NCBI GenBank assembly: GCA_018402485.1
Contig: JAGYIY010000002.1
Coordinates: 62,001 to 126,000 of the forward strand
Origin: Roseivirga sp.
Lineage (GTDB): Bacteria > Bacteroidota > Bacteroidia > Cytophagales > Cyclobacteriaceae
Direction: 5' to 3'
DNA length: 64,000 nucleotides
The position numbers and the translations under genes were made by a program. Below, one piece after another: positions 1-64,000 of this stretch (positions are counted from its first letter, which is position 1; the number at the start of each line of letters is the position of its first letter). A model generated the notes under the pieces. That model did not search any database, was not told the DNA's origin, and saw only the letters and a list, made by a program, of their open reading frames with translations.

Positions 1-220
1 AAAGTAGAAAGGTGCAGCTTCCAACACATATCTTGTTCCATTAAATCACAGACTTTTCTAATCAAAGATGTTTTTTGAAAATATAAAATTCATCTCAAAT
101 CATAAGAAAAAGTTAAAAACACTTATCTAAGTAAGGCCTTTATCATTGGGTCTTATCTTGTAAATAAAGCGTGAAATTCCGTTTTTAATCTAAAATAGAA
201 AGATGGCCGCTTCTTTCCAC
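1..220. other. Intergenic edge, no gene seen
   Basis: AT-rich sequence at the window edge with no ORF of useful length on either strand and no RNA gene recognised. It lies downstream of the minus-strand TrpF-like gene, so it may hold that gene's 3' end region, but no convincing terminator hairpin is visible. Confidence 0.5.
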
Positions 221-817
221 TTAGGCATACTCATCATCTTCTAAACTTTCTAGCACATCAGCTAGGGCATCAAAGTTTTTATAGCCCGGCCGAATTTCAT
301 TACCTCCTCGCATGGCAATCCCTTTAATAGATGTTTTTTCGATCCACTTTAATACTTCATTCCCTTCAAAAGCATTTGAAACGACCAATGGCAATTCATG
401 GCCATGGGCAGCTACTTCTTCAAGCATCAGTGCTGAAGCATCTAATAAAATATAATCTAATTGTTTGTCGGACTCTTGCCATGCTTCCAAGGCTTCTATG
501 AGTTGGTTGGCTTCAAAAATAACGGGAAGACCTAAGCCCAGAGCCTCTTGTATTTGTACCTGTTGTTTAATTTGAACGGCATCAACAGCATAGGAAGCAA
601 TGAGGTTTTTAATGGGTTCATTGCTGTCTGAAACTTCCGCAACAAATGCTACTCCCGATACCCAATCAGCTAACTCTTGAAACGTTTTAGGATCAGTATA
701 AGAGGCGTGATTAGGGTCAACAATAAAGCCCAACTGTTGGACAGCCATTCCCGCACAATAGCGTGCATCACTTAGGTTGGTTACTTCGCTTATTTTAACA
801 AAGGTTTTTAAGGCCAT
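221..817 (-). CDS. TrpF-like protein lacking the catalytic Cys
   Basis: The 198-residue protein has the length and ends of phosphoribosylanthranilate isomerase (TrpF), a TIM barrel of tryptophan synthesis. The N-terminus VKISEVTNLSDARYCAGM matches the TrpF pattern KICGxTNxxDA, and the end RGGNEIRPGYKNF matches the GGxxxxPGxKD phosphate-binding end. The catalytic Cys of KICG is Ser here, while an Asp in YILLDAS sits where the second catalytic Asp is expected. No other trp gene is nearby. It could be a repurposed paralogue rather than a working isomerase. Fold assignment is fairly safe; function is not. It is divergent from the thioredoxin gene, with 107 nt between starts. Confidence 0.7.
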   Translation of the reverse strand: MALKTFVKISEVTNLSDARYCAGMAVQQLGFIVDPNHASYTDPKTFQELADWVSGVAFVAEVSDSNEPIKNLIASYAVDAVQIKQQVQIQEALGLGLPVIFEANQLIEALEAWQESDKQLDYILLDASALMLEEVAAHGHELPLVVSNAFEGNEVLKWIEKTSIKGIAMRGGNEIRPGYKNFDALADVLESLEDDEYA

Positions 818-924
818 AGAAAGAATATTTAGATACCATCAAATGGATAAATGAACGATTATGCGGCGCTAAATTAGGTCTTTTTAGATGATTTATTAAA
901 GAAATACCTATTTTCAAGATTGAT

Positions 925-1245
925 ATGAAAGAGGTAAGCGATAAAACAATCACTGAGGTTTTACAACAATACGAACGAGTAGTGGTAAAGTATTTTACTG
1001 ATTGGTGCGGAATGTGTCGGATTCTCACACCAAGATTAGCACGTATTTCTTTGGATGCCAAGTATGAGACCATCCACTTTGTATCCTTGAATACAGAGCA
1101 CAACCCAAATACAAAAAGGCAATATCATATCAATGCACTTCCAACCGTACAAGCTTTTTATCACGGTAAACTCATTCACAAAACGACTTCTATTAATGAG
1201 GTGGATCTGTCTGCATTGTTAAATGCACTTTTAAAAATGGAGTAA
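925..1245 (+). CDS. Thioredoxin-like protein with WCGMC active site
   Basis: A 106-residue single thioredoxin domain without signal peptide, so cytoplasmic. The active site is WCGMC rather than the classical WCGPC, and the cis-proline loop is visible as ALPTV. Family members reduce disulfides in proteins. The Met in place of Pro between the cysteines would be expected to change the redox potential. The gene stands alone, divergent from the TrpF-like gene, and the next gene is a secreted subtilase 160 nt downstream with its own start. It may be an auxiliary thioredoxin rather than the main TrxA. Confidence 0.85.
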   Translation: MKEVSDKTITEVLQQYERVVVKYFTDWCGMCRILTPRLARISLDAKYETIHFVSLNTEHNPNTKRQYHINALPTVQAFYHGKLIHKTTSINEVDLSALLNALLKME

Positions 1246-1408
1246 TTGTGAGAAATTTTCATATTCCTATGGGTGTCAATTACAGTGAATTAAATAGATA
1301 CAGGTTGTGATTTTTGGATTACTTTCGTGTATTAGAAATGTGTTGCTGACTTTGTATGCTAAATATTTCAATGCTCAAAAGAGTTGTGGAGTTTATCAAA
1401 CTATAGGA

Positions 1409-3031
1409 ATGATGTATTCTTGGATAAGAAAGACGATTGTTTTTTTACTGTTATTTTTATCAAATGCTTTAAATGGGCAAGATCGCTATATGGTTTTCTT
1501 TACCGATAAAACAGGAACACCGCATACTGTCGAAGAACCAACTTCATTCCTTTCTGCAAGATCTTTAGCAAGAAGAAGTTTAAATAATGTTTCTGTCATT
1601 GCCCAAGACCTTCCTGTTTCTCCTATTTATACCAATGCCTTAAAAGATTTAGAAATACCTGTTTTCCAAAGCAGCAAGTGGATGAATGGTATCTTGGTGC
1701 AGATGGACTCTTATCAATACAAAAAGGTGAGCGAATTGTCTTTTGTAGCGCACATAGAATTTGTTGCTCCTGGCGCTCCGTTAGTAGTTCATCAAGGAGC
1801 AGGAGCTTTTGCGAAAGCTGAACAAAAGGTAGCTCAAACGGGTGTAGAGGAACTAGATCAATTAATTTTTATTGATGCACAAGAAATGCACAGGTTAGGT
1901 ATTAGTGGTCAAGGCGTATGGGTAGCTGTTTTTGATGATGGATTCGAGGCCATTACCAGTTTACCTCAACTCCGACACCTCTTTCAACAAAACCGACTAG
2001 CAGATACTTTCAATTTTGTAACCCTACGCCATCAAGTAGAAAATGGCTTTACACATGGTCTTAGGGTATTGTCCGTTATGGCTGCTGATTCTGAAGAGTT
2101 ACCAGGAATTGCTCCAAGGGCGAACTATGCACTGTATGTAACCGAAACAAGTGGTGAATACCGCATTGAAGAATACAATTGGTTATTTGCGGCAGAAAGA
2201 GCCGATAGCGTTGGAATTGACATCATCAATTCCTCTCTGGGTTATACCATTTTCGATGACCCTACTATGAGCTATGCTTTATCAGATATGGATGGTGAGA
2301 CCACCATTGTAACCCAAGCCGCTAACTGGGCAGCCGAACGAGGAATCTTGGTGGTCAATAGTGCCGGAAATACCGGAAATAGCACTTGGACTTCTGTGGT
2401 AGCACCAGCTGATAGCAGAAAAGTACTTGCCGTGGGCGCCCTAAACAATAATCGACAACCGGCATCCTTTACTTCGAGGGGCTTTGAACGGCCCAATCAC
2501 TTTAAGCCTGATGTGACTTCTTTGGGGATTGGAGTTAAAATGGTTTCATCTACAGGGCAATTTGTTTTTCAAAATGGTACGTCATTTTCAGCTCCGGCTG
2601 TTTCAGGTTTGGCTATTGGATTGAAGCAAGCATTCCCTAAGCTCACATCCGATCAGCTCAGAAACTACATTCGCCAATCAGGTACTTTGGCAGATCAGCC
2701 GGATACGATTCAAGGTTTTGGCATTCCTTCTTTTGTACGAGCCATGGAGGCAATTGTAGCAGATCAAAAGGTAGAAGATATTTCTTTCAGCGCTTTCCCC
2801 AATCCCGTGACCCATGATGTCTTAGAAGTGCGTTTATCTGATGATTTACTCGGGCAGCAAGTGGAGTTAGAACTATGGTCGTCTTCGGGTAGATTGATTC
2901 AAAAGGTGATGGAAAGACAAATTTTGCCCGAGGCTAGCATAAAATTGGCATTGAAAAACCAACCCAGCGGTCTTTATCTACTGCGTTTGATTACCGCTAG
3001 TGGTAGTACAACAAAAAGAATCATAAAATAA
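1409..3031 (+). CDS. Secreted subtilisin-like (S8) protease with T9SS sorting tail
   Basis: A serine peptidase of the S8 family exported by the Sec and type IX systems. I place the start at ATG 1409 (or 1412), because the track's GTG start adds 34 residues before a clear signal peptide (MYSWIRKTIVFLLLFLSNA). Counting from 1409, catalytic Asp176 (VFDDGF), His216 (FTHG), oxyanion Asn321 (NSAGN) and Ser392 (NGTSFSAP) are all present. The last 80 residues start FSAFPNP and end LYLLRLITASGSTTKRIIK, a type A T9SS C-terminal domain. The mature enzyme should be cell-surface or secreted and degrade protein. No dedicated partner gene is adjacent; rpe begins 15 nt later. Confidence 0.9.
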   Translation: MMYSWIRKTIVFLLLFLSNALNGQDRYMVFFTDKTGTPHTVEEPTSFLSARSLARRSLNNVSVIAQDLPVSPIYTNALKDLEIPVFQSSKWMNGILVQMDSYQYKKVSELSFVAHIEFVAPGAPLVVHQGAGAFAKAEQKVAQTGVEELDQLIFIDAQEMHRLGISGQGVWVAVFDDGFEAITSLPQLRHLFQQNRLADTFNFVTLRHQVENGFTHGLRVLSVMAADSEELPGIAPRANYALYVTETSGEYRIEEYNWLFAAERADSVGIDIINSSLGYTIFDDPTMSYALSDMDGETTIVTQAANWAAERGILVVNSAGNTGNSTWTSVVAPADSRKVLAVGALNNNRQPASFTSRGFERPNHFKPDVTSLGIGVKMVSSTGQFVFQNGTSFSAPAVSGLAIGLKQAFPKLTSDQLRNYIRQSGTLADQPDTIQGFGIPSFVRAMEAIVADQKVEDISFSAFPNPVTHDVLEVRLSDDLLGQQVELELWSSSGRLIQKVMERQILPEASIKLALKNQPSGLYLLRLITASGSTTKRIIK

Positions 3032-3046
3032 AAATTATATTTGGGT

Positions 3047-3703
3047 ATGAAAACACCCCTTGTTGCACCCTCCATCTTATCTGCTGATTTTTCCAACCTG
3101 CAATCTGATGTTGAAATGCTGAATCAAAGTGAAGCAGACTATATTCACATCGACATTATGGATGGTGTATTTGTACCCAACATTTCTTTTGGGCTTCCGG
3201 TCTGTGATGCCATATACAGACATGCACAAAAGCCATTGGATGTACATTTAATGATTGTTAAACCTGAGCAGTATCTTTCCGCTTTCAGGGATGCAGGAGC
3301 TGCAAATATTTCAGTACACTATGAGGCTTGTACACATTTGCACAGAACTTTACAAGAAATCAAAGCCTTAGACTGCCGCGCGGGTGTAGCCATCAATCCA
3401 CATACCAATGTGCAATTGCTGGAAGATTGCATAGGGGATATTGATTTGGTTTGTATGATGTCCGTAAATCCTGGTTTTGGTGGTCAAAACTTCATTGAAA
3501 ATACCTACAAAAAAGTGAGACAACTCAAAGAAATCATTGCTGAAAATGAGGCATCTACTTTAATAGAAATTGATGGTGGCGTAAATGCCCAGAACGCACC
3601 AAAATTGATGGGAGCTGGGGCTGACATCCTAGTAGCCGGTAGTTTTGTATTTAAATCTGTCGATCCTCAAGCCACCATAAAAGAATTAAAAGCCATTTGC
3701 TAA
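3047..3703 (+). CDS. rpe: Ribulose-phosphate 3-epimerase
   Basis: Interconverts ribulose-5-phosphate and xylulose-5-phosphate in the pentose phosphate pathway. The TIM-barrel hallmarks are all visible: APSILSADF at the N-terminus, HIDIMDGVFVPNISFG, VHLMIVKPEQ, MSVNPGFGGQNF and EIDGGVN near the end. Metal-binding His and Asp residues are intact. The start is ATG 3047; the track's TTG at 3041 adds only two residues. It follows the subtilase closely (15 nt) and may be read through from it. Its stop abuts the stop of the convergent oxidoreductase gene. Confidence 0.96.
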   Translation: MKTPLVAPSILSADFSNLQSDVEMLNQSEADYIHIDIMDGVFVPNISFGLPVCDAIYRHAQKPLDVHLMIVKPEQYLSAFRDAGAANISVHYEACTHLHRTLQEIKALDCRAGVAINPHTNVQLLEDCIGDIDLVCMMSVNPGFGGQNFIENTYKKVRQLKEIIAENEASTLIEIDGGVNAQNAPKLMGAGADILVAGSFVFKSVDPQATIKELKAIC

Positions 3704-5122
3704 CTACCAACCCGTACGGTAATCTCGTTGTACAAACTGATTGGCTTCATCGAAGTTAGTTATTTTCATATTTGGCCCATCCCACAACAATTTGATGTAT
3801 CTACCGGGGTATTCATAACCATTCCCTTGACGCTTTCTAATATCAAAGCTTCTTAAAGCTAAATTCCCCATAAGTATACTTTCTGTAAGCGGCCCGGCTA
3901 TGTCGAAGTCAGAACTTGTTTCTTGTGCACCATAACCTGCCATCGCGGCATTCACCCATTGTACATAATGTCCCTCTGGCACACGAGGAATTGTTTCTTT
4001 TACATTGATGGCATCATTTAAAGCCAAGGGCACTAATCTAGGATTGATCCCATAGGTATTACACATCATTGTGCCTCTAGTACCTTTCATGATTACCCCA
4101 TTACCACCGTCACCCATTTGCTCATTGGCACCCAACTCTTCAGGACGTTCAGGTTGAATACCACCATCCATCCAGTGTAGTTTTAAGGCAGGCTTATCTT
4201 CTCTTTCTGGAAAATCTAAAATGATATGTGAGGAGGGAGGGCAGCTCTCGGGGAAGTAACCTCGTCGGAATTCACCCACATAAACAGAGCCTACAGAGGC
4301 TTCGACTGCTGTTGGGTAACCCAATTTTAATGTTTTGAAAGCTGGCTCAATAATATGACAAGCCATATCGCCCAAGGCACCAGTACCATAGTCCCACCAG
4401 CCACGCCAATTGAAAGGAACGAGGTTATCTATGTATTCTTTTTTTGGAGCTGTGCCAAGCCATAAATCCCAATCGAGCTCTTTGGGTACATCCATTTTCT
4501 TGTTCTTTGGCCAAGGAATTCCTTGCGGCCAAACCGGACGGTCTGTCCAACACCACACCTCAGTAACATCTCCAATCAAACCTGCTTGGTACCATTCTTG
4601 CATTTTCCTCACACCATCACCTGAAGCACCTTGGTTACCCATTTGAGTGACTACTTTATATCGATGTGCCGCTTCCGTCATGGCGCGTGCTTCTGCTATA
4701 TCGTGAGTCAGCGGTTTTTGGACGTAAACATGTAAGCCCCGCTCCATGGCATTCAGTGATTGTATGGCATGCATGTGGTCGGGTGTGGCAATCGTTACAC
4801 CGTCTAAACCACTTTCTTGATCGAGCATTTGACGATAATCTTTGTAGTACTTAGCTCCTTTAAAATCCTGAATAGCACGAGTTGCTCTTCTGTCATCTAC
4901 ATCACATAACGATATGATCTTTACAGCATCGCTTTTGGCACATTCTACTAAGTCAGAATAACCTTTTCCACCGACCCCAATTCCACCCAAATAAAAGGTG
5001 TCAGAGGGTGCTCTAAAACCTTTGCCCAATACATGCCGTGGAACAATGGTGAAGGCAGCGCCAGCCAATCCAATTTGTTTGATAAATTTTCTACGCGATT
5101 TATTCGGTTGAGATGTATCCAT
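3704..5122 (-). CDS. Tat-exported Gfo/Idh/MocA family oxidoreductase
   Basis: A 472-residue NAD(P)-dependent oxidoreductase of the Gfo/Idh/MocA family. Residues 9-15 (SRRKFIK) followed by a hydrophobic stretch form a twin-arginine signal, so the folded enzyme with cofactor is exported to the periplasm. The Rossmann region GGIGVGGKG and the lysine motif VQKPLTHD (EKP in most members) are present; the large C-terminal half is typical of the Bacteroidota and Planctomycetota sugar-acting versions. The substrate cannot be read from sequence, and no sugar-utilisation genes flank it. It ends directly against rpe, tail to tail. Confidence 0.88.
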   Translation of the reverse strand: MDTSQPNKSRRKFIKQIGLAGAAFTIVPRHVLGKGFRAPSDTFYLGGIGVGGKGYSDLVECAKSDAVKIISLCDVDDRRATRAIQDFKGAKYYKDYRQMLDQESGLDGVTIATPDHMHAIQSLNAMERGLHVYVQKPLTHDIAEARAMTEAAHRYKVVTQMGNQGASGDGVRKMQEWYQAGLIGDVTEVWCWTDRPVWPQGIPWPKNKKMDVPKELDWDLWLGTAPKKEYIDNLVPFNWRGWWDYGTGALGDMACHIIEPAFKTLKLGYPTAVEASVGSVYVGEFRRGYFPESCPPSSHIILDFPEREDKPALKLHWMDGGIQPERPEELGANEQMGDGGNGVIMKGTRGTMMCNTYGINPRLVPLALNDAINVKETIPRVPEGHYVQWVNAAMAGYGAQETSSDFDIAGPLTESILMGNLALRSFDIRKRQGNGYEYPGRYIKLLWDGPNMKITNFDEANQFVQRDYRTGW

Positions 5123-5248
5123 GATTTGATCGATATTCTGAAAACAAGTTAAAAAATTTTTCAGTTAGTCAAAGGCTAAGTAAGTACTTTTAGTAGATAA
5201 GCAGGATGAATGGTAAGGTAAGTTTACTGATAATGGTTTTGTTAAGGG

Positions 5249-5668
5249 ATGAGTAAAGTCAAAGAGGTTTTAAGCAGAGATTACAGTTCAGAATGGAAGT
5301 TTGAAACTTCGCGTAGTTCCGGAGCAGGAGGGCAACATGTGAACAAAGTAGAAACAAGAGTGACATTGCGTTGGCCGGTGACGCAATCTACCATTTTAAC
5401 AGAACAAGAAAGGACACACCTCCAGCAAAAATGGCATAATCAGTTGACCCAGGAAGGAGAGTTGCTTCTACATGACTCCAGTAGTAGAAGTCAATTCCGA
5501 AATAAGGAAAAGACAATTAGAAAATTAAAAAAAGCATTGGAAATAGCATTTGCACCCATAAAACAACGTAAACCTACAAAACCACCTTCATCTGTGGTAC
5601 GCAAAAGACTTAAAAACAAAAAGGAATTAGGTGAAAAAAAAGCCATGCGTAGGCCTCCAGAAGTTTGA
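5249..5668 (+). CDS. arfB: ArfB-like peptidyl-tRNA hydrolase (ribosome rescue)
   Basis: A 139-residue class I release-factor-domain protein. The GGQ motif is in SSGAGGQHVNKVETRV and catalyses peptidyl-tRNA hydrolysis on stalled ribosomes. The C-terminal 35 residues are strongly basic (KQRKPTKPPSSVVRKRLKNKK), matching the tail that inserts in the empty mRNA channel in ArfB/YaeJ. No codon-recognition domain is present, which separates it from RF1 and RF2. It is 30 nt upstream of the PH-domain gene and divergent from the Tat oxidoreductase. Confidence 0.92.
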   Translation: MSKVKEVLSRDYSSEWKFETSRSSGAGGQHVNKVETRVTLRWPVTQSTILTEQERTHLQQKWHNQLTQEGELLLHDSSSRSQFRNKEKTIRKLKKALEIAFAPIKQRKPTKPPSSVVRKRLKNKKELGEKKAMRRPPEV

Positions 5669-5698
5669 TTATTTTTTAGCCTCTCGTATTTTTATTGA

Positions 5699-6145
5699 AT
5701 GGAAACCTCTCATCACCTCAAGTTCAAAAGTCGTAAAGATGAACTTTTTACCACAATCAATTTTGCTGTGATAGGTTTGCTGATTGTTCTTATGATTTAT
5801 CAAGTGATTAATGATTTCAATTTAGCAGGTATGATCGCTTTATTGGTGCCAACTTTTTTTGTGATTGTGTTGTTGGGTATGATTTATTACAGAACCCATT
5901 ACAGCTTAACCCAGCAACATCTTTACTATAGAAGTGGAGTAATCAATGGAAAAATTCTATTGTCTGATATTCGAGAAGTAGTGGTCGATAAGACGTTGTG
6001 GGTAGGTTTACGTCCGGCTACAGCACGCAAAGGCATAATTATTAAATACAAAAAGTATGATGAACTCTACATCAGTCCGGAAAGCAATGAGAAGTTTGTA
6101 GCAGCGCTTTTGGAACGTTCATCAGGCATTAAAGTAACACGCTGA
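5699..6145 (+). CDS. Small bacterial PH-domain membrane protein
   Basis: A 148-residue protein with two adjacent membrane helices (about residues 18-35 and 42-64) followed by a cytoplasmic domain that looks like a bacterial pleckstrin-homology fold (HYSLTQQHLYYRSGVINGKI, then a hydrophobic strand pattern and a closing helix). Proteins of this type are widespread in Bacteroidota and have no assigned role. It may be cotranscribed with arfB (30 nt gap) and is followed by a bidirectional hairpin terminator. Confidence 0.75.
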   Translation: METSHHLKFKSRKDELFTTINFAVIGLLIVLMIYQVINDFNLAGMIALLVPTFFVIVLLGMIYYRTHYSLTQQHLYYRSGVINGKILLSDIREVVVDKTLWVGLRPATARKGIIIKYKKYDELYISPESNEKFVAALLERSSGIKVTR

Positions 6146-6153
6146 TGCGCATA

Positions 6154-6182
6154 AAAAAAGCCCGATTTCTCAGGCTTTTAAA
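6154..6182. terminator. Bidirectional hairpin terminator
   Basis: AAAAGCC and GGCTTTT form a 7-bp stem with A and T runs on the outer sides, between two convergent genes. It would serve the PH-domain gene on the plus strand and the DUF2911 gene on the minus strand. Confidence 0.6.
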
Positions 6183-6200
6183 TTTCTCGCATCTGTTTTT

Positions 6201-7046
6201 TTACTCGTTCAAAGAGGCAATGAGTTTTTCATTCAAGCGAACGTAGTCCATATTGTTTTGACTTTTTGCCAATTCCATAGATTTTTCAGCTACTGCTTTC
6301 GCTTCATTGGTCTGTCCTAACCTCACAAGTATTTTGGCTTTTAAGTGAACCATCCAATACTGCTCTTGCGCAGCTAAGGCCATATCTACCCATGCCAAGG
6401 CTTGGTTAGCATCTCTTTCTGTATCATAGTAATAAGTGGCGGCCTGAAAATAAATACCCGCATTTCCGGGGGTATTATCAATAACCTGTACCTTAATTTG
6501 CTCCATGATTTCATCATCTACCGGATGTTCTATATGAAACATGGCCTTTGTATGTCCCCATTTCATGTTAAGGTTTGCACTATTCATAGTGAAATCCGAA
6601 AAACTGATGGTAAAGGTTTCATAGTGACTCGATGGATGCTTTACGGGCACTTCAAAACGTAATAAATCATCTTTGGAATCATAGCCCATTGCACCCCACC
6701 AAGTTAGGTTTTTACTAAAAATAATGGTGGCTTTTTCTTCCGTAAACATGGTATATAAGGCGTAGGTGCCTGCTGTTACGGCTTGTCCTTCTACCAAAAC
6801 ATCTTTACTGAAAGTAATTTTAGTTGACTCATTAGCACCTGTTCTCCAAACCTCATTGTAGGGAATCAGGTTTCCAGCAATTTTCCTTCCTTTCGCGCTA
6901 GGTCGAGCATATTTTACCATCACTTCAGCATTACCAATCATTCCTTTGAGTTCAAAAGTTGGACTCGGTGCAGGCATTTGAATTTGAGCTGATAGGCTCA
7001 TACAGATGGCTATCATGAAAATAGGTATCAAAAAATTCTTCATCAT
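6201..7046 (-). CDS. Secreted DUF2911 protein with helical C-terminal repeat
   Basis: A 281-residue protein with an N-terminal signal peptide ending near LSAQ. Residues about 28-170 are a DUF2911 domain, recognised by the pattern YARPSAKGRKIAGNL..VWRTGANEST and TAGTYALYT. Unlike its upstream paralogue it continues with about 100 residues of helices resembling a tetratricopeptide array (ALAWVDMALAAQEQYWMVHLKAKIL). DUF2911 proteins are very common in Bacteroidota and uncharacterised. It lies 41 nt after the other DUF2911 gene and is probably in the same transcript. The first two codons are both ATG, so the start is 7046 or 7043. Confidence 0.85.
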   Translation of the reverse strand: MMKNFLIPIFMIAICMSLSAQIQMPAPSPTFELKGMIGNAEVMVKYARPSAKGRKIAGNLIPYNEVWRTGANESTKITFSKDVLVEGQAVTAGTYALYTMFTEEKATIIFSKNLTWWGAMGYDSKDDLLRFEVPVKHPSSHYETFTISFSDFTMNSANLNMKWGHTKAMFHIEHPVDDEIMEQIKVQVIDNTPGNAGIYFQAATYYYDTERDANQALAWVDMALAAQEQYWMVHLKAKILVRLGQTNEAKAVAEKSMELAKSQNNMDYVRLNEKLIASLNE

Positions 7047-7087
7047 TTCTTTTTTATGTTCTTCACATACAAGTTCAATTGTATTTT

Positions 7088-7621
7088 TTAGTTATTCACT
7101 TCTACTGGAAACTTTACCGAGGTGTTACCCCATGCAATTTCAATATTGGCTTTGTCTTTTCCATTTTTATCAAAATCAGTCATCATAATAAACATGGTCT
7201 CAACGGAGTGATCCAGTATTGTAGGAGTCGCCATAAAACGGATGACATCAGAAGATTCTTCATAATTGGTCCCCCAAGACTTTTCCGTATTAATGATGAT
7301 GGTCCACTCATTATCTCCAGGAATTGTGTACAGAGAATACTCACCTGCCGGTAAGGCTTTGCCTCCAAGTTTGACATCGTTATTGAAATTGATTTTGGTA
7401 TTGGCATTCGCACCGGTCCTCCATACCTGTCCATTTTGAGCCAATGAGCTCATCTTTCTACCATCTAAGCTTGGCCTAGAGTAAATCAATTCCATTTCTG
7501 TATTGCCGATCATCTGTTTTATGGTGACTTGCGGACTTGCAGCAGGACCTCTTTGAGCCATGAGAACTGGTGAACTTAGCAGGGCACAAAAAGCAATTAA
7601 TAAGGCTTGTTTTTTCATCAT
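7088..7621 (-). CDS. Secreted DUF2911 protein
   Basis: A 177-residue exported protein with signal peptide (cleavage near LMAQ) and one DUF2911 domain: IYSRPSLDGRKM, VWRTGANANTKI, LPAGEYSLYTIPG. It is a paralogue of the next gene downstream and lacks the latter's helical extension. Family function is unknown. A Bacteroidota-type promoter (TTTG, 18 nt, TAATTTAG) lies about 64 nt upstream of the start and could drive both genes. Confidence 0.85.
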   Translation of the reverse strand: MMKKQALLIAFCALLSSPVLMAQRGPAASPQVTIKQMIGNTEMELIYSRPSLDGRKMSSLAQNGQVWRTGANANTKINFNNDVKLGGKALPAGEYSLYTIPGDNEWTIIINTEKSWGTNYEESSDVIRFMATPTILDHSVETMFIMMTDFDKNGKDKANIEIAWGNTSVKFPVEVNN

Positions 7622-7988
7622 TTTAAATTTTTTAGTTGTCTATTCTAACTGATTTCTTTTGAATAAGTTTGGTTTTGACACAAGCTAAATTAAGTAAAAT
7701 ATTCTACGAACAAAGAAACCTGGTACATGTTACTAAAGGGTTTTTAAGTTAAAATTTTTGCACCTAACATGGAGAATAAGATACAGCGACTTATGTGGCC
7801 CGGTTATTTTAGCCTAAATTGTAAGAGTTTGTCTAACGCAGAATGAACGGAATTCTAAGGTAGTAATTGAGAAGAAAAGAAAAGAAACTGATTCCGATGA
7901 AATAAATTGTGGTTTCTGAAAGAATAGGAGTAGATTATGCAAAAGAAGATACCTTAAAACCTTAGCGGTTTTATATGAAAGATAACCC
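7622..7988. other. Intergenic region between divergent genes
   Basis: The 367 nt between the DUF2911 operon and the reductase gene hold the promoter of the DUF2911 genes (7685-7714) and an AT-rich stretch before the reductase. No further gene, RNA or repeat was recognised. Confidence 0.5.
7685..7714 (-). promoter_or_regulatory. Bacteroidota-type promoter of DUF2911 genes
   Basis: On the minus strand TTTG, 18 nt, then TAATTTAG, one mismatch from the TAnnTTTG -7 consensus. Transcription would start around 7678, giving a leader of about 57 nt. Confidence 0.45.
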
Positions 7989-8924
7989 ATGGATAAGCAG
8001 AAGATAAATGCAATGATTGCCGCAAAGACCTGGTCGGCACAACCTTGGAAACAAGGTTTGGAAAAAATGCCTTCATTTGGTACCGTTGATGTCTGGCCTA
8101 AAGCCCAAGACCTTGAAACCATTGACGCTTTATTTGTTTGGAAACCCCTTGATCGGGGTGTTATTGAAAGAATGCCTCAATTAAAATGGATAAGCTCTTT
8201 GGGCGCAGGTGTAGATCACCTCATGAATGATCCTCAAATCCCTCGGCACATACCTATTACACGTATTGTTGATCCTTGGCTAGCTCGAGACATGAGCAAT
8301 TATGTGATTATGGGCATTTTAATGCATCAAAGAAGTATGGATGAACACAAGATCAACCAGCAAAAAATGGATTGGAACCGCTTGCCTTATCACCCATTGA
8401 AAATTGGTGTACTAGGCCTAGGAGCTTTGGGTGGTCATTTGGCTCAACAATTGGTCGATCTTGGCTTTGAGGTGCTAGGCTATAGCCGCACAAGAAAACA
8501 CATTGAAGGAGTGAAATCTTTTGATGAAAATGAAATGGATGCATTTTTATCTGAACCTGACGTGTTGGTAAATTTATTACCGATTACATCACAAACAACC
8601 GATGTTCTTGATCTTAACTTTTTCGCTAAAGTAAGAACGGGTACCTATCTTATTAATGTGGCTCGTGGCAACCATGTGGTTGAAGAAGACTTGGTAAATG
8701 CTTTGGATCAAGGTCAGTTGTGCGGAGCTTTATTGGATGTTTTTCGTGAAGAACCCCTTCCTAAAGAACACCCTTTTTGGAATCATCCAAAAATCAAAAT
8801 CACTCCTCATGTTGCCAGTGTAACTTCACCAGAATCAGCCATAAATTTGCTTGAGAATAATGCCAAAAGACTGATAAAAGGACAATCTTTATTACATCAG
8901 GTAGACATAGAATTGGGCTACTAA
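7989..8924 (+). CDS. GhrA-type glyoxylate/hydroxypyruvate reductase
   Basis: A 311-residue D-isomer-specific 2-hydroxyacid dehydrogenase of the GhrA branch. The nucleotide-binding loop is VLGLGALGGHLAQQL followed by GYSRTRK, where the Ser-Arg after the second strand favours NADPH. Catalytic Arg (NVARGNH), Glu (FREEPLP) and His (ITPHVAS) are all present. It should reduce glyoxylate or hydroxypyruvate in the cytoplasm; the natural substrate may differ. Its stop codon overlaps that of the convergent BNR gene in the tetranucleotide CTAA. Confidence 0.85.
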   Translation: MDKQKINAMIAAKTWSAQPWKQGLEKMPSFGTVDVWPKAQDLETIDALFVWKPLDRGVIERMPQLKWISSLGAGVDHLMNDPQIPRHIPITRIVDPWLARDMSNYVIMGILMHQRSMDEHKINQQKMDWNRLPYHPLKIGVLGLGALGGHLAQQLVDLGFEVLGYSRTRKHIEGVKSFDENEMDAFLSEPDVLVNLLPITSQTTDVLDLNFFAKVRTGTYLINVARGNHVVEEDLVNALDQGQLCGALLDVFREEPLPKEHPFWNHPKIKITPHVASVTSPESAINLLENNAKRLIKGQSLLHQVDIELGY

Positions 8925-9976
8925 TCAATGAAGTACAAGGCGGTGACTTTGCTCAAATGATGGCTCAAATTCTGCCACGACTGACCTGCATCCTCCGACA
9001 CATAAACATTACCATGATTGGTACCAAAGGCCATATCGAGCCCTTTCTTGACCATTCCCTTGCGTAGTACAACATCGAAGGCTAGAGAATCGGGTAACCC
9101 TTGAGTGATTTTTTCCCAACGATTGCCAAAATCTTGGGTATGGTAAACGGATAATCTATGGTTTAGTGGAACGCGATGGTCATCGGCAGCAACAGGAATC
9201 ACCCAGGCATTGCCGGGATGCGCTTCCTCTATCTCCAAAGCAAAACCATAAGACAGTTCGTTTACCTTATCTGATACAGATTGCCAGTATTCGCCATTGT
9301 CATAAGAAAGGTAAATGCCACAATGGTTTTGTTGCCAAAGGAGGTCCGCTTGTTTGGGATGACGTTTGATACAATGTGGATCGTGACCAACATCAGCCAC
9401 AGCATCTGGCAAGAAAGGAGAGGAGATGCCTTTGTTTTGAGATTTCCAGGTAGTTCCAGCATCGTAGGTAACAAATACACCAGCACAGCTAATGCCAATC
9501 AACCATTCATCAGGCCGCTTAGGATGGATCAATAAAGTATGAAGAAAAGGATTTATGCTGCCTTTTCCACCACCTCGCCAATGCGACCTTGACGGATGAT
9601 TTTCTAATCCTTCAATAGCATGAAAGGATGTACCGTTATTTTCAGAAATGAACAGGCCGGCAGGCTCTGTACCAATAAAAACTTGCTTTCGACCATTCAA
9701 TATCCGACTTTGTATTTCCCAAACGTTTTTCAAAAGGGTTTTAGCTGTTGAAAACTTAGGAGCAGTAATTTCCTGAAACTCGTTTCCTTGATTTACGGAG
9801 CGATAGATTTTTACACCCCAGTGCAAATGCCTGCAACTGACCCACCAGTGACCTTCTACATCAACATGAAAACAGCTTACGGGTAAACCATCAAAAAATA
9901 GATCAGAAAAGCCCCATGATGAACCAAGTTTGTTGTATTGAATCAGACCTTTATCGGTGGCAATCATTAACTTCAT
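8921..9976 (-). CDS. Cytosolic BNR/Asp-box beta-propeller, last gene of moaA-moeA operon
   Basis: A 351-residue protein with no signal peptide and at least five Asp-box-like turns (SENNGTSF, TYDAGTTW, SYDNGEYW, TQDFGNRW, SEDAGQSW), so a sialidase-like propeller. It opens with MIATDKGLIQY and carries CRHLHWGVKIYRS, features I recall from a family of cytosolic BNR proteins often encoded next to a small MoaD/ThiS-like protein ending in GG. Such a protein is encoded at 16282 here. The gene starts 10 nt after moeA, so it is probably in the MoCo operon. It is unlikely to be a true sialidase: no lectin domain or export signal is seen. Function unknown. Confidence 0.8.
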   Translation of the reverse strand: MKLMIATDKGLIQYNKLGSSWGFSDLFFDGLPVSCFHVDVEGHWWVSCRHLHWGVKIYRSVNQGNEFQEITAPKFSTAKTLLKNVWEIQSRILNGRKQVFIGTEPAGLFISENNGTSFHAIEGLENHPSRSHWRGGGKGSINPFLHTLLIHPKRPDEWLIGISCAGVFVTYDAGTTWKSQNKGISSPFLPDAVADVGHDPHCIKRHPKQADLLWQQNHCGIYLSYDNGEYWQSVSDKVNELSYGFALEIEEAHPGNAWVIPVAADDHRVPLNHRLSVYHTQDFGNRWEKITQGLPDSLAFDVVLRKGMVKKGLDMAFGTNHGNVYVSEDAGQSWQNLSHHLSKVTALYFID

Positions 9977-9986
9977 ATTTCAAACA

Positions 9987-11207
9987 TTACATTCCTATAA
10001 ATGTCTTTTTATACGAAAGGTAAGGGAAACGCTCACCAGCCTTGAAGTGAACCCCTTCTTCTGGCAGCATGATGAAACCATGGGTCTGTGACAGATTGGA
10101 AAAATCGCCTGATCCATGCCCTTTTTTAGGCAGTGCAACCATTTCATTGTTAGGGGATTTTACCAATGCTACTGCAAGAAAATAAGTCAATTTGGGTTCA
10201 AAATAAACATCTTCACCCAATGTAACATATTCAAAAACAATAGGTTGTTTGAGCATTGTGCGCAAATAGATTTGAACATAAACCAAAGCACAGACGAAAG
10301 AGGAAACCGGATTTCCTGGTAAGCCAAAGACAGGCTTGCCTTCTTTTGAAGTACCGAACCACATGGGTTTACCTGGTCTTTGTTTGATTTTATGGAAATG
10401 CTTTTGAACTCCTAGCTTTTCTAAAACTTCAGGTAAATAATCAAACTTCCCTTTAGAAACTCCTCCAATAAAAATTAGCAGATCAAAGTCTGTCAATAGG
10501 TCAAGAATATGTTTTTGCATCAAGTCAGCATCATCTTCTACATGGAAGGGTGTTACTTCTACATGCAGTACCTGAAGAATAGCTTGAACGCCATAATTTC
10601 CTGACCTACGGATTTGATGGGCTTTCGGTAGTTCATCGATTCCAACAAGCTCATTGCCAGTAGTGATGAGCGCTACTTTTGGCAAGGCCAAGACCGACAA
10701 AATGCTTTTACCCGCTGATGCCGCCACAATCAGATCAGGAGCAATTAAAGTGACCCCTTTACTTAATAAAACTTCGTTCTGTTTTTTGTCTTCTCCTTGA
10801 AAATGAATATTCTGAAACTCTTTCACATCTTCAACATGAACAACAGCTAGTTCATTCATGATGCTAATGTCCTCATAACGAATAACCGTATCAACCCCAT
10901 GAGGCATAATGGCACCGGTCATGATTTGCACGCAGGAATTTGAGGACTGCATGGTATATTTTGGTTCTCCAGCAGCACATATTTTTTCTACGAGAAATTG
11001 ACGCTGCCCTTGAATAAAGGTTTTGTAATTGATAGCTATGCCATCCATTGTCACCCGATCGAAAGGAGGGAAGTCTCGATCTGCTAAAATATCTTCATCC
11101 AATACACGCCCCACACAGTTCTCAATCCTTACATTTTCACTTTTGTGAAGTAAAGTGTGTTGTTGAAGTATTTGTAAAGCCTCTTCCGAGGAAATCATAT
11201 CATTCAT
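9987..11207 (-). CDS. moeA: Molybdopterin molybdenumtransferase MoeA
   Basis: A 406-residue MoeA, which inserts molybdate into adenylylated molybdopterin to give the molybdenum cofactor. Visible landmarks are FDRVTMDGIA (FDNSAMDGYA in E. coli), MTGAIMP, LITTGNEL, IFIGGVSKGKFDYLPE, KQRPGKPMWFG and GLPGNPVSSF, followed by the C-terminal domain IV. It sits 10 nt downstream of moaA and 10 nt upstream of the BNR gene. A separate MogA/MoaB adenylyltransferase is not in the window. Confidence 0.95.
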   Translation of the reverse strand: MNDMISSEEALQILQQHTLLHKSENVRIENCVGRVLDEDILADRDFPPFDRVTMDGIAINYKTFIQGQRQFLVEKICAAGEPKYTMQSSNSCVQIMTGAIMPHGVDTVIRYEDISIMNELAVVHVEDVKEFQNIHFQGEDKKQNEVLLSKGVTLIAPDLIVAASAGKSILSVLALPKVALITTGNELVGIDELPKAHQIRRSGNYGVQAILQVLHVEVTPFHVEDDADLMQKHILDLLTDFDLLIFIGGVSKGKFDYLPEVLEKLGVQKHFHKIKQRPGKPMWFGTSKEGKPVFGLPGNPVSSFVCALVYVQIYLRTMLKQPIVFEYVTLGEDVYFEPKLTYFLAVALVKSPNNEMVALPKKGHGSGDFSNLSQTHGFIMLPEEGVHFKAGERFPYLSYKKTFIGM

Positions 11208-11217
11208 TTTTTATCGA

Positions 11218-12210
11218 TTAACCCCCAATGGTTGCCATAGATTCAAAAGCACTACCAGAATCTTTTTGTTTTTCAGACTCAAAACCGTTCCTAGTCCTGC
11301 GGCCAAATAGAAACAAAAACTTATCCTTTATGTTCTCGTCAGAGGCTCCCTCTCGCATAAAATCACGCATACTAAAACCGCCATTTTGATACAAACATGT
11401 CTTTAGTTCACCCTTTGGAGTCAGTCGAATGCGATCGCAAGTGGCACAAATGCTTCGGCTATAAGCAGGAATTACCCCAATGGTGCCCGGTGCATCAGCT
11501 ACTCTATAATTATAAGAAGTAGAGCTGCTATGGTCGACCATTTTTGTGAGTTGGGGAAAGGTTTTTTGGATATGGCCGAGGATGTATTTGTAATTCCAAC
11601 GAATGGCTTGATAAGCCTTGCTACCTCCGTTAAAGGGCATTTCTTCAATGAATCTCACAGACACTTTGTCTTTCAAGGTAAGTTGACAAAGCCCTAGTAT
11701 ATCGTCTACATTTTGGTTTTCCATAACTACTGCATTGATTTTAGTAGTTATGCCTTGGTTTAATAGCTCCTGGTAATAAGCCCAAACCTTATCAAACTCA
11801 TCTCTTCTTGTGATTTTAGCAAACCTTTTAGGGTCTAATGTATCTAAACTGAGGTTGACCGCATGAATACCCATGCGCTTCATTTCAGTGATGGTGCTCA
11901 ATGGTGCTGTGCCATTGGTCGTAATACTCAACTTGTTCACACATGGTAGGTCAATCACCTTTTGCATAAAGGGTAGCAAATCTTTCCGAACAAAAGGTTC
12001 ACCACCTGTAATGCGTACCTTATCAATACCCATTTCAGATAAAATGCGGGTAAGCCTAAGCATTTCTTCATAACTAAGAATTTGTTCTTTATTCTGCCAT
12101 GGCAAGCCTTCTTCAGGCATGCAATAAAAGCATCGCAAATTGCATCGTTCCGTTACACCTAATCGGAGATAGCGCAATGGGCGCGAATGATTATCGTACA
12201 ACAAATTCAT
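11218..12210 (-). CDS. moaA: GTP 3',8-cyclase MoaA
   Basis: Radical SAM enzyme of the first step of molybdopterin synthesis. The N-terminal cluster motif is CNLRCFYC, the C-terminal cluster cysteines are in CATCDRIRLTPKGELKTC, and the protein ends in the GG tail needed for activity (SMATIGG). I start it at ATG 12210; the track's GTG at 12249 adds 13 residues before the usual NLLYDNHSRPLRYLRLGVT opening. It heads the moaA-moeA-BNR operon. MoaC, MoaE and ModABC are not in the window. Confidence 0.95.
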   Translation of the reverse strand: MNLLYDNHSRPLRYLRLGVTERCNLRCFYCMPEEGLPWQNKEQILSYEEMLRLTRILSEMGIDKVRITGGEPFVRKDLLPFMQKVIDLPCVNKLSITTNGTAPLSTITEMKRMGIHAVNLSLDTLDPKRFAKITRRDEFDKVWAYYQELLNQGITTKINAVVMENQNVDDILGLCQLTLKDKVSVRFIEEMPFNGGSKAYQAIRWNYKYILGHIQKTFPQLTKMVDHSSSTSYNYRVADAPGTIGVIPAYSRSICATCDRIRLTPKGELKTCLYQNGGFSMRDFMREGASDENIKDKFLFLFGRRTRNGFESEKQKDSGSAFESMATIGG

Positions 12211-12252
12211 TTTTCGTTTTGAGCTTTTAAAATATAAGCAGACATTCACTTT

Positions 12253-13239
12253 ATGAAGGAATGGATACCAAGGATAAAGGAATTAGTTGACAAAGAAAAG
12301 CATTTTGCTGTAGCCAGAGTAGTCAAGACTTGGAGAAGTTCACCCAGACCTGTGGGGGCAACAATGCTCATCTTGGCTTCTGGGGAAATGTTTGGCTCCG
12401 TAAGTGGTGGCTGTGTTGAAACTTCAGTAGTGAGGAGCGCTCTACATGTCATCAATTCAGGCGAACCGGAACTGATTCATTATGGCATTGCTGATGATGA
12501 AGCTTGGGAAGTCGGATTGAGCTGTGGCGGTAAACTAGATGTATTGATTCAACCCGATCGGGATTTCTCATGGCACTCATTGTTTAATGCGTTTGAACAA
12601 AAAGAATCTTTCCATCTCATTACTTCTGTAGAAAATAATTTTGAACAATTTTCATCACTAAACGGCCATTATACTTTAACAGACGAAATGAACGAGCATG
12701 TTGTATCGGGTAAAAGTGGCCTTTTGGAAAAGGAAGGGAAATTGTATTTCTTACATACTTTTCCAAGACCTTACACGCTGCTCTTGATTGGTGCAGCGCA
12801 TCTGACTTCTGAATTATTAACCTTGGCAGCATGGCATGAATTTGAAACCATTGTGATTGATCCGCGTGACCAGTTCGTTAAAAATAGTTTCAGATCAAAT
12901 AAGGCAGACCAAATGTATGCTGCTTGGCCTCAAGAAATTTTACCGAAACTATCCTTGAATGAACAAACCTTTGCTGTGGTTTTATCTCACGACCCAAAAA
13001 TAGATGATCCTGCTTTGCAAATGCTTCTTTCTTCTGATGTGGCCTACGTGGGTGCATTAGGCAGTCGTAAAACGCAAGCTAAACGGGCTGATCGACTCTT
13101 GAAACAAGGCGTTTCGAAAGAAAAGTTAAATAAACTCGATGCACCCATAGGAATTGATATTGGCTCTCAGTCTGCCAAAGAAATTGCGTTGAGTATCATG
13201 GCCGGTATCATACAAGTTAAAAACAGAAAACACAATTAA
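12253..13239 (+). CDS. XdhC/CoxI family molybdenum-enzyme maturation factor
   Basis: A 328-residue two-domain protein. The N-terminal XdhC_CoxI domain shows GSVSGGCVE and GLSCGGKLDVLIQP; the C-terminal Rossmann-like domain shows LLIGAAHLTSELLTLA, GALGSRKTQAKR and PIGIDIGSQSAKEIALSIMAGI. In characterised members it binds sulfurated MoCo and delivers it to xanthine dehydrogenase or related hydroxylases. No such hydroxylase is encoded here, so the client lies elsewhere. It is divergent from moaA with only 42 nt between starts, supporting a link to MoCo supply. Confidence 0.9.
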   Translation: MKEWIPRIKELVDKEKHFAVARVVKTWRSSPRPVGATMLILASGEMFGSVSGGCVETSVVRSALHVINSGEPELIHYGIADDEAWEVGLSCGGKLDVLIQPDRDFSWHSLFNAFEQKESFHLITSVENNFEQFSSLNGHYTLTDEMNEHVVSGKSGLLEKEGKLYFLHTFPRPYTLLLIGAAHLTSELLTLAAWHEFETIVIDPRDQFVKNSFRSNKADQMYAAWPQEILPKLSLNEQTFAVVLSHDPKIDDPALQMLLSSDVAYVGALGSRKTQAKRADRLLKQGVSKEKLNKLDAPIGIDIGSQSAKEIALSIMAGIIQVKNRKHN

Positions 13240-14093
13240 ATATTGTCATAGGCACCATTTAACCATTGCCAAAATCGTTTGATTCGACTCTTTTTGACAG
13301 ACTGAACAGTAGTTGTCGGTATTTTCCGAGGTACATCTTCTTTTACTTTGGTTGTACTTTGTTGCTTAGCCTTGAGAGGTTTTTGTGCTTCTTTCTTTTT
13401 TGCCAATTGCTTTTCATAATGCAATCTGCGTTTTTCCTTTAATTCTTTTTGTTCCTGCTGTTTCCTTTTCCAAGCTAATCTCTCTTCTCGCTGGCGCTGC
13501 TCCTCTAAACTGAGTTTTTGACCCTTTGCCTTCTTTTTAGGTCTCTTCGTTTCTGAATTTTGCTTAGCCCCCTTAATAATTACCTCTTTTGTATTGTGCT
13601 TCGGTTTCTCACCATTGGTTTCTGGAATCTCTATTTTACCTAATACTTTAAGCCCTTCCAATTTAGGTTTATCAGTGGTAATGATTTCAACATCTTTGGT
13701 TTGCTCTTTATACTCCTTTTCTAAGCTGATGACTTTTGGTACACTGGGTTGATGATCCTCGGTTGCTTTTTTTGGGGTTTCATCTTGTTTGCTCTCGATA
13801 TGGAGCTCATTATGCTCTTCTAAGTTATGCTCATGGTTAGAAAATGACCCTGCAGTAACATGAGAGGAATCTTCAGAAGGTTGGGAGGGGGGGGCTTGTA
13901 AAAAATGGGCATTCTCATTTGAAAAAACAGACGTCTTTTCATTGGCCTGAAAATGCTTAAGTAAAAATAAAAGTTCCTCTTCTTTGAGTTTAATATTGGG
14001 GTGTGGGTTTACGGTACGGAAATTTTCGCTTAGCAACTCTACTACCTCGGTGCTCTTCACTTCAAATTTTCTCGAAAACTGACCCAAACGCAT
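13236..14093 (-). CDS. Stand-alone IF-2 N-terminus-like protein, no GTPase
   Basis: A 285-residue, highly charged protein. Its first 50 residues (MRLGQFSRKFEVKSTEVVELL) look like the N-terminal domain of Bacteroidota initiation factor IF-2, and KLEGLKVLGKIEI near residue 145 resembles a second IF-2 segment. The rest is Lys/Glu-rich coiled coil and disordered sequence (EEQRQREERLAWKRKQQEQKELKEKRR), ending RFWQWLNGAYDNI. There is no G domain and no later IF-2 domain, so it cannot act as IF-2. The stop codons of this gene and xdhC overlap by 4 nt. A role in translation or nucleic-acid binding is only inferred. Confidence 0.65.
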   Translation of the reverse strand: MRLGQFSRKFEVKSTEVVELLSENFRTVNPHPNIKLKEEELLFLLKHFQANEKTSVFSNENAHFLQAPPSQPSEDSSHVTAGSFSNHEHNLEEHNELHIESKQDETPKKATEDHQPSVPKVISLEKEYKEQTKDVEIITTDKPKLEGLKVLGKIEIPETNGEKPKHNTKEVIIKGAKQNSETKRPKKKAKGQKLSLEEQRQREERLAWKRKQQEQKELKEKRRLHYEKQLAKKKEAQKPLKAKQQSTTKVKEDVPRKIPTTTVQSVKKSRIKRFWQWLNGAYDNI

Positions 14094-14174
14094 AAATCAA
14101 ATATTTTTTGCAAAGGTAACCAACAGAATTCTCAGATACCAATAAAACTAATGGATTGCTTATTTATAAAGCCA

Positions 14175-15110
14175 TTACTTAACATATCCGGCAATGTGTC
14201 TTTCCTTTACTTCTTCATAAATATCTGCAATGGTAACCAATAGCCCTGTTTCTTCCACACCTCCAAAATCAGGGTTGAGAGCTGTACCAAAGGTCAGCAT
14301 GGTAGCAGATAAATTCATGTAAATATTCACCAGAGGAGGAATGCATTCTCCTCTTTCACGGATTAGCTTTTGCAAATGACGAAATGCGTTTTCGAAAGGG
14401 GGCATGCTCGAAAAGTATTCTTTGAACAAGGTGTCGTCAAAATGCGCTAAAAGTTCCGATTTGGGAACGCAAAGACTGTTTTTGTCAGGGAAATAATAGG
14501 ATAAGAAAGACAGCAACAAGTCTCTGGCTTCTTTTTCATAGCGCTGATACATGGTTACTTTTCCGAAGAAATATTTCATTTCCGGATAGTTGACAATGAT
14601 TGCTCCGAGGCCATCCCAAATATTGGCCAAAGCAAATAATCCTTTCCGAGGATTGATAGTAGGTTGAAAGCTAGGCTGTACCCAAGACCTACCCAATTCA
14701 ATAGCATAAGGTAGATAATGTTTTTTCATATGATCTGAGAATTCAAAATATTTGGAGGTGGATAGGTGATAAGTATCTGACTGTGCATCGTATGCCCTCG
14801 GGCCAGTAATAAAACGATAGCCTCCAATGATTTCTTTTTCTTCTCGACTGTAAACAATCAATTGTTCGTAGCATTGGTTTTGTGTATCGTATTGATCGAT
14901 ATCCAGTTCATGCCCCGTACCCCCTCCAGCGCCGCGGAAGGAAACTTCACGTAAACGAGCAATTTCTTGCATGGTATGTGGAGAATTGTGGTGATTTAAG
15001 ATATAAATCTCATTGCTTCCTTTATTCGTAAATCTTACAAATCGCTCTTCATTCAGCTCACGCTCAATCAATTTACGATCCACAGGTAGTACAATTTTTT
15101 TTTCAGCCAT
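14175..15110 (-). CDS. glsB: GlsB-like N-acyltransferase (glycine lipid synthesis)
   Basis: A 311-residue GNAT-fold protein of the hemolysin-like acyltransferase type related to OlsB. Visible pieces are the N-terminal REVSFRGAGGGTGHELDIDQYD, the core strand EKEIIGGYRFITGP and YAIELGRSWVQPSFQ. In Bacteroides thetaiotaomicron GlsB attaches a 3-hydroxy fatty acid to glycine to give commendamide, which GlsA then O-acylates. It begins 4 nt after the adjacent GlsA-like gene, so the two are one operon. Assignment rests on family resemblance and the pairing. Confidence 0.8.
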   Translation of the reverse strand: MAEKKIVLPVDRKLIERELNEERFVRFTNKGSNEIYILNHHNSPHTMQEIARLREVSFRGAGGGTGHELDIDQYDTQNQCYEQLIVYSREEKEIIGGYRFITGPRAYDAQSDTYHLSTSKYFEFSDHMKKHYLPYAIELGRSWVQPSFQPTINPRKGLFALANIWDGLGAIIVNYPEMKYFFGKVTMYQRYEKEARDLLLSFLSYYFPDKNSLCVPKSELLAHFDDTLFKEYFSSMPPFENAFRHLQKLIRERGECIPPLVNIYMNLSATMLTFGTALNPDFGGVEETGLLVTIADIYEEVKERHIAGYVK

Positions 15111-15114
15111 GCTC

Positions 15115-15948
15115 TTATGCTTCTTTGCTCTTTGCTTCTGTTTGCATTTGATAAACTTTTCTCTTCATCCATTCTGCCCATTCCTTCTCACTTTTTGATT
15201 TATCAAAGGTTTCTGGTGAAATAGGTCTTCCAATCGTAATTTTGATGGTAGAGCCCCTTTGTTTGAAAAATTCATCCAATAGGTAAAACATCTCTATATT
15301 GAGCTTTATGCCAATCAACTTTCTAAAATTTGCCAGCCGATAAAACTTATCCGTCAATTTTCCTTCAATATACACAGGAATCAGAGGTTTCTGATATTTT
15401 TTTGCTCTCGTGATGAAAGTTTTCTTCCACTCTAAGTCTTCAATCTTTCCTTTTTGCTTTCTGCTGACCAATCCTGCTGGAAAAACGAACGTTGCCCCAG
15501 AAGCAGCGAATTGTGCCTCTACCGCTTGTAATGATTGCTTCGCATTTTTACCCAATTTATTTACTCCAATAAAGCGGCTTTTTAAGTTGGTCACATACAA
15601 AAGCAAGTCATTCACAATAAATTTTATATCAGGTCTTACATCGTTTAATGAGGAAATAATTGCAATGGCATCAAAGCCTCCTAAGGGATGATTACTAACG
15701 AAAATACAGCTTTCAGGAGCAGATGGGACGTTTTCCTTGCCCTTTAATTCTAAGGTCACATTGAAGTCTTCCATCAATGTTCTACTGAACTGGAAGGCAT
15801 CGTAATTTTCAGTTTTACGCATAAAAGCATTGGTCTTCTCTTGATGAAGTACACTTTCTAAATAGTGTATAACCCACCTAGGTATCCATTTAAGTAGTTT
15901 AGCGTTCCTTTCTTTTATGATCCTTCTTACGTCAACGAAATTTTCCAT
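15115..15948 (-). CDS. glsA: GlsA-like PlsC-family O-acyltransferase
   Basis: A 277-residue lysophosphatidate-acyltransferase-like protein. The acyltransferase histidine-aspartate motif reads SNHPLGGFDA, with five residues between His and Asp instead of four, and a second block is FVFPAGLVSRKQKGKIEDLEW. With GlsB it should O-acylate N-acyl glycine to the mature glycine lipid in the inner leaflet. It is the first gene of a two- or three-gene operon (glsA, glsB, perhaps the IF-2-N-like gene 81 nt further). A plain 1-acylglycerol-3-phosphate acyltransferase is the alternative. Confidence 0.8.
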   Translation of the reverse strand: MENFVDVRRIIKERNAKLLKWIPRWVIHYLESVLHQEKTNAFMRKTENYDAFQFSRTLMEDFNVTLELKGKENVPSAPESCIFVSNHPLGGFDAIAIISSLNDVRPDIKFIVNDLLLYVTNLKSRFIGVNKLGKNAKQSLQAVEAQFAASGATFVFPAGLVSRKQKGKIEDLEWKKTFITRAKKYQKPLIPVYIEGKLTDKFYRLANFRKLIGIKLNIEMFYLLDEFFKQRGSTIKITIGRPISPETFDKSKSEKEWAEWMKRKVYQMQTEAKSKEA

Positions 15949-16281
15949 GCAGGCGGCTTCCTCAAACTGTGAAACAATATTAACTTCAATTCAATAACAA
16001 TTCAAACCATTGTTGTAGCTTCATACAATTTAAATCTATTACAGAGGTGCATACCATAAATGAATAAGTGAAAATTATGACAGTCAAACTTTTTCAATAG
16101 TAGTGAAAGAAATAATTTTACTCTGAATATTACTAAAGAAAATAAATTGATTTCTTAACAAATTAAACACAATGGGGTTAGATGAGTTAGGCATTAGTGT
16201 CCCATTTTATGATAAAGATTTTTTGAAAGATAGAAGCCTTCCCCCTCTGTTATTCGAGAAAAAATTAAGTAGTTTACAGAA
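15949..16281. other. Intergenic region with a 46-codon ORF
   Basis: AT-rich 333 nt between divergent genes. A 46-codon plus-strand ORF (16172-16312, beginning MGLDELGISVPFYDKDF) overlaps the start of the MoaD-like gene in another frame. Its second half changes to unremarkable composition after the overlap, and I see no homologue or ribosome site, so I do not call it a gene. No RNA or repeat was seen. Confidence 0.35.
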
Positions 16282-16554
16282 ATGCCAATTGTTAAATTTA
16301 CATCTAATTTAAAACGTTTTTTCAAGGACATCCAAACCACTGAACTACCAGGTAATAATGTTCAGTCTCTGATTGCTGCCGCAGAAAAGCATTACAAAGG
16401 CCTGAGTGGTTATCTGCTAGATGATTGTGGACATTTACGTCCCCATATCAATATTTACATTGGTAATACCTTGATTAAAGATAGGAAAGGGTTAACCGAT
16501 AAGGTAAAAAGTGGAGAGTCGGTCTATATTGTTCAGGCGATTTCTGGAGGTTGA
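16282..16554 (+). CDS. MoaD/ThiS-like ubiquitin-fold protein ending in GG
   Basis: A 90-residue beta-grasp protein that ends ...QAISGG, the Gly-Gly tail used by sulfur carriers after adenylation. The body (LSGYLLDDCGHLRPHINIYIG, DRKGLTDKVKSGESVYIVQ) matches the MoaD-like family I recall as neighbour of cytosolic BNR proteins (RGYVLDDxGxLRxHV... pattern) better than MoaD of molybdopterin synthase. A BNR gene of that type lies 6.3 kb away in the moaA-moeA operon. No MoeB/ThiF-like activating enzyme is in the window. Sulfur carrier or conjugated modifier are both open. Confidence 0.85.
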   Translation: MPIVKFTSNLKRFFKDIQTTELPGNNVQSLIAAAEKHYKGLSGYLLDDCGHLRPHINIYIGNTLIKDRKGLTDKVKSGESVYIVQAISGG

Positions 16555-16628
16555 TATGCCAGAAGGTTTAAAATAAATGTCTTTTAAAGGCCACTAAGGG
16601 CTATTTGCAGAATATTTATCATAAGCAC

Positions 16629-16658
16629 TTTGATTCCCATTTATTCCACCTACCTTTG
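16629..16658 (+). promoter_or_regulatory. Promoter of DEAD-box helicase gene
   Basis: Exact Bacteroidota promoter: TTTG, 18 nt, TACCTTTG. Expected start of transcription is near 16665, leaving a leader of only about 17 nt before the TTG start codon at 16682. It supports that unusual start. Confidence 0.7.
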
Positions 16659-16681
16659 TAACACATTTTAACAGTTACTTA

Positions 16682-18412
16682 TTGAATTATTTTTCCGAGC
16701 TAGGCCTGTCGCAAACCATTTGTGAAGTACTAGAACAACTGGGTTTTGAGAAACCAACTCCCATCCAAGAACAAGCCATCCCGCTATTACTCCAACATCA
16801 TACAACTGATTTTATTGGTTTAGCCCAGACGGGTACGGGTAAAACAGCTGCTTTTGGTCTTCCACTCATTGAATTAATGAATGAAGATCAAAAGACGACG
16901 CAAGCCATTATCATGTCTCCTACGAGAGAATTAGGTCAGCAAACGGCCAAACAGATTGATGAGTTTGTTGTCAGACATAAAAAGCTGAATGTAGAAGTCG
17001 TTTATGGTGGTGTAGATATCACCCGTCAAATCAAAGCCCTAAAGAAGCCTACTCAAATTGTAGTAGCAACCCCCGGTCGTCTGATCGATTTGATGAAGAG
17101 AAAAGCCATCAGCCTAAGCGATGTGAAATACGTCGTTTTAGATGAAGCGGATGAGATGCTCAACATGGGGTTCAAAGAAGATATTGATGAAATCATATCC
17201 CATACCCAAGAAGATCGTGCCATTTGGCTATTTTCGGCCACTATGCCTCGTGAAATTAGAGGAATCATAGATAAATACATGAGTAACCCTCACGAGGTGA
17301 GCGTAGATGCTGGTCAGAAAAGTAACAAAGATATTTCGCATGAATATGTGGTTACCAAATCGGCCAACAAATTAGCTGCAGTAAGACGGTTTTTAGATAT
17401 CCAGCCAGATATGCGAGGTATTATGTTTTGCCGTACGAAACGGGAAACGCAAGAAATTGCCGACCAGTTTTCAACTTGGGGTTATGGAGTAGAGGCTTTA
17501 CATGGTGATTTATCACAGAACCAACGTGATGCAGTCATGAAGAGATTCAAAAGTCGATCCATGCAATTACTCATCGCTACCGATGTAGCAGCTCGAGGGA
17601 TAGATGTCAACGACCTTACTCATGTATTTCACCACACATTGCCCGACCAATTAGACAGTTACACACACAGAAGTGGACGGACAGGAAGAGCAGGTAAAAA
17701 AGGAATTTCTTTGGCCTTTATCAATCCACGAGAAGGTAGGAAGATCAAAGACCTAGAAAGAAAAATCAAGGTAAACTTTGAATTGGTGGAAGTGCCTAAT
17801 AAGAAACAAATGAAGTACAGTCGACTCAACCATTGGAGCAAGTTGATACTTCAAACAAAAGTAGCACAAGATGTTGAAGAGATCATCGCTAACTTAGATC
17901 AAGATTTAGTTAATTTAAGTCAAAAGGAACTTTTAGAGCGTCTAATCACTTTACAGTTAGACCATTTATCTACAGATGGAGCAGGAGGAGAACCCAACGA
18001 CCTCAATGAGGAGACAGGGCAAGCCCAGCGAAATGAAGAAAGAAATAAGCCGTCCGATCCCAATGCAGATCAACGTTTTTTTATCAATGTAGGTGAAATA
18101 GATGGTGTAACAAAAGCTGACTTGATTCACTTTGTAACAGATGTAGCTAACATCGATTCCAAGAAAATCAATCAAGTGGACGTGAAGAAAAACTGCAGCT
18201 TTTTTTATGTAGATAAAGCAGAGAAAAAAGGCTTTGCCGAAAAATTCGATGGCATAATGGTGAATGAGCGCGCCATCCGTGTGAACGAAGATCATGATGG
18301 ACCACCACAAAGAAGACCTCGCAAGGAGTTCAATCATGGTGGGGGCGGTGCCTCTAATTTCGGAAGAAAAAGAAGAAACGATAGACCAAAATCGCGCTCA
18401 CGAAGAAGATAA
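16682..18412 (+). CDS. DEAD-box RNA helicase with DbpA-type RNA-binding domain
   Basis: A 576-residue ATP-dependent RNA helicase of the CsdA/DbpA group. Seen in order: Q motif (FEKPTPIQEQAI), Walker A AQTGTGKT, PTRELGQQ, DEAD box in VLDEADEML, SAT in FSATMP, and HRSGRTGRAG. Residues about 455-530 form a DbpA-like RNA-binding fold (RFFINVGEIDGVTKADLIHF), then a basic Arg-rich tail. The start is TTG: the frame gives MNYFSELGLS, the family's normal opening, and no in-frame ATG lies nearby. With the next two genes it forms an RNA-remodelling, cold-related set. Confidence 0.93.
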   Translation: MNYFSELGLSQTICEVLEQLGFEKPTPIQEQAIPLLLQHHTTDFIGLAQTGTGKTAAFGLPLIELMNEDQKTTQAIIMSPTRELGQQTAKQIDEFVVRHKKLNVEVVYGGVDITRQIKALKKPTQIVVATPGRLIDLMKRKAISLSDVKYVVLDEADEMLNMGFKEDIDEIISHTQEDRAIWLFSATMPREIRGIIDKYMSNPHEVSVDAGQKSNKDISHEYVVTKSANKLAAVRRFLDIQPDMRGIMFCRTKRETQEIADQFSTWGYGVEALHGDLSQNQRDAVMKRFKSRSMQLLIATDVAARGIDVNDLTHVFHHTLPDQLDSYTHRSGRTGRAGKKGISLAFINPREGRKIKDLERKIKVNFELVEVPNKKQMKYSRLNHWSKLILQTKVAQDVEEIIANLDQDLVNLSQKELLERLITLQLDHLSTDGAGGEPNDLNEETGQAQRNEERNKPSDPNADQRFFINVGEIDGVTKADLIHFVTDVANIDSKKINQVDVKKNCSFFYVDKAEKKGFAEKFDGIMVNERAIRVNEDHDGPPQRRPRKEFNHGGGGASNFGRKRRNDRPKSRSRRR

Positions 18413-18432
18413 TAAGAACGAAAGTGTAGTAT

Positions 18433-18675
18433 ATGGGAAGAAGTCAGAATGCATTTATTAAAAAACAAAAAGCTGAACAAAAGAGAAAAAAGAAACTAGC
18501 TAAAAAAGAAAAAATGGACGCTCGGAAAACAGAAGATTCCAGCGGTAAGCTAGAAGACATGATGGCCTTTGTGGATGAATATGGAAACATTACCACAGAC
18601 CCCGACAAAGAAGCCACCAGAGTAACCGTTGAAAAGCATAAAAGAAATGTTTCTCAACGTAGAAAAATAGATTAA
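18433..18675 (+). CDS. Small basic protein conserved next to cold-shock genes
   Basis: An 80-residue protein with a Lys/Arg-rich N-terminal half (KKQKAEQKRKKKLAKKEK) and a short block LEDMMAFVDEYGNITTDP. I recall similar small proteins beside or annotated as cold-shock proteins in Bacteroidota. It has no cold-shock domain itself. Its position, 20 nt after the helicase and 60 nt before the cold-shock gene, suggests RNA or ribosome binding. Function not established. Confidence 0.75.
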   Translation: MGRSQNAFIKKQKAEQKRKKKLAKKEKMDARKTEDSSGKLEDMMAFVDEYGNITTDPDKEATRVTVEKHKRNVSQRRKID

Positions 18676-18735
18676 TAAATACTTAAAACAAGAAAACACA
18701 AATTACTTAATAACAATTAGTTAAATACAATAAAA

Positions 18736-18930
18736 ATGAAAGAAGGAACAGTAAAGTTTTTCAATAACTCAAAAGGTTTTGGGTTCATTGTACAATCAGA
18801 CACCAACGAAGATATTTTTGTTCACGAAAGTGGATTAATAGATGAGATTCGTGAGAATGACAAAGTTCAATTTGAAGTTGAGCAAGGAAGAAAAGGTTTG
18901 AATGCTGTAAATGTTGAAGTTATTCAATAA
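18736..18930 (+). CDS. Cold-shock protein (CspA family)
   Basis: A 64-residue single cold-shock domain. RNP1-like KGFGFI and RNP2-like DIFVHES motifs are present, and the opening MKEGTVKFFNNSKGFGFI is standard. It binds single-stranded nucleic acid and acts as RNA chaperone. It lies downstream of the helicase and the basic protein and is closed by a strong terminator. Confidence 0.95.
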   Translation: MKEGTVKFFNNSKGFGFIVQSDTNEDIFVHESGLIDEIRENDKVQFEVEQGRKGLNAVNVEVIQ

Positions 18931-18953
18931 GCGAATCATCCATTAAATAATTG

Positions 18954-18986
18954 AAAAGCACTTGCCTTACGGTAAGTGCTTTTTTG
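18954..18986 (+). terminator. Rho-independent terminator after cold-shock gene
   Basis: A 13-bp stem (AAAAGCACTTGCC with GGTAAGTGCTTTT, one G-U pair) around a TTAC loop, followed by T residues. Confidence 0.9.
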
Positions 18987-19375
18987 TTAGAAGCAAATGT
19001 ACTTTACAAATTGCGAGGCAATTTTCATTATCCCCTTCAACAATAATCAGAGGGGAATGGGTGAGCAGGCAGCAAATGAGGGTAACTAACATTAGGGTAA
19101 ATGTTGCGACTTAGACAACCTAAAAAGAAATTTTTTATGTGATATGAGCAAAACGCTTAAAAAAGAAGCTAAGACTCAAGGGAATCCTAAGACCAAACCA
19201 TAATCTTAGGATAAGCGAGGTACTTTTAAATAGCCAAAGACGAGACTTTAGGAAAGTAAGAAGGAGAATGCAGTTGATTGAGGGTTATTCGTAACTCATA
19301 AAACAAACATATCTTGCAAGTAGGCGTTATTGTTATTCAACATTTGCTTAAATTGAAACAATCAACATTATTCCC
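18987..19375. other. Intergenic region with hairpin and a 19-codon ORF
   Basis: About 390 nt without a normal gene. It holds a tiny basic ORF (19144-19203, MSKTLKKEAKTQGNPKTKP) whose end lies in an 8-bp perfect inverted repeat (TCCTAAGA, 11 nt, TCTTAGGA; 19185-19211). The hairpin has no following T run. The stretch could encode a small RNA or be decayed sequence. Confidence 0.35.
19185..19211. repeat. 8-bp inverted repeat (hairpin)
   Basis: TCCTAAGA and TCTTAGGA are exact reverse complements separated by 11 nt. It overlaps the end of a 19-codon ORF. It lacks a U tract, so it is not a standard terminator. Confidence 0.5.
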
Positions 19376-19786
19376 ATGCCTATCTCTAAACTTTTATTGG
19401 GTTATTTGCTCACCACCATTGTTTTTTTTGCAATTGATATGCTTTGGCTCGGCCTTATTGCTAAAGGGCTGTATAATAAACTCTTAGGAGGTCTTTTGGC
19501 AGACCAAGTGAACTGGACAGCTGCCATCATTTTTTATTTACTTTTTATCATAGGTATTTTCATTTTTGCCATTATGCCAGCTGTAAGTAAAGAATCTTTT
19601 AGTCATGCATTACTTTACGGTGCGTTGTTTGGTTTCTTTACATATGCTACTTATGACATGACCAATTTGGCGACTTTAAAAGGGTGGCCCGTACAGGTTG
19701 TTATCATAGATGTCATCTGGGGAGCTGTTTTGACTGCTTCTGTTAGCATATCGGGTTATAGCATCATGAGATGGCTTCAGGCTTAG
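19376..19786 (+). CDS. DUF2177 family membrane protein
   Basis: A 136-residue protein with four hydrophobic helices. The pattern FAIDMLWLGLIAKGLY near the start and ATYDMTNLATLKGWP in the third quarter are typical of DUF2177. Function unknown. Its last 16 nt overlap the start of the DUF1295 gene, so translation of the two is probably coupled. Confidence 0.85.
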   Translation: MPISKLLLGYLLTTIVFFAIDMLWLGLIAKGLYNKLLGGLLADQVNWTAAIIFYLLFIIGIFIFAIMPAVSKESFSHALLYGALFGFFTYATYDMTNLATLKGWPVQVVIIDVIWGAVLTASVSISGYSIMRWLQA

Positions 19787-20559
19787 TTTCCGTTTATATC
19801 ACACTATTAGGCGCTGGCACAGTCTATGCGCTCTTTTGGTTTATCATTTCTTTACTACTTAAAAGAAATGATGTAGCCGATGTGGCTTGGGGGATGGGCT
19901 ATGTTTTTATTTGTTTTTATTTGTTGCATACACAGGCCACACATGCTATTGCCATTGTGGTTTATGCTTTGGTGATAGTATGGGGAATTCGATTAAGCAT
20001 TCATATCGGACTTCGTAATAGAACAAAAAAGGAGGATTTTCGATATCGTAAATGGCGTAAAGACTGGGGAAAATCCTTCTATTGGCGCTCATTTTTACAA
20101 GTATATTTTCTTCAAGTTCTCTTATTGATCGGAATCAGTACGCCTATCATCGTAGTAGCAACTCAAATTGAAGGTAAATTCAGCATATGGACTGGTTTGG
20201 GAACCTTACTTTGGGGCTTAGGTTTTTATTGGCAATCTCTTGCTGATTATCAACTCCTACGATTCAAACAAGTTGAAATGAATTCAGGGCGTATTATTCA
20301 AAGTGGTTTGTGGCGCTATAGTAGACATCCCAATTATTTTGGAGAAATATGCATGTGGTGGGGCATCGGTCTGATCGTACTACCGGTCCATTTCGGATGG
20401 ACAGGGCTTTTGGGTCCCATACTAATTACTTTCCTTTTGCTTAGGGTTTCGGGAGTTCCTATGTTAGAGGCTAAGTACAAAACAGACCCCAATTTTCAGG
20501 AGTATGCACAGAAAACACCCACTGTTTTCCCCATGTTTAAGCACCTATTAAAAAAATAA
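19771..20559 (+). CDS. DUF1295 (steroid 5-alpha-reductase-like) membrane protein
   Basis: A 262-residue integral membrane protein with six or seven helices. The C-terminal signature GLWRYSRHPNYFGEICMWWG, followed by EYAQKTPTVFP, is the DUF1295 hallmark shared with steroid 5-alpha-reductase and isoprenylcysteine methyltransferase folds. Substrate unknown. It starts inside the DUF2177 gene and ends in a bidirectional terminator. Confidence 0.88.
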   Translation: MASGLVSVYITLLGAGTVYALFWFIISLLLKRNDVADVAWGMGYVFICFYLLHTQATHAIAIVVYALVIVWGIRLSIHIGLRNRTKKEDFRYRKWRKDWGKSFYWRSFLQVYFLQVLLLIGISTPIIVVATQIEGKFSIWTGLGTLLWGLGFYWQSLADYQLLRFKQVEMNSGRIIQSGLWRYSRHPNYFGEICMWWGIGLIVLPVHFGWTGLLGPILITFLLLRVSGVPMLEAKYKTDPNFQEYAQKTPTVFPMFKHLLKK

Positions 20560-20587
20560 AGCCGATCTTTCATGGTCGGCTTTATTT
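20554..20587. terminator. Bidirectional terminator between convergent genes
   Basis: A perfect 12-bp stem AAATAAAGCCGA / TCGGCTTTATTT with a 10-nt loop. It overlaps the last codon of the DUF1295 gene and would also end the convergent minus-strand gene. Confidence 0.85.
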
Positions 20588-20602
20588 AAACACCATTTGC
20601 TT

Positions 20603-20998
20603 TTACTCCGCTGAATTGTTTTCGCCCTCGGTAGATTCAGTAGCTTCTTCTTCAGCCATTTCGGCTGTAATGTGCAAGATGTATTTTTTATTGAGTTCAA
20701 ATTTGAAACTTGCCTTCTCCATCAATTCCCAAGCAGTAGTGGAACTATTAAGCAATGACAAAAGCGCCTGAGCCACTAGGGAAGTTTTTGTAATGTTGAC
20801 TGCCCTTCCTTTAAATACCTCTAATTTAAAAGGATAGCTTGTTGTCTTTTTAGGGTTTAAATCATCAAACTCATGAAAAGCAAACTGGTATTCCTGTGGC
20901 TTGCCTTCCATTGCCTCTATCATCAATTTCAATAAGGCAGGACGGTATTTTTTCCAAAGAGGAAAAAAGGCATTTGTGTCAGTAGCTTCGTTTCGCAT
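20603..20998 (-). CDS. Conserved-looking hypothetical cytosolic protein
   Basis: A 131-residue protein with no signal or membrane segment. The middle is a mixed strand/helix domain (YQFAFHEFDDLNPKKTTSYPF, KLEVFKGRAVN); the last 20 residues are acidic and low-complexity (EEATESTEGENN). I do not recognise a family. Codon use is like the neighbours. It is transcribed alone and ends at the shared terminator. Confidence 0.6.
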   Translation of the reverse strand: MRNEATDTNAFFPLWKKYRPALLKLMIEAMEGKPQEYQFAFHEFDDLNPKKTTSYPFKLEVFKGRAVNITKTSLVAQALLSLLNSSTTAWELMEKASFKFELNKKYILHITAEMAEEEATESTEGENNSAE

Positions 20999-21326
20999 AA
21001 TATTTTTAAAAATTATTAGTCGACTTTATGTTGAAAGTCAGGTTTACAATAAATCTCAAACTGTTGTGAACAATGAATTAAAAACGATTATGATGAATTG
21101 TCAAATCAATCATACTTAGAAAGCAAAAACGTAGATTGTTTGTTGTTGACATGGTCTTTGCAATTGCTTGGTTATTTCATTGAGCATGCAAGATAATAAG
21201 AACCTTTGGAAAATGACGGATAATCTCTATTTAAACGGTCGAACCCTATCGGTTTTGTGCTGTTTTGACTAATAAGCCACTACTGATGTGTTCGGAATTG
21301 TTCCCTATTATTTATCAACAGCCCAC
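20999..21326. other. Intergenic region, no gene seen
   Basis: AT-rich DNA between divergent genes. The 72-codon plus-strand ORF in the track (20901-21119) runs back into the hypothetical gene and has no coding character. The GH65 promoter lies just after this stretch. Confidence 0.45.
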
Positions 21327-21356
21327 TTGCACCCTAGCAATTCTTATTTATTTTTG
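21327..21356 (+). promoter_or_regulatory. Promoter of GH65 gene
   Basis: TTG, 19 nt, TATTTTTG: an exact -7 element with a partial -33 element. Transcription should start near 21363, about 26 nt before ATG 21389. Confidence 0.5.
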
Positions 21357-21388
21357 ACTTGTTCATCCATTTAAAACATTCTCTTTAC

Positions 21389-23701
21389 ATGAGCCCAACT
21401 CACAAGCCAAACTATTTCGTTGATAAAGGTATTCTTAAAGTACCATTCAATCCGGTTGATGACGTGTTCAATAGTGGAAATATGACACTCTGCGGTAACG
21501 GTTATCTCGGATATCGAGGCACACATCCTGATTGGAGGAAGGAGCAATACATGGCTTGCACTGTCACCAATACTTTTGACAATGCAGATGGTAAATGGAA
21601 GGAGTTGTGTACTGTTCCTAATGCACTATATGCTAAGTTTCAAATAGAAGATGAAGTGCTAAGTGCTTTTTCAAATAAGTGTAATTTCTATGACCATTTC
21701 CTTGACAGCAACTATGGCATTACCTCAGGAAAAGGCCATTGGCTGAGTGATAAACATGGTGATGTTCAAATGAATTGGCAAAGATTTGCATCTTATAAAG
21801 ACCTTCATTTGGTCGTTCAACACCTTAAAATTACTTCTGAAAGGGGAGGACTTCTGCAACTCACAACGGGTATTGATACAGAGGTATGGAGTTTAAATGG
21901 AAATCATTTTAATACTGCGTCGGTTGGTAGAAGTCGAGATTATTTCCAATGCAATATTAGAACTACCGAAAAAAGTATGCCCATCTATGTGATGCAGGGA
22001 GCTTCGGGTTTAGTAACGAATGGCAAAGATGTAGCGAATGAGGGAGGTATTTTTTCTGAGCACGAGATACACTTGAAACCAGGTCAACCCTTGTGCTTTA
22101 CCCTTTACATGACCGTTTATTCACAAAATGATACAGCAGAACCGGAAGAGGCATCTAAGAAAAGTCTTTTGACAGCCATGAATAAAGGATTTGATCAGCT
22201 TTTGGCCGAACATAGGGAGGAGTGGGATCAAAAGTGGTCAGCGGCTGAGATTGGAATAGGAGGTGATGATTTGGCGAATAATCTTTTAAGATATAACATG
22301 TATCACAACTTTATCGCTACTCCCGCACATACCGATACTCAGCCCATTGGAGCCAGAGGACTTTCTTGCCAAGCTTATCAGGGGGCTGCTTTCTGGGATC
22401 AGGAAATCTACAATCTACCCATGTTTTTATATACCCAACCGCATGTAGCAAAAAACTTATTGACCTATCGGCACAAAGTCATCAATGGTGCCAAAGCGAA
22501 GGCCAAAGCATTGGGGTATAAGGGCGCTTATTACCCATGGATCAGCGGAGATACAGGAGAGGAACTTTGCCCTGACCATTTCTTCATCGATGTCATTTCA
22601 AAAAGACGCATTCGTAACCATTTTAATGATTGGCAAATCCATATCAGTCCAGATATTAGTTATACTGTAATGCGTTATTACCAAGTTACGGGAGACTTCG
22701 ATTTTTTGGTAGAGCGGGGTGCGGAAATATTGCTTGAAGTAGCTCACTTCCTCCATTCTCGTGTACATTATAATGTTTACAAAGACAGGTATGAGATCCT
22801 CAGGGTCTTGGGGCCTGATGAATACCACGAAAATGCAGATAATAACACTTTTACCAACGTACAGGCAAAATATGCTTTAGAAAAAGCATTAGAGGTAACG
22901 AATATGTTGAAAGAAAAACAGAAAGGTGCTTTAAAAGCACTCTTGAAAAAAACTGAAGTCACAGAAGATATGCTTGGGCAATGGCATACCATTGCGCATA
23001 AAATGTACATACCCCAGCCAGACCCTAAGACCCATTTAATCCCTCAATTTGATGGTTATTTTGAATTGGAGGACATTCGTCCGATGCAATTGGCAGAAAG
23101 GTTATTAGATGAAAGCGAATACTGGGGGTGGCCCAATGGTATTGCGTTCGAAACACAAGTCATCAAACAGGCAGATATAGTACAACTTTTTGTTTTGCAC
23201 GAATATGACAAGGAAGTCATGAAGGCTAATTATAACTACTATGAACAACGAACACATCATCGATCCTCTTTGAGCCCTGGGGTGCATGCCATCATTGCAG
23301 CTCAAATAGGAAACCTAGATCAAGCTTATCGTTACTTTTTGAAATCATCTTTGGTGGATATCGCCAACTCTCATCCGCCCTCTAGTGGTGGTACATTTAT
23401 AGGTGGTGTGCATACCGCGGCCTGTGGAATAGCATGGCAAATTATTGTTTTAGGGTTTGCAGGTTTCAAGCAAAAAGGTAAATTATTACAATTTCAACCT
23501 TCACTGCCCGGCCATTGGACACATGTTCATTTCCGATTGATGATCCATGGAAAAAGCTTAATGGTGTTTGCCGATAGTCAAAGTTTAACCATCGAGAGTA
23601 TGGAAGAAGATGCTGATTTTAAAATCGTGTGTTTCGATACTGAAAAAAAGCTAAAAGGGAAGGGTAAGCTGGTTATCAATAGAAGCAGCCTATCAAAATA
23701 G
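21389..23701 (+). CDS. Glycoside hydrolase family 65 phosphorylase/hydrolase
   Basis: A 770-residue GH65 protein (N-terminal beta-sandwich, central (alpha/alpha)6 barrel, short C-terminal sheet). The catalytic acid lies in LGPDEYHENADNN; AYQGAAFWDQEIYNLP and GYKGAYYPWISGDTGEE line the active site. Known members phosphorolyse maltose, trehalose, kojibiose or nigerose, or hydrolyse trehalose; specificity cannot be read here. There is no signal peptide, so the enzyme is cytosolic. I start it at ATG 21389, after a promoter, rather than the track's TTG at 21359. No beta-phosphoglucomutase is adjacent. Confidence 0.92.
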   Translation: MSPTHKPNYFVDKGILKVPFNPVDDVFNSGNMTLCGNGYLGYRGTHPDWRKEQYMACTVTNTFDNADGKWKELCTVPNALYAKFQIEDEVLSAFSNKCNFYDHFLDSNYGITSGKGHWLSDKHGDVQMNWQRFASYKDLHLVVQHLKITSERGGLLQLTTGIDTEVWSLNGNHFNTASVGRSRDYFQCNIRTTEKSMPIYVMQGASGLVTNGKDVANEGGIFSEHEIHLKPGQPLCFTLYMTVYSQNDTAEPEEASKKSLLTAMNKGFDQLLAEHREEWDQKWSAAEIGIGGDDLANNLLRYNMYHNFIATPAHTDTQPIGARGLSCQAYQGAAFWDQEIYNLPMFLYTQPHVAKNLLTYRHKVINGAKAKAKALGYKGAYYPWISGDTGEELCPDHFFIDVISKRRIRNHFNDWQIHISPDISYTVMRYYQVTGDFDFLVERGAEILLEVAHFLHSRVHYNVYKDRYEILRVLGPDEYHENADNNTFTNVQAKYALEKALEVTNMLKEKQKGALKALLKKTEVTEDMLGQWHTIAHKMYIPQPDPKTHLIPQFDGYFELEDIRPMQLAERLLDESEYWGWPNGIAFETQVIKQADIVQLFVLHEYDKEVMKANYNYYEQRTHHRSSLSPGVHAIIAAQIGNLDQAYRYFLKSSLVDIANSHPPSSGGTFIGGVHTAACGIAWQIIVLGFAGFKQKGKLLQFQPSLPGHWTHVHFRLMIHGKSLMVFADSQSLTIESMEEDADFKIVCFDTEKKLKGKGKLVINRSSLSK

Positions 23702-23869
23702 ACTTTAAAGATATGGGATGTCAAGTAGTTATTATCCTAAAACCATGATAATATTTTAAAATTTGAGACGAATCATTTTTTAATTTAATAGCACTTTATC
23801 CTCATAATTTATTTTATTTAAATTAATATTTATTAACTTGTCTGTGTTGTTCATTTTAACAAAAGAGCC

Positions 23870-24541
23870 ATGGAAATCAGACAATTCAGACGCCAGTACG
23901 ATTTGGAGTTAATCCCTGCATCGCATCATGGCATTATATTAGGTTCATTAGTTTGGGATCCAATCATTGGTAAACCTAAATTCAACCATCCTGGCATGTC
24001 TAATCATATCTACAATGCGTTTCGCACGGCAAACCTTATTAACAATGAAGAGTTGGTTTCATTCCTTGAATCTTCTAAAAACATTCCTCTAGGACCTGCT
24101 CAATTCAGTTCAATTGTAAGCGAAGTTGAAATTGATATTGACTTTGCCGGATCTCTTGATTATCATCAAATTAATGCCCTGGAAGCCTCTATGGGTTTGG
24201 AGAAAATAAAAAAGTTCAGTTTCGCTGATCTTCAAGCTCGTATTATGACCAATCTGGAACGCGTGCGTATTTTCGATTTGCTAGATACGCTTAAAAAAGA
24301 CCAATGGGAAGAATATGATGGTAAAATCCGAAGGCTGTTTATGATTACCGAACTCTATTATGGTAACATCAAAATGATAATTGATAGTAGTCTAAAAACA
24401 ACATTTGAGGCCCAGTCAGCCATGAAGACAATAGACGCAGAAAATCAAGTTAGTTTAGGAAATCGACTGGAGTACACTTTTGCTCATAATGAAGTTCCTT
24501 TTGCCATGCGCCTAGAACGGGTCAAAAGATTTATTGCATAG
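23870..24541 (+). CDS. Hypothetical protein beside the heme/iron module
   Basis: A 223-residue soluble protein without signal peptide. It opens MEIRQFRRQYDLELIPASHH and has a mixed first half with FNHPGMSNHIYNAF and FAGSLDYHQINALEASMG, then a helical second half. I recognise no domain. It is flanked by AT-rich leaders and lies 138 nt upstream of the LuxR-type regulator in the same direction, so it may belong to that unit. It is probably real, judging by length, codon use and a clear ATG. Confidence 0.6.
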   Translation: MEIRQFRRQYDLELIPASHHGIILGSLVWDPIIGKPKFNHPGMSNHIYNAFRTANLINNEELVSFLESSKNIPLGPAQFSSIVSEVEIDIDFAGSLDYHQINALEASMGLEKIKKFSFADLQARIMTNLERVRIFDLLDTLKKDQWEEYDGKIRRLFMITELYYGNIKMIIDSSLKTTFEAQSAMKTIDAENQVSLGNRLEYTFAHNEVPFAMRLERVKRFIA

Positions 24542-24664
24542 TTGTGTAGGTATCTCTTATGGTAACGCTCATATACTTCCATTTTTTATGTAGATAAAAA
24601 AAATTTAGTAATCTCTGCAACTTACTTGCATAAGTAATTCGTTTCCATTTTATTTACTATTATT

Positions 24665-24679
24665 AATTAGTCTAAATAA
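24665..24679 (+). promoter_or_regulatory. AATTAGTCTAAATA operator-like site before the LuxR gene
   Basis: AATTAGTCTAAATAA ends one base before ATG 24680. The core TTAG-N-CTAA is an inverted repeat. The same element occurs at 28827-28840 and, with one change, at 28548-28535, always near a start of transcription of this gene cluster. Confidence 0.55.
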
Positions 24680-25285
24680 ATGAAAGGATTCATCTGCGAT
24701 GCTCAGTACCTTACTCAAACCGGCTTAAAAAGCCTTTTCAGTCATTATACTGGCTTTTCGGATCTAAAACTACTTAACCATCCTGATTTAATCTTAGAGC
24801 ATACAATCATTAATGACCGCATCATGCTTATCTTTGATTATGCAACGTGTGTAGAATTTAGCTGCAGTGAGCTCAAAAAATTAAAACAGTACAGAAACCA
24901 ATTATGTGCTTTAGCCATCTCTGATGACACTCAGCCCAATTCCATTATAGATTGGGTGAACCATGGTGTAGATGGTTTTTTGCATAAAAGAGCCGACAAA
25001 AAAGAACTATTTAACGCAATAGACATACTCTCGTTTGGCGGCAAATATTACACTCCAATGGTCCAAGAAGTGCTCAACTACCGTGAGCAATACGTGCAAA
25101 AGCTTACTGAAAGAGAAATACAAATCTTAGATCTTATCAAGATAGGTAAAGGATCCAAGGCCATTGCTGATGAACTTCACTTAAGTGTACATACCATTCA
25201 CTCGCACCGAAAAAATTTAATCCGTAAACTCCAATTAAATTCGTATTCAGAACTGATTGTTTACGCCGTAAAAAGAATCAGTTGA
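24680..25285 (+). CDS. LuxR/NarL-type response regulator-like protein
   Basis: A 201-residue regulator. Residues 1-115 look like a receiver: an acidic residue in FICDAQ, the phospho-acceptor position in MLIFDYAT and the conserved Lys in FLHKRADKKEL, though the pocket is sparse (normally two acidic residues). Residues 138-200 are a LuxR helix-turn-helix (LTEREIQILDLIKIGKGSKAIADELHLSVHTIHSHRKNL). No sensor kinase is adjacent. It faces the HmuY operon and shares an operator-like site with it, so it may control or belong to the heme/iron module. Confidence 0.85.
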   Translation: MKGFICDAQYLTQTGLKSLFSHYTGFSDLKLLNHPDLILEHTIINDRIMLIFDYATCVEFSCSELKKLKQYRNQLCALAISDDTQPNSIIDWVNHGVDGFLHKRADKKELFNAIDILSFGGKYYTPMVQEVLNYREQYVQKLTEREIQILDLIKIGKGSKAIADELHLSVHTIHSHRKNLIRKLQLNSYSELIVYAVKRIS

Positions 25286-25299
25286 TCATGTCTTGTTAG

Positions 25300-25323
25300 C
25301 TTTAAACAAAATGATGTTTAAAG
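25300..25323. terminator. AT-rich hairpin downstream of LuxR gene
   Basis: CTTTAAACA and TGTTTAAAG form a 9-bp stem around AAATGA between convergent genes. It is weak in GC and lacks a clear U tract, so terminator function is tentative. Confidence 0.35.
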
Positions 25324-25338
25324 TGTGAGCAAACCGTG

Positions 25339-25385
25339 GCCTTTCGAAAAACCATAATCTATAAGACCACAGTTTTTCTTAAGGC
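25339..25385 (-). terminator. Hairpin between LuxR and HmuY genes
   Basis: GCCTT-GAAAAAC pairs with GTTTTTC-AAGGC, a 5+7-bp stem with a 2x2 internal loop. It lies just downstream of the HmuY stop on the minus strand and may end that operon. Confidence 0.4.
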
Positions 25386-25399
25386 TTAATGGTTTTACT

Positions 25400-26038
25400 T
25401 TAAAAGTTTATACTTCCATTGGGCTGAACCATGAATTTAAATGTATAATACCTTGCTGCTGAACGGCTACTTTGATCTATAAATGCTTGCGATGAGGGAT
25501 CTGGATTTCCTTCATAGTAGCTAAGTATTTCAACTTTCGCATAATTACCATCTCCAGTGGTTAGCATAAGAACACGTCCTGGTATTGGCAATATGGCATT
25601 AATAGGAACACTTCCACCGGTATAATTATACCAGCCGTTTCCGCTTCCCGTTGGGATTGCAAATCCATTCTGACCATCAACAGAATAACCATCTGCAGGT
25701 GCAGACGCTAAATTGTCAAAGATTCCTTCTACCAATTGGGCTGAACCTAATCCCGGACCTGATGTACCTCCGTTAATAAGGATGGTTGTTCCTGAAAAGG
25801 CTAAATCCCATTGAACAGAATTAGAGTCAGATTTTGTTAAAACCGTACCCGATTCCAAGTCATAAAAGGTGAAACTGGGTGGAGCTCCACGCTCTGCGTT
25901 AGGATCTGCCGGAATATCATTAGCTATCTGCACTTCTAAAGGTACTTCAGGACTCTGATCTGCTTCATTTTCACAAGACATCACGACTAAACAAGATATC
26001 CCTACGATGCTTAAAAATTGTTTTTTGAAATTTATCAT
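25400..26038 (-). CDS. hmuY: HmuY-family lipoprotein without histidine
   Basis: A 212-residue surface or periplasmic lipoprotein with lipobox VVMSC (Cys22). The family pattern FYDLESGTVLTKSDSNSVQWDLAFSGT and ILINGGTSGPG matches HmuY, the heme-binding protein that hands heme to a TonB-dependent receptor in Porphyromonas. There is no histidine anywhere in the sequence, so the His-His heme ligation of P. gingivalis HmuY is impossible; methionines (RVLMLTT, FKFMVQP) are the possible ligands, as in some other HmuY proteins. It follows its receptor by 25 nt in one operon. Confidence 0.85.
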   Translation of the reverse strand: MINFKKQFLSIVGISCLVVMSCENEADQSPEVPLEVQIANDIPADPNAERGAPPSFTFYDLESGTVLTKSDSNSVQWDLAFSGTTILINGGTSGPGLGSAQLVEGIFDNLASAPADGYSVDGQNGFAIPTGSGNGWYNYTGGSVPINAILPIPGRVLMLTTGDGNYAKVEILSYYEGNPDPSSQAFIDQSSRSAARYYTFKFMVQPNGSINF

Positions 26039-26063
26039 GTGTTTATATTTAATTGTTGATTGA

Positions 26064-28361
26064 TTAATTTAATTGCCAATTCAATCCAATAAACCAGATT
26101 CTTCCGGCAAGACTTGGATCGAATGGATGCGTTATTCCAGTAAGGTTATTCACACCACCTTCCATCCTAAATTGACCATATAGTTGTTTATTTAGCGCTA
26201 TGTTGATGAGAGAATACCCATCTGCAAATTCACTTGATGCGTCAATCAGGCCATTACCATTATTATCACCCGTACCCCATCTTCCGCGATAAATCCACCG
26301 AAGAGCCACATCGAAATCATACATCATATTTTTATAGAAGACCTTGAAGTTACCGCTATGCTTACTCCGATTAGGTAAACCTCCATAATCCGTTAGCCTC
26401 ACTAGCTCTGTTTGATTCGTGGTGGTGTTACGTCTAAAAACTTGTTCATTCTTTATCGCTTCAACATCTTCTAGATTTCGGCTATCTAAGTATTGGTATC
26501 CACCCGATATCTCCCAAGAGGCAGAGTGCCTGTAAGAACTATTGAATTCGATGCCTTGTGTTACCACCTCATCAAAGTTGAAGTAGCTGAATACATTCTG
26601 ATTATTTGTTTTTATTGCGATAGGGGCTGTATCAATCATATTATTTATTTCATTCCGAAAAAGATTAATTGAGCTCATAAATCTGTCATTGAAACTGGTT
26701 TCAAGCGATAGGTTGAAAGCAATAGAATGCTCAGCTTGAATCTGTTCCATGGTACTCGGTGCAATCAAAATAGCACTAATTCGTCCTTCATTTTGTAGTT
26801 GCTCAATTCGCTCTCGGATGAGATTAGACCCAATCACTGTATAGCCAATGACCGGGTTTGTAAAGTTTAAGAGTAATTGTCTGAAATCGGGTGCCTTATA
26901 TCCTCCACCAAATGAGGCCTTTGCTTTGAGCCACTTATTAGCAGAGTAAGCCAAAGCAATTTTTGGGCTAAACCTTGAAGCATAAGCACTGTGCGTATCA
27001 AATCTGCCTCCCAATATAATATTGAAGCGCTCATCTGGAGACCATTGGTGTTGGGCAAATCCATAGTTAGCGTGAAAAATATTTAACCCATCGAACCTTG
27101 TTGCCTCTACTTTTTCATAAGTTCTTCCTAATCCCAATGTTAGAATATGTTGATCACTTATATACCAGTCGTGCTGAAGTTCTGATCTATTAAAGAGCTG
27201 ATTAAAAAAGTCAGCATCATGTAAACTACCATCATTCTGCCGGTTTAATACCATTTCGGTTTTATATTGCGTAGTGTAGCTTCTTATATTTAAGCGATGT
27301 CGATCGTTAAAAAGTATTTCTGCATTGGGCATAATACTCCAATCCTCTCTCTTGCCCTTTTCGGAAATATTAAAAGATTCAGCATTTTGATTGATTTCAA
27401 ATTGGTTCTCTTGCTGCTCTGTGTAGAATCGAGAATTCAGACTTACTTTAATGGCATCGGTAATGTCCCATGAAAACTTGGGATTGATCGTGTAGGCCTC
27501 AAAAGGTGGTACGGTTTGTGAAATGGTAGATTCATTCAAATCATATCCTTTTGAACTCAATCGATTCAGAAATAAATGGGTGCTGAATTTCTCCGTTTTG
27601 AACCCTGTATTAATTCCGACATCAGAAGTACCAAAAGACCTGACCCTTGATCGCACGCCCAAGTGAAATCCTTCATCGGATTCCTTTGTTATGATATTAA
27701 TGACCCCAGCTAGGGCCTCACTTCCATACAAAGAAGATGAAGGGCCTCTAATAATTTCAATTTGTTTGATGTTGTCAACAGATAGCCTTTCTAAATCTAA
27801 CGTGCCTGCGGTTCTTCCAATAATTGGTTCACCATCAAGCAAGATTAAGATAAACTCTGAAGGTAATCCCTGCATCATTAAACCAGTTCCATGATCTGAC
27901 GTCATTTGCAAACCCGTTTGTTCCTGTAGAACTTCGTTAAGCCTTAGAGCGCCCATCCGCTGAATTTGCTCATCGTTAATTACGGTGACGGGAACTGGAA
28001 CATCATCTAATTTTCTATTGGTTCGTGTTGCTGTTACAACCACATCTTCGAGCTGTTGAGCTGTTTGCTGTAATACGATCAATAGTGGGGCTTTAGTAGG
28101 GATATTGATGGTTTTGGTTTCTATTTGATAGCCGATAAGACTAAATTTAATTTGATGAACCCCTTGCTTTAAAGTCAATGAGAAATTTCCATTGGTATTG
28201 CTGCTGGTACCCATGGAATCAACCATCACATTCACATAGTGAAGAGGCTCACCATTAGAATCAACCACTCGGCCCTCTAAAGTATGCCAGTCTTGAGCCC
28301 ACAGCATAAGAGGCAATTGAAAAATCAAAATGAAACCGACTCTATACATATCCGTCATCAT
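26064..28361 (-). CDS. TonB-dependent outer-membrane receptor (HmuR-like)
   Basis: A 765-residue TonB-dependent receptor. After a signal peptide (LPLMLWAQ) come a carboxypeptidase-regulatory-like domain (about 26-105, LEGRVVDSNGEPLHYVNV), the TonB-box region, a plug (DDVPVPVTVINDEQI to GSEALAGVINIITK) and a 22-strand barrel. GYKAPDFRQL and a following SNLIRE occupy the FRAP/NPNL positions of heme receptors. With the HmuY lipoprotein behind it, heme or hemoprotein is the likely ligand. The start is 28361, or ATG 28349. The 190-nt leader carries nested inverted repeats and an operator-like site. Confidence 0.9.
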   Translation of the reverse strand: MMTDMYRVGFILIFQLPLMLWAQDWHTLEGRVVDSNGEPLHYVNVMVDSMGTSSNTNGNFSLTLKQGVHQIKFSLIGYQIETKTINIPTKAPLLIVLQQTAQQLEDVVVTATRTNRKLDDVPVPVTVINDEQIQRMGALRLNEVLQEQTGLQMTSDHGTGLMMQGLPSEFILILLDGEPIIGRTAGTLDLERLSVDNIKQIEIIRGPSSSLYGSEALAGVINIITKESDEGFHLGVRSRVRSFGTSDVGINTGFKTEKFSTHLFLNRLSSKGYDLNESTISQTVPPFEAYTINPKFSWDITDAIKVSLNSRFYTEQQENQFEINQNAESFNISEKGKREDWSIMPNAEILFNDRHRLNIRSYTTQYKTEMVLNRQNDGSLHDADFFNQLFNRSELQHDWYISDQHILTLGLGRTYEKVEATRFDGLNIFHANYGFAQHQWSPDERFNIILGGRFDTHSAYASRFSPKIALAYSANKWLKAKASFGGGYKAPDFRQLLLNFTNPVIGYTVIGSNLIRERIEQLQNEGRISAILIAPSTMEQIQAEHSIAFNLSLETSFNDRFMSSINLFRNEINNMIDTAPIAIKTNNQNVFSYFNFDEVVTQGIEFNSSYRHSASWEISGGYQYLDSRNLEDVEAIKNEQVFRRNTTTNQTELVRLTDYGGLPNRSKHSGNFKVFYKNMMYDFDVALRWIYRGRWGTGDNNGNGLIDASSEFADGYSLINIALNKQLYGQFRMEGGVNNLTGITHPFDPSLAGRIWFIGLNWQLN

Positions 28362-28389
28362 TGAATGTTATACAGAGCAAAGTCGCCAG

Positions 28390-28560
28390 TGCACTGTTTT
28401 TTTTTATTGAATTGGGTTAAAATCGAGAACTCGTAGGATGGGTAGAGTAGAAGCTTATACATGGGAAGATTAGAAGAATGAGCCTTCCTAGCGTACCTAT
28501 ACATCCTACTACAATTCTCTCTGTACATTATATTTATTTAGACTGATTATAAACAGTGCA
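28390..28560 (-). repeat. Nested inverted repeats in receptor leader
   Basis: From outside in: TGCACTGTTT (28390-28399) with AAACAGTGCA (28551-28560); GAGAA (28425) with TTCTC (28515); GTAGGATG (28433) with CATCCTAC (28502); GGAAG (28464) with CTTCC (28484). All pair within one leader and could fold as one long stem. The outermost arm overlaps the promoter, so only the inner three would be fully in the RNA. Confidence 0.5.
28535..28548 (-). promoter_or_regulatory. AATCAGTCTAAATA operator-like site at receptor start
   Basis: On the minus strand AATCAGTCTAAATA, one base different from the copies before DoxX and LuxR. It begins 10 nt after the receptor's -7 element, the position of a repressor site over the transcription start. 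Confidence 0.55.
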
Positions 28561-28589
28561 AAAGTATATAGCGGATGTACTGATGTCAA
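28559..28589 (-). promoter_or_regulatory. Promoter of TonB receptor-HmuY operon
   Basis: On the minus strand TTG (28589-28587), 20 nt, TACTTTTG (28566-28559), an exact -7 consensus. Start of transcription near 28552. Confidence 0.55.
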
Positions 28590-28614
28590 TACCTAGAAGT
28601 AGTTAATTATACTC

Positions 28615-28629
28615 ACTACTCATAGTAGT
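28615..28629. promoter_or_regulatory. ACTACT-CAT-AGTAGT palindrome
   Basis: Exact 6+6-bp inverted repeat with a 3-nt centre, about 26 bp upstream of the receptor's -33 element. It may be an activator site. No regulator can be named. Confidence 0.4.
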
Positions 28630-28787
28630 TTTCTTTAAAGCTAAGTTCAGAAACAGTAAATGTATTTAATCTCATCATTGGCCTTTAAATGTGCTTAGGT
28701 TTCAATCTTTCTATGTTTTTATAGCTAAGTTCTTGCTAGGACAGTTCTGCAAGATTCTGTCGTCACTTACATTATTTTAATCAGTGG

Positions 28788-28818
28788 TTTGTTTTTGTTT
28801 TTCTTCTTCATTTCTTTG
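28788..28818 (+). promoter_or_regulatory. Promoter of DoxX-DUF6607 operon
   Basis: TTTG, 19 nt, TTTCTTTG (one mismatch to TAnnTTTG). Start of transcription would fall near 28825, directly at the operator-like site. Confidence 0.55.
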
Positions 28819-28826
28819 CTATCTGT

Positions 28827-28840
28827 AATTAGTCTAAATA
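28827..28840 (+). promoter_or_regulatory. AATTAGTCTAAATA operator-like site before DoxX
   Basis: AATTAGTCTAAATA begins 8 nt after the -7 element of the DoxX promoter. It is identical to the copy before the LuxR-type gene. Confidence 0.6.
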
Positions 28841-28873
28841 GCTGAACAATTTCAAATACCTAATCACAAATTC

Positions 28874-29347
28874 ATGCGAAACAATACACCCATACAATAC
28901 GGTATCATAGCGTTACGGCTAGGGCTAGGGGTTCTGTTCTTATATGCGGGAAGTCAAAAATTTAAACCTCAAACAACGGAACCTCGGCCTTCTCAGGGCA
29001 CAGAACAGCAGGTAGAACTACCTGAACATGTTGTGAAAATTAAGTCCTTTATAGGCGGCATGAAACAAACTGGTTATTTCTGGCCAATGCTGGGGATAGC
29101 AGAAATATTGTCTGGTATATTACTACTAAGCCAGGTTTATGCTCTATTGGGTGCAGTGATGCTAGTTCCCTTGACTCTGAATATCTTCTTATTTGAAGTA
29201 TTTCTGGGTGGGGGTGATGTAAGAGAAATTATGATACATGGCCTATACCTAATAGCCAACTTGCTCATTATAGCAGCCGGTTATCGAAGACTTAAAATCG
29301 CCTTTTTAACAACAGAAAAACAATTCCATAAAATCATAAAATCATGA
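28874..29347 (+). CDS. DoxX-like integral membrane protein
   Basis: A 157-residue protein with four membrane helices and the DoxX opening ALRLGLGVLFLYAGSQKF, with AEILSGILLLS in the second helix. The DoxX/DoxD family has varied, poorly known redox-related roles. A hydrophilic insert (about 37-60) follows the first helix. Its stop overlaps the start of the DUF6607 gene as ATGA. Placement opposite the HmuY/receptor operon with a shared operator-like site suggests a part in heme or iron handling. Confidence 0.85.
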   Translation: MRNNTPIQYGIIALRLGLGVLFLYAGSQKFKPQTTEPRPSQGTEQQVELPEHVVKIKSFIGGMKQTGYFWPMLGIAEILSGILLLSQVYALLGAVMLVPLTLNIFLFEVFLGGGDVREIMIHGLYLIANLLIIAAGYRRLKIAFLTTEKQFHKIIKS

Positions 29348-30255
29348 GATACCTATTTATTATTATGTTCACTTTGATGAGCTTCTATGCGACAGCTCAA
29401 AGCAAGAAAAAGCAAGACAGAGAAGCCATCAAGGCCATGTGCGGCTGCTATGAGGTCACCTTTAATTTTGCAGAAACCTTTGCACCCGATAAAGATTATG
29501 CATTCCACGATAACTATCGTTCGGGCGGTTTAGAATGGGTGCAATTAGTAGAAGACGAGAAAAATAAAATATCCATGCAACACCTGTTGATTGTTGGAGA
29601 CGAAATGATCGTAAAGCATTGGCGACAAGACTGGCTTTATGAGCATACAGAACTGTATGCTTTTGACAAAGAAAACGTTTGGCAGCCTATCGCATTAGAT
29701 AAAAAGGATGTAAAAGGTCAGTGGGCACAACGTGTTTTTCAGGTCGATGACAGTCCACGATATGAAGGTTCAGCCAGTTGGGTACATGTAGATGGTCGTC
29801 ATTATTGGGAAAACACGGCTGATTCGCCACTACCACGTAGAGAGTTTTCGAAGCGTAGTGATTATAATGTTATGGTGAGAACCAACCGTCATGAAATTAC
29901 AGCAGATGGCTGGATTCACGAACAAGACAACGATAAAGTATTGCGCAACAACAATGGGGATGTGCTTCTTGCCGAAGAAAAGGGTTGGAATACCTACAAA
30001 AAAGTATCTGATAGCCGCTGCCAAGCAGCTCAAGATTGGTGGGCAGACAATGAACAATACTGGGCAGATGTGCGTGCCGTATGGGATGAGTTTTATGCCC
30101 AGCGAAAACCTTTGGCAATAGCAAGTAAAATCGAGGATAAAGTACTCTTTCAACGCATTTTTGCCCTGGGAGATGAAGCTGTTAAAAAAGAAAATTACAA
30201 TAGTTCAAGCATTCAAGCTGAGCTGACTGAAATCATTAAGAGCTATCAGAAATAA
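29344..30255 (+). CDS. Secreted DUF6607 family protein
   Basis: A 303-residue exported protein (signal peptide to about ATAQ19). CGCYEVTFNFAETFAPD just after the signal and several Trp- and His-rich strands (VKHWRQDWLYEHTELY, RHYWENTADSPLPRREF) fit DUF6607. I recall this family near TonB receptor and HmuY genes, which agrees with the location. Function unknown; the many conserved aromatic residues and histidines would suit binding of a porphyrin, but that is inference. Translation is coupled to DoxX by ATGA. Confidence 0.85.
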   Translation: MRYLFIIMFTLMSFYATAQSKKKQDREAIKAMCGCYEVTFNFAETFAPDKDYAFHDNYRSGGLEWVQLVEDEKNKISMQHLLIVGDEMIVKHWRQDWLYEHTELYAFDKENVWQPIALDKKDVKGQWAQRVFQVDDSPRYEGSASWVHVDGRHYWENTADSPLPRREFSKRSDYNVMVRTNRHEITADGWIHEQDNDKVLRNNNGDVLLAEEKGWNTYKKVSDSRCQAAQDWWADNEQYWADVRAVWDEFYAQRKPLAIASKIEDKVLFQRIFALGDEAVKKENYNSSSIQAELTEIIKSYQK

Positions 30256-30283
30256 CCCTTTTGTTTTCATTCCATCCTTATCT

Positions 30284-30314
30284 AAAAGACAATGTTTACG
30301 CATTGTCTTTTTTT
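30284..30314 (+). terminator. Terminator of DoxX-DUF6607 operon
   Basis: 11-bp perfect stem AAAAGACAATG / CATTGTCTTTT with a TTTACG loop and a run of T. Confidence 0.88.
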
Positions 30315-30550
30315 ATGGTCAGCAGTTTAAAGAGTATCCTAAATATAAATTGATACCTGTTTTAATCTGACCGGACAAGCTTTAGTTGAAGATCTCTTTA
30401 TTAGCATAAGATTCAAATGTATCTTTGAATAGATAAGATGTACGCCAATGGATTTCCTCATCCATAAAATTTTTATTGTGGCACGTAGCAATTCAAATCA
30501 TGTGTACACAAAATGTAGAGGGTAAAGGTTAAGTTGGGGTAAGGGAATAA
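30315..30550. other. Intergenic region, no gene seen
   Basis: Together with the two terminators at its ends it makes a 357-nt gap between convergent genes. No ORF, repeat or RNA was recognised in it. Confidence 0.45.
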
Positions 30551-30594
30551 AAAAAGCTTGGTTAATCACCGATAAGGTACTCACCAAGCTTTTT
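30551..30594 (-). terminator. Terminator of helix-hairpin-helix gene
   Basis: 12-bp perfect stem AAAAAGCTTGGT / ACCAAGCTTTTT; on the minus strand it is followed by T residues, 19 nt after the gene's stop. Confidence 0.8.
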
Positions 30595-30612
30595 ATGTAA
30601 TTTGAAGTAGCT

Positions 30613-31293
30613 TTACTTCAAGTAAACAAAGCGCTCTAAGCGAGCCAATTCTTGATCATCTACATACTTTCCGATTTCTTTTCTAAACTGTTCCATACTT
30701 GTATAAGGACGGTATTCTTCAAATTCATGTGCCATGCGTGAACCTACACCGGGTAAGGATAAGATATCCTCTTCTGCTGCAGTATTCAATTCTACAGGAA
30801 CAAAAACATAGTGTTCAAAACGGGCTACTTCCTGTTCATCTACATACTTACCTATTTCTTTTCTAAACTGAGCTAGGTTCATGTAAGGACGGTATTCTTC
30901 AAATTCATGCGCCATACGATCACCTACACCCGGTATGATTTTAAAATCGGTTTCAGGGGTAGTATTTAAGTTGAAGGGCACAAACATCTTGGCATAAAGT
31001 GCTTCAATAGCAGCTTGATCGAGCGTTTGTAGAAGTAAAGCATGCAAATCCATCATGTTAAGGATGGGCTTAAGTGCTATGACCTCTTCAGCCAACTTTT
31101 CTGATAGTCCTGCAGAAATCAAATCTTCCTTAGTAGCAAGGTTGGGGTTGATAAAATCTGAACCCATGTTTTCCGATATTTCACCTGCGGTACCTGAAAC
31201 TTCTGTTTCTGTATTCTCCTCAGTATTTTTGGGCTGACAAGCCACCATTAGGGCCAAAAAAAAGATGGCCAGTAGTTTAATTGGGTGTTTCAT
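30613..31293 (-). CDS. Lipoprotein with three tandem helix-hairpin-helix units
   Basis: A 226-residue lipoprotein from ATG 31293 (the track's start adds 52 residues upstream). Signal and lipobox are FFLALMVACQ. After an acidic spacer come three units of about 60 residues: a divergent first (NPNLATKEDLISAGLSEKL) and two near-identical ones with LPGVGSRMAHEFEEYRPY and QFRKEIGKYVD. The GVG hairpins resemble ComEA-type DNA-binding helix-hairpin-helix motifs. Outer location suggests DNA binding at the cell surface or periplasm, or a purely structural role. It overlaps the upstream membrane-protein gene by 17 nt. Confidence 0.8.
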   Translation of the reverse strand: MKHPIKLLAIFFLALMVACQPKNTEENTETEVSGTAGEISENMGSDFINPNLATKEDLISAGLSEKLAEEVIALKPILNMMDLHALLLQTLDQAAIEALYAKMFVPFNLNTTPETDFKIIPGVGDRMAHEFEEYRPYMNLAQFRKEIGKYVDEQEVARFEHYVFVPVELNTAAEEDILSLPGVGSRMAHEFEEYRPYTSMEQFRKEIGKYVDDQELARLERFVYLK

Positions 31294-31705
31294 TTGATAT
31301 AGATTTATGTTGAATGTATATATATGTGTAACCAATAAGAGCGAAAACGACCATGCTCCCAGGTGCCAAGGCCGGTAAAGCTCCAGAAAAGCTGTCCAAC
31401 AAATGTTGGGTAAAAGATAGCTTAGGACGAAGTTCAGACTCAAATTCAAAATTAGCCTTCATGTGGAAATACACGCCTAACAATCCACTGAAAGCCGTCG
31501 ACCAAAGCATTATCTTAAAAATCCTCAATATCCACTGTTTGTTCTTAAGTACAAAAGACATAAATGTAATCAAGGAGCCTGCAATAAGTAAGATTGGAAG
31601 TAATTGCCATTCATCTTCGTAATGAGACAAAAGGAATAGCTCTAAAAGCGTACCCACTGCCATAAAGGCCATCGTAAAAATCAAAAGCAATTTTACTCTT
31701 TTCAT
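31277..31705 (-). CDS. Small four-helix membrane protein
   Basis: A 142-residue protein from ATG 31705 (track start 31828 is too early). Four hydrophobic helices are visible (LLLIFTMAFMAVGTLLELFLL, LLPILLIAGSLITFMSFVL, IMLWSTAFSGLLGVYF, MVVFALIGYTYIYI). No family recognised. Its end overlaps the start of the helix-hairpin-helix lipoprotein, so the two are cotranscribed and probably act together. Confidence 0.7.
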   Translation of the reverse strand: MKRVKLLLIFTMAFMAVGTLLELFLLSHYEDEWQLLPILLIAGSLITFMSFVLKNKQWILRIFKIMLWSTAFSGLLGVYFHMKANFEFESELRPKLSFTQHLLDSFSGALPALAPGSMVVFALIGYTYIYIQHKSISNETPN

Positions 31706-31890
31706 TTTTGAAGTACCTAAATTAAAGTAAGATAAGGTCTTTGATTTGCGAAAATACGCTGACCACTTTGTTAAAACAAGTTTATTAAGAATAATTCTAA
31801 ATAAATTGACACTACAAAGCATTGCCAATCATTAAACAAAACCTTAATCGAGCATTTAGGTATCCCCTATGGATAGTTAACAAGTTCCCA

Positions 31891-32589
31891 CTATTGTTCA
31901 CTTTCACGCTGTTGCAGAAAAGTTTTCAAATCTTTGTTATGACCGTAAAGCACCAATATGTCATTTTCGTCTAGTTGTTGACTTGCCGAAGCTACACCTT
32001 GAACTTTGGTAACTGTCTTGGTTTTCCCCAATAAGCTTTTTTCTTCTGATACTTTCATTGTAGTCAGCACCAATAAATTAAAGTGAGTTCTAAACCCAAT
32101 ATCTCTGATAGATTTACCAATGTATTCTTCGGGCACATTCGCTTCAATGATACTGTAATCGTCGCTTAACTCGAACGAGTCTACCACATTATTTAAATTC
32201 AATCGTTTTGCCCATCTTTCCGCGGTTTCCTCTTCAGGATGAACAATTTCGTCTACTCCTATGGCCTGAAGTACTTTTTCATGAAGGGGATTAATCGCGC
32301 GACTGATTAGTCGTTTCACTTGCAGATTTTTGAATAGTGCAGTGGTCATAATATTTGCACCGGGGTCTTCACCAATGGCAACAATCACCACATCGGTTTC
32401 TTTGATCGGTAAACTGCCTACGGTAAATTCCTCCGTAGCATCCAATCGCATGGTATGAGAAATCTTTTCCTTAAATTCGTTTACTTTCTCCATGCGCGTA
32501 TCAACACCAATCACCTCATTCCCTTGAGATGTGAGCTTTTCAGCGAGTGAAGATCCAAAGTTACCCAGTCCGATGATGATGTATTTCAT
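31891..32589 (-). CDS. ktrA: KtrA/TrkA-type potassium uptake regulatory subunit
   Basis: A 232-residue cytosolic RCK protein. RCK_N: YIIIGLGNFGSSLAEKL with GVDTR, the NAD(H)/ATP-binding Rossmann loop; RCK_C from about residue 140 (SIIEANVPEEYIGKSI). It gates the membrane subunit encoded 11 nt upstream, forming a KtrAB-like Na+-linked K+ uptake system. Confidence 0.93.
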   Translation of the reverse strand: MKYIIIGLGNFGSSLAEKLTSQGNEVIGVDTRMEKVNEFKEKISHTMRLDATEEFTVGSLPIKETDVVIVAIGEDPGANIMTTALFKNLQVKRLISRAINPLHEKVLQAIGVDEIVHPEEETAERWAKRLNLNNVVDSFELSDDYSIIEANVPEEYIGKSIRDIGFRTHFNLLVLTTMKVSEEKSLLGKTKTVTKVQGVASASQQLDENDILVLYGHNKDLKTFLQQRESEQ

Positions 32590-32600
32590 AAGTATTGAAA

Positions 32601-34337
32601 TTAGTTAATGGTGATTTCCTCAGTGGGGTATTGATAATTTCTGTATCTGATTTTTTTGAAGATAGCGATAACAATGGTCAACATGCTCACACGGCCTACA
32701 AACATGGTAAATATAATGACAACTTTGCTAAACGCGCTTAGTTCTGAGGTAATACCAAGACTCAACCCTACGGTACTGTAAGCCGAAAAGCTTTCAAAGG
32801 CGATGCTCATCAAGTCCTTTTCTTTATCAAAAATGGCAATCAACATAATTGACAAACCAATGACAACGAGTGATAGCGAAATGATGGCAAATGCCCTTCG
32901 CACTGATGTATTGGCAATTTCTCTTTTAAAAACCTCTATTCTCGTTTTGCCCTGTGCCAAACTGATGATATTGAGCGCAGCTATGGCAAAAGTACTTGTT
33001 TTAATTCCTCCTCCTGTAGAGGAAGGAGAAGCGCCAACCCACATCAATAAAAACACCATCATCAAGGTAGGGAAAGCTAAGGAGGCTGTGTCTACACTAT
33101 TAAAACCTGCCGTTCGTGGCGTGGCAGCACTAAACAAGGCCGTAATTACCTTTCCAAACAAGCTGTGTTCAGCCAGAGTATTGTTGTATTCTAAGACAAA
33201 AACAACAACAAACGCAACGGCAGTAATACTTGCCGTAGTCACCAAAGTAATCCTGCTGTTCATGTTCAATACCCATGGTTTATAAGAACGGTCATTTTTC
33301 GCCAAGAGAACCAATTGTTTGAACCTGTATTTGAAATAGTTGATGACGTTGACGACTATTGGAAAACCTAATCCGCCTAAGATGAATGTTGATAGAAGAA
33401 CAAATTGCAAACCGTAATTGAATCGAAAGCCTGCCTCATAAATGCTATTGGGTAAAGTGGAGAAGCCTGCATTACAAAAGGCAGAAATGGCGTGAAAAAC
33501 GGAAAAGTAAACCTGATCGAAATACGAAGCGAATAGGGTATTATCTAGTGAGAAGTAAATAAAAGTAGCTGCTACAAGTTCAATGCTAAAGGTAATCACC
33601 AAAATGTACTTAAGGGTTGAAAACACTTCGCCAACGCGCTGTGAACTCGTGATATCGCTTAAAGCTAACTGACTCTCATAAGTTGCCACTCCCTTAAAAA
33701 AGTAGCTGAAATAGCTGGCAAAAGTAAGGATACCAATTCCACCTATTTGAATGAGAATCATAATGATGGTTTGACCAAACTGTGTGAAATAGCTGCCTGT
33801 ATCTACTACAATCAACCCCGTAACACAAACCGCGCTGGTGGATGTAAATAGGGCATCTAAATAGCCTATGCCTGTATGGGTGGCTTTTGGAAGCATCAAT
33901 AAAAAAGAGCCCAGAAAAATAATCGTCAAAAAACTGAGTACAAAAAGCTGTGCTGGGTTCAAGGCTTGCCGTTTGTAATCAACCTTGACATCTGAAAACT
34001 CACGGATGAAGATGAAAATAACTGCTAGCTTAATGTATATAGGCGATTTCAGAAAAGATAGAAGATGTTCATCCGGTGTCTCAAAGATGAAAAAATAGCC
34101 AATGAAAAGTTGACATAGGAAATAGATTAGGTCGTAAAAGAAAGCACTTTTCTTAAAAAGTGTCTGTTTAACCACATAACGCGTCACCAAAGACACGAGC
34201 CCCACCACAAGAACAAAGGCATAGAATGGATTTAAGAGAGTCTGCAAACCATCAGACTGCGGAAATCCAAAATCAAATATGAAGGCTAAAATCCCAACAA
34301 AACTTAACCAGAAAGCTATGCGATAAAGTGTTTTCAA
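32601..34337 (-). CDS. ktrB: KtrB/TrkH-type potassium transporter, long N-terminus
   Basis: A 578-residue K+ translocating subunit. The four pore loops are visible: STSAVCVTGLIVV, ISAFCNAGFSTLP, FSAATPRTAGFNSV and FSAYSTVGLSLG. About 120 residues with extra hydrophobic helices precede the usual KtrB core, more than in Bacillus KtrB. The start is TTG 34337: an in-frame stop lies three codons upstream and no ATG is close. It is the first gene of the ktrB-ktrA operon. Confidence 0.92.
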   Translation of the reverse strand: MKTLYRIAFWLSFVGILAFIFDFGFPQSDGLQTLLNPFYAFVLVVGLVSLVTRYVVKQTLFKKSAFFYDLIYFLCQLFIGYFFIFETPDEHLLSFLKSPIYIKLAVIFIFIREFSDVKVDYKRQALNPAQLFVLSFLTIIFLGSFLLMLPKATHTGIGYLDALFTSTSAVCVTGLIVVDTGSYFTQFGQTIIMILIQIGGIGILTFASYFSYFFKGVATYESQLALSDITSSQRVGEVFSTLKYILVITFSIELVAATFIYFSLDNTLFASYFDQVYFSVFHAISAFCNAGFSTLPNSIYEAGFRFNYGLQFVLLSTFILGGLGFPIVVNVINYFKYRFKQLVLLAKNDRSYKPWVLNMNSRITLVTTASITAVAFVVVFVLEYNNTLAEHSLFGKVITALFSAATPRTAGFNSVDTASLAFPTLMMVFLLMWVGASPSSTGGGIKTSTFAIAALNIISLAQGKTRIEVFKREIANTSVRRAFAIISLSLVVIGLSIMLIAIFDKEKDLMSIAFESFSAYSTVGLSLGITSELSAFSKVVIIFTMFVGRVSMLTIVIAIFKKIRYRNYQYPTEEITIN

Positions 34338-34500
34338 AGTATTTCAGGAGTAAAAAGTTGCTTTAACATGTATTCAAGAGATCAATGTAGAGCCTACATT
34401 TCATTTTAAAAAGAAGTTGCGCTCGTTAGTTTTCCTTTTAACAGTAAAGGCCTGTTCTTTTATTCCATACAGATCGGCTAAAATTTGATTTCTGAGTTAC

Positions 34501-35910
34501 TTATAGTGCTTTAATTTCACTGATCAACTTTTCAAGGGAGTCTTTGGCATCTCCAAAGAGCATGCTATTTTTTTCATGGAAAAACAGTTCGTTTTCAATG
34601 CCAGCATAGCCTTTGCCCATAGAGCGTTTCATCACAATTACGTGTTTGGCTTTCAGCACATCCACAATTGGCATTCCATAAATAGGACTTGAAGGGTCAT
34701 TTTCAGCAGCAGGGTTAACCACATCGTTTGCACCAATCACCAACACCACATCGGTGTTACTCATGTCGTCGTTGGCAGCTTCCATTTCTAACAATTTAGG
34801 GTAGGGGACATCTGCTTCCGCCAACAAAACATTCATATGCCCAGGCATTCTACCGGCAACAGGGTGTATGGCATAAGTCATATCAACTCCTTTGTCAGCC
34901 AATAGTTTCTCGAGATTATGAACCGTATGTTGGGCCTGGGCAACGGCTAAACCATAGCCTGGTACCACACTCACTTTGGATGCATAGGCCATTAAAATGG
35001 CCGCATCCGTGGCCGTTATTTCCTTGATATTGCCTTGCACACCATCACCACGTACTGCAGAACCACCGCCTCCAAAGGAGCCGATGATTACATTGGTCAA
35101 AGAGCGATTCATGGCGGTACACATCAACACGGTAAGAATGGTCCCGGCTGATCCAACCAAAATACCGCCTGTAAGCATCGCTTGATTGCCATATAAAAAA
35201 CCACCAAAGGCCGCTGCAACCCCAGTAAAACTGTTGAGTAAAGAGATGACTACCGGCATATCGGCCCCCCCAATGGGCATAACGAATAATACGCCATACA
35301 TTAAAGAAATCGCCAATAAAATGTAGAGCAAATTAGGCTGGGGCTCTGCAGAAGCAACCATTAAAGCACCAACCACAAGGATAGCCAGCAGCAGAAGAAT
35401 ATTGATCATTTGCCCCGCAGGAAGTGCTTTATCGGCCACTTTTCCTTCCAGCTTACCATAGGCGACCATACTACCTGCAAATGAAACACTACCGATGATC
35501 AACCCTAGAACAATAACAACCATCATTCCCGTGTCGACTGCCGCACCGTGCTGAACATGGTTAAATTCAACAATCGAAATGACCGCTGCACAAGCACCAC
35601 CCATACCATTGAAAAATGACACCATTTGAGGCATGGCGGTCATTTTTACTTTTACTGCCATGCGCATACCAATTAAAGTACCAATCAAAAGGCCAGCAAT
35701 AATCAAGGTGTAATTCAACCATTTATCCGAACTGAGTTCTTCTTTGAACAGCAAGGTGACCACAATAGCCAAACCCATGCCATAACCTGCAATTAAATTT
35801 CCTTTCCTCGCTTTATCAGGACTGCTAAGCATCTTCAGCCCTAAAATAAAAGTTACAGAAGCCACAAGATAACCGGCTTCTAACAAACTCAATCCTAGTA
35901 TTTCTGTCAT
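34501..35910 (-). CDS. pntB: NAD(P) transhydrogenase subunit beta
   Basis: A 469-residue subunit with an N-terminal bundle of about nine membrane helices and the C-terminal NADP(H)-binding domain III (VVPGYGLAVAQAQH, PVAGRMPGHMNVLLAEADVPYP, VIGANDVVNPAAEND). Together with the alpha parts it uses the proton gradient to make NADPH from NADH. It starts 5 nt after the short PntAB subunit gene. Confidence 0.96.
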   Translation of the reverse strand: MTEILGLSLLEAGYLVASVTFILGLKMLSSPDKARKGNLIAGYGMGLAIVVTLLFKEELSSDKWLNYTLIIAGLLIGTLIGMRMAVKVKMTAMPQMVSFFNGMGGACAAVISIVEFNHVQHGAAVDTGMMVVIVLGLIIGSVSFAGSMVAYGKLEGKVADKALPAGQMINILLLLAILVVGALMVASAEPQPNLLYILLAISLMYGVLFVMPIGGADMPVVISLLNSFTGVAAAFGGFLYGNQAMLTGGILVGSAGTILTVLMCTAMNRSLTNVIIGSFGGGGSAVRGDGVQGNIKEITATDAAILMAYASKVSVVPGYGLAVAQAQHTVHNLEKLLADKGVDMTYAIHPVAGRMPGHMNVLLAEADVPYPKLLEMEAANDDMSNTDVVLVIGANDVVNPAAENDPSSPIYGMPIVDVLKAKHVIVMKRSMGKGYAGIENELFFHEKNSMLFGDAKDSLEKLISEIKAL

Positions 35911-35915
35911 CTTGT

Positions 35916-36227
35916 TTATTTTTCTTTCTTTTTAAACATTTCCAACATTCGGTTGGTCACCACAAATCCACCGACTACATTCAGGGTTCCTAAAATCACA
36001 GCTAAAAAGCCTAAAATGAGGGCAAGGTAATTCTCGGGATCTGCTTGAAGCATAATGATGATGGAGCCAATGATGACTACACCATGAATGGCATTTGCCC
36101 CCGACATCAAAGGTGTATGTAGTACGGCAGGCACATTGGAGATCACTTCTATACCTAAAAAGATAGAGACGATAATGAGAAAGATAAACTCTCGATGCTC
36201 ATAAAAGAGGGTTAATAGATTTTCCAT
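35916..36227 (-). CDS. pntAB: NAD(P) transhydrogenase subunit alpha part 2
   Basis: A 103-residue protein with three membrane helices that corresponds to the C-terminal membrane part of E. coli PntA. The motif SNVPAVLHTPLMSGANAIHGVV is typical. The alpha subunit is split in two genes here, the common three-gene form. It lies 2 nt after part 1 and 5 nt before pntB. Confidence 0.95.
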   Translation of the reverse strand: MENLLTLFYEHREFIFLIIVSIFLGIEVISNVPAVLHTPLMSGANAIHGVVIIGSIIIMLQADPENYLALILGFLAVILGTLNVVGGFVVTNRMLEMFKKKEK

Positions 36228-36229
36228 GT

Positions 36230-37369
36230 TTAAGTGGTTTCTTCTTTAAATAAAATATTTTTCACACGCTCACTTTTCACTTCCCCTTGGTGGGTAACGC
36301 ATGTATTTGCAACAATATCATCTTCCCAATTCAAGTGTAATTCCCCTTCACCATTGATAATCAACTTTAGAAAATTGACCATGTTCTTACCATACATCTT
36401 ACTGGCATCCATGGGCAAAGTCGAAGCCAAATCGGATCTTCCAATAATAGACACATCATGCACTTGGATTACTTCACCATTTTTTGTGAGCTCACAATTC
36501 CCTCCGGTAGAAGCTGCTAAATCTACAATCACAGCGCCAGGTGGCATGGCTGCTACTGTTTCTTTGGTAATCAGAACAGGTGCTTTTCTTCCTGGTATCT
36601 GAGCTGTACAAATGATGATATTAGCCTTTTTTGCATGTTCTTGAATGAGTGCCTGCTGCTTGGCTTTGTATTCATCGCTTTGCTCAACGGCATAACCACC
36701 CGCTTCAGCATCATCTTTTGCACCTTCGACCTTTACAAACTTGGCTCCGAGACTTCTTACCTCTTCTTCGGCGGCCGTACGAACATCAAAGGCCTCGACA
36801 ACAGCACCTAAACGCTTAGCTGTTGCTATGGCTTGTAAGCCAGCTACACCTGCACCTAGAATCAATACCTTAGAGGGAATGATACTGCCTGCGGCAGTCA
36901 TAAACATAGGGAAAAATCTAGGCGATTGAGTAGCCGCCATTAATACCGCTTTGTAGCCTACCACAGTAGCCATAGAGGAAAGTACGTCCATAGATTGTGC
37001 TCTAGTGGTACGCGGCACATTGTCCATGCTGAAGCTTGTTACCTTAAGGGTCATGAATTGCTCTACCAAAGCCTTGTTGCTCAAGGGCTGAAAAGCACAC
37101 ATAATCACTTGGTTAGCTTTAAGGCCCTTCATCTCCTCATCAGATGGGGGATGAATACCTAAAATGAGATCTGCTGATAGGATCTCTTTGCGGTTTTTAA
37201 TTTCTCCTGCACCTTGTTCACGATAGCTATCGTTTGAAGCAAAAGCCTTAGCCCCTGCATCTTTTTCAATCCATACGGTAACATGTAAGTCCTTTAGAGC
37301 TTTTGTACTTTCAGGGAGTAGGGCCACCCGGTTTTCGTAATCAGGTTCTTTCAAAAGGCCGATAGTCAT
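36230..37369 (-). CDS. pntAA: NAD(P) transhydrogenase subunit alpha part 1
   Basis: A 379-residue soluble subunit, the NAD(H)-binding domain I, related to alanine dehydrogenase. Visible: EPDYENRVALLPES, KDAGAKAFASNDSY, VLILGAGVAGLQAIATAKRLGA with AFDVR. I start it at ATG 37369; the track's start adds 50 residues that do not resemble the family. First gene of pntAA-pntAB-pntB. Confidence 0.95.
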   Translation of the reverse strand: MTIGLLKEPDYENRVALLPESTKALKDLHVTVWIEKDAGAKAFASNDSYREQGAGEIKNRKEILSADLILGIHPPSDEEMKGLKANQVIMCAFQPLSNKALVEQFMTLKVTSFSMDNVPRTTRAQSMDVLSSMATVVGYKAVLMAATQSPRFFPMFMTAAGSIIPSKVLILGAGVAGLQAIATAKRLGAVVEAFDVRTAAEEEVRSLGAKFVKVEGAKDDAEAGGYAVEQSDEYKAKQQALIQEHAKKANIIICTAQIPGRKAPVLITKETVAAMPPGAVIVDLAASTGGNCELTKNGEVIQVHDVSIIGRSDLASTLPMDASKMYGKNMVNFLKLIINGEGELHLNWEDDIVANTCVTHQGEVKSERVKNILFKEETT

Positions 37370-37452
37370 AAGTTTGTAGGTTATTTTACGTTCAATATAA
37401 TGCTTATTTCGGAGAATCAAAGACCCTCGAAAGATTTCTATGGTCGAATAGA

Positions 37453-38868
37453 TTAAACAACTATACCACGAATCATCCCTTTGAAAACCAGCCCGTGCAG
37501 TGGTACAATTGAATACCAATACAAACGACCTAGTAACCCTTTAGAACGGAAAGTGGCTGTTTGTATCAATTGTTCGTTAACGATCTTGAATTCTAGCCAG
37601 GCCTCACCTGGTAATTTCATTTCAGCAAACAACAATAACCGCCCTTCTTCCTTATTGGCATAAAGCACACGCCAAAAATCTAGGGCATCACCTACTTGAA
37701 TATCGTCCTTGCTGGTTCTGCCACGTCGCAGACCCACACCACCAAAAAACTTATCAAGATAACCTCGAATTTTCCACAGAAAATTGGCATAATACCAGCC
37801 ATTTTCTCCACCGATCTGCCATAGATTTGATAAGGTTTTCTCCTTGTCCTTGATGATCATCATACGTTCATCCTTAAAACAACCAAAAGTCGGTACGCGA
37901 ATGAATTCAGATACTCTGAAATCTAAGTTGCCACTTACAAAAGAGTCTTTCCAACTCGATACAATTTCATTGTTTTCAACCCGATCGAATGCTTTGCGCA
38001 GGGCTTCCTGATAACTCAAAGGAGTTACTTTCAAAAGTTCATTAATACGCGAATCTCGACAAACCACTTCTACTTTCATGCTTTGGACCAAGGAAGATGC
38101 CAGGTTGTAGGAAGTAGAGGTAACAAAGTACAACCAGTAGGAGGAGAGGCGAGGAGTCATTACAGGTACAGTACCTATCCATCGCTTTAACCCACGTTCT
38201 TTGGCAAAGCCGAGCAACATTTCTTTATAGGTCAGCACATCGGGACCGCCAATGTCAAAATTTCGACCATAGGTTTTCTCATGCCCCAACACCCGGCATA
38301 AAAAGGCCAGTACATCAGTTATACCAATGGGTTGGCAGCGTGTATTGAGCCATTTGGGTGCAATCATGACCGGTAATTTTTCTACCAAGTCTCGAATGAT
38401 TTCAAATGATGCACTACCAGAACCGATGATGATCCCTGCACGAAGGGTGGTGAGGTGGTAGGTACCTTGCCCCAGCAACTCCTCTACATTCTTCCGTGAT
38501 TTAAGATGAGTAGAGAGTTCCTCTCCATTAATGATACCACTAAGGTAAATCACTTGTTCTGCCTCAGTATGCTCTATGGCTGTTCTGAAGTTTTTGGCAG
38601 ACGCTTCCTCTAATGCTGTATAGTCTGATGAAGTGGACATGGAATGAACCAAATAGTAGGCAGCATGAATGTCTTTTGGTATGTTTTTAAGCGTTTCAGG
38701 CTTCAGTAAATCTAGTGTGATGGTCTCCAAGTGCGGCTTTAGAGAGGGGGGCGGCTGAAAACGAGAAGGATCTCTTACCCCACAAACTACTTCGTGGCCC
38801 TCACGGATAAGCCTGGGCAAGAGTCGTTTACCGATGTATCCGGTTGCACCGGTTAAAAGAATTTTCAT
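37453..38868 (-). CDS. SDR-family protein with DUF2867 domain
   Basis: A 471-residue protein. The first 290 residues are an atypical short-chain dehydrogenase domain (LLTGATGYIGKRLLPRL, the NAD(P) loop; AYYLVHSMSTS); the last 150 are DUF2867, with FFGGVGLRRGR, GDALDFWRV and MKLPGEAWLEF. The family may act on nucleotide sugars or quinones, but the substrate is unknown. It is upstream of the transhydrogenase genes by 83 nt on the same strand, possibly in one transcript. Confidence 0.88.
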   Translation of the reverse strand: MKILLTGATGYIGKRLLPRLIREGHEVVCGVRDPSRFQPPPSLKPHLETITLDLLKPETLKNIPKDIHAAYYLVHSMSTSSDYTALEEASAKNFRTAIEHTEAEQVIYLSGIINGEELSTHLKSRKNVEELLGQGTYHLTTLRAGIIIGSGSASFEIIRDLVEKLPVMIAPKWLNTRCQPIGITDVLAFLCRVLGHEKTYGRNFDIGGPDVLTYKEMLLGFAKERGLKRWIGTVPVMTPRLSSYWLYFVTSTSYNLASSLVQSMKVEVVCRDSRINELLKVTPLSYQEALRKAFDRVENNEIVSSWKDSFVSGNLDFRVSEFIRVPTFGCFKDERMMIIKDKEKTLSNLWQIGGENGWYYANFLWKIRGYLDKFFGGVGLRRGRTSKDDIQVGDALDFWRVLYANKEEGRLLLFAEMKLPGEAWLEFKIVNEQLIQTATFRSKGLLGRLYWYSIVPLHGLVFKGMIRGIVV

Positions 38869-38999
38869 TACATACTATATAAGCATAACAAATGGTTTTT
38901 GTTTATAAAATAAAAAGATCGTGGTACGCTAAACGCTCCATTTTTTTAGTTTGAGATATCAGGCGCCTCGTGTCTTCTCCTTGATTTGATGGTTTTATC

Positions 39000-39026
39000 T
39001 GTCGGACATCTTCAAGACGTCAGACA
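39000..39026. repeat. REP-like imperfect palindrome, copy 1
   Basis: TGTCGGACATCTT and AAGACGTCAGACA pair at 11 of 13 positions around one base. It shares GTCAGACATCT with copy 2 at 40516-40550. The two copies bracket two small secreted-protein genes. Confidence 0.55.
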
Positions 39027-39095
39027 TCTTATTGAGTTTCTATATTTTAGAAGTTAGCCAATAAAGAGCTCTCCACCTTCTATAAAATTTAAATA

Positions 39096-39638
39096 CTAGC
39101 GACTTGTTTCAAAATGAACTGCTATTTCGGTTACAACTCTATGCGTAGGATCGTAAATGAATAAAATCGTTGGTCTTAGGCTGTATGGATTAGTTTCTAC
39201 TTTAATAATATGTTCACCTCCGTTTAGGTCAACCACATACCGGCTGTCGTATGATTTTTTAAATAGTTTTTCTATTTCATTTAAACTCATGCCTACTCTA
39301 AGCTGATGCCCGTTGTAGTTTAAGCTTTTGCTCGAGTTGGTTAAAACTAAATCATTTATTTCATCATCTAATAAAAAGCCTAATTGAAAGCCATTGTAAT
39401 AAATATCACCATTCTTTAAAGACATCACTGTTGTTTGTATTTGTTTAGAAAGTGGAGGGCCAAATAAGGACTCCAGTTTAGCCTCATAGTCTTTTACGGC
39501 AATCAACTCCTTCAGTGTAATCCTACTATTGAAGTTGATGTTTTCAAAGTCTTGCTTGCTGATAATGGTAAACTCCTGGGCGGTAAGGTTGAACGCTATT
39601 AGTAAAGAAAAAAAAATACTGTTAAATGAACCCTTCAT
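39096..39638 (-). CDS. Secreted hypothetical protein
   Basis: A 180-residue exported protein (signal peptide LLIAFNLTAQ). A segment LRVGMSLNEIEKLFKKSY resembles the start of the SmpA/BamE or BLIP-like fold (VGMSxxEVxxLF), but a full match cannot be judged. The gene has ordinary codon use and lies between the two REP-like palindromes, 63 nt after the TonB-domain gene. Confidence 0.6.
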   Translation of the reverse strand: MKGSFNSIFFSLLIAFNLTAQEFTIISKQDFENINFNSRITLKELIAVKDYEAKLESLFGPPLSKQIQTTVMSLKNGDIYYNGFQLGFLLDDEINDLVLTNSSKSLNYNGHQLRVGMSLNEIEKLFKKSYDSRYVVDLNGGEHIIKVETNPYSLRPTILFIYDPTHRVVTEIAVHFETSR

Positions 39639-39701
39639 GTCCTGTAATTAAGGTTTATCTAAATTCTTTATTTTTATCCTTCCAGTTTTTAAGACAATTT
39701 A

Positions 39702-40358
39702 TCAGCCTGGTCTAAAGGTGAAGCCCATTATTATTTTCGATTTCACTGCTTTTCCATCCTTAATGGCGGGCTTGTAGTTTGGGAATAACTTGATAACACG
39801 TAAGGCTTCTGCACTTAAAATCGGGTGGGCACTTTCAAATATGTTAATATCATAAATCTTGCCTTTTTCATCTACAATAAAAGAGAATTTAACATTACCA
39901 AATATCTCTTTCTGCTTGGCTTTATCAGGGTGTTTTAAATTTCTTTTCAGAAACTTAAAGTAAGCTTTGGATCCTCCTTGAAACTCAGCGTATTCATCAG
40001 GATTTTCTTCTATATCATCTTGTTCAGCCGACAACATTTCTTTCACCAATTTATCCATCTCGAGTTTTTGAGAATCACTTGCCTGGTATTTGTAAAAAGT
40101 AATTAAAAGTTTGTCCACTTTTTCATTCTGGCCTAGGGCTATATACGTTTTAGCTTGCCATAGGAGGATTTTTGCATTGGGCTCTCCATTCACTTCAATG
40201 GCTTGATCTAAAACAGATAAAGCATTTTGATATGCGCCCTTTTCAAAATGCTTCTCAGCTGTAATCATTAGTTGGTCAATAGCTTCCGACTGACCATATA
40301 CAGGTTGCCAAACGAAACCTAACAAAATGATAACGGAAATATTAATTATATAGGTCAT
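39702..40358 (-). CDS. Periplasmic TPR protein with TonB C-terminal domain
   Basis: A 218-residue protein with signal peptide or single anchor (IINISVIILLGFVWQPVYGQ). Residues about 25-95 form a short TPR-like helical pair (HFEKGAYQNALSVLDQAIEV). Residues 130-215 are a TonB C-terminal fold (GNVKFSFIVDEKGKIYDINI, ALRVIKLFPNYKPAIKDGKAVKSK). There is no proline-rich linker or ExbB/D nearby, so it is more a TonB-fold partner protein than an energy transducer. Confidence 0.78.
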   Translation of the reverse strand: MTYIINISVIILLGFVWQPVYGQSEAIDQLMITAEKHFEKGAYQNALSVLDQAIEVNGEPNAKILLWQAKTYIALGQNEKVDKLLITFYKYQASDSQKLEMDKLVKEMLSAEQDDIEENPDEYAEFQGGSKAYFKFLKRNLKHPDKAKQKEIFGNVKFSFIVDEKGKIYDINIFESAHPILSAEALRVIKLFPNYKPAIKDGKAVKSKIIMGFTFRPG

Positions 40359-40515
40359 GATTGTAATAAATTAGATAATGATTAAATGTATATATATAAA
40401 TTAAGATATCAAAACATTTCTTGTTAAATTTAGAGCTGTATTGTTGTAGGGTATGAAAACCTGCAATGAGGTCTTAAGCTTTTATCTTTTTAAGTTGTAT
40501 CTATTTCCATGGCTT

Positions 40516-40550
40516 CAGATGTCAGACACCTCAAAGGTGTCTGACATCTG
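40516..40550. repeat. REP-like perfect palindrome, copy 2
   Basis: CAGATGTCAGACACCT and AGGTGTCTGACATCTG are exact reverse complements, a 16-bp stem around CAA. It stands in an intergenic region between divergent genes, has no T run and shares its core with the copy at 39000-39026. Confidence 0.8.
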
Positions 40551-40620
40551 GTAAGTGCTGCTTTTTATTAATTCCCGCAATTCTGTTTACATTTACAATA
40601 AAACAAACAATGACGGACAT

Positions 40621-41472
40621 ATGAAGACAAAGACGATGAAATTATGGATGATATTGAGTCTAGGTGCATGTTTGGCCGTGTCTTGCACAAGTAACAAAGA
40701 AACCCAAACTGAAGAAAAAGAAACTGCAAAAGTACAAGGGCCTCAAGTAAACGGAGAGGAAGTAACCTATAGCACATCCTCTACTGAAATGAAGGGCTAT
40801 CTGGCCACTGATGCAAATAAAAAAGGAAAAAGACCCGGAGTTTTAGTCGTTCACGAATGGTGGGGGCACAATGACTATGTACGTAAAAGAGCAGATATGC
40901 TCGCTGAAATGGGATACGTGGCCATTGCCGTAGACATGTATGGCGATGGTAAACAAGCCGAGCATCCTGAAGATGCTGGTAAATTTTCAGGTCAGGTTTT
41001 TAAAAACATAGACGAAGCCAAAGCCCGTTTTAAAGCTGCCATGGCAATCTTAAACGCGCACCCTGATGTTGATTCAGAGCAAATTGCTGCCATTGGTTAT
41101 TGTTTTGGTGGTTCTGTGGTCTTAAGCATGGCCAATGCAGGATACGATTTAGACGCGGTAGTAGCCTTCCATGCAGGAGTGGCTTTGCCCATTCCCCCGT
41201 CGGATAATATACAAGCTAAAATTTTAGTAGCCAATGGAGCCGATGATCCCTTTGTACCGGAAGACCAAGTGCATGCCTATAAAGAAGCCATGGATGCTGC
41301 AGGTGCTGATTACCAATACATTGCCTATCCAGGTGCCCTACATGCCTTTACAAGTCTTGATGCCACAGCCATGGGAGAGAAGTTTGACCTCCCTTTGGCC
41401 TATCATAAAGAAGCTGATGAACAAAGCTGGAAGGAAATGCAAAAACTATTCGACTCCGTTTTTAAACAATAA
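40621..41472 (+). CDS. Dienelactone hydrolase-family lipoprotein
   Basis: A 283-residue alpha/beta hydrolase from ATG 40621 (track start 40555 is too early). Lipobox LAVSC follows a short signal. The dienelactone hydrolase signature is complete: Cys nucleophile in IGYCFGGS, Asp in NGADDPFV and His in PGALHAF, with the oxyanion region VVHEWWGHNDYVRKRA. It is anchored in the cell envelope and probably hydrolyses small lactones or esters; the substrate is unknown. Closed by a strong terminator. Confidence 0.9.
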   Translation: MKTKTMKLWMILSLGACLAVSCTSNKETQTEEKETAKVQGPQVNGEEVTYSTSSTEMKGYLATDANKKGKRPGVLVVHEWWGHNDYVRKRADMLAEMGYVAIAVDMYGDGKQAEHPEDAGKFSGQVFKNIDEAKARFKAAMAILNAHPDVDSEQIAAIGYCFGGSVVLSMANAGYDLDAVVAFHAGVALPIPPSDNIQAKILVANGADDPFVPEDQVHAYKEAMDAAGADYQYIAYPGALHAFTSLDATAMGEKFDLPLAYHKEADEQSWKEMQKLFDSVFKQ

Positions 41473-41491
41473 ACCAAAATGCATTCTAACT

Positions 41492-41526
41492 AAAACCTGA
41501 GCTGACTCTCGAGCTCAGGTTTTTTA
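41492..41526 (+). terminator. Terminator of dienelactone hydrolase gene
   Basis: 12-bp perfect stem AAAACCTGAGCT / AGCTCAGGTTTT followed by T residues. Confidence 0.9.
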
Positions 41527-41581
41527 TTTTTTTCTTTACCCCAAAGGTTTTTCTTCCCATCTTCGCAGCAAAGAAACCGCT

Positions 41582-41686
41582 ATGTTTATCATTATCGTTA
41601 TTGCCTTATTTATCGCTGCCATTGTAGCTCCCTATGTACTTCCTAACAAAAAAGTAAGTACACATAAAAAAGATTGGGAAGTTTAA
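41582..41686 (+). CDS. 34-residue single-helix membrane peptide
   Basis: An ORF too short for the track: one hydrophobic helix (MFIIIVIALFIAAIVAPYVL) followed by a basic tail (KKVSTHKKDWEV). It begins with ATG 56 nt after a terminator, so it would have its own promoter, though only a weak match is visible. Composition is exactly that of a small inner-membrane peptide, which makes a chance ORF less likely. Function unknown. Confidence 0.5.
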   Translation: MFIIIVIALFIAAIVAPYVLPNKKVSTHKKDWEV

Positions 41687-41740
41687 TCTTTTGTTTATCG
41701 CACACTCCGTCTTCATCACATGCAATTGAGACATTCATAC

Positions 41741-42085
41741 CTATTTGTGATGGTCGTGCATTCTCTTTTTCCTTCGTTTAGGCTCACCACCAACATTTGA
41801 AAGTTGATGCTTATAAACTGCATTGATAAAACCAAAGATGATGCCTATTCCTACCAAGATATAGACTGACGTAAAGACCTTCCCAATATCCGTTTTTGGT
41901 GAAATATCTCCGTATCCGACAGAAGTGAGGGTAATAATGGAAAAATATACGGCATCTAACCAGCTCAACCCTTCCACAACCCGATAAAAAACCGACCCAA
42001 TCAAAATGATTACAAAAGCTGACATCGTAAGTACGCGATAACTTCTTTCATGAAAAAAGCCTCTAATGTTATTCCAGAATCTCAT
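41741..42085 (-). CDS. Two-helix potassium channel
   Basis: A 114-residue Ion_trans_2 channel subunit: helix, pore loop with filter TLTSVGYGD, helix, then a short basic tail (PKRRKKRMHDHHK). It lacks an RCK or other ligand domain, so tetramers would be minimal KcsA-like channels. Transcribed alone. A 262-nt AT-rich gap without visible gene follows upstream. Confidence 0.92.
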   Translation of the reverse strand: MRFWNNIRGFFHERSYRVLTMSAFVIILIGSVFYRVVEGLSWLDAVYFSIITLTSVGYGDISPKTDIGKVFTSVYILVGIGIIFGFINAVYKHQLSNVGGEPKRRKKRMHDHHK

Positions 42086-42347
42086 ACATGCATTTAAATA
42101 TATTTATTTGATTAGCAGTAAAACTGATTTCATTTTTATTTATTTGTTTACCGGATGCGGTATAGAAAATAAATGACATGCGCATTAAAATTTATTTTAA
42201 ACTTGCTTAATCTACACTAATCGTTAGACCAATTTAGGCCTTAGTTTTCTGAAATAGGATTGACTGAAAACTAATTTATTTTTTTTAACTAGTCAAACGT
42301 TTTAATATTCGTGCTACTCAGATGGCAACCTGTTTGTAAATATTATT

Positions 42348-43421
42348 TTAGATGCTTTTAATATCGCTTCTACCCATAAGTTTAACGATCATTTCTGCAT
42401 CCGGAATCTGAGACAAAATCACGCGCGCCATTACAATGAGCGGCACAGAAAGCAACATGCCTGTTACCCCCCAAATATAGCCCCAAACAACCAAACCAAG
42501 AATAACAGTCACTGTATTTAGAGAAACGGAGCTTCCTAAAATAAAGGGCTCAATGATATTTCCCCAAACAAATTGACTGGCAATCAAAAGGGAGATGAAA
42601 AAAAGAAAAGTACCGCTGCTATCAATTTGAACAAGGCCCAATAAAATAGGAGGGATGGTGCCTGCTATGGAACCTACCGTAGGAATAAAGTTTAGAAGAA
42701 AGGCCAAAAAACCCCAAAACAAAGCAAAATCTACTTGAAATAAAGCACTTATCCCGCCAAAGAAAATACCAGTCCCCAAGCTGGTAAAAAACTTCACTTT
42801 CATGTAAGAAACAATAGAAGTCTTTACCTGAAGAAAGGAATGCATTAATCGCTCCTTACCTTTGGGGTCATCTCCTTCCAAATATTGAATATACTTCTCA
42901 TAACGCACAATACTGCCCAAAATCGCAACCAAATAAATGGCACTAAGAATAAAATTGAAGGTAAAAGTGCCTACCGAACTTGCCACGGTACCGCTGGTAC
43001 TGAGTAGAAAATCTGTAGAGACAAGCTCACCTAATCCATTGATTACACCTGATGAATCTAGCTGTTGCATACCCGGTATAAATTCTAATTGACTAATCAA
43101 TTCATTCAATTTATCACTGATCTGATTCAAAAGTTTCTCCTTCTGACCTATGATTTGAGAAGTAGTATCTACTACGATTAATCCAATCAAAGACAAAAAA
43201 CCAAGTGTAACCACCGTGATCAAACTAATGCTAAGGGTATAAGGCCATCTCTTTTTATCGAGGTACTCAATAATGGGTGAAACCAGGATACCAATAAACA
43301 AGGCAAATGCCAATGGAATCAGCAAACCGGCCAAAGTTTTCAAAATCATTATCAAAACAATAGCTGCAAAAAGCAGCAAGACGTTTTTAATGGTGCGCAA
43401 ATCCGATGAAGTTGCATTCAT
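42348..43421 (-). CDS. AI-2E family transporter
   Basis: A 357-residue membrane protein with about eight helices and a central soluble loop (about 75-150) containing KLNELISQLEFIPGM. The pore signatures LLNFIPTVGSIAGTIPP and GNIIEPFILGSSVSLNTV are typical. Members export AI-2 or act as Na+/H+ antiporters, so the substrate is uncertain. It is divergent from accA. Confidence 0.9.
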   Translation of the reverse strand: MNATSSDLRTIKNVLLLFAAIVLIMILKTLAGLLIPLAFALFIGILVSPIIEYLDKKRWPYTLSISLITVVTLGFLSLIGLIVVDTTSQIIGQKEKLLNQISDKLNELISQLEFIPGMQQLDSSGVINGLGELVSTDFLLSTSGTVASSVGTFTFNFILSAIYLVAILGSIVRYEKYIQYLEGDDPKGKERLMHSFLQVKTSIVSYMKVKFFTSLGTGIFFGGISALFQVDFALFWGFLAFLLNFIPTVGSIAGTIPPILLGLVQIDSSGTFLFFISLLIASQFVWGNIIEPFILGSSVSLNTVTVILGLVVWGYIWGVTGMLLSVPLIVMARVILSQIPDAEMIVKLMGRSDIKSI

Positions 43422-43520
43422 ATTTCGTAATTTGTTTTAAATCTATCAAATTAGCCGCATTTGCGAAGCAACTGCTCATCTTTTCTTTTAAAAATTGCTA
43501 TGGTGACGAAGTTTAATATT

Positions 43521-43528
43521 TAGTTTTG
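43521..43528 (+). promoter_or_regulatory. -7 element of accA promoter
   Basis: TAGTTTTG is an exact TAnnTTTG match 22 nt before ATG 43551. A clear -33 element at normal spacing is missing. Confidence 0.4.
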
Positions 43529-43550
43529 TACCTTGATCAATTAACGAACA

Positions 43551-44504
43551 ATGCTTTTGGAATTCGAAGAACCTATAGTGGCGCTGGAAAGCAAGCTACA
43601 AGAAATGAAAGAGTTGGCCGAAAAAAGTCAGGTGGATGTATCGAAAGATGTCAAATCGCTAGAAAAGAAAATAGCCGACTTGAAGAATGAAACCTATAAG
43701 AACCTTACCCGTTGGCAGCGTGTCCAACTATCTCGACATCCAGAGCGACCTTATACCTTAGATTATTTTTATAACCTCACGGAAGACTTTATTGAGCTTC
43801 ATGGCGATAGAAATGTAAAGGACGATAAGGCCATGGTAGGAGGTTTTGGAACGATTGATGGGCAAACGGTAATGTTGGTCGGGCAACAAAAAGGTAGAAA
43901 TACAAAACAGCGCCAGATGCGTAATTTTGGTATGTCTAATCCCGAAGGTTATCGCAAAGCTTTGAGGTTATTTAAAATGGCTGAGAAATTCAACAAACCA
44001 ATCGTCACCCTTATCGACACCCCCGGAGCGTTCCCAGGCCTGGAGGCTGAGGAAAGGGGCCAAGGGGAAGCCATTGCTCGCAATATCCAAGAAATGTTCA
44101 TGCTAAAAGTACCTGTTATCTGCATCATCATTGGTGAAGGTGCTTCAGGGGGTGCTTTAGGTATTGCCATTGGCGATCGGGTTTTGATGTTAGAAAACAC
44201 TTGGTACTCAGTCATCTCTCCTGAATCTTGTTCTTCCATTTTATGGCGTAGTTGGGAATATAAGGAACAAGCTGCTGAAGCCTTAAAACTGACTGCCAAA
44301 GACATGTTGGGTTTTGGCTTAATCGATGGTATTGTTAAAGAACCACTTGGAGGAGCTCACAAAGATGAGGAATGGATGTATCAAGAATTGAAAAAAACCA
44401 TTTTAAAGGAGTTGAAACCTTTGATGAAAATGGAGCCCAGAGAACGCATTGAAAAGCGTATTCAAAAGTTTTCAGAAATGGGAGAGGTCGAAGAAGAACA
44501 ATAG
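43551..44504 (+). CDS. accA: Acetyl-CoA carboxylase carboxyltransferase subunit alpha
   Basis: A 317-residue AccA, part of the enzyme that makes malonyl-CoA for fatty acid synthesis. Seen: [68 protein letters not shown] and [14 protein letters not shown]. The N-terminal helical extension is present. accD is not in the window. MBL hydrolase and patatin genes follow on the same strand. Confidence 0.97.
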
Positions 44505-44531
44505 TGCCTTTCATTTAAGAAAGTATCAGTG

Positions 44532-45383
44532 ATGGATTTACATATTATTCATACCGGTAATTTTAAATTAGATGGGGGTGCCATGTTTGGCGTTGTACCA
44601 AAAAGTCTTTGGAGTAGAACCAACACACCAGACGAAAACAACATGTGTTCATGGAGTATGCGTTGCTTGCTCATTGAAGATGGAAACAGACTCATTTTGA
44701 TCGATAATGGCATGGGTAATAAGCAGGATGCTAAGTTTTTCAGCCATTATTATTTACACGGTGAACAAAGCTTAGATGGTTCATTGAAAAAAGCAGGCTT
44801 TCATCCCAACGATATTACAGATATGTTTTTAACACACTTGCATTTCGATCATTGCGGTGGTAGCGTAGATTATGCGGGCGACAGTAACAAAAAATTAACA
44901 CTGCACTTCCCAAATGCTAAATACTGGTCGAATGCAGATCATTGGCAATGGGCTACTGAACCCAATGCACGTGAAAAGGCATCCTTTTTGAAAGAAAACA
45001 TTCAACCCATACAAGAAAGTGGACAGTTAGCATTTGTTCCCATTAATGGTGCTTCACCATTCAGTGCCTTCGATATCTTGACAGTAGATGGCCACACCGA
45101 AAAGCAGATGATCCCCAAAATCAAATACAAAGATAAAACCATTGTTTTTGTTGCCGATTTACTTCCTTCAGTGGGGCATATTCCATTGCCATATGTGATG
45201 GGCTACGATACACGCCCATTACAAACTTTAGAAGAAAAGGCTGCCTTTTTAAAAGAAGCTGCAGATCATGAATACATATTATTTTTAGAGCACGATCCTA
45301 TCTACGAATGCTGTACAGTAAAACACACCGACAAAGGTGTTCGACTAGATAAGACCTTCACTTTAAAAGAAGTACTCACATGA
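44532..45383 (+). CDS. Metallo-beta-lactamase-fold hydrolase
   Basis: A 283-residue cytosolic MBL-fold protein of the lactonase-like group. Metal ligands lie in LTHLHFDHCGGS; further ligands are probably VDGHTEKQMI, FVADLLPS and EHDPIYE. The start is ATG 44532. Its stop overlaps the start of the patatin gene as ATGA, so both may act on related lipids or lactones. Substrate not determinable. Confidence 0.9.
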   Translation: MDLHIIHTGNFKLDGGAMFGVVPKSLWSRTNTPDENNMCSWSMRCLLIEDGNRLILIDNGMGNKQDAKFFSHYYLHGEQSLDGSLKKAGFHPNDITDMFLTHLHFDHCGGSVDYAGDSNKKLTLHFPNAKYWSNADHWQWATEPNAREKASFLKENIQPIQESGQLAFVPINGASPFSAFDILTVDGHTEKQMIPKIKYKDKTIVFVADLLPSVGHIPLPYVMGYDTRPLQTLEEKAAFLKEAADHEYILFLEHDPIYECCTVKHTDKGVRLDKTFTLKEVLT

Positions 45384-46177
45384 AAGTAGGATTGGCTTTA
45401 TCGGGCGGTGGAGCGCGTGGAATTGCCCACTTAGGGGTATTGAAAGCCCTTGAGGAAGCAAATATTCAAATTGATATGATCAGTGGTGCCAGTGCTGGGT
45501 CTGTCGCAGCAGCTTTTTATTCTTTTGGCTATTCGCCCGAAGAGATACTAGAAATATTTGATAATACCAATCTACTCAAACTAATTTGGCCTGCGTTTAG
45601 TGTAACGGGCTTATTCAACATACAAAAATCAGAATCCATCTACGAAAAATACATACCGGAGGACAGCTTCGACAAAGCCAACCTACCACTTTATATTTCT
45701 GCAACGAATCTCAATGAAGGTAAGTCAGAAATATTTAGCACAGGCCCCTTACACCAAGCCATTTTAGCTTCCTGTTGCATTCCTTTTGTGTTCGACCCGG
45801 TAAAGATCAATGATCAATTGTATGTTGATGGTGGGGTGTTGAACAATTTACCTACAGAAACGCTAAAAGAAAATGGAGCTGACTTTATCATTGGTGTAAA
45901 TGTAGCTCCTGTAATTAAAGAGCCGGAGTTGTCTGGCCCCAAGAGGATATTTGAGCGGGTAACCGTATTGGCTTTGAGTGCCAATGTAACAGCAAGTAGC
46001 AAAGTATGTGACATGTACATCAAACCTTCAGAACTCAGATCCTATGGCACCTTCGATTTTAAAAAATCCAAAGAAATGTATGACATAGGGTATGAATACA
46101 TGAAGGAAGCACTTCAGGATGATTCAAATAAAAGGCTATCGGAATTGAAAGCAATCCGAAGCACCACATCTAACTAG
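45380..46177 (+). CDS. Patatin-like phospholipase
   Basis: A 265-residue patatin of the RssA type: oxyanion loop [11 protein letters not shown], nucleophile elbow GASAGS (Ser in GxSxG) and catalytic Asp in [10 protein letters not shown]. No signal peptide, so a cytosolic lipid acyl hydrolase. It is translationally coupled to the MBL gene; its stop codon overlaps that of tyrS tail to tail (CTAG). Confidence 0.93.
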
Positions 46178-47463
46178 TTTTCGACCAATATCAGATAATA
46201 GTTCTTCTTTCCTTTCTGAACTAGGAAATACTTTCCTTGCAATAATTCAATCTCTATAGCATCTAGTTCTGAGGCTATTTTTTGCTTATTTACTGCCACA
46301 CCACCTCCTTTGAGCATGCGTCTGGCCTCACCTTTTGATGCAAAAACCTGCTCCTTAGTAACTGTAGAAAGTAAATCAATATAATTGTCGGCAGCTAGAA
46401 AATTTTGCATGGATATGCTGATTTGTGGAACACCTTCAAACACGGCTAGTAATGTATCTTCATTCAAAGAAGCCAAATCCGATGTAGTGGATTTTCCAAA
46501 AAGAATATTACTTGCTTTTTGTGCCATGTACAAATCGTCTGGCGCATGAACCCTCAAGGTAATGTCTTCAGCAAGTGCCTTCTGTAGTACTCTAAGATGA
46601 GGTGCAGAGGCATGTTCAGCTTCCAATGCCTGTATTTCATCTTGACGTTTAAGGGTGAAAATACGAATGAAATTGGAGGCATCTTCATCACTCGCATTTA
46701 ACCAGTATTGATAAAACTTGTAAGGAGATGTTTTCTTCGCATCAAGCCAAATATTCTCACCTTCCGACTTACCAAACTTTGTACCATCTGCTTTTTTAAT
46801 GAGGGGTGCTGTTAAGGCAAAGGCTTCGCCACGGGCTTTTCTTCGAATTAATTCCGTACCGGTAACAATATTACCCCACTGATCGGAGCCCCCCATTTGC
46901 AATTTACATTGCTTATCTTCATACAGTCGATAAAAATCATACCCTTGTACAAGTTGATAGGTGAACTCTGTGAATGACATTCCACCTTCTAATCTGTTTT
47001 TCACAGAGTCTTTTGAAAGCATGTAGTTCACGGTAATGTGTTTACCTACATCACGTATGAAATCAAGAAAATTAAGCGACTGAAACCAATCGTAGTTATT
47101 GACAATCTCTGCGGAAGTTTCACCACAATCGAAATCAAGAAACTTGGAGAGTTGTTGTTTTTGAGCTTCTAAGTTATGCTGTAAAATCTCTTCATCGAGT
47201 AGGGGACGTTCTGCACTTTTCCCAGAAGGATCGCCCACTCTCCCTGTCGCACCACCTACCAAAACAATGGGTTTATGCCCCGATCTTTGTAAATGAACCA
47301 ACAACATTACTGGCACCAAGTTACCAATATGCAGTGAATCTGCCGTAGGATCAAAACCTACATAACCTGCTGTCAATTCTTTATTAAGTTGTTCTTCTGT
47401 ACCAGGCATGATGTCGTGAACCATACCTCGCCATTGTAGTTCTTTAACCAGACTGTCGCTCAT
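46174..47463 (-). CDS. tyrS: Tyrosyl-tRNA synthetase
   Basis: A 429-residue class I synthetase. HIGH equivalent in [15 protein letters not shown] equivalent in GTKFGKSEG, tyrosine-pocket residues in [24 protein letters not shown], and a C-terminal S4 domain from about residue 360 ([16 protein letters not shown]). A TATCTTTG sequence 20 nt before the start could be the -7 element. It is monocistronic. Confidence 0.97.
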
Positions 47464-47515
47464 TCGATTATTCTTGTAGATGCAAAGATAGAAAGGGTAA
47501 AGGTGGATAGAAAAG

Positions 47516-47545
47516 AAAAGTAGCCTGTTTTACCCAGCTACTTTT
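47516..47545 (-). terminator. Terminator of bactofilin gene
   Basis: 9-bp perfect stem AAAAGTAGC / GCTACTTTT; it includes the last codons of the gene, and T-rich sequence follows on the minus strand. Confidence 0.75.
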
Positions 47546-47997
47546 TCGTAAGTATTATTTTCTCCACTGCTTTTTTCTGGGGAATTATCAATTGCACCAG
47601 ATGAGTTTCTAGATAAAGCATTTTTTTCAGCTTGCACGAGTTCAACATTTTCACCTACCATAATTTGACCCGTGAGCTCAGCTCCATTTTCTATGCCAAT
47701 CTGTCGAGCATAGATTTTTCCGTGTACTTGTGCCTTTGCTCCGATACTCAAAACACCGTAAGCCAAAACATCTCCATTTACATAACCATCAATACTGATG
47801 TCTGAACCTATCAAATTACCGCCAATCTCACCATGATTCCCGATGATAATCTTTTCTTCTGAAATTAAATCACCGGTAACAAAACCATCTACGCGAATAT
47901 TCTGCGCAGACTTGAGGTTTCCTTTGACGACGCTACCTTGCCTAAGTTGTGTGAGATGTGTAGATGAATCCGTTGATTGATTGTTATTTCTAGGCAT
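47530..47997 (-). CDS. Bactofilin
   Basis: A 155-residue bactofilin: disordered tails flank a right-handed beta-helix of short hydrophobic repeats (VVKGNLKSAQNIRVDGFVTGDL to AELTGQIMVGENVEL). Bactofilins polymerise into nucleotide-free filaments that position cell-wall or chromosome proteins at the membrane. An exact TACTTTTG (48030-48037) lies 33 nt upstream and may be its -7 element. Confidence 0.93.
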   Translation of the reverse strand: MPRNNNQSTDSSTHLTQLRQGSVVKGNLKSAQNIRVDGFVTGDLISEEKIIIGNHGEIGGNLIGSDISIDGYVNGDVLAYGVLSIGAKAQVHGKIYARQIGIENGAELTGQIMVGENVELVQAEKNALSRNSSGAIDNSPEKSSGENNTYEKVAG

Positions 47998-48128
47998 GTT
48001 TTTTTTTGATGGATAGGTTCAAATCTGAGCAAAAGTAAATCTATTTTTTTCAGATATAAAAATTTTGGGTGGGCAAATACTTGGTACGAAAAATTACGCT
48101 CAACAAAATGAATACCTAAATAAAGAAA

Positions 48129-48165
48129 TGAAGTTGATTTATTTCAATCCATGAATTCAACTTCA
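48129..48165 (-). terminator. Terminator of carbonic anhydrase gene
   Basis: 9-bp perfect stem TGAAGTTGA / TCAACTTCA spanning the stop codon, followed on the minus strand by TTTCTTTATTT. The 19-nt loop is long, so confidence is moderate. Confidence 0.5.
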
Positions 48166-48719
48166 CCTCTACCTAAGTTATAATATGCCGAAACTATTTT
48201 AACACCAGAACTTCTTACAGCATCCTGTAAAATCGGTTTTGAATCTTTTAGTTCTTCAGAAACCAATTGTGCATTTACTTTGATGGCATTGGTTAAATGA
48301 TCGCCTGGCATTCGTTTCGACATATAAACTGCAGGTTTTATTTTTTCAATAATAGCACCAATATGCCCCCCAGGATCGGCATTACTTAAACTAGCACTTA
48401 CAGCACCACAGTTCTCATGCCCCATAACTACAATCAACTTAGAATTAAGGAACTTAATAGCATATTCAATACTCCCAATCACTTTATCTTTGGCAACGTT
48501 ACCCGCTACTCGAATCACGAACAAATCACCCAAACCTTGATCGAATAAAAGTTCAGGAACTACACGAGAATCTGCACAAGATAAAATTACGGCAAAAGGA
48601 TGTTGCCCTCCTGTCAATTCATCTCTTCGTTGAATATCGGTATGGGGGTGCTTTATATCGCCTTTTACATACCTTGAATTACCTTCTTTCAGTTGGTTTA
48701 ACGCTTCTTCTGCTGTCAT
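48144..48719 (-). CDS. Beta-class carbonic anhydrase
   Basis: A 191-residue zinc enzyme interconverting CO2 and bicarbonate. Zinc ligands are in SCADSRV (Cys, with the Asp-Arg dyad) and GHENCGAV (His, Cys). No signal peptide is seen, so it is cytoplasmic and may supply bicarbonate for carboxylases such as the acetyl-CoA carboxylase encoded nearby. Single gene. Confidence 0.95.
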   Translation of the reverse strand: MTAEEALNQLKEGNSRYVKGDIKHPHTDIQRRDELTGGQHPFAVILSCADSRVVPELLFDQGLGDLFVIRVAGNVAKDKVIGSIEYAIKFLNSKLIVVMGHENCGAVSASLSNADPGGHIGAIIEKIKPAVYMSKRMPGDHLTNAIKVNAQLVSEELKDSKPILQDAVRSSGVKIVSAYYNLGRGEVEFMD

Positions 48720-48901
48720 AAAAAAATCGAGTTTGTTGTATCATCTAAATATAGTCACTTCAAACGATTTCTAATACATCTATCCGATATCTTGCCAATT
48801 TTTGGAGTAAATGGCTGAGATCAATATGCCAGGGGTTCAAAAATTCAAATACTTTTCTATACATATCAACAACTAAGATATAGCCCTTATCTTTGTGCGC
48901 A

Positions 48902-50959
48902 ATGAGTAAAATAGATTACAAAAGACATACCGTTACAGCTGCCTTGCCATACGCTAACGGACCTATACACATTGGACATTTGGCTGGTGTATATATTCCT
49001 GCAGATATTTATTCCCGATTTTTGCGGTCTAAAGGCAAAGATGTAGCGTTCATTTGTGGCTCGGATGAACACGGCATGGCCATTACCATGCGTGCTCGAA
49101 AAGAGGGAGTTTCCCCTCAGGCTATTGTTGATCAATATCATCAAATGATCAAGGAAAGCTTTGTTACGCTAGGCATCTCTTTCGATATCTATTCGCGAAC
49201 CAGCAACAAAACACATCACGAAACTGCGCAAGCATTTTTCAAAAAACTATATCAAGAGGGTTGTCTAGAAAGCCAAAAAAGTCAGCAGTTTTATGATGAG
49301 GAAGCACAACAATTCTTAGCTGATCGTTACATTTCAGGTCAATGCCCAGTTTGTAGCCATCCTGAAGCCTATGGTGATCAATGCGAAAAATGTGGTTCCT
49401 CTTTGAATGCCAATGATTTGATTAAACCCAAAAGTACATTAACAGGAAAAGTTCCTGTTATGAAAGAAACGAATCACTGGTACTTGCCTTTGCAAGATTA
49501 CGAGGAATGGCTCAACCAATGGATTGTGGAAGGCCATAAAAAAGATTGGAAGCCCAATGTATGGGGGCAGTGCAAGTCGTGGATAGACGGAGGTTTACAA
49601 GCAAGAGCCATGACACGTGATTTAGATTGGGGTGTGAAAGTTCCTCTAAAAGAAGCCGAAGGAAAGGTTTTATACGTTTGGTTCGATGCACCCATTGGAT
49701 ATATTTCGGCCACCAAAGAGTGGGCTACAGCCACGGGCAAAGATTGGGAACCTTATTGGAAAAATAAGGATACCCAATTGGTGCATTTTATAGGAAAAGA
49801 CAACATTGTTTTTCATTGCATCATATTCCCTGCTCTTCTCAAGGCGCATGGATCTTATATTTTACCTGATAATGTACCAGCCAATGAGTTTCTAAATTTA
49901 GAAGGTAATAAAATTTCTACATCCCGCAACTGGGCTGTGTGGCTGCATGAATATGTGGAAGAATTTCCTGAAAAGCAAGATGTACTGCGCTATACTTTAT
50001 GTGCTAATGCCCCAGAAACGAAGGATAATGATTTTACATGGAAGGATTTTCAAGCCAGAAATAACAATGAACTAGTGGCTATCCTAGGTAATTTTGTTAA
50101 CCGTGCTGTTGTACTTACCCATAAGTATTTTGAAGGTAAGGTACCAAAACGTAACGAACTATTTGATATCGATATAGCATTGCTGAAAACGCTCAGCGAG
50201 GCACCCATGAAAATTGAACAAGCCATTGAAAAATATAAATTCAGGGAAGCTCTTTTTGAGATGATGGAATTAGCACGGTTGGGCAACCGCTATTTAGCTG
50301 AGACAGAACCTTGGAAATTGATTAAAACCGATGAAGAAAGGGTAGGTACAATTCTGAACTTAGCTTTACAAGTAGTTGCCAACTTATGCATAGTTGCAGA
50401 ACCATTTATTCCTTTCTCTGCGGATAGGCTTTCAGAATTGATGAACCTTGAAAAACATGATTGGTCAAAAGCAGGCAGCGATGCATTATTACCTTCAGGT
50501 CATGTTTTAGAAAAACCTCAATTACTTTTCGAAAAGATAGAGGATGAGGTTATAGAAGCCCAAGTTCAAAAATTAGAACAAACTAAAAAGAACAACATGA
50601 AAGCAAATGAAAGCACTTTAGCAAGCATTAAAGAGCATATTGTATTCGAGGATTTTTTAAAGTTAGACCTACGCGTTGGTACCATTTTAGAGGCTAAAAA
50701 GGTTGAAAAATCGAACAAGTTGCTGCAATTTTTAGTGGATACCGGTGTAGATAAAAGAACCATTTTGAGTGGCATTGCCAAGCACTATGACCCCGAAACG
50801 CTCATTGGTCGGCAAGTAACCCTTGTAGCTAATTTGGCACCCCGTAAAATCATGGGCATACCTTCAGAAGGCATGATATTGATGGCAGAAGATGCAGAAG
50901 GTAACTTACGATTACTGGAACCGAATGAAAAAGTAAATCCAGGAGCCATCATCAGCTAG
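48902..50959 (+). CDS. metG: Methionyl-tRNA synthetase
   Basis: A 685-residue class I synthetase. HIGH in PIHIGHLAG, zinc knuckle [22 protein letters not shown]-like [10 protein letters not shown], an anticodon-binding helical domain and a C-terminal tRNA-binding domain ([21 protein letters not shown]) for dimerisation. I start it at ATG 48902. An exact TATCTTTG ends 6 nt before this ATG; if it is the -7 element the message would be nearly leaderless, but no good -33 element supports it. Confidence 0.97.
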
Positions 50960-50963
50960 CTTT

Positions 50964-51896
50964 CTACAGCCATTTCTTCCGCTTGAAAAAAAGCAAGGTA
51001 AAAGCTGAGGAGCAGATCATCAAAACGATAGCAAAAGGGTAGCCCCATTTTTGGTCCAGCTCTGGCATAAAGTTAAAGTTCATACCATAGGCACTGGCAA
51101 TGAGTGTAGGAGGCATGAAGATAACGGTAACTACAGTGAATATTTTAATGATACGGTTTTGCTCCATATCTATCAAACCTAAAAAGGTGTTTTGAAGAAA
51201 CTCGAGTCGCTCAAAATTAAAACTAGTATGATCTAAAAGAGAACTCACATCTTTGATCATCACCCTTAACATGTCGTAACTATCTTTCGGAAAAAACTTA
51301 CTCTTCAGAATAGCAGAAAGGATACGCTGCTTCTCAACAATATTTTCCCGTATGGCAATGGTAGATTCTTGTAGCGCTGTAATCTTCAATAATAAGTCTC
51401 TATCCAACTCATTGGTTTCAACTAAGCCCTTACTAATGCGTGTAATTTGGTCGGTAATGTTCTCAATCAAATCAGCATCAAAATCAATCCGTGTCTCAAA
51501 AAGGGTCAATAGAATATCATTCCCTTCTTTGGGCTTGAGGGTGCGTATTTTTTTGTAGGTGTCAGAAAATGTTTTGTACTCATAATCCCTTTGTGTCACC
51601 AGCAACTTATCCTTTAAAATAAAAGATACCGGTTCGTTAACGTATTGACCTTCTTCTTTACTCAGAAAGTTGAGATTTATACCTATTTCATCCTCTGATT
51701 CTGCATACTTCGAACTCGACTCAATTTCTTCGCTTTCTTGTGGTGTAAAAAGCTCTACGGCAAAAGTTTTTTCAACCAAAATTTTTTCTTCTTCCTCAGG
51801 GCTCATGAGGTCAATCCAAATAATTTTTTTATCAAGGAAATCATCACCTTTTTCCACAATGATTTTTCCATTTTCGATGGCGAGATACTGTATCAT
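50964..51896 (-). CDS. corA: CorA-family divalent cation transporter
   Basis: A 310-residue protein: cytosolic funnel domain with long helices (about 1-245), then two C-terminal membrane helices with the signature SAYGMNFNFMPE (GMN) at the pore mouth and a basic end FFKRKKWL. It takes up Mg2+ or exports/imports other divalents such as Co2+, Ni2+ or Zn2+. Its stop lies 4 nt from that of metG. Confidence 0.92.
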   Translation of the reverse strand: MIQYLAIENGKIIVEKGDDFLDKKIIWIDLMSPEEEEKILVEKTFAVELFTPQESEEIESSSKYAESEDEIGINLNFLSKEEGQYVNEPVSFILKDKLLVTQRDYEYKTFSDTYKKIRTLKPKEGNDILLTLFETRIDFDADLIENITDQITRISKGLVETNELDRDLLLKITALQESTIAIRENIVEKQRILSAILKSKFFPKDSYDMLRVMIKDVSSLLDHTSFNFERLEFLQNTFLGLIDMEQNRIIKIFTVVTVIFMPPTLIASAYGMNFNFMPELDQKWGYPFAIVLMICSSAFTLLFFKRKKWL

Positions 51897-52046
51897 TTGA
51901 ATAGGTCTTTAAATACGTGCCTAAAGTATTAAATATATTTTAGTTGTGAAGTATGTATGCATAGAAAAGGATGAAGGAAAATTTTTTATGCTGCAGTCGG
52001 AAGGAGGACTGTGTTTTAAAATACTTCAATCATTTTGGCTAATTAT

Positions 52047-52060
52047 ATTAGTTTACTAAT
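52047..52060. promoter_or_regulatory. ATTAGT-TT-ACTAAT palindrome before dinB
   Basis: Exact 6+6-bp inverted repeat located where the -33 element of dinB should be, 9 bp before the -7 element. It looks like an operator, possibly damage-related. Confidence 0.45.
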
Positions 52061-52068
52061 TTATTTAG

Positions 52069-52076
52069 TATTTTTG
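52069..52076 (+). promoter_or_regulatory. -7 element of dinB promoter
   Basis: TATTTTTG, an exact TAnnTTTG match 22 nt before ATG 52099; the -33 position is occupied by a palindrome. Confidence 0.45.
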
Positions 52077-52098
52077 AACTGTAAAAAATTCTACCAAA

Positions 52099-53316
52099 AT
52101 GGCAATCGAAAATACCATCATACATTTTGATTTGGACACTTTCTTTGTCTCTGTAGAACGGCTGCTAGATAGTCGTTTAAATGGCAAACCAGTATTAATT
52201 GGCGGGGTAACCGATAGGGGTGTGGTGGCTGCTTGCAGCTATGAGGCTAGGGCATACGGAGTACATTCTGCCATGCCTATGAAGCGCGCCCGAGAGCTTT
52301 GTCCCGATGCCATACAAATCAGAGGAAACTCTGCCAATTATTCCAAGTATTCTAACCTGGTTACGGACATCATCAAAGAAGACGTTCCAGTCTATGAAAA
52401 AACATCTATCGATGAGTTTTACATTGACATGACGGGTATGGAACGCTTTCACAATAGCTATTTGATGGCTACAGAATTACGTAGACGCATCATCAAAGAA
52501 TCTGGCTTGCCCATTTCTTTTGGTATGTCACGCAATAAGACCGTCTCTAAAGTAGCTACAGGAGAAGCCAAACCTAACAACCAGTTAAGGATAATGCATG
52601 GCACTGAAAAGCCTTTTTTAGCACCTCTGTCTGTTAGTAAAATCCCTATGGTAGGTCAAAAGACACAACATATACTTTTTGGATTAGGGGTGAAAAAAAT
52701 TCATACTTTACAGGAAATGCCCATAGAGCTGATGGAAAAAGTACTGGGCAAAAATGGCATCAGCATCTGGAAAAAAGCCAATGGCATAGACAACAGTCCA
52801 GTAGTTCCTTACAATGAAAGGAAGTCCATTTCTACTGAAAGAACCTTCGATAAAGACACGATAGATGTAGCCAAACTCAAAAGTATTTTATTGGCTATGG
52901 CCGAAAATTTAGCCTTCCAACTACGAAGAGGGCAAAAACTTACATCTTGTGTTACGGTTAAAATCCGATACTCTGACTTTAATACCTACACTTTGCAGGA
53001 ACGCATTCCTTACACTTCTGCCGACCATGTATTGATCGATAAAGTCAAAGCTCTTTTTGAAAAGCTGTACCAAAAACGTTTGTTGGTGCGCTTAATTGGT
53101 ATTCGATATAGCCATTTGGTAGAAGGAGGGTATCAAATCAATCTTTTTGAAGATGCTGAGGAACTTATTCAGTTGTACCATGCCATGGATAAGATTAGAG
53201 ATAAGTACGGCGATCGAAAGATCATGCGGGCCTATGGCATAGAGGCTAAAACCATTAGCCGGTTTAACCCTTTTACAGGCGAACCCCCTCCATTACTGGC
53301 CAATAGAAGGCAGTAA
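52099..53316 (+). CDS. dinB: DNA polymerase IV (Y family)
   Basis: A 405-residue translesion polymerase. Catalytic acidic residues lie in IHFDLDTFFVSVE and SIDEFYIDMTG; the steric-gate/finger region LIGGVTDRGVVAACSYEARAYGVHSAM is standard; thumb (SKIPMVGQKTQHILFGLGV) and little-finger domains follow. No beta-clamp motif is obvious beyond the C-terminal QINLFED. It replicates past lesions at the cost of accuracy. A palindrome in its promoter suggests repression. Confidence 0.95.
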   Translation: MAIENTIIHFDLDTFFVSVERLLDSRLNGKPVLIGGVTDRGVVAACSYEARAYGVHSAMPMKRARELCPDAIQIRGNSANYSKYSNLVTDIIKEDVPVYEKTSIDEFYIDMTGMERFHNSYLMATELRRRIIKESGLPISFGMSRNKTVSKVATGEAKPNNQLRIMHGTEKPFLAPLSVSKIPMVGQKTQHILFGLGVKKIHTLQEMPIELMEKVLGKNGISIWKKANGIDNSPVVPYNERKSISTERTFDKDTIDVAKLKSILLAMAENLAFQLRRGQKLTSCVTVKIRYSDFNTYTLQERIPYTSADHVLIDKVKALFEKLYQKRLLVRLIGIRYSHLVEGGYQINLFEDAEELIQLYHAMDKIRDKYGDRKIMRAYGIEAKTISRFNPFTGEPPPLLANRRQ

Positions 53317-53317
53317 G

Positions 53318-54664
53318 CTATAAGACCAAATACGCCAGAAAAATCAATGCAAAGCTTGTGATGGAAATGAAGCTGGATTGAACGGTCCAAGATTTTAAGG
53401 TCTGATCTACCCGATGGTTCAAGTAGCGATTTACCAACCAAAACCCACTGTCATTGACATGCGACAAGACCACACTGCCCGCAGCTATGGCCATCATAAT
53501 TAAGGTCTTATCGAGCATATTCAAATCCACACCGGGCATAACGGCTGCAACAATTCCTGCTCCAGTAAGCATGGCCACCGTGGCACTACCTTGCATAATC
53601 CGGACAAGCACGGTGACCAGATATGCCAAAACAATCAATGGAATAGCTGCTTCCTCCATGGTTTGAGCAATGACCTCACCAACTCCTGTCGCAATCATCA
53701 CCGTTTTGAGAACACCACCAGCACCAGTAATCAAAATGATAGAACCCGCAGGGCCTAATGAACGGCCAGTAATCTTAAAGAGCTCTTCTTTATGCACCCC
53801 TTTTTTGACACCTAAAAAGTATAGGGCCAATAGGGTACCCAAAAGTAAGGATATAAAGGGATGCCCTACGAAGGCCAGTGTATCAATCCACCAACCACCA
53901 ACCATCACTTCTTCAGCTACTAAGGTTTTCAGTAAAGACCCTACAAGGATCAGCAAAATAGGCAACCCCAAAACCAAAAAGATGATGCGAATAAAGGAAG
54001 GGTCGGATGTTTTATCTGAAGCTGCAGCCGTTACTTCTACCTTTTCTAAGCTTTCGGGGGTTAAGAATTTACTCATCCAAAGACCACATATTAAAGCTAC
54101 AGGTATTCCCAAAGCAGCACCTACTAAAATGGCATAGCCTAAATCGACTTGCAGCATATCGGCTACAGCAACAGGCCCCGGTGTAGGAGGAATAAAGCTA
54201 TGCGTGATGGCCAAGCCCGTGAGCAAAGGCAAAGCGTAATGCAAGACATTCTTACCCGACTTTTTAGCCAATGCTTTCACTAAAGGAAACAGAATTATAA
54301 TTCCGACATCGAAAAAAACGGGCACCGAGACAATAAAACCAGTCACCAAAAGCGCCAAACGCGAGCGCGCTTCACCACCTTTTTTTAATAAATAACGAGC
54401 CAAAGCCTGAGCGCCACCTGAATGCTCGAGCAAGGCACCAAAAATAGCACCTAAACCTACAATGGTAGCTACAAAGGCCAAGGTATCGCCCATACCTTTG
54501 GCTATCGAATCAATAATGACTGTACCCGACAGCCCCCCAATTAAGCCAACCCAAATGGACGCGATCAACAAACTGATAAAGGCATTGAGCTTCCATTTCA
54601 TGATTAATAATAGAAGCAAAGCTACTCCCGATGCAATGGCAATGTACAATTGAAGATCTGTCAT
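53318..54664 (-). CDS. gntT: Gluconate permease (GntP family)
   Basis: A 448-residue H+ symporter with about 12 to 14 membrane helices. The family blocks GAIFGALLEHSGGAQALA, SVPVFFDVGIIILFP and THSFIPPTPGPVAVADML are clear. It sits 30 nt downstream of gluconokinase, so the pair imports and phosphorylates gluconate. Other GntP members carry glycerate or related acids, but the kinase supports gluconate. Confidence 0.92.
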   Translation of the reverse strand: MTDLQLYIAIASGVALLLLLIMKWKLNAFISLLIASIWVGLIGGLSGTVIIDSIAKGMGDTLAFVATIVGLGAIFGALLEHSGGAQALARYLLKKGGEARSRLALLVTGFIVSVPVFFDVGIIILFPLVKALAKKSGKNVLHYALPLLTGLAITHSFIPPTPGPVAVADMLQVDLGYAILVGAALGIPVALICGLWMSKFLTPESLEKVEVTAAASDKTSDPSFIRIIFLVLGLPILLILVGSLLKTLVAEEVMVGGWWIDTLAFVGHPFISLLLGTLLALYFLGVKKGVHKEELFKITGRSLGPAGSIILITGAGGVLKTVMIATGVGEVIAQTMEEAAIPLIVLAYLVTVLVRIMQGSATVAMLTGAGIVAAVMPGVDLNMLDKTLIMMAIAAGSVVLSHVNDSGFWLVNRYLNHRVDQTLKSWTVQSSFISITSFALIFLAYLVL

Positions 54665-54694
54665 GTTTTAAAAATAAAACATCAAGTAGCGAAA

Positions 54695-55183
54695 TTATAT
54701 CAGCTTTTGAAAATGGGCAGCAGCGTCTTTTACAATATCATTTACAGAGGTGGTTGACTGATAGATTTTTACATCTCTCGGAACTTCTAGTGCCTCAAGC
54801 TGTGATTGTACCATCTCCTTAGGCATAAAATGTCCTTTTCTCTCACCAAGCCGTGCTTCAGCAACCGACTGTTCTATGCTCAAAAATATTGGCTGCACCG
54901 ACAACCTCTGGGAAAGATAATTCCTATAAGAAGCTTTGAGCGCTGAGCAAGCCAATACAAATTTTTGATGATGATTTTGCAACATATATTCCACCAAGGA
55001 GGCTAACCAAGGCCAGCGATCTTCGTCTGTTAATGCCTCGCCTCGCCTCATTTTTAACAGATTTTCTCGGGGATGAAAATCATCCGCATCAATAAACGGT
55101 AGAGACAAGACTTCAGCTAAGGCCTGACCTACGGTACTCTTTCCGCTGCCACTGATACCCATTACCAAAATCACTTTTTTCAT
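54695..55183 (-). CDS. gntK: Gluconokinase
   Basis: A 162-residue P-loop kinase making 6-phosphogluconate from gluconate and ATP. Walker A is MGISGSGKST; DADDFHPRENLLKMRRGEALTDEDRWPWL is the GntK signature; the lid region ACSALKASYRNYL follows. It is the first gene of a two-gene operon with the permease. No GntR repressor is adjacent. Confidence 0.95.
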   Translation of the reverse strand: MKKVILVMGISGSGKSTVGQALAEVLSLPFIDADDFHPRENLLKMRRGEALTDEDRWPWLASLVEYMLQNHHQKFVLACSALKASYRNYLSQRLSVQPIFLSIEQSVAEARLGERKGHFMPKEMVQSQLEALEVPRDVKIYQSTTSVNDIVKDAAAHFQKLI

Positions 55184-55235
55184 GCGTAAAAAAATGGTTT
55201 AATTCACCAAGGTAATTTTTGAATAGCAAAACACA

Positions 55236-55679
55236 ATGACTCAAAAGTGGTTTAATTTAGGTATGCAACGTTTAATACTCCTAGTAACCATGGTTTGTAG
55301 TCTGTCAATGACCTTGAAAGGGCAATCGGGTGAACCTACTGCCATTAAGAGTATCTATTTTAGAGGAGGAAGTTATTTTGTTGATTTTGAGCAATATGAG
55401 AGCTTGAATCATTTTTTGGATTCGATACCTAATCTTCAAAACTATGTCATCACCATCCACAGCCATACTGACAATATTGGGGGAAAAGCGTACAATCAAA
55501 TGTTGAGTGAAATGCGGGGGGCAACGGTCATTGAAGCCTTAATACAACGAGAGGAAATCACCCGTGGCAGGATTGAAATAAAAGACTTCGGTTTGTTTAA
55601 CCCAGTGTATGACAACGCTACATGGGAGGGCAGAAGAAAAAATAGGAGAGTAGATGTTATTTTATGGCTAACCATTTAA
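55236..55679 (+). CDS. Small exported OmpA-domain protein
   Basis: A 147-residue protein: signal peptide (MQRLILLVTMVCSLSMTLKGQ, start at ATG 55236 or 55263) then an OmpA-like peptidoglycan-binding domain (ITIHSHTDNIGGKAYNQMLSEMRG, GRRKNRRVDV). The Asp and Arg that hold diaminopimelate are present. There is no beta-barrel or lipobox, so it would be a free periplasmic peptidoglycan binder. Divergent from gntK with a 52-nt gap. Confidence 0.85.
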   Translation: MTQKWFNLGMQRLILLVTMVCSLSMTLKGQSGEPTAIKSIYFRGGSYFVDFEQYESLNHFLDSIPNLQNYVITIHSHTDNIGGKAYNQMLSEMRGATVIEALIQREEITRGRIEIKDFGLFNPVYDNATWEGRRKNRRVDVILWLTI

Positions 55680-55723
55680 CTGTCTTTCCGCTATCTACAT
55701 AAAAGGTTAACTAAGAAAAGTAT

Positions 55724-57268
55724 TTACTTATCTATCAATACACGATTTGAACCCGCGGGAGTAATGGCTCTTTTAGCCATTTCCATTGCTCGTGAAGGAA
55801 CCACTCTCGATGGCGTGTAGTACCATTCTGCCACAGCTGCATTTTCCGACAGACTCAATAATAAATAACCATGATCTCGCAGGTTTGCATATTTCAGGTG
55901 GGGGTTAATCTCTGAATTGGTTATTTTATCTTCATGCGCAATGATTACCTCATCGGCAATACCTCTTTCGTTGGTATTCCCTGAATTTACACTGGTTGTG
56001 CCATATTCAACGGCATAAGCTCCTTTCTGAGCATATTCCTGGTTTGGGTCAGCCGTTACTTCTAAAGCCCATGAAGAATGTGTATCGCCTGTAATGAATA
56101 CAATATCCTTAATATTTTCCTGAGCTATGGTTTTCAAAATAATCTCGCGCTCAAGAGGATAACCATCCCAAGAATCCATATTAAAATTAAAAGTAGGATA
56201 GCCCCAATTCAAATAGCTGAAAATGACCTGATTGCCAATGATCTTCCATTGGGCTTTAGAGCCTTTGAGCTCTGCCAAAAACCAATCTAGTTGCTCTTCG
56301 CCCAACATGGTCCGTTCCTCATTCTCAATATCAGGATCTTCTAAGTTGTTAACTGGTTCTGTGCGTCCCACGTAGCGTTCATCAAGAAGTATTAATTCAG
56401 CTAAGTCTCCATATTGAATGGTTCGATAAAGTTGTTTTTGTTCACGAATTGGTAACCATTCATAATAAACCTTTCTGGCTATTTCTTTTCGCGTCATGTA
56501 GTCACCTTCATCTTCTTGATGATTTTCAGCGCCATCCTTAAAAGCATTGTTTGCAATTTCGTGATCGTCCCAAATGGTGAAAAATGGGTGCATTTGATGC
56601 ACCTCTTGCAAATCTTGATCTAATCGATACTGTCCATAACGCGTACGGTAATCTTCAATACTTAGTATTTCATGTTCAGGCAAATGAAAACGACCTGTTG
56701 TGGTATCTCCATATCCTTTGGCACCATATTCGTAAATATAGTCACCTAAGTGAATGACTGCATCGATATCTTCGCGTTCGGCTATTGCACCATAGGCATT
56801 GAAAGGCCCAAATTCGTAGTTGCTACAACTTACAACGGCAAAATTAAGGGGAACATCGGTGGTGCTTTTAGCAGTTTTTGTTCTTCCCACCAAAGAGGGT
56901 TGTCCTTTGTATTCAAACTGATAGAAATAAGTTTCACCCTCATTTAAGTTCTGTACATCAATTTTTGCTGTATAGCCAGAGGCAGGTGTTACCACAATTT
57001 CTCCAGATTGCAATACATCATCAAAGCTTTCGTCTGCACTCATTCTCCATGTTACTAAAGCCTCGGGTAAGCTATCTTCAGGTACTAATTTAGTCCATAT
57101 CACAACAGCAGAAGCAGTAGGGTCACCCGAGGCTACACCATAATAAAAAGGTTTGAGTTGTTGATCGTACAAATGAGCCAACGGATCTTCAACTTTCGGA
57201 TACTTTTCAGAAGGTTGGCAAGCCATTAGAAAACAAAGGAATAAAAGCAGGAGACTAGAGGGCTTCAT
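55724..57268 (-). CDS. phoD: PhoD-like alkaline phosphatase lipoprotein
   Basis: A 514-residue metallophosphoesterase with lipobox LMACQ, so anchored in the envelope. The N-terminal PhoD_N beta domain holds YGVASGDPTASAVVIWTKL; the catalytic part has FAVVSCSNYE, IHLGDYIYEYG, IWDDHEIANN and ITGDTHSSW, the metal ligands of PhoD (Fe/Ca enzyme). It releases phosphate from phosphate esters and diesters outside the cell. No Pho box was recognised. Confidence 0.93.
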   Translation of the reverse strand: MKPSSLLLLFLCFLMACQPSEKYPKVEDPLAHLYDQQLKPFYYGVASGDPTASAVVIWTKLVPEDSLPEALVTWRMSADESFDDVLQSGEIVVTPASGYTAKIDVQNLNEGETYFYQFEYKGQPSLVGRTKTAKSTTDVPLNFAVVSCSNYEFGPFNAYGAIAEREDIDAVIHLGDYIYEYGAKGYGDTTTGRFHLPEHEILSIEDYRTRYGQYRLDQDLQEVHQMHPFFTIWDDHEIANNAFKDGAENHQEDEGDYMTRKEIARKVYYEWLPIREQKQLYRTIQYGDLAELILLDERYVGRTEPVNNLEDPDIENEERTMLGEEQLDWFLAELKGSKAQWKIIGNQVIFSYLNWGYPTFNFNMDSWDGYPLEREIILKTIAQENIKDIVFITGDTHSSWALEVTADPNQEYAQKGAYAVEYGTTSVNSGNTNERGIADEVIIAHEDKITNSEINPHLKYANLRDHGYLLLSLSENAAVAEWYYTPSRVVPSRAMEMAKRAITPAGSNRVLIDK

Positions 57269-57421
57269 ATTTTTTATTTCAAGTTAAGGGGTTCTTCTGA
57301 CACCTGAGTTAAGCCCTCGTTAAGATAATTTTATATTCTTGTTTACCGTTGGTGAGATTTTATTCTTATCAAACCTCAGACTTTCTTATATTTCCTTTTC
57401 AAAACCAATTCCACCATCAAC

Positions 57422-60400
57422 ATGAAAAAATCTTTTCCATATCTTATGTTAGCCATTCTACTGTGCTGTTTTACTTATTATGCGCAGGCTCAAGATGAGC
57501 TACTGAAAAACTATGAATTTCGTAATGTCGGTCCTTTAAGAGGTGGGCGAGTAACCGCGGTAATGGGCGTTAACGATAAAAAATCTATTTTTTACATGGG
57601 TGCAACAGGCGGGGGTGTCTGGAAAACAACTGATTATGGTATGTCCTGGCGTAACATTTCAGACGGATTTTTCAAAACGCCTTCTATAGGTGCCATTGCC
57701 GTATATCAGAAAAACCCTGATATTCTTTATGTGGGTACAGGTTCTGATGGGCTTCGATCGAATGTAATTGCTGGAAAGGGGGTATACAAATCTACGGATG
57801 AAGGTAAAACCTGGTCATTTGTAGGCTTAAAAAATACGGGCCAAATCGGAGCTGTTGAAATTCACCCAGACAACCCCGATGTTGTTTACGTTGCGGCCAT
57901 CGGACAAGCATTTGGCAACAATGAAGAAAGGGGTGTTTTTAAAACCACAGACGGCGGACAAAGCTGGGAAAAGGTATTATACCATTCAGATAGCATTGGG
58001 TTTTCGGACCTAGAGTTAGCCCCCGATGACCCCGAAACCATTTATGCAGGAGCTTGGAGAGCGCAACGAAAGCCGTGGACCATCATCAGTGGTTCAACAG
58101 AAGGAGGCGTCTATAAGTCTACCGATGGCGGTAAAAATTGGGTGAAACTTACTCAGGGTCTTCCGAATCGATTGATTGGAAAAATTGATTTTGCTGTATC
58201 GGCCAATATACCCAATAGGGTTTATGCCAACATTGAGGCTTCCGATAATCAAGGAGGTTTGTATCGTTCAGATGACAGAGGAGAAACCTGGGAATTTATT
58301 TCAGACAATCCCAACCTGACCAATAGGCCTTTCTATTATACCAATATTTATGCAAACCCAAAAAATGGTAATGTTATTCATAATAATGCTTTAAGGTCTC
58401 TTAAATCTACAGATGGTGGAAAAAACTGGAGTTACATGCGCACACCTCATGGTGATAATCATGATGTATGGATGAACCCGAATGATACGAGTATTTGGAT
58501 TCAATCTAATGATGGAGGTGCAAATGTAACACTCAATAACGGTGAATCTTGGTCAACCCAATTCAACCAACCCACCGCTGAATTATATCAAGTAGAAGTC
58601 GATGATCAATATCCTTACTGGTTATATGCTGGAATGCAAGATAATTATAGCACTATTGCTGTTCCTAGCATGCCGGTGTTGAGCACACAAACCGGTGCAG
58701 ATGCACTTATCCTCAATACAGGAGGGTGCGAAACAGGACCTGCCGTACCGAAGCCGGGCAATCATAATATTGTGTATGCCAACTGTAAAGGACGCTTTGG
58801 TGTCTACGACAAAAGAACAGGCCAAGAATTGCAGTACTATGTAGGTGCAACAAACATCTACGGACACAATCCTAAAGACCTAAAATTCAGATTTCAACGT
58901 GTTGTGCCTATTCATGTATCCCCGCATAATCCGGATGTTGTTTATCATACCTCACAGTATGTCCATAAAACCGTCGATGATGGAAAAACCTGGGAAATCA
59001 TTTCTCCCGACTTGACGGCTTTTGAAGAAGGAAATGGACGTCAGATGGCGTCTGGAGGTCCCATTACCAGAGACGTAACAGGAGAAGAATACTACAGTAC
59101 CATCTATGCCATTCGGGAATCTATGTTGAAGGAAGGATTAATATGGGTTGGTGCCAATGATGGACCTGTTCATGTTACTCGCGATGGTGGGAAAAGTTGG
59201 GACAATGTTACGCCGAATATGCCAAAGGGTGGAAGAGTAGATGCCGTTGAACCTTCTCCACACAATCCTGCCAAAGGCTATGTAAGCATTTTGAGATATC
59301 ATCTTAATGACTACACACCATACATTTACAAAACGGAGGATTATGGCCAAACCTGGGATTTACTTTCTACAGCAGAAAGTGGTTTCCCACAAGACTACCC
59401 AGTGCGTGTTATCCGTGAAGATCCAAAGCGAGAAGGCTTGCTTTTTGCAGGAACAGAGTTCGGTTTATTTATTTCTATGGATGACGGAGAAAGCTGGAGC
59501 CCTTTTCAAAACAACTTACCGATTACCCCAATCACTGATATCAAAATTCATCAGGACGACCTAGTGATGTCTACCATGGGACGTGGTTTTTGGATTTTAG
59601 ATAACTTGGTCAGCCTAAGAAGTATTTCTGATGTTAAAGACCAAGAGGCTCACTTGTTTGAGCCGAAGGATGGATTCAGAAATAGAATGCGTTCAAGTTC
59701 CTCCACTAACGGTCCGGAATATCCTGATATGGGCGTCACCCTCGATTATTATTTGAAAGATGCGGAAAAAGAAGTTCAACTAGATATATTAAATGATAAA
59801 GGCGAAGTCGTACGTAGCTTTGTGAGTGGTAGGCCACCCATGGAAACCAATACGGAAAGAGATATGTCTACTGAATTCAGTAATCCGCCGGCTGCTGGGG
59901 GCTTACCGAACAAGCAAGGGTTCAATCGCTATGTTTGGAACATGAGGCATGCAGGTGGGTGGAGTGCCAATCCAGCACGCGCTTATCGGGGCAATGGTCC
60001 CATGGTTGCTAATGGAGAATTTATGGCTCGACTTAGTGTGGGGGATAAACAGCTAACGCAATCATTCCGTGTAAAAATGGATCCACGTGTTACGATGGTT
60101 GATGATGCTGATGTTGCTGCTCAGACAGCCTTGGCACTTGAAGTACAGCAATTCATGAATGAGGTCAATCAAATGGTAGATAAACTTCAAAAAGAGCGTA
60201 AAGAACTGATCAATAGCTTAGATACAGAACAAGGTAACCGTAAAAAAGAGGCTTTTGACCAAGTTTACTATCGCTTGGTTACAGCTCCTGGTACGTACAT
60301 GCGCCCAATGCTTCAATCGCAAACAGGCTATCTGGGGAGTATGATCGGACGTGCAGATCAACGCCCAGGAAAAGATGCCTACGAAAGGCTTGATGAATTG

Positions 60401-60448
60401 AAGGCAGAATTTGAGCATATAAAAAAGGCATATAAAGATTTAAAGTAA
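57422..60448 (+). CDS. Secreted BNR/sortilin-like beta-propeller protein
   Basis: A 1008-residue exported protein (signal ends near AQAQ). The first 720 residues are two propellers with many Asp-box turns (KTTDYGMSW, KSTDEGKTW, KTTDGGQSW, KSTDGGKNW, RSDDRGETW, SMDDGESW); the C-terminus has a beta domain and a helical tail (VNQMVDKLQKERKEL). It belongs to the VPS10/sortilin-like group of Bacteroidota often labelled glycosyl hydrolase without biochemical proof. It lacks a T9SS tail. It heads a four-gene run with transporter, deacetylase and LytM genes (4-nt gap to the next), which hints at peptide or amino-acid derivative use. Confidence 0.88.
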   Translation: MKKSFPYLMLAILLCCFTYYAQAQDELLKNYEFRNVGPLRGGRVTAVMGVNDKKSIFYMGATGGGVWKTTDYGMSWRNISDGFFKTPSIGAIAVYQKNPDILYVGTGSDGLRSNVIAGKGVYKSTDEGKTWSFVGLKNTGQIGAVEIHPDNPDVVYVAAIGQAFGNNEERGVFKTTDGGQSWEKVLYHSDSIGFSDLELAPDDPETIYAGAWRAQRKPWTIISGSTEGGVYKSTDGGKNWVKLTQGLPNRLIGKIDFAVSANIPNRVYANIEASDNQGGLYRSDDRGETWEFISDNPNLTNRPFYYTNIYANPKNGNVIHNNALRSLKSTDGGKNWSYMRTPHGDNHDVWMNPNDTSIWIQSNDGGANVTLNNGESWSTQFNQPTAELYQVEVDDQYPYWLYAGMQDNYSTIAVPSMPVLSTQTGADALILNTGGCETGPAVPKPGNHNIVYANCKGRFGVYDKRTGQELQYYVGATNIYGHNPKDLKFRFQRVVPIHVSPHNPDVVYHTSQYVHKTVDDGKTWEIISPDLTAFEEGNGRQMASGGPITRDVTGEEYYSTIYAIRESMLKEGLIWVGANDGPVHVTRDGGKSWDNVTPNMPKGGRVDAVEPSPHNPAKGYVSILRYHLNDYTPYIYKTEDYGQTWDLLSTAESGFPQDYPVRVIREDPKREGLLFAGTEFGLFISMDDGESWSPFQNNLPITPITDIKIHQDDLVMSTMGRGFWILDNLVSLRSISDVKDQEAHLFEPKDGFRNRMRSSSSTNGPEYPDMGVTLDYYLKDAEKEVQLDILNDKGEVVRSFVSGRPPMETNTERDMSTEFSNPPAAGGLPNKQGFNRYVWNMRHAGGWSANPARAYRGNGPMVANGEFMARLSVGDKQLTQSFRVKMDPRVTMVDDADVAAQTALALEVQQFMNEVNQMVDKLQKERKELINSLDTEQGNRKKEAFDQVYYRLVTAPGTYMRPMLQSQTGYLGSMIGRADQRPGKDAYERLDELKAEFEHIKKAYKDLK

Positions 60449-60452
60449 GATT

Positions 60453-61853
60453 TTGAAAAGCCCAAAGCTCAACTGTTCACCTAAAATTCCACATCCCATT
60501 GTGATGCTTTTTGGAATTATTGTGCTTATGGCTGTTTTAAGCCATATTATTCCTGCAGGAGCCTATGACCGAGCCTTGGTGAATGGAAGAGAACAAGTTA
60601 TACCAGGGTCTTATCAAGAAATTCCCAATACACCTTTGGGGGTTTTAGATATGTTTTTAGCTATTCCAGGTGGATTTTCTTCCGCCATTGCTATCATTTT
60701 TGTGGTGCTATCAAGTGGAATTATGTTTGGTGTGCTGGAAAAATCTGGCATGATTGAACATGCCGTTGGTACTTTTGTGAAGAAATTGGGACGCGAGCGA
60801 AGAATATTAATTGTTATTCTCATGACTTTCTTGTTCGGCGGGCTAGGTATTTTTGTTGGTTATGAAAATAACATAGCACTCATCCCGATTGCTGCGGTCA
60901 CCAGCTTAGCACTTGGGGGCGATTTGATGTTAGCCGCAGGAATTGCCGTGGGCGGTGTTACGGTGGGTTTTGGTTTATCGCCAGTGAATCCTTATACCGT
61001 TGGAACAGGTCATACACTCGCTGAAATGCCCATGTTTTCAGGAGCTGTCCTGCGATCTACTCTCTGCTTTTCTGCACTTTCCCTATTAGCCTTTTTTAAT
61101 GTAAGGTATTTCAAACAAATCATTGCGCATCCTGAAAAAAGTAGGGCTAAGGGCATTGAAACGCAAGGATTTGAGCTTGCTCAACCGGTAAGTAATTACG
61201 AAATGAGCCGAAAGCATTGGGTAGTTTTAGCTGTTTTTGTAGTGGGTATGGCCATCATGCTTTTTGGTGTCTTCAATTGGCATTGGTACATCAATGAGAT
61301 ATCAGCTATTTTTATTATGATTTCCATTGCAGCAGGAGCAGTGGCGGGGATGTCTGGGAGTACTTTGAGTGAGACTGTTTTGAAATCTGTAGCTGTTGTT
61401 GCTCCGGGTGCATTTATGGTCGGTTTGGCCACAAGCATCAAAGTAGCCATGGAAATGGGCAACATCTCTGATACCATCGCCTTCACTTTATCGCAACAAC
61501 TTCAGGAACTGCCCTTATATTTATCTGCTTTGGCCATGTCTGGGTCACAAAGTATGATTAACTTTTTCATCCCTTCAGGAAGTGGGCAAGCCTTAGCTAC
61601 ATTACCCATTATGATTCCCATTGGTGACCTCATTGGTCTAACACGTCAAACTACGATCTTGGCTTTTCAAGTAGGAGATGGTGTTACCAATTTATTCAAC
61701 CCCACTTTGGGTGGTTTAATCGCCATGCTCGCCATGTGCAGAATACCCTTCGATCGTTGGTTGAAATTTATTATCCCATTGGTATTCATCATTCTAATTA
61801 TGGCTTGGTTATTTTTACTTTTCAGTGTCTTCATTGAATGGGGGCCTGCTTGA
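60453..61853 (+). CDS. YfcC-family C4-dicarboxylate/basic amino acid transporter
   Basis: A 466-residue permease with about 12 helices of the YfcC/ArcD-like family. FPHP-like opening PKIPHPIVMLFGIIVLMAVLSHIIPAGAYDR, then LSPVNPYTVGTGHTLAE and NFFIPSGSGQALATLPIM are diagnostic. The start codon is TTG 60453, 4 nt after the previous stop; no ATG precedes the conserved N-terminus. With argE-like and LytM genes behind it, an amino acid or N-acyl amino acid is a plausible substrate. Confidence 0.9.
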   Translation: MKSPKLNCSPKIPHPIVMLFGIIVLMAVLSHIIPAGAYDRALVNGREQVIPGSYQEIPNTPLGVLDMFLAIPGGFSSAIAIIFVVLSSGIMFGVLEKSGMIEHAVGTFVKKLGRERRILIVILMTFLFGGLGIFVGYENNIALIPIAAVTSLALGGDLMLAAGIAVGGVTVGFGLSPVNPYTVGTGHTLAEMPMFSGAVLRSTLCFSALSLLAFFNVRYFKQIIAHPEKSRAKGIETQGFELAQPVSNYEMSRKHWVVLAVFVVGMAIMLFGVFNWHWYINEISAIFIMISIAAGAVAGMSGSTLSETVLKSVAVVAPGAFMVGLATSIKVAMEMGNISDTIAFTLSQQLQELPLYLSALAMSGSQSMINFFIPSGSGQALATLPIMIPIGDLIGLTRQTTILAFQVGDGVTNLFNPTLGGLIAMLAMCRIPFDRWLKFIIPLVFIILIMAWLFLLFSVFIEWGPA

Positions 61854-61868
61854 TCAAATCAAAAAGAT

Positions 61869-63023
61869 ATGAATGCGCAAGAAATCTTAAGTAAACTCGT
61901 CGCCTTTCCAGTTTTGGGAGGTGAAAGTAATTTATCTATCATCCATTGGATTCAGGAATACATAGAAAATTTAGGGGTTGAGACCTTTTTAGTACCTCAC
62001 CCTGACGGCATGAAAGCTTCCTTACATTGCCGCATTGGTCCTGATGAATCAGGAGGAATTATTCTATCAGGACATACAGATGTTGTACCTGTGGAAGGGC
62101 AAGAATGGCATACCGATCCTTTTGTTTTAACAGACAAAGGAGATGATTTACTTTATGGTAGGGGTTCGTGCGATATGAAAGGCTTCATCGCCTGTTGCCT
62201 TGCAGCCTTGCCTGAAATGGTAAAAGCCGATTTGAAGAAACCTATTTATTTTGCCTTCTCTTACGATGAAGAGGTAGGCTGTTTGGCGGCCCCTGAACTG
62301 GCTGCCACCATCTTTAATCATTATACCCATCGACCGCAATTTGCGATTATTGGTGAACCCACCATGATGATACCAACCGTAGGACAAAAAGGCATTTGTA
62401 TTTATGAAACAACTGTTAGCGGATCAGAAGGTCACAGTAGTAGAATTAAGCAAGAAGTCAGTGCCATTCATGAAACCATGCGCTTAATCCTTTGGTTAGA
62501 AAATAAGATGGATACCTTATTATCTGCCGGGCATACCGATAATCGATTTACACCCAATCATACTTCCATACACATCGGAAAAATTACAGGAGGAATTGCG
62601 CCCAATGTAATCGCCCAAGCCTGCACTTTCATTTGGGATGTGCGTACAATTCCCGGTGAAAAACCAGAAGATATTGCTGCTGATTTTGCTGTTTTTTGCG
62701 AGGAAAGAACAGAAGAGTTGAAAAAGGTTTATCCCGATTTTAAGATTCAAACCTTGCACAGAAACCCTGTTGTTCCTGGTTTAAATACGGACAATGATGC
62801 TGAGATTGTTCAAATAGTAAAGACGGTGGCTCAAAATGATACCCTAGATGCGGTTTCTTACGCATCTGAAGCTGGACAGTTTCAAGAAGCAGGGTTTTCT
62901 TCCATTATCTGCGGCCCCGGTGATATTGCACAAGCCCACAGAGCAAATGAGTTTATAAGCAAAAGACAATTACAAATGGGAGTTGATTTTGTGCATCGAC
63001 TTACAGCATATTGTTGCCAATGA
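61869..63023 (+). CDS. argE: ArgE-like M20 deacetylase
   Basis: A 384-residue zinc amidohydrolase of the M20A family. Metal and catalytic residues are in LSGHTDVVPVEG, GRGSCDMKGFIACCLAAL and FSYDEEVGCLAA, with a dimerisation lid domain in the middle. The best match is acetylornithine deacetylase (ArgE). Its place after a YfcC transporter and away from other arg genes leaves room for another N-acyl amino acid as substrate. Its last bases overlap the LytM gene start as ATGA. Confidence 0.87.
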   Translation: MNAQEILSKLVAFPVLGGESNLSIIHWIQEYIENLGVETFLVPHPDGMKASLHCRIGPDESGGIILSGHTDVVPVEGQEWHTDPFVLTDKGDDLLYGRGSCDMKGFIACCLAALPEMVKADLKKPIYFAFSYDEEVGCLAAPELAATIFNHYTHRPQFAIIGEPTMMIPTVGQKGICIYETTVSGSEGHSSRIKQEVSAIHETMRLILWLENKMDTLLSAGHTDNRFTPNHTSIHIGKITGGIAPNVIAQACTFIWDVRTIPGEKPEDIAADFAVFCEERTEELKKVYPDFKIQTLHRNPVVPGLNTDNDAEIVQIVKTVAQNDTLDAVSYASEAGQFQEAGFSSIICGPGDIAQAHRANEFISKRQLQMGVDFVHRLTAYCCQ

Positions 63024-63691
63024 AAGACCTTCAAGTAAAACTTCAGGAGGCAGGTGTTGCCATTTGTCCCGTGCTCGACTTTCCCTCTTACGCATTTATG
63101 CCCTTAGACTTGAGTATACAACGCGAAGGTATTGGCGATATAGATTGGAATGACAAAAAAGCTTTCAGCAATTTCATTTTCAACCCTTTAAAAACTGCTG
63201 GCAAGGAGGTAGGCTTTGGTGGATACGGCGAGCATAGAAGGTTCTATGAACGGAGTACCTTGTTTGGTGGTGAAGAACCTAGAAGTTTCCATTTAGGACT
63301 TGACCTTTGGGCCAAAGAGGATACCCACGTATTTGCCTCTATTGAAGGCAGAATACACTCTTGGGGAAATCATGCAAGGCATGGTGATTATGGACCAGTA
63401 ATTATCCTAGAGCACCAAATATCAGAAATACACTTTTTTAGTTTATATGGTCATTTATCTCGCAAATCACTTAACGGTTTAGCCATAGGAAAACTGTTTA
63501 AAGCGGGTGATCAAATAGGGACTTTAGGTAAATATGAAGAGAACTTTCACTGGCCACCACATCTTCACCTGCAACTCATAGCTGATATGGAAGGAAAGAT
63601 AGGAGATTATCCGGGAGTCTGTAGAGTGTCTGACAAAGAACATTATCTCAACAATACCTTTGACCCACTTTTTTTCACTGGGCTGCAATAA
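63020..63691 (+). CDS. Cytosolic LytM (M23)-domain protein coupled to argE
   Basis: A 223-residue protein from ATG 63020 without signal peptide or lipobox. The M23 zinc ligands are present: HLGLDLW (His, Asp) and PHLHLQL (His), with SLYGHLSRKSL between. The end GDYPGVCRVSDKEHY after the last ligand matches, as I recall, the middle M23-like domain of phosphotransferase-M23-class III aminotransferase fusion proteins more than cell-wall endopeptidases. Coupling to argE by ATGA supports a cytosolic amino-acid role. Peptidoglycan cleavage is unlikely without export. Confidence 0.82.
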   Translation: MKDLQVKLQEAGVAICPVLDFPSYAFMPLDLSIQREGIGDIDWNDKKAFSNFIFNPLKTAGKEVGFGGYGEHRRFYERSTLFGGEEPRSFHLGLDLWAKEDTHVFASIEGRIHSWGNHARHGDYGPVIILEHQISEIHFFSLYGHLSRKSLNGLAIGKLFKAGDQIGTLGKYEENFHWPPHLHLQLIADMEGKIGDYPGVCRVSDKEHYLNNTFDPLFFTGLQ

Positions 63692-64000
63692 ACTCTAACC
63701 TCCCGAATAGATCGCTAAGGAACAATTTAAGGGGGCAAGGATTTGAATATTAAAGAATATATTAATCATTTTACTTGGGTAAGACCGGTACAACCAAAAA
63801 TTTAATAATAGGAAATAAAAAATATAGTAAACCTTTACGAAACGATTAATTAAGATATTCGACTAAATACATTTGATAAGTATTGCATCCAAAAAGTAAT
63901 CTTTACCCAACCAAGAGGTGCTTGAGAAAGTCAAACGAACTTTCGTAAGCATGAATAGCAATTCATAATTTTTTAAAAGAATTCCATAACCAAGTAGTAC
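63692..64000. other. Window-end intergenic region with hairpin
   Basis: About 310 AT-rich nt without ORF. It contains an exact TACATTTG (63868-63875) without a good -33 element and a hairpin at 63920-63950 (GCTTGAGAAAGT / ACTTTCGTAAGC, 11 of 12 pairs counting one G-U, loop CAAACGA). It may be the leader of a gene beyond the window. Confidence 0.4.

Follow-up and report, generated by a model that had tools for sequence, protein, structure and literature searches.

A ubiquitin-like protein and an Asp-box propeller form a two-gene module across bacterial phyla, with a propeller paralogue in the molybdenum cofactor operon of Roseivirga

Genes of the locus and their families

The window (the whole 64-kb stretch of Roseivirga sp. 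DNA that was analyzed) encodes a molybdenum cofactor (MoCo) operon and a small ubiquitin-like protein (Ubl) (Table 1). The ORF coordinates confirm two features given in a preliminary description of this DNA: an Asp-box (BNR) propeller gene is third in the moaA-moeA run, with gaps of 10 nt on either side of moeA, and a MoaD/ThiS-like protein ending in AISGG is encoded 6.3 kb from it. The Ubl and propeller genes are not adjacent in the window, but both families are still present. The xdhC gene occupies the same position in relatives, as judged by synteny. The listed GTG start of moaA abuts xdhC, and the true start of moaA is probably an internal Met slightly downstream of the GTG (MNLLYDNHSR).

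Table 1. Features of the locus (window positions).
Feature	Position	Strand	Description
Asp-box (BNR) propeller	8921..9976	-	351 aa; seven-bladed; type A paralogue; final gene of the MoCo operon
moeA	9987..11207	-	Pfam MoeA_N/MoCF/MoeA_C
moaA	11218..12249	-	TIGR02666 4.9e-95; Pfam Mob_synth_C
xdhC-type Mo-hydroxylase maturation factor	12253..13239	+	Divergent from moaA; Pfam XdhC_C, XdhC_CoxI; synteny
GNAT and acyltransferase genes	14175..15948	-	Upstream flank marker of the Ubl locus in relatives
Ubl	16282..16554	+	ThiS/MoaD fold; 90 aa; C-terminal GG; BNR-linked clade
Type B propeller site in relatives	16555..16681		Between Ubl and DEAD helicase; empty in the window
DEAD-box helicase	16682..18412	+	Downstream flank of the Ubl locus

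The propeller begins with MKLMIATDKGLIQYNK, with no signal peptide visible at this N-terminus. It matches the Pfam families Sortilin-Vps10 (6.6e-15) and PSII_BNR (1.6e-6) and no NCBIfam family above cut-off. The solved structure 3b7f is matched by the window propeller at 2e-53 and itself matches the propeller profile (E 1.5e-110) as a member of the same family; for the model of a relative's propeller, 3b7f ranks first in Foldseek (TM 0.86 by target length), followed by the folds of GH74 xyloglucanases. The full-length sequence and fold match assign the window propeller to the seven-bladed Asp-box propellers of the 3b7f type. The Ralstonia eutropha protein in 3b7f (YP_299179.1, Reut_B4987) has seven blades and five Asp-boxes, and its function is given as 'not known' (PMC2716378); the protein carries no functional assignment.

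The Ubl ends in VQAISGG and belongs to the ThiS/MoaD-fold proteins by its profile (Pfam ThiS, PF02597, 1.9e-6; 28.8 bits vs. a cut-off of 22.5), beta-grasp fold, and terminal GG, the exact C-terminal GG being conserved in nearly all members across phyla, with residues past it in a few (e.g., L082 and L084). The best NCBIfam match is the archaeal ubiquitin-like modifier SAMP1, similar in fold, at 33-41 bits (34 for the window Ubl), below the family cut-off of 60; we know of no propeller partner of SAMP1. The model of a relative's Ubl is structurally matched by CysO, SAMP1, and MoaD, the first two being closest. Relatives of both the Ubl and the propeller were found across phyla and, because of this and of the match to 3b7f, the matches of the two proteins exceed chance.

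In the Ubl tree, the window protein falls within a 59-row BNR-linked clade (support 95/95), whereas MoaD (99/88) and actinobacterial CysO (99/97) form separate clades. MoaD-MoaE molybdopterin synthase shares the fold, the terminal GG, and a tight gene pair with the system described here. However, moaD-moaE is encoded separately in this genome, 2 kb beyond the window (moaE, G000:C10:128253-128579, next to another ThiS-family gene), and no MoaE is present beside the window Ubl gene. This and the tree rule out the window Ubl as the molybdopterin-synthase MoaD, in agreement with the preliminary description. The CysO-CysM system of Mycobacterium and BexX/CysO of Amycolatopsis (PDB 3dwg, 4n6e), the closest solved folds, likewise place a GG-ending Ubl beside the enzyme that uses it, but actinobacterial CysO has ThiF/CysM/Mec neighbors, a partner that is not a propeller, and the C-terminus A(V/I)AGG instead of QA(L/I)SGG. 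No CysM, Mec, or ThiF was found around 16 kb in the window, and an identity with CysO was rejected.

A two-gene module with an invariant pocket

Among 29 non-Streptomyces contigs chosen for the propeller alone, the Ubl gene is directly beside the propeller gene in all 29, covering nine named phyla (Acidobacteriota, Pseudomonadota, Nitrospirota, Myxococcota, Planctomycetota, Verrucomicrobiota, Chloroflexota, Fidelibacterota, and Actinomycetota). The preliminary description had given the families as frequent neighbors in other phyla, and the adjacency is stronger than it claimed. Plasmid records with the Ubl also have the propeller in 12 of 13 cases, and among the window's relatives the Ubl is present in 25/26 propeller genomes vs. 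0/33. Solo propellers occur, and the single propeller genome lacking the Ubl has one of this type. Because moaD-moaE is separate, the tree clades are distinct, and the families co-occur, the small protein does not group with true MoaD beside moaE, and the BNR and GG genes do travel together, the two points on which the preliminary description had let its pairing stand or fall. The contigs were retrieved with an alignment query; a single-sequence contig search with the window propeller gave no matches.

Clustering of all ORFs within 9 kb at 38 loci identified no third conserved neighbor, as only the Ubl, the propeller, and their antisense shadow frames recur, Streptomyces-specific synteny and a few small clusters being left aside. 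Outside the window's family, no E1, E2, JAB, desulfurase, or other sulfur or molybdenum gene recurs at the pair, and a search for natural Ubl-propeller fusions found none. PADLOC gave no match that would indicate an anti-phage defense role. The pair also occurs in Pseudomonas aeruginosa, where the Ubl gene, by inference PA1355, lies 20 nt upstream of PA1356 and there are no MoCo neighbors; PA1356 was identified by its N-terminus (PMC6085387). A biofilm role is stated in one transcriptome paper. Literature searches found no dedicated study of the P. aeruginosa genes and no publication describing the Ubl-propeller pair. Iyer et al. (2006) cataloged Ubl/E1/JAB operons, which likewise contain ThiS/MoaD-like proteins that serve neither thiamine nor MoCo synthesis, whereas the present module lacks E1 and JAB; propeller, BNR, or sialidase partners are not mentioned in the main text of that catalog (PMC1779556).

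Ten residues are invariant in the propeller alignment (K9, R130, H146, S163, H201, Q216, H218, D265, R268, and R305), giving a pocket face of ~10 polar residues that include three His, three Arg, and one Lys. Most lie at inner-strand starts or B-C turns, on one face by propeller geometry. Streptomyces and Rhodobacterales propellers without an adjacent Ubl retain the same pocket, and the pocket may therefore also work without the Ubl. The Ubl and the propeller make up a widespread module. Documented here are the adjacency and co-occurrence of their genes, a separate clade for the Ubl, the invariant polar residues of the pocket, and duplication of the propeller.

A linked AlphaFold model was made by reading through the Ubl stop of L069, which gives Ubl-linker-propeller. 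Its pTM is 0.88, against ~0.80 expected for an undocked Ubl (our own estimate; no PAE given). The GG tail is disordered in this model, with pLDDT values under 50 starting at residue 88, and shows moderate order when the Ubl is modeled alone. Insertion of the tail into the propeller cavity, as the preliminary description had envisaged, is thus unsupported, although the linker may prevent insertion.

Type A and type B propellers and the MoCo genes

The window propeller lies inside the type A clade of the propeller tree (support 100/97 and 99/97); D8, H198, Y243, and N320 set type A apart from type B. A duplicate of the propeller, type A, joined moaA-moeA-moaC and has become a constant part of the MoCo operon in the window's genus: moaC is immediately upstream of type A in 17/17 congeners, with the Ubl between the two in three of them, and the Ubl adjoins type A in G004, G006, and G014. 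In L130, L133, L135, and L143 the gene order is Ubl, BNR-B, DEAD. Judged from this synteny, type B is the cognate propeller of the Ubl and was lost in the window, and the two window genes are not ancestral partners of each other. All A-only genomes seen (G000, which is the window's genome, G002, G003, and G017) retain a Ubl with an intact GG. In G003, a single run comprises Ubl-coxMSL-coxG-coxD-coxE-xdhC-moaA-moeA-moaC-BNR, and in G023, G026, and G027 the propeller has SufS/SufU or MoeB beside it or close by.

MoaC does not track the propeller in the window's family (25/26 with the propeller vs. 10/11 propeller-free, p=0.5). Moreover, G001 (99% complete, 4 contigs) keeps the Ubl and BNR-B and has no ThiF, MoaA, or MoaC. 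A contig gap was checked for, and the contig extends past the synteny break at the last syntenic gene; the stretch retrieved did not contain the right flank of the missing MoCo cluster, nor did a whole-genome search with a MoCo-flank protein find an orthologue. The MoCo loss in G001 looks recent. This genome and the equal frequency of MoaC in propeller-free family members reject MoCo as an obligate partner. The tie to molybdopterin put forward in the preliminary description stands within the window's family through type A and fails elsewhere; the molybdenum link is confined to that family and belongs there to the paralogue.

Possible roles of the pair

In known systems, sulfur is passed from MoaD with MoaE, ThiS with ThiG, and CysO with CysM. 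We tentatively propose, at less than even confidence, a comparable mechanism. A MoeB-type E1, which is encoded in the window's genome and would be shared with MoaD, would charge the Ubl at its GG end; the charged Ubl would dock on the propeller face bearing the invariant residues and pass sulfur to a substrate held in the pocket. Type A would be a version specialized for MoCo or Mo-hydroxylase maturation, and, with its original partner type B lost, the single window Ubl would now work with type A. Adjacency, co-occurrence, the Ubl clade, the invariant face, the moaC-type A link, the G003 run, the SufS/SufU/MoeB neighbors, and the pTM favor this mechanism. Against it stand G001, in which the pair persists although E1 and MoCo genes are missing, the lack of a recurrent E1, desulfurase, or sulfur gene outside the family, the disordered tail, and the Ubl-free pockets of Streptomyces and Rhodobacterales.

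The absence of any E1 from G001 and from the module itself would fit a Ubl that is a non-covalent adaptor, serving a propeller enzyme or scaffold as a binding subunit or as an allosteric partner, with neither sulfur chemistry nor conjugation. Ubiquitin-binding propellers are described in eukaryotes, and the linked model suggests docking with a free tail, but a plain adaptor does not obviously need a GG end that is nearly universal across phyla, and this role is somewhat unlikely. Alternatively, the Ubl may modify proteins or amino acids, with the propeller as its hydrolase or reader, in a role like that of Mec, the JAMM protein acting on CysO. The SAMP1 match, the CysO and SAMP1 folds, the invariant H146, H201, and H218, which may bind a metal, and the residues after GG in L082 and L084, which would need trimming, agree with such a function; yet the module has no E1 or E2, and we know of no propeller isopeptidase, which makes it unlikely. 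That type A works on its own in MoCo or Mo-hydroxylase maturation, the window Ubl being a remnant of the type B pair that was lost, is distinctly improbable: the constant moaC link, usually with no adjacent Ubl, the existence of solo propellers, and the residues separating type A from type B fit it, but every A-only genome seen has kept the GG, and three genomes place the Ubl beside type A. A glycosidase or sialidase with an incidental Ubl neighbor, suggested by exo-alpha-sialidase annotations on plasmid records, the GH74 folds, and three invariant Arg, is highly improbable given the adjacency in many phyla, the absent signal peptide, and an alignment with one universally invariant Asp and no invariant Glu or Tyr. 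Such enzymes have a catalytic Asp, a Tyr/Glu pair, and an Arg triad.

Characterized bacterial ThiS/MoaD-type Ubls are understood largely through the enzyme encoded alongside them, and we know of no other propeller fold in this position. The Ubl described here has a clear, conserved partner, for whose family a structure (3b7f) has been available since 2007, and the pair occurs in bacteria that are amenable to laboratory work. For CO-dehydrogenase-type molybdenum hydroxylases, the origin of the sulfur in the sulfido ligand is described as unknown (PMC4240915). The module could, as an outside chance, represent a new class of Ubl-dependent propeller enzyme, present in many bacterial phyla, to which a dedicated Ubl donates sulfur or another group, with the duplicate supplying this ligand. 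Because the run in G003 joins the Ubl, CO-dehydrogenase-type, maturation, and moaA/moeA/moaC genes with the propeller, it enables a direct test of the sulfur donor in CO-dehydrogenase-type maturation.

Gene arrangement and identity of the small protein

The propeller is the last gene of a moaA-moeA-propeller run with gaps of 10 nt at both junctions, and the small ubiquitin-like protein (Ubl) is encoded 6.3 kb away; ORF calls reproduced the positions and gaps of the preliminary description. Neither protein scores above the cut-off of any NCBIfam model.

Features of the window relevant to the propeller and the Ubl
Feature	Position	Strand	Remarks
Propeller (BNR)	8921-9976	-	Sortilin-Vps10/PSII_BNR family
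moeA	9987-11207	-	
moaA	11218-12249	-	
xdhC	12253-13239		divergent from moaA-moeA-propeller
Ubl	16282-16554	+	ThiS family; C-terminus AISGG

The host genome (2.57 Mb, 84.6% complete) contains two ThiS-family genes above cut-off, namely that of the window Ubl and one located 2 kb beyond the window end, which is directly followed by moaE (mobA-moeB-moaD-moaE-sufS-sufU). In a tree of 86 Ubls, whose short alignment (90 columns) leaves deep forks weak, the window Ubl belongs to a clade of 59 rows made up of propeller-linked Ubls (95/95) and to one of 27 rows from its own family (100/96), and it is separate from MoaD (99/88) and from actinobacterial CysO (99/97). The separate moaD-moaE and the distinct clade show that the Ubl is not MoaD, in agreement with the proposal made from the sequence.

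Co-occurrence of the Ubl and the propeller

The expectation that both genes are direct neighbors in other phyla was borne out. Among 80 named contigs picked by the propeller alone, the Ubl adjoins the propeller in all 29 outside Streptomyces/Kitasatospora, mostly upstream and in Actinomadura and one Acidobacteriota locus downstream; no adjacent Ubl was found in the Streptomyces/Kitasatospora loci of this survey or in Rhodobacterales plasmids. The neighbors in Mitsuaria and Pseudomonas aeruginosa are annotated as “MoaD/ThiS family protein” and “exo-alpha-sialidase.” Among 59 relatives, 25 of the 26 with a propeller have the Ubl, and no Ubl of the propeller-linked clade occurs in the 33 propeller-free genomes (Fisher's test, 9e-16 by genome and 4e-7 by genus, with kinship not removed). 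The single exception (G033) has a propeller that clusters with those of the solo Rhodobacterales kind (98/92). Twelve of 13 plasmid records with a Ubl also carry the propeller, the other being a CysM-Mec-CysO locus of Aliarcobacter. The pair is thus real, and clustering of neighboring genes yielded no third conserved partner.

Several individual loci differ in detail. The Aliarcobacter plasmid (L020:1041-8270) has cysteine synthase, M67 peptidase, and CysO-like genes near a family 2A encapsulin, the cargo of which is a cysteine desulfurase. A Nitrospiria contig carries two Ubl copies 2 kb apart, one adjoining the propeller (L025:7429-7698 and 9720-9989), and two propeller-linked Ubls (L084:9690-9989 and L082:9717-9989) have residues beyond GG and would need trimming before activation. 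In Nonomuraea, a Ubl-like ORF immediately 3' of the propeller ends in LPALA and lacks GG (L013:6069-6380), and on a Rhodobacter plasmid the ergothioneine genes egtB and egtD adjoin a solo propeller (L008:3589-5770).

Two propeller types and the molybdenum link

The propeller tree contains sister clades, type A in the MoCo operon, as in the window, and type B directly 3' of the Ubl in relatives, in several of which an acyltransferase gene and a DEAD helicase gene flank the locus. The window Ubl retains both flanks, yet the space between it and the DEAD helicase gene is just 127 nt (16555-16681), which indicates that type B was lost here; this conclusion does not hinge on genome completeness. 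Compared with loci L130, L133, and L143, this loss is precise, with Ubl and DEAD helicase intact. The Ubls of A-only genomes form a loose subclade (91/92), also containing those of G026 and G020, which is consistent with a partner change without proving it.

Within the window's family, the proposed tie to molybdopterin is strong. The congeners' operon reads moaA-moeA-moaC-BNR with xdhC divergent, and moaC lies immediately upstream of type A in all 17 congeners having it, with the Ubl between the two in G004, G006, and G014; moaC of the window's genome lies outside the operon (G000:C1:1335941-1336345). In G003, a single run comprises Ubl, coxM, coxS, coxL, coxG, coxD, coxE, an xdhC-family gene, moaA, moeA, moaC, and BNR. 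The propeller adjoins xdhC in G026, G027, and G029, and propeller loci include SufS/SufU in G023 and G027 and MoeB in G026. In G003 (L163:5103-5546) and G026 (L171:940-1407), a gene 5' of the Ubl and beside xdhC encodes a small, membrane-like protein that contains a conserved IPKC motif. Outside this family the tie did not hold, as neighbor clustering found no recurring molybdenum genes. Of 34 genomes searched for MoaA, 33 of which were reached via propeller loci, 32 have it, but it is common anyway. In the suggested phylogenetic profile, MoaC is as frequent in family members without the propeller as in those with it.

Propeller pocket and possible function

Ten residues (K9, R130, H146, S163, H201, Q216, H218, D265, R268, and R305) show essentially no variation in a set of 80 propellers that covers every type. 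Judged by the modeled L069 secondary structure, H146 and H201 lie at inner-strand starts and K9, S163, Q216/H218, D265, and R268 at B-C turns. In propellers these positions form one face around the central channel, and the residues look like a putative ligand or catalytic site. Conservation of K56, C164, D199, W214, W258, and D301 is confined to the large paired clade, and type A is altered at D8, H198, Y243, and N320 relative to other propellers. The pocket, with three invariant Arg and one invariant Asp but no invariant Glu or Tyr in the 80 propellers, lends no support to the sialidase annotation. The one solved structure in the family, 3b7f, is a seven-bladed Asp-box propeller of function described as unknown (PMC2716378).

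The closest folds to the Ubl, modeled alone, are CysO, BexX-bound CysO, and SAMP1. Reading through the L069 Ubl stop gave a single chain of Ubl, 20-residue linker, and propeller (44 alignment rows; mean pLDDT 90.8), whose pTM of 0.88, compared with about 0.80 that we estimate for an undocked Ubl, weakly suggests docking, given the linker and no PAE. The GG tail is disordered in this model, which does not support its proposed placement in the propeller cavity.

In the established MoaD-MoaE, ThiS-ThiG, and CysO-CysM systems, the enzyme that uses a GG-ending Ubl is its conserved neighbor. By this analogy we favor a function in which E1 would charge the Ubl, which would dock on the propeller and pass sulfur to a substrate in its pocket, and type A may be a version specialized to molybdenum cofactor or hydroxylase maturation. 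For CO dehydrogenase maturation, the origin of the sulfur is described as unknown (PMC4240915), and XdhC-type maturation draws on a cysteine desulfurase (PMC2997495). Alternatively, the Ubl may be a non-covalent adaptor, or a modifier with the propeller as its hydrolase or reader, or type A may act alone.

Sulfur delivery by an E1-charged Ubl is made less likely by G001 (99% complete, 4 contigs), which has the Ubl and type B and in which no MoaA, MoaC, or ThiF was found. Its contig diverges from that of its closest relative, G013, just before the MoCo cluster site and continues with other genes, so the loss is likely a real deletion. As the deletion looks recent and Mo-hydroxylase large-subunit genes remain (L230, L231), G001 weakens an E1-dependent function without eliminating it.

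We found no description of the pair in the open-access literature, and propellers are absent from the main text of a 2006 catalogue of prokaryotic Ubl neighborhoods; gene-neighborhood databases would display the link, so others may already have noticed the co-occurrence and left it unpublished. A Ubl with a dedicated partner is a known kind of arrangement. We know of no propeller in that role.

What the first reader, a model, noticed from the sequence alone, without database searches (positions are those of the whole stretch)
61869..63691. Cytosolic LytM protein translationally coupled to an ArgE-like enzyme
M23 proteins normally act on cell wall outside the cytoplasm. This one has intact metal ligands but no export signal, its start overlaps the argE stop (ATGA), and its C-terminal pattern recalls the M23 domain of phosphotransferase-aminotransferase fusions. 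It suggests a non-wall hydrolase role in amino-acid metabolism.
Basis: partly seen in the sequence, partly recalled or inferred. Interest (0 to 1): 0.55.

Follow-up and report, generated by a model that had tools for sequence, protein, structure and literature searches.

The report
Cytosolic M23 hydrolase family outside the wall
This gene belongs to a widespread, well-conserved branch of a protein family known for cutting bacterial cell walls, but this branch has no export signal and recurs beside or inside amino-acid enzymes and beside transporters, so it probably works inside the cell in amino-acid salvage.

Summary
At 63020-63691 an M23/LytM-fold protein of 223 aa with all five catalytic residues and no export signal starts on an ATGA overlap with the stop of an ArgE-like M20 gene, in a (sortilin-like)-YfcC-M20-M23 run. 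It is one of a distinct, mostly standalone family (47 of 99 relatives; 88 of 297 Bacteroidota genomes searched). The family has a private signature (GxYxExR...N-x-x-W-P-P-H-L-H-x-Q), and none of 142 standalone members has a hydrophobic N-terminus. The ArgE coupling is a shallower fact. It is confined to the genus (Roseivirga), four relatives keep YfcC-M20 without M23, and the M20 is not the biosynthetic ArgE. A second lineage links the family to an operon of Na+ symporter, GNAT, ornithine-racemase-like enzyme, M23, M20 amidohydrolase and alanine racemase. Best reading: a cytosolic zinc amidohydrolase or dipeptidase that frees amino acids, perhaps ornithine- or lysine-like ones, from imported conjugates. 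Substrate and activity are untested. New variant of a known kind.

The parts
63020..63691 (+). cytosolic M23-family metallohydrolase gene, 223 aa
   Evidence: Pfam M23 49.8 bits; PRK06148 M23 region 113.8 bits; orthologues in 47/99 relatives; AlphaFold model mean pLDDT 92.2; Foldseek best matches are M23 peptidases
63020..63023 (+). ATGA overlap of M23 start and M20 stop
   Evidence: read directly
63218..63238 (+). family signature GGYxExR, residues 67-73, N-terminal to the catalytic domain
   Evidence: G67, Y69, E71, R73 conserved or nearly so in standalone, short and fused forms
63290..63304 (+). HxGxD motif, residues 91-95: zinc ligands H91 and D95
   Evidence: invariant
63452..63454 (+). 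catalytic H145 (LYGH)
   Evidence: invariant
63560..63574 (+). HxHxQ, residues 181-185: catalytic H181, zinc ligand H183, family-specific Q185
   Evidence: invariant in the family; the Q185 position is E, G or S in exported controls
61869..63023 (+). ArgE-like M20 metallohydrolase, 384 aa
   Evidence: TIGR01892 385.9 bits (cut-off 297.7) and PRK07522 438.7 (cut-off 412); not in the arginine biosynthesis cluster
60453..61853 (+). YfcC/DcuC-family transporter, 466 aa
   Evidence: Pfam DcuC 224.9 bits; best NCBIfam match YfcC 214.7 bits, below its cut-off of 500
57422..60448 (+). sortilin/Vps10-like, BNR-repeat protein, 1008 aa; first gene of the run
   Evidence: Pfam Sortilin-Vps10 113.1 bits; conserved in the genus cluster

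Best explanation
The gene encodes a cytosolic zinc hydrolase of the M23/LytM fold that has left wall metabolism. It most likely cuts an amide bond in a small imported amino-acid conjugate or dipeptide. In this genus a YfcC-type transporter would bring the substrate in, the M20 enzyme would remove one acyl or amino-acyl group and the M23 enzyme would cut a related bond, releasing free amino acids. In the fused form the same hydrolase would feed a small-molecule kinase and a PLP-dependent phospholyase. The associated enzymes hint at ornithine- or lysine-like diamino acids. Shown: fold match, catalytic residues, lack of an N-terminal export signal, gene order, and homology to the fused domain. 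Inferred: cytosolic activity, amide hydrolysis, pathway order, substrate class.
For: Family-wide lack of a hydrophobic N-terminus against exported controls. Catalytic residues invariant plus a private signature in standalone, short and fused forms. Fused in about 1000-aa proteins with an APH kinase and a class III PLP domain whose best solved relative is ethanolamine-phosphate phospho-lyase (6tor, 490.5 bits). Genus operon YfcC-M20-M23. Separate conserved operon: SSF symporter, GNAT, Orr-like racemase, M23, M20 amidohydrolase, alanine racemase, in some loci next to an ornithine aminotransferase. Vibrio plasmid MFS transporter-M23 with a 4-base overlap. The S. meliloti fusion lies downstream of a binding protein closest to Lys/Arg/Orn-binding proteins. 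No Bacteroidota genome has both a fused and a separate copy (hypergeometric 0.002; phylogeny not corrected).
Against: No activity, substrate or localisation data. Outside the genus and the short-form operon, neighbours are unrelated or housekeeping genes. Four Roseivirga genomes keep YfcC-M20 without M23. The diamino-acid theme rests on family names, one of them below its cut-off (Orr-like, 324 against 480 bits). Many M23-bearing genomes lack the kinase-phospholyase protein.
Confidence: 0.55

Rival explanations
1. It is a cytosolic peptidoglycan-recycling peptidase: it trims muropeptides or D-amino-acid dipeptides returned to the cytosol, much as the LAS-type D-Ala-D-Ala dipeptidases VanX/DdpX work inside the cell.
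For: M23 chemistry is usually applied to wall peptides; two racemases, including a true alanine racemase, flank the short form; transporters that look POT-like by eye lie near some members.
Against: No recycling genes (ampG, ampD, ldcA, mpl) were recognised in the neighbourhoods inspected; fusion to a kinase and phospholyase has no role in known recycling; patchy distribution (88 of 297 Bacteroidota).
Confidence: 0.2
2. It is a wall hydrolase after all, released by an unusual export route or by lysis, like phage endolysins that lack signal peptides.
For: Closest folds are wall-active M23 enzymes; weak similarity to phage peptidases and endolysins.
Against: No phage or secretion genes in the genus cluster; family signature and fusion to cytosolic metabolic domains; separated from exported M23 in the tree (support 91, quick tree, long branches).
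Confidence: 0.08
3. The ArgE overlap is incidental: M23 works on its own and only landed behind YfcC-M20 in this genus, sharing a transcript but not a pathway.
For: Neighbours outside the genus vary; YfcC-M20 persists without M23 in four genomes and M23 sits elsewhere in two.
Against: Adjacent in 12 of 14 M23-bearing Roseivirga genomes (one with a gene in between); an unrelated lineage repeats M23 beside an M20 enzyme and a transporter.
Confidence: 0.35
4. A catalytically idle LytM domain used as a binding or regulatory module, as in EnvC or NlpD.
For: Such degenerate M23 domains are common.
Against: All zinc ligands and catalytic histidines invariant in 45 and 93 aligned members.
Confidence: 0.05

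Closest known systems
PRK06148 / PRK06149 kinase-M23-class III aminotransferase fusions (NF004799, NF004800)
   Same: M23 domain, its N-terminal extension and signature residues; cytosolic domain partners
   Different: window protein is standalone; own genome shows no kinase-phospholyase protein (genome about 85% complete)
LytM / lysostaphin-type M23 peptidoglycan peptidases (PF01551)
   Same: fold, HxGxD...H...HxH zinc site
   Different: no export signal, no wall-binding domain, private GxYxExR and N-W-Q signature, metabolic neighbours
VanX / DdpX cytosolic D-Ala-D-Ala dipeptidases (M15; from own knowledge)
   Same: LAS-type zinc enzyme working on a dipeptide inside the cell
   Different: different peptidase family; D-Ala-D-Ala activity not tested here
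ETNPPL / PHYKPL phospholyases and hydroxylysine kinase (own knowledge; 6tor by search)
   Same: partners fused to this M23 domain in other genomes
   Different: none is encoded next to the window gene

Membership tests
Peptidase family M23 (PF01551) | score above the curated Pfam cut-off | tested here: met
   49.8 against 28.7 bits
Peptidase family M23 (PF01551) | zinc ligands H, D, H and two catalytic His | tested here: met
   H91, D95, H183, H145, H181 invariant
Exported M23 wall hydrolases | signal peptide or membrane anchor | tested here: not met
   hydropathy, 0/142 against 9/10 controls
Exported M23 wall hydrolases | peptidoglycan cleavage | not testable with these tools
   needs enzyme assay
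PRK06148 fusion family | homologous M23 region including N-terminal extension | tested here: met
PRK06148 fusion family | APH and class III PLP domains in one chain | tested here: not met
   window ORF is 223 aa; curated cut-off 1128 bits not reached
ArgE acetylornithine deacetylase (TIGR01892), upstream gene | score above cut-off | tested here: met
   385.9 against 297.7 bits
ArgE acetylornithine deacetylase (TIGR01892), upstream gene | role in arginine biosynthesis, judged by gene cluster | tested here: not met
   complete argG-C-D-carbamoyltransferase-B-M20-argH cluster elsewhere with its own M20
Phage endolysin | prophage context | tested here: not met
   metabolic cluster conserved in the genus; no phage genes seen there

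The most novel reading that the evidence does not exclude
The family is an unrecognised class of intracellular M23 enzymes with its own small-molecule substrate, a conjugate or dipeptide of an ornithine-, lysine- or hydroxylysine-like diamino acid, used as a free enzyme or as the middle domain of a hydrolase-kinase-phospholyase catabolic protein.
Probability: 0.3. Interest if true: 0.75.

Novelty: new variant of a known kind. Interest (0 to 1): 0.52.

Why it matters
M23 enzymes are reviewed as peptidoglycan hydrolases; the word aminotransferase does not occur in the main text of the 2022 review of the family (PMC9662197). A large, conserved cytosolic branch would add a metabolic role to the fold, correct automatic names such as 'peptidoglycan DD-metalloendopeptidase', and explain why kinase-phospholyase proteins carry this domain.

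Tried and rejected
Literature searches found no paper on the fusions or on a cytosolic M23 family; the 2012 hydroxylysine kinase/phospholyase paper is not held. Co-occurrence of the standalone gene with the M23-less kinase-phospholyase protein is weak (13 of 19; Fisher p 0.03) and inflated by shared ancestry, so it is not relied on. No solved structure resembles the kinase domain by sequence at the threshold used. SnoaL-like neighbours occur in two lineages but belong to a common superfamily. The careful tree did not finish; only the quick tree is used. Active-site distances of the signature residues could not be measured because model coordinates are not exposed.

Full report
Observation. The window carries, on the + strand, a sortilin/Vps10-like protein (57422-60448), a YfcC/DcuC-family transporter (60453-61853), an ArgE-like M20 enzyme (61869-63023) and an M23 protein whose ATG at 63020 overlaps the M20 stop as ATGA. 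Gaps between the last three genes are 15 bases and minus 4. The M23 assignment is firm (Pfam 49.8 bits). The best curated model is not a wall enzyme but PRK06148, the kinase-M23-aminotransferase fusion, at 113.8 bits over positions 400-570.

A distinct family. In 99 relatives, 47 genomes hold a strong homologue; 45 are standalone and two lie inside fusions of 1025 and 989 aa. Two same-genus contigs were also found under record titles that name them Roseivirga (contig lengths agree). In 297 Bacteroidota genomes, 88 have the family: 26 in frames above 900 aa, 18 as short forms of about 200 aa, the rest standalone. Each genome has one copy; none has both fused and separate copies (hypergeometric 0.002, not corrected for phylogeny).

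Signature. H91, D95, H145, H181 and H183 are invariant in 71 standalone, 15 short and 7 fused members. G67, Y69, E71, R73, R88, Y124, N175, W178 (W or Y), Q185 and P216 are conserved or nearly so. Exported controls carry A/S/L at 175 and E/G/S at 185; their N-terminal parts were not aligned, so the GxYxExR motif is not compared there. The signature spans the linker before the M23 domain in the fusions, so homology covers more than the catalytic core.

Cell location. None of 142 standalone members (a few are duplicate fetches) has a hydrophobic stretch with mean hydropathy above 2 in the first 70 residues; 9 of 10 other M23 proteins from related genomes do. The fusion partners are cytosolic enzyme types. 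This supports cytosolic location but is not an experiment.

Structure. The AlphaFold model has mean pLDDT 92.2 and pTM 0.90. Foldseek's significant matches are M23 proteins, with TM-scores of about 0.65-0.70 on the small LytM, lysostaphin and EnpA domains and about 0.4 on the query, as expected for an M23 core with added elements.

Tree. A quick maximum-likelihood tree puts the family apart from exported M23 controls (91), the fusions in one group (90), the short forms in one group, and the window protein with its genus (80). Branches are long and the careful search did not finish, so this is supporting evidence only.

The ArgE link. YfcC and the M20 gene are in 18 of 19 genomes of the genus. 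M23 is in 14, next to M20 in 12 (one with a gene in between), elsewhere in G008 and G009, and missing in G004, G006, G007 and G014, which keep YfcC-M20; G001 lacks all three. Outside the genus M23 has other neighbours. The M20 gene scores as acetylornithine deacetylase, but the genome has a complete arginine cluster with its own M20 gene elsewhere. So translational coupling is real but lineage-specific and dispensable, and the partner is probably a salvage enzyme.

A second, independent context. The short forms sit in a conserved operon of sodium symporter (in 13 of 15 loci), GNAT acetyltransferase, Orr-like racemase, M23, M20 amidohydrolase and alanine racemase, in some loci beside an ornithine aminotransferase. 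A Vibrio plasmid member (39% identity) overlaps an MFS transporter by four bases. The S. meliloti fusion is downstream of a binding protein closest to Lys/Arg/Orn-binding proteins, a permease-like protein and an SDR-like protein, the last two named by eye. The fusion's PLP domain is closest to ethanolamine-phosphate phospho-lyase.

Mechanism. I infer a cytosolic zinc amidohydrolase or dipeptidase that works after uptake and alongside an M20 enzyme, releasing amino acids, perhaps of the ornithine/lysine type. The hydrolase chemistry follows from the invariant M23 site; pathway and substrate are inference from context. The main rivals are a role in cytosolic recycling of wall peptides and a chance placement behind M20.

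Novelty. The fold and the fusion models are known; a cytosolic, mostly standalone metabolic branch is not described in the papers that could be searched. I rate it a new variant of a known kind.

Noticed in passing
L172-L186 (short-form loci): Conserved operon of SSF symporter, GNAT, ornithine-racemase-like protein, short M23, M20 amidohydrolase and alanine racemase; looks like an undescribed D- or diamino-acid conjugate pathway.
   Followed up: partly
G034, G046, G010, G013 and others: Kinase-phospholyase proteins of about 750-790 aa lacking the M23 domain, often in genomes with a separate M23; the domain was lost from or gained by the fusion.
   Followed up: partly
L188 (G131:C1:3914516-3915754): A 422-aa family member in which the N-terminal part and the catalytic part are separated by a long insertion.
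   Followed up: no
L162 7815-8486 (Vibrio tritonius plasmid pMA35): Family member outside Bacteroidota, overlapping an MFS transporter by four bases, annotated as peptidoglycan DD-metalloendopeptidase.
   Followed up: partly
window 55724-57268 (-): 514-aa lipoprotein-like ORF resembling PhoD-type alkaline phosphatase by eye; not searched.
   Followed up: no
L049 6258-6644 and L093 8684-9160: SnoaL-like proteins of different subfamilies lie near M23 in Roseivirga and Flavobacterium.
   Followed up: partly
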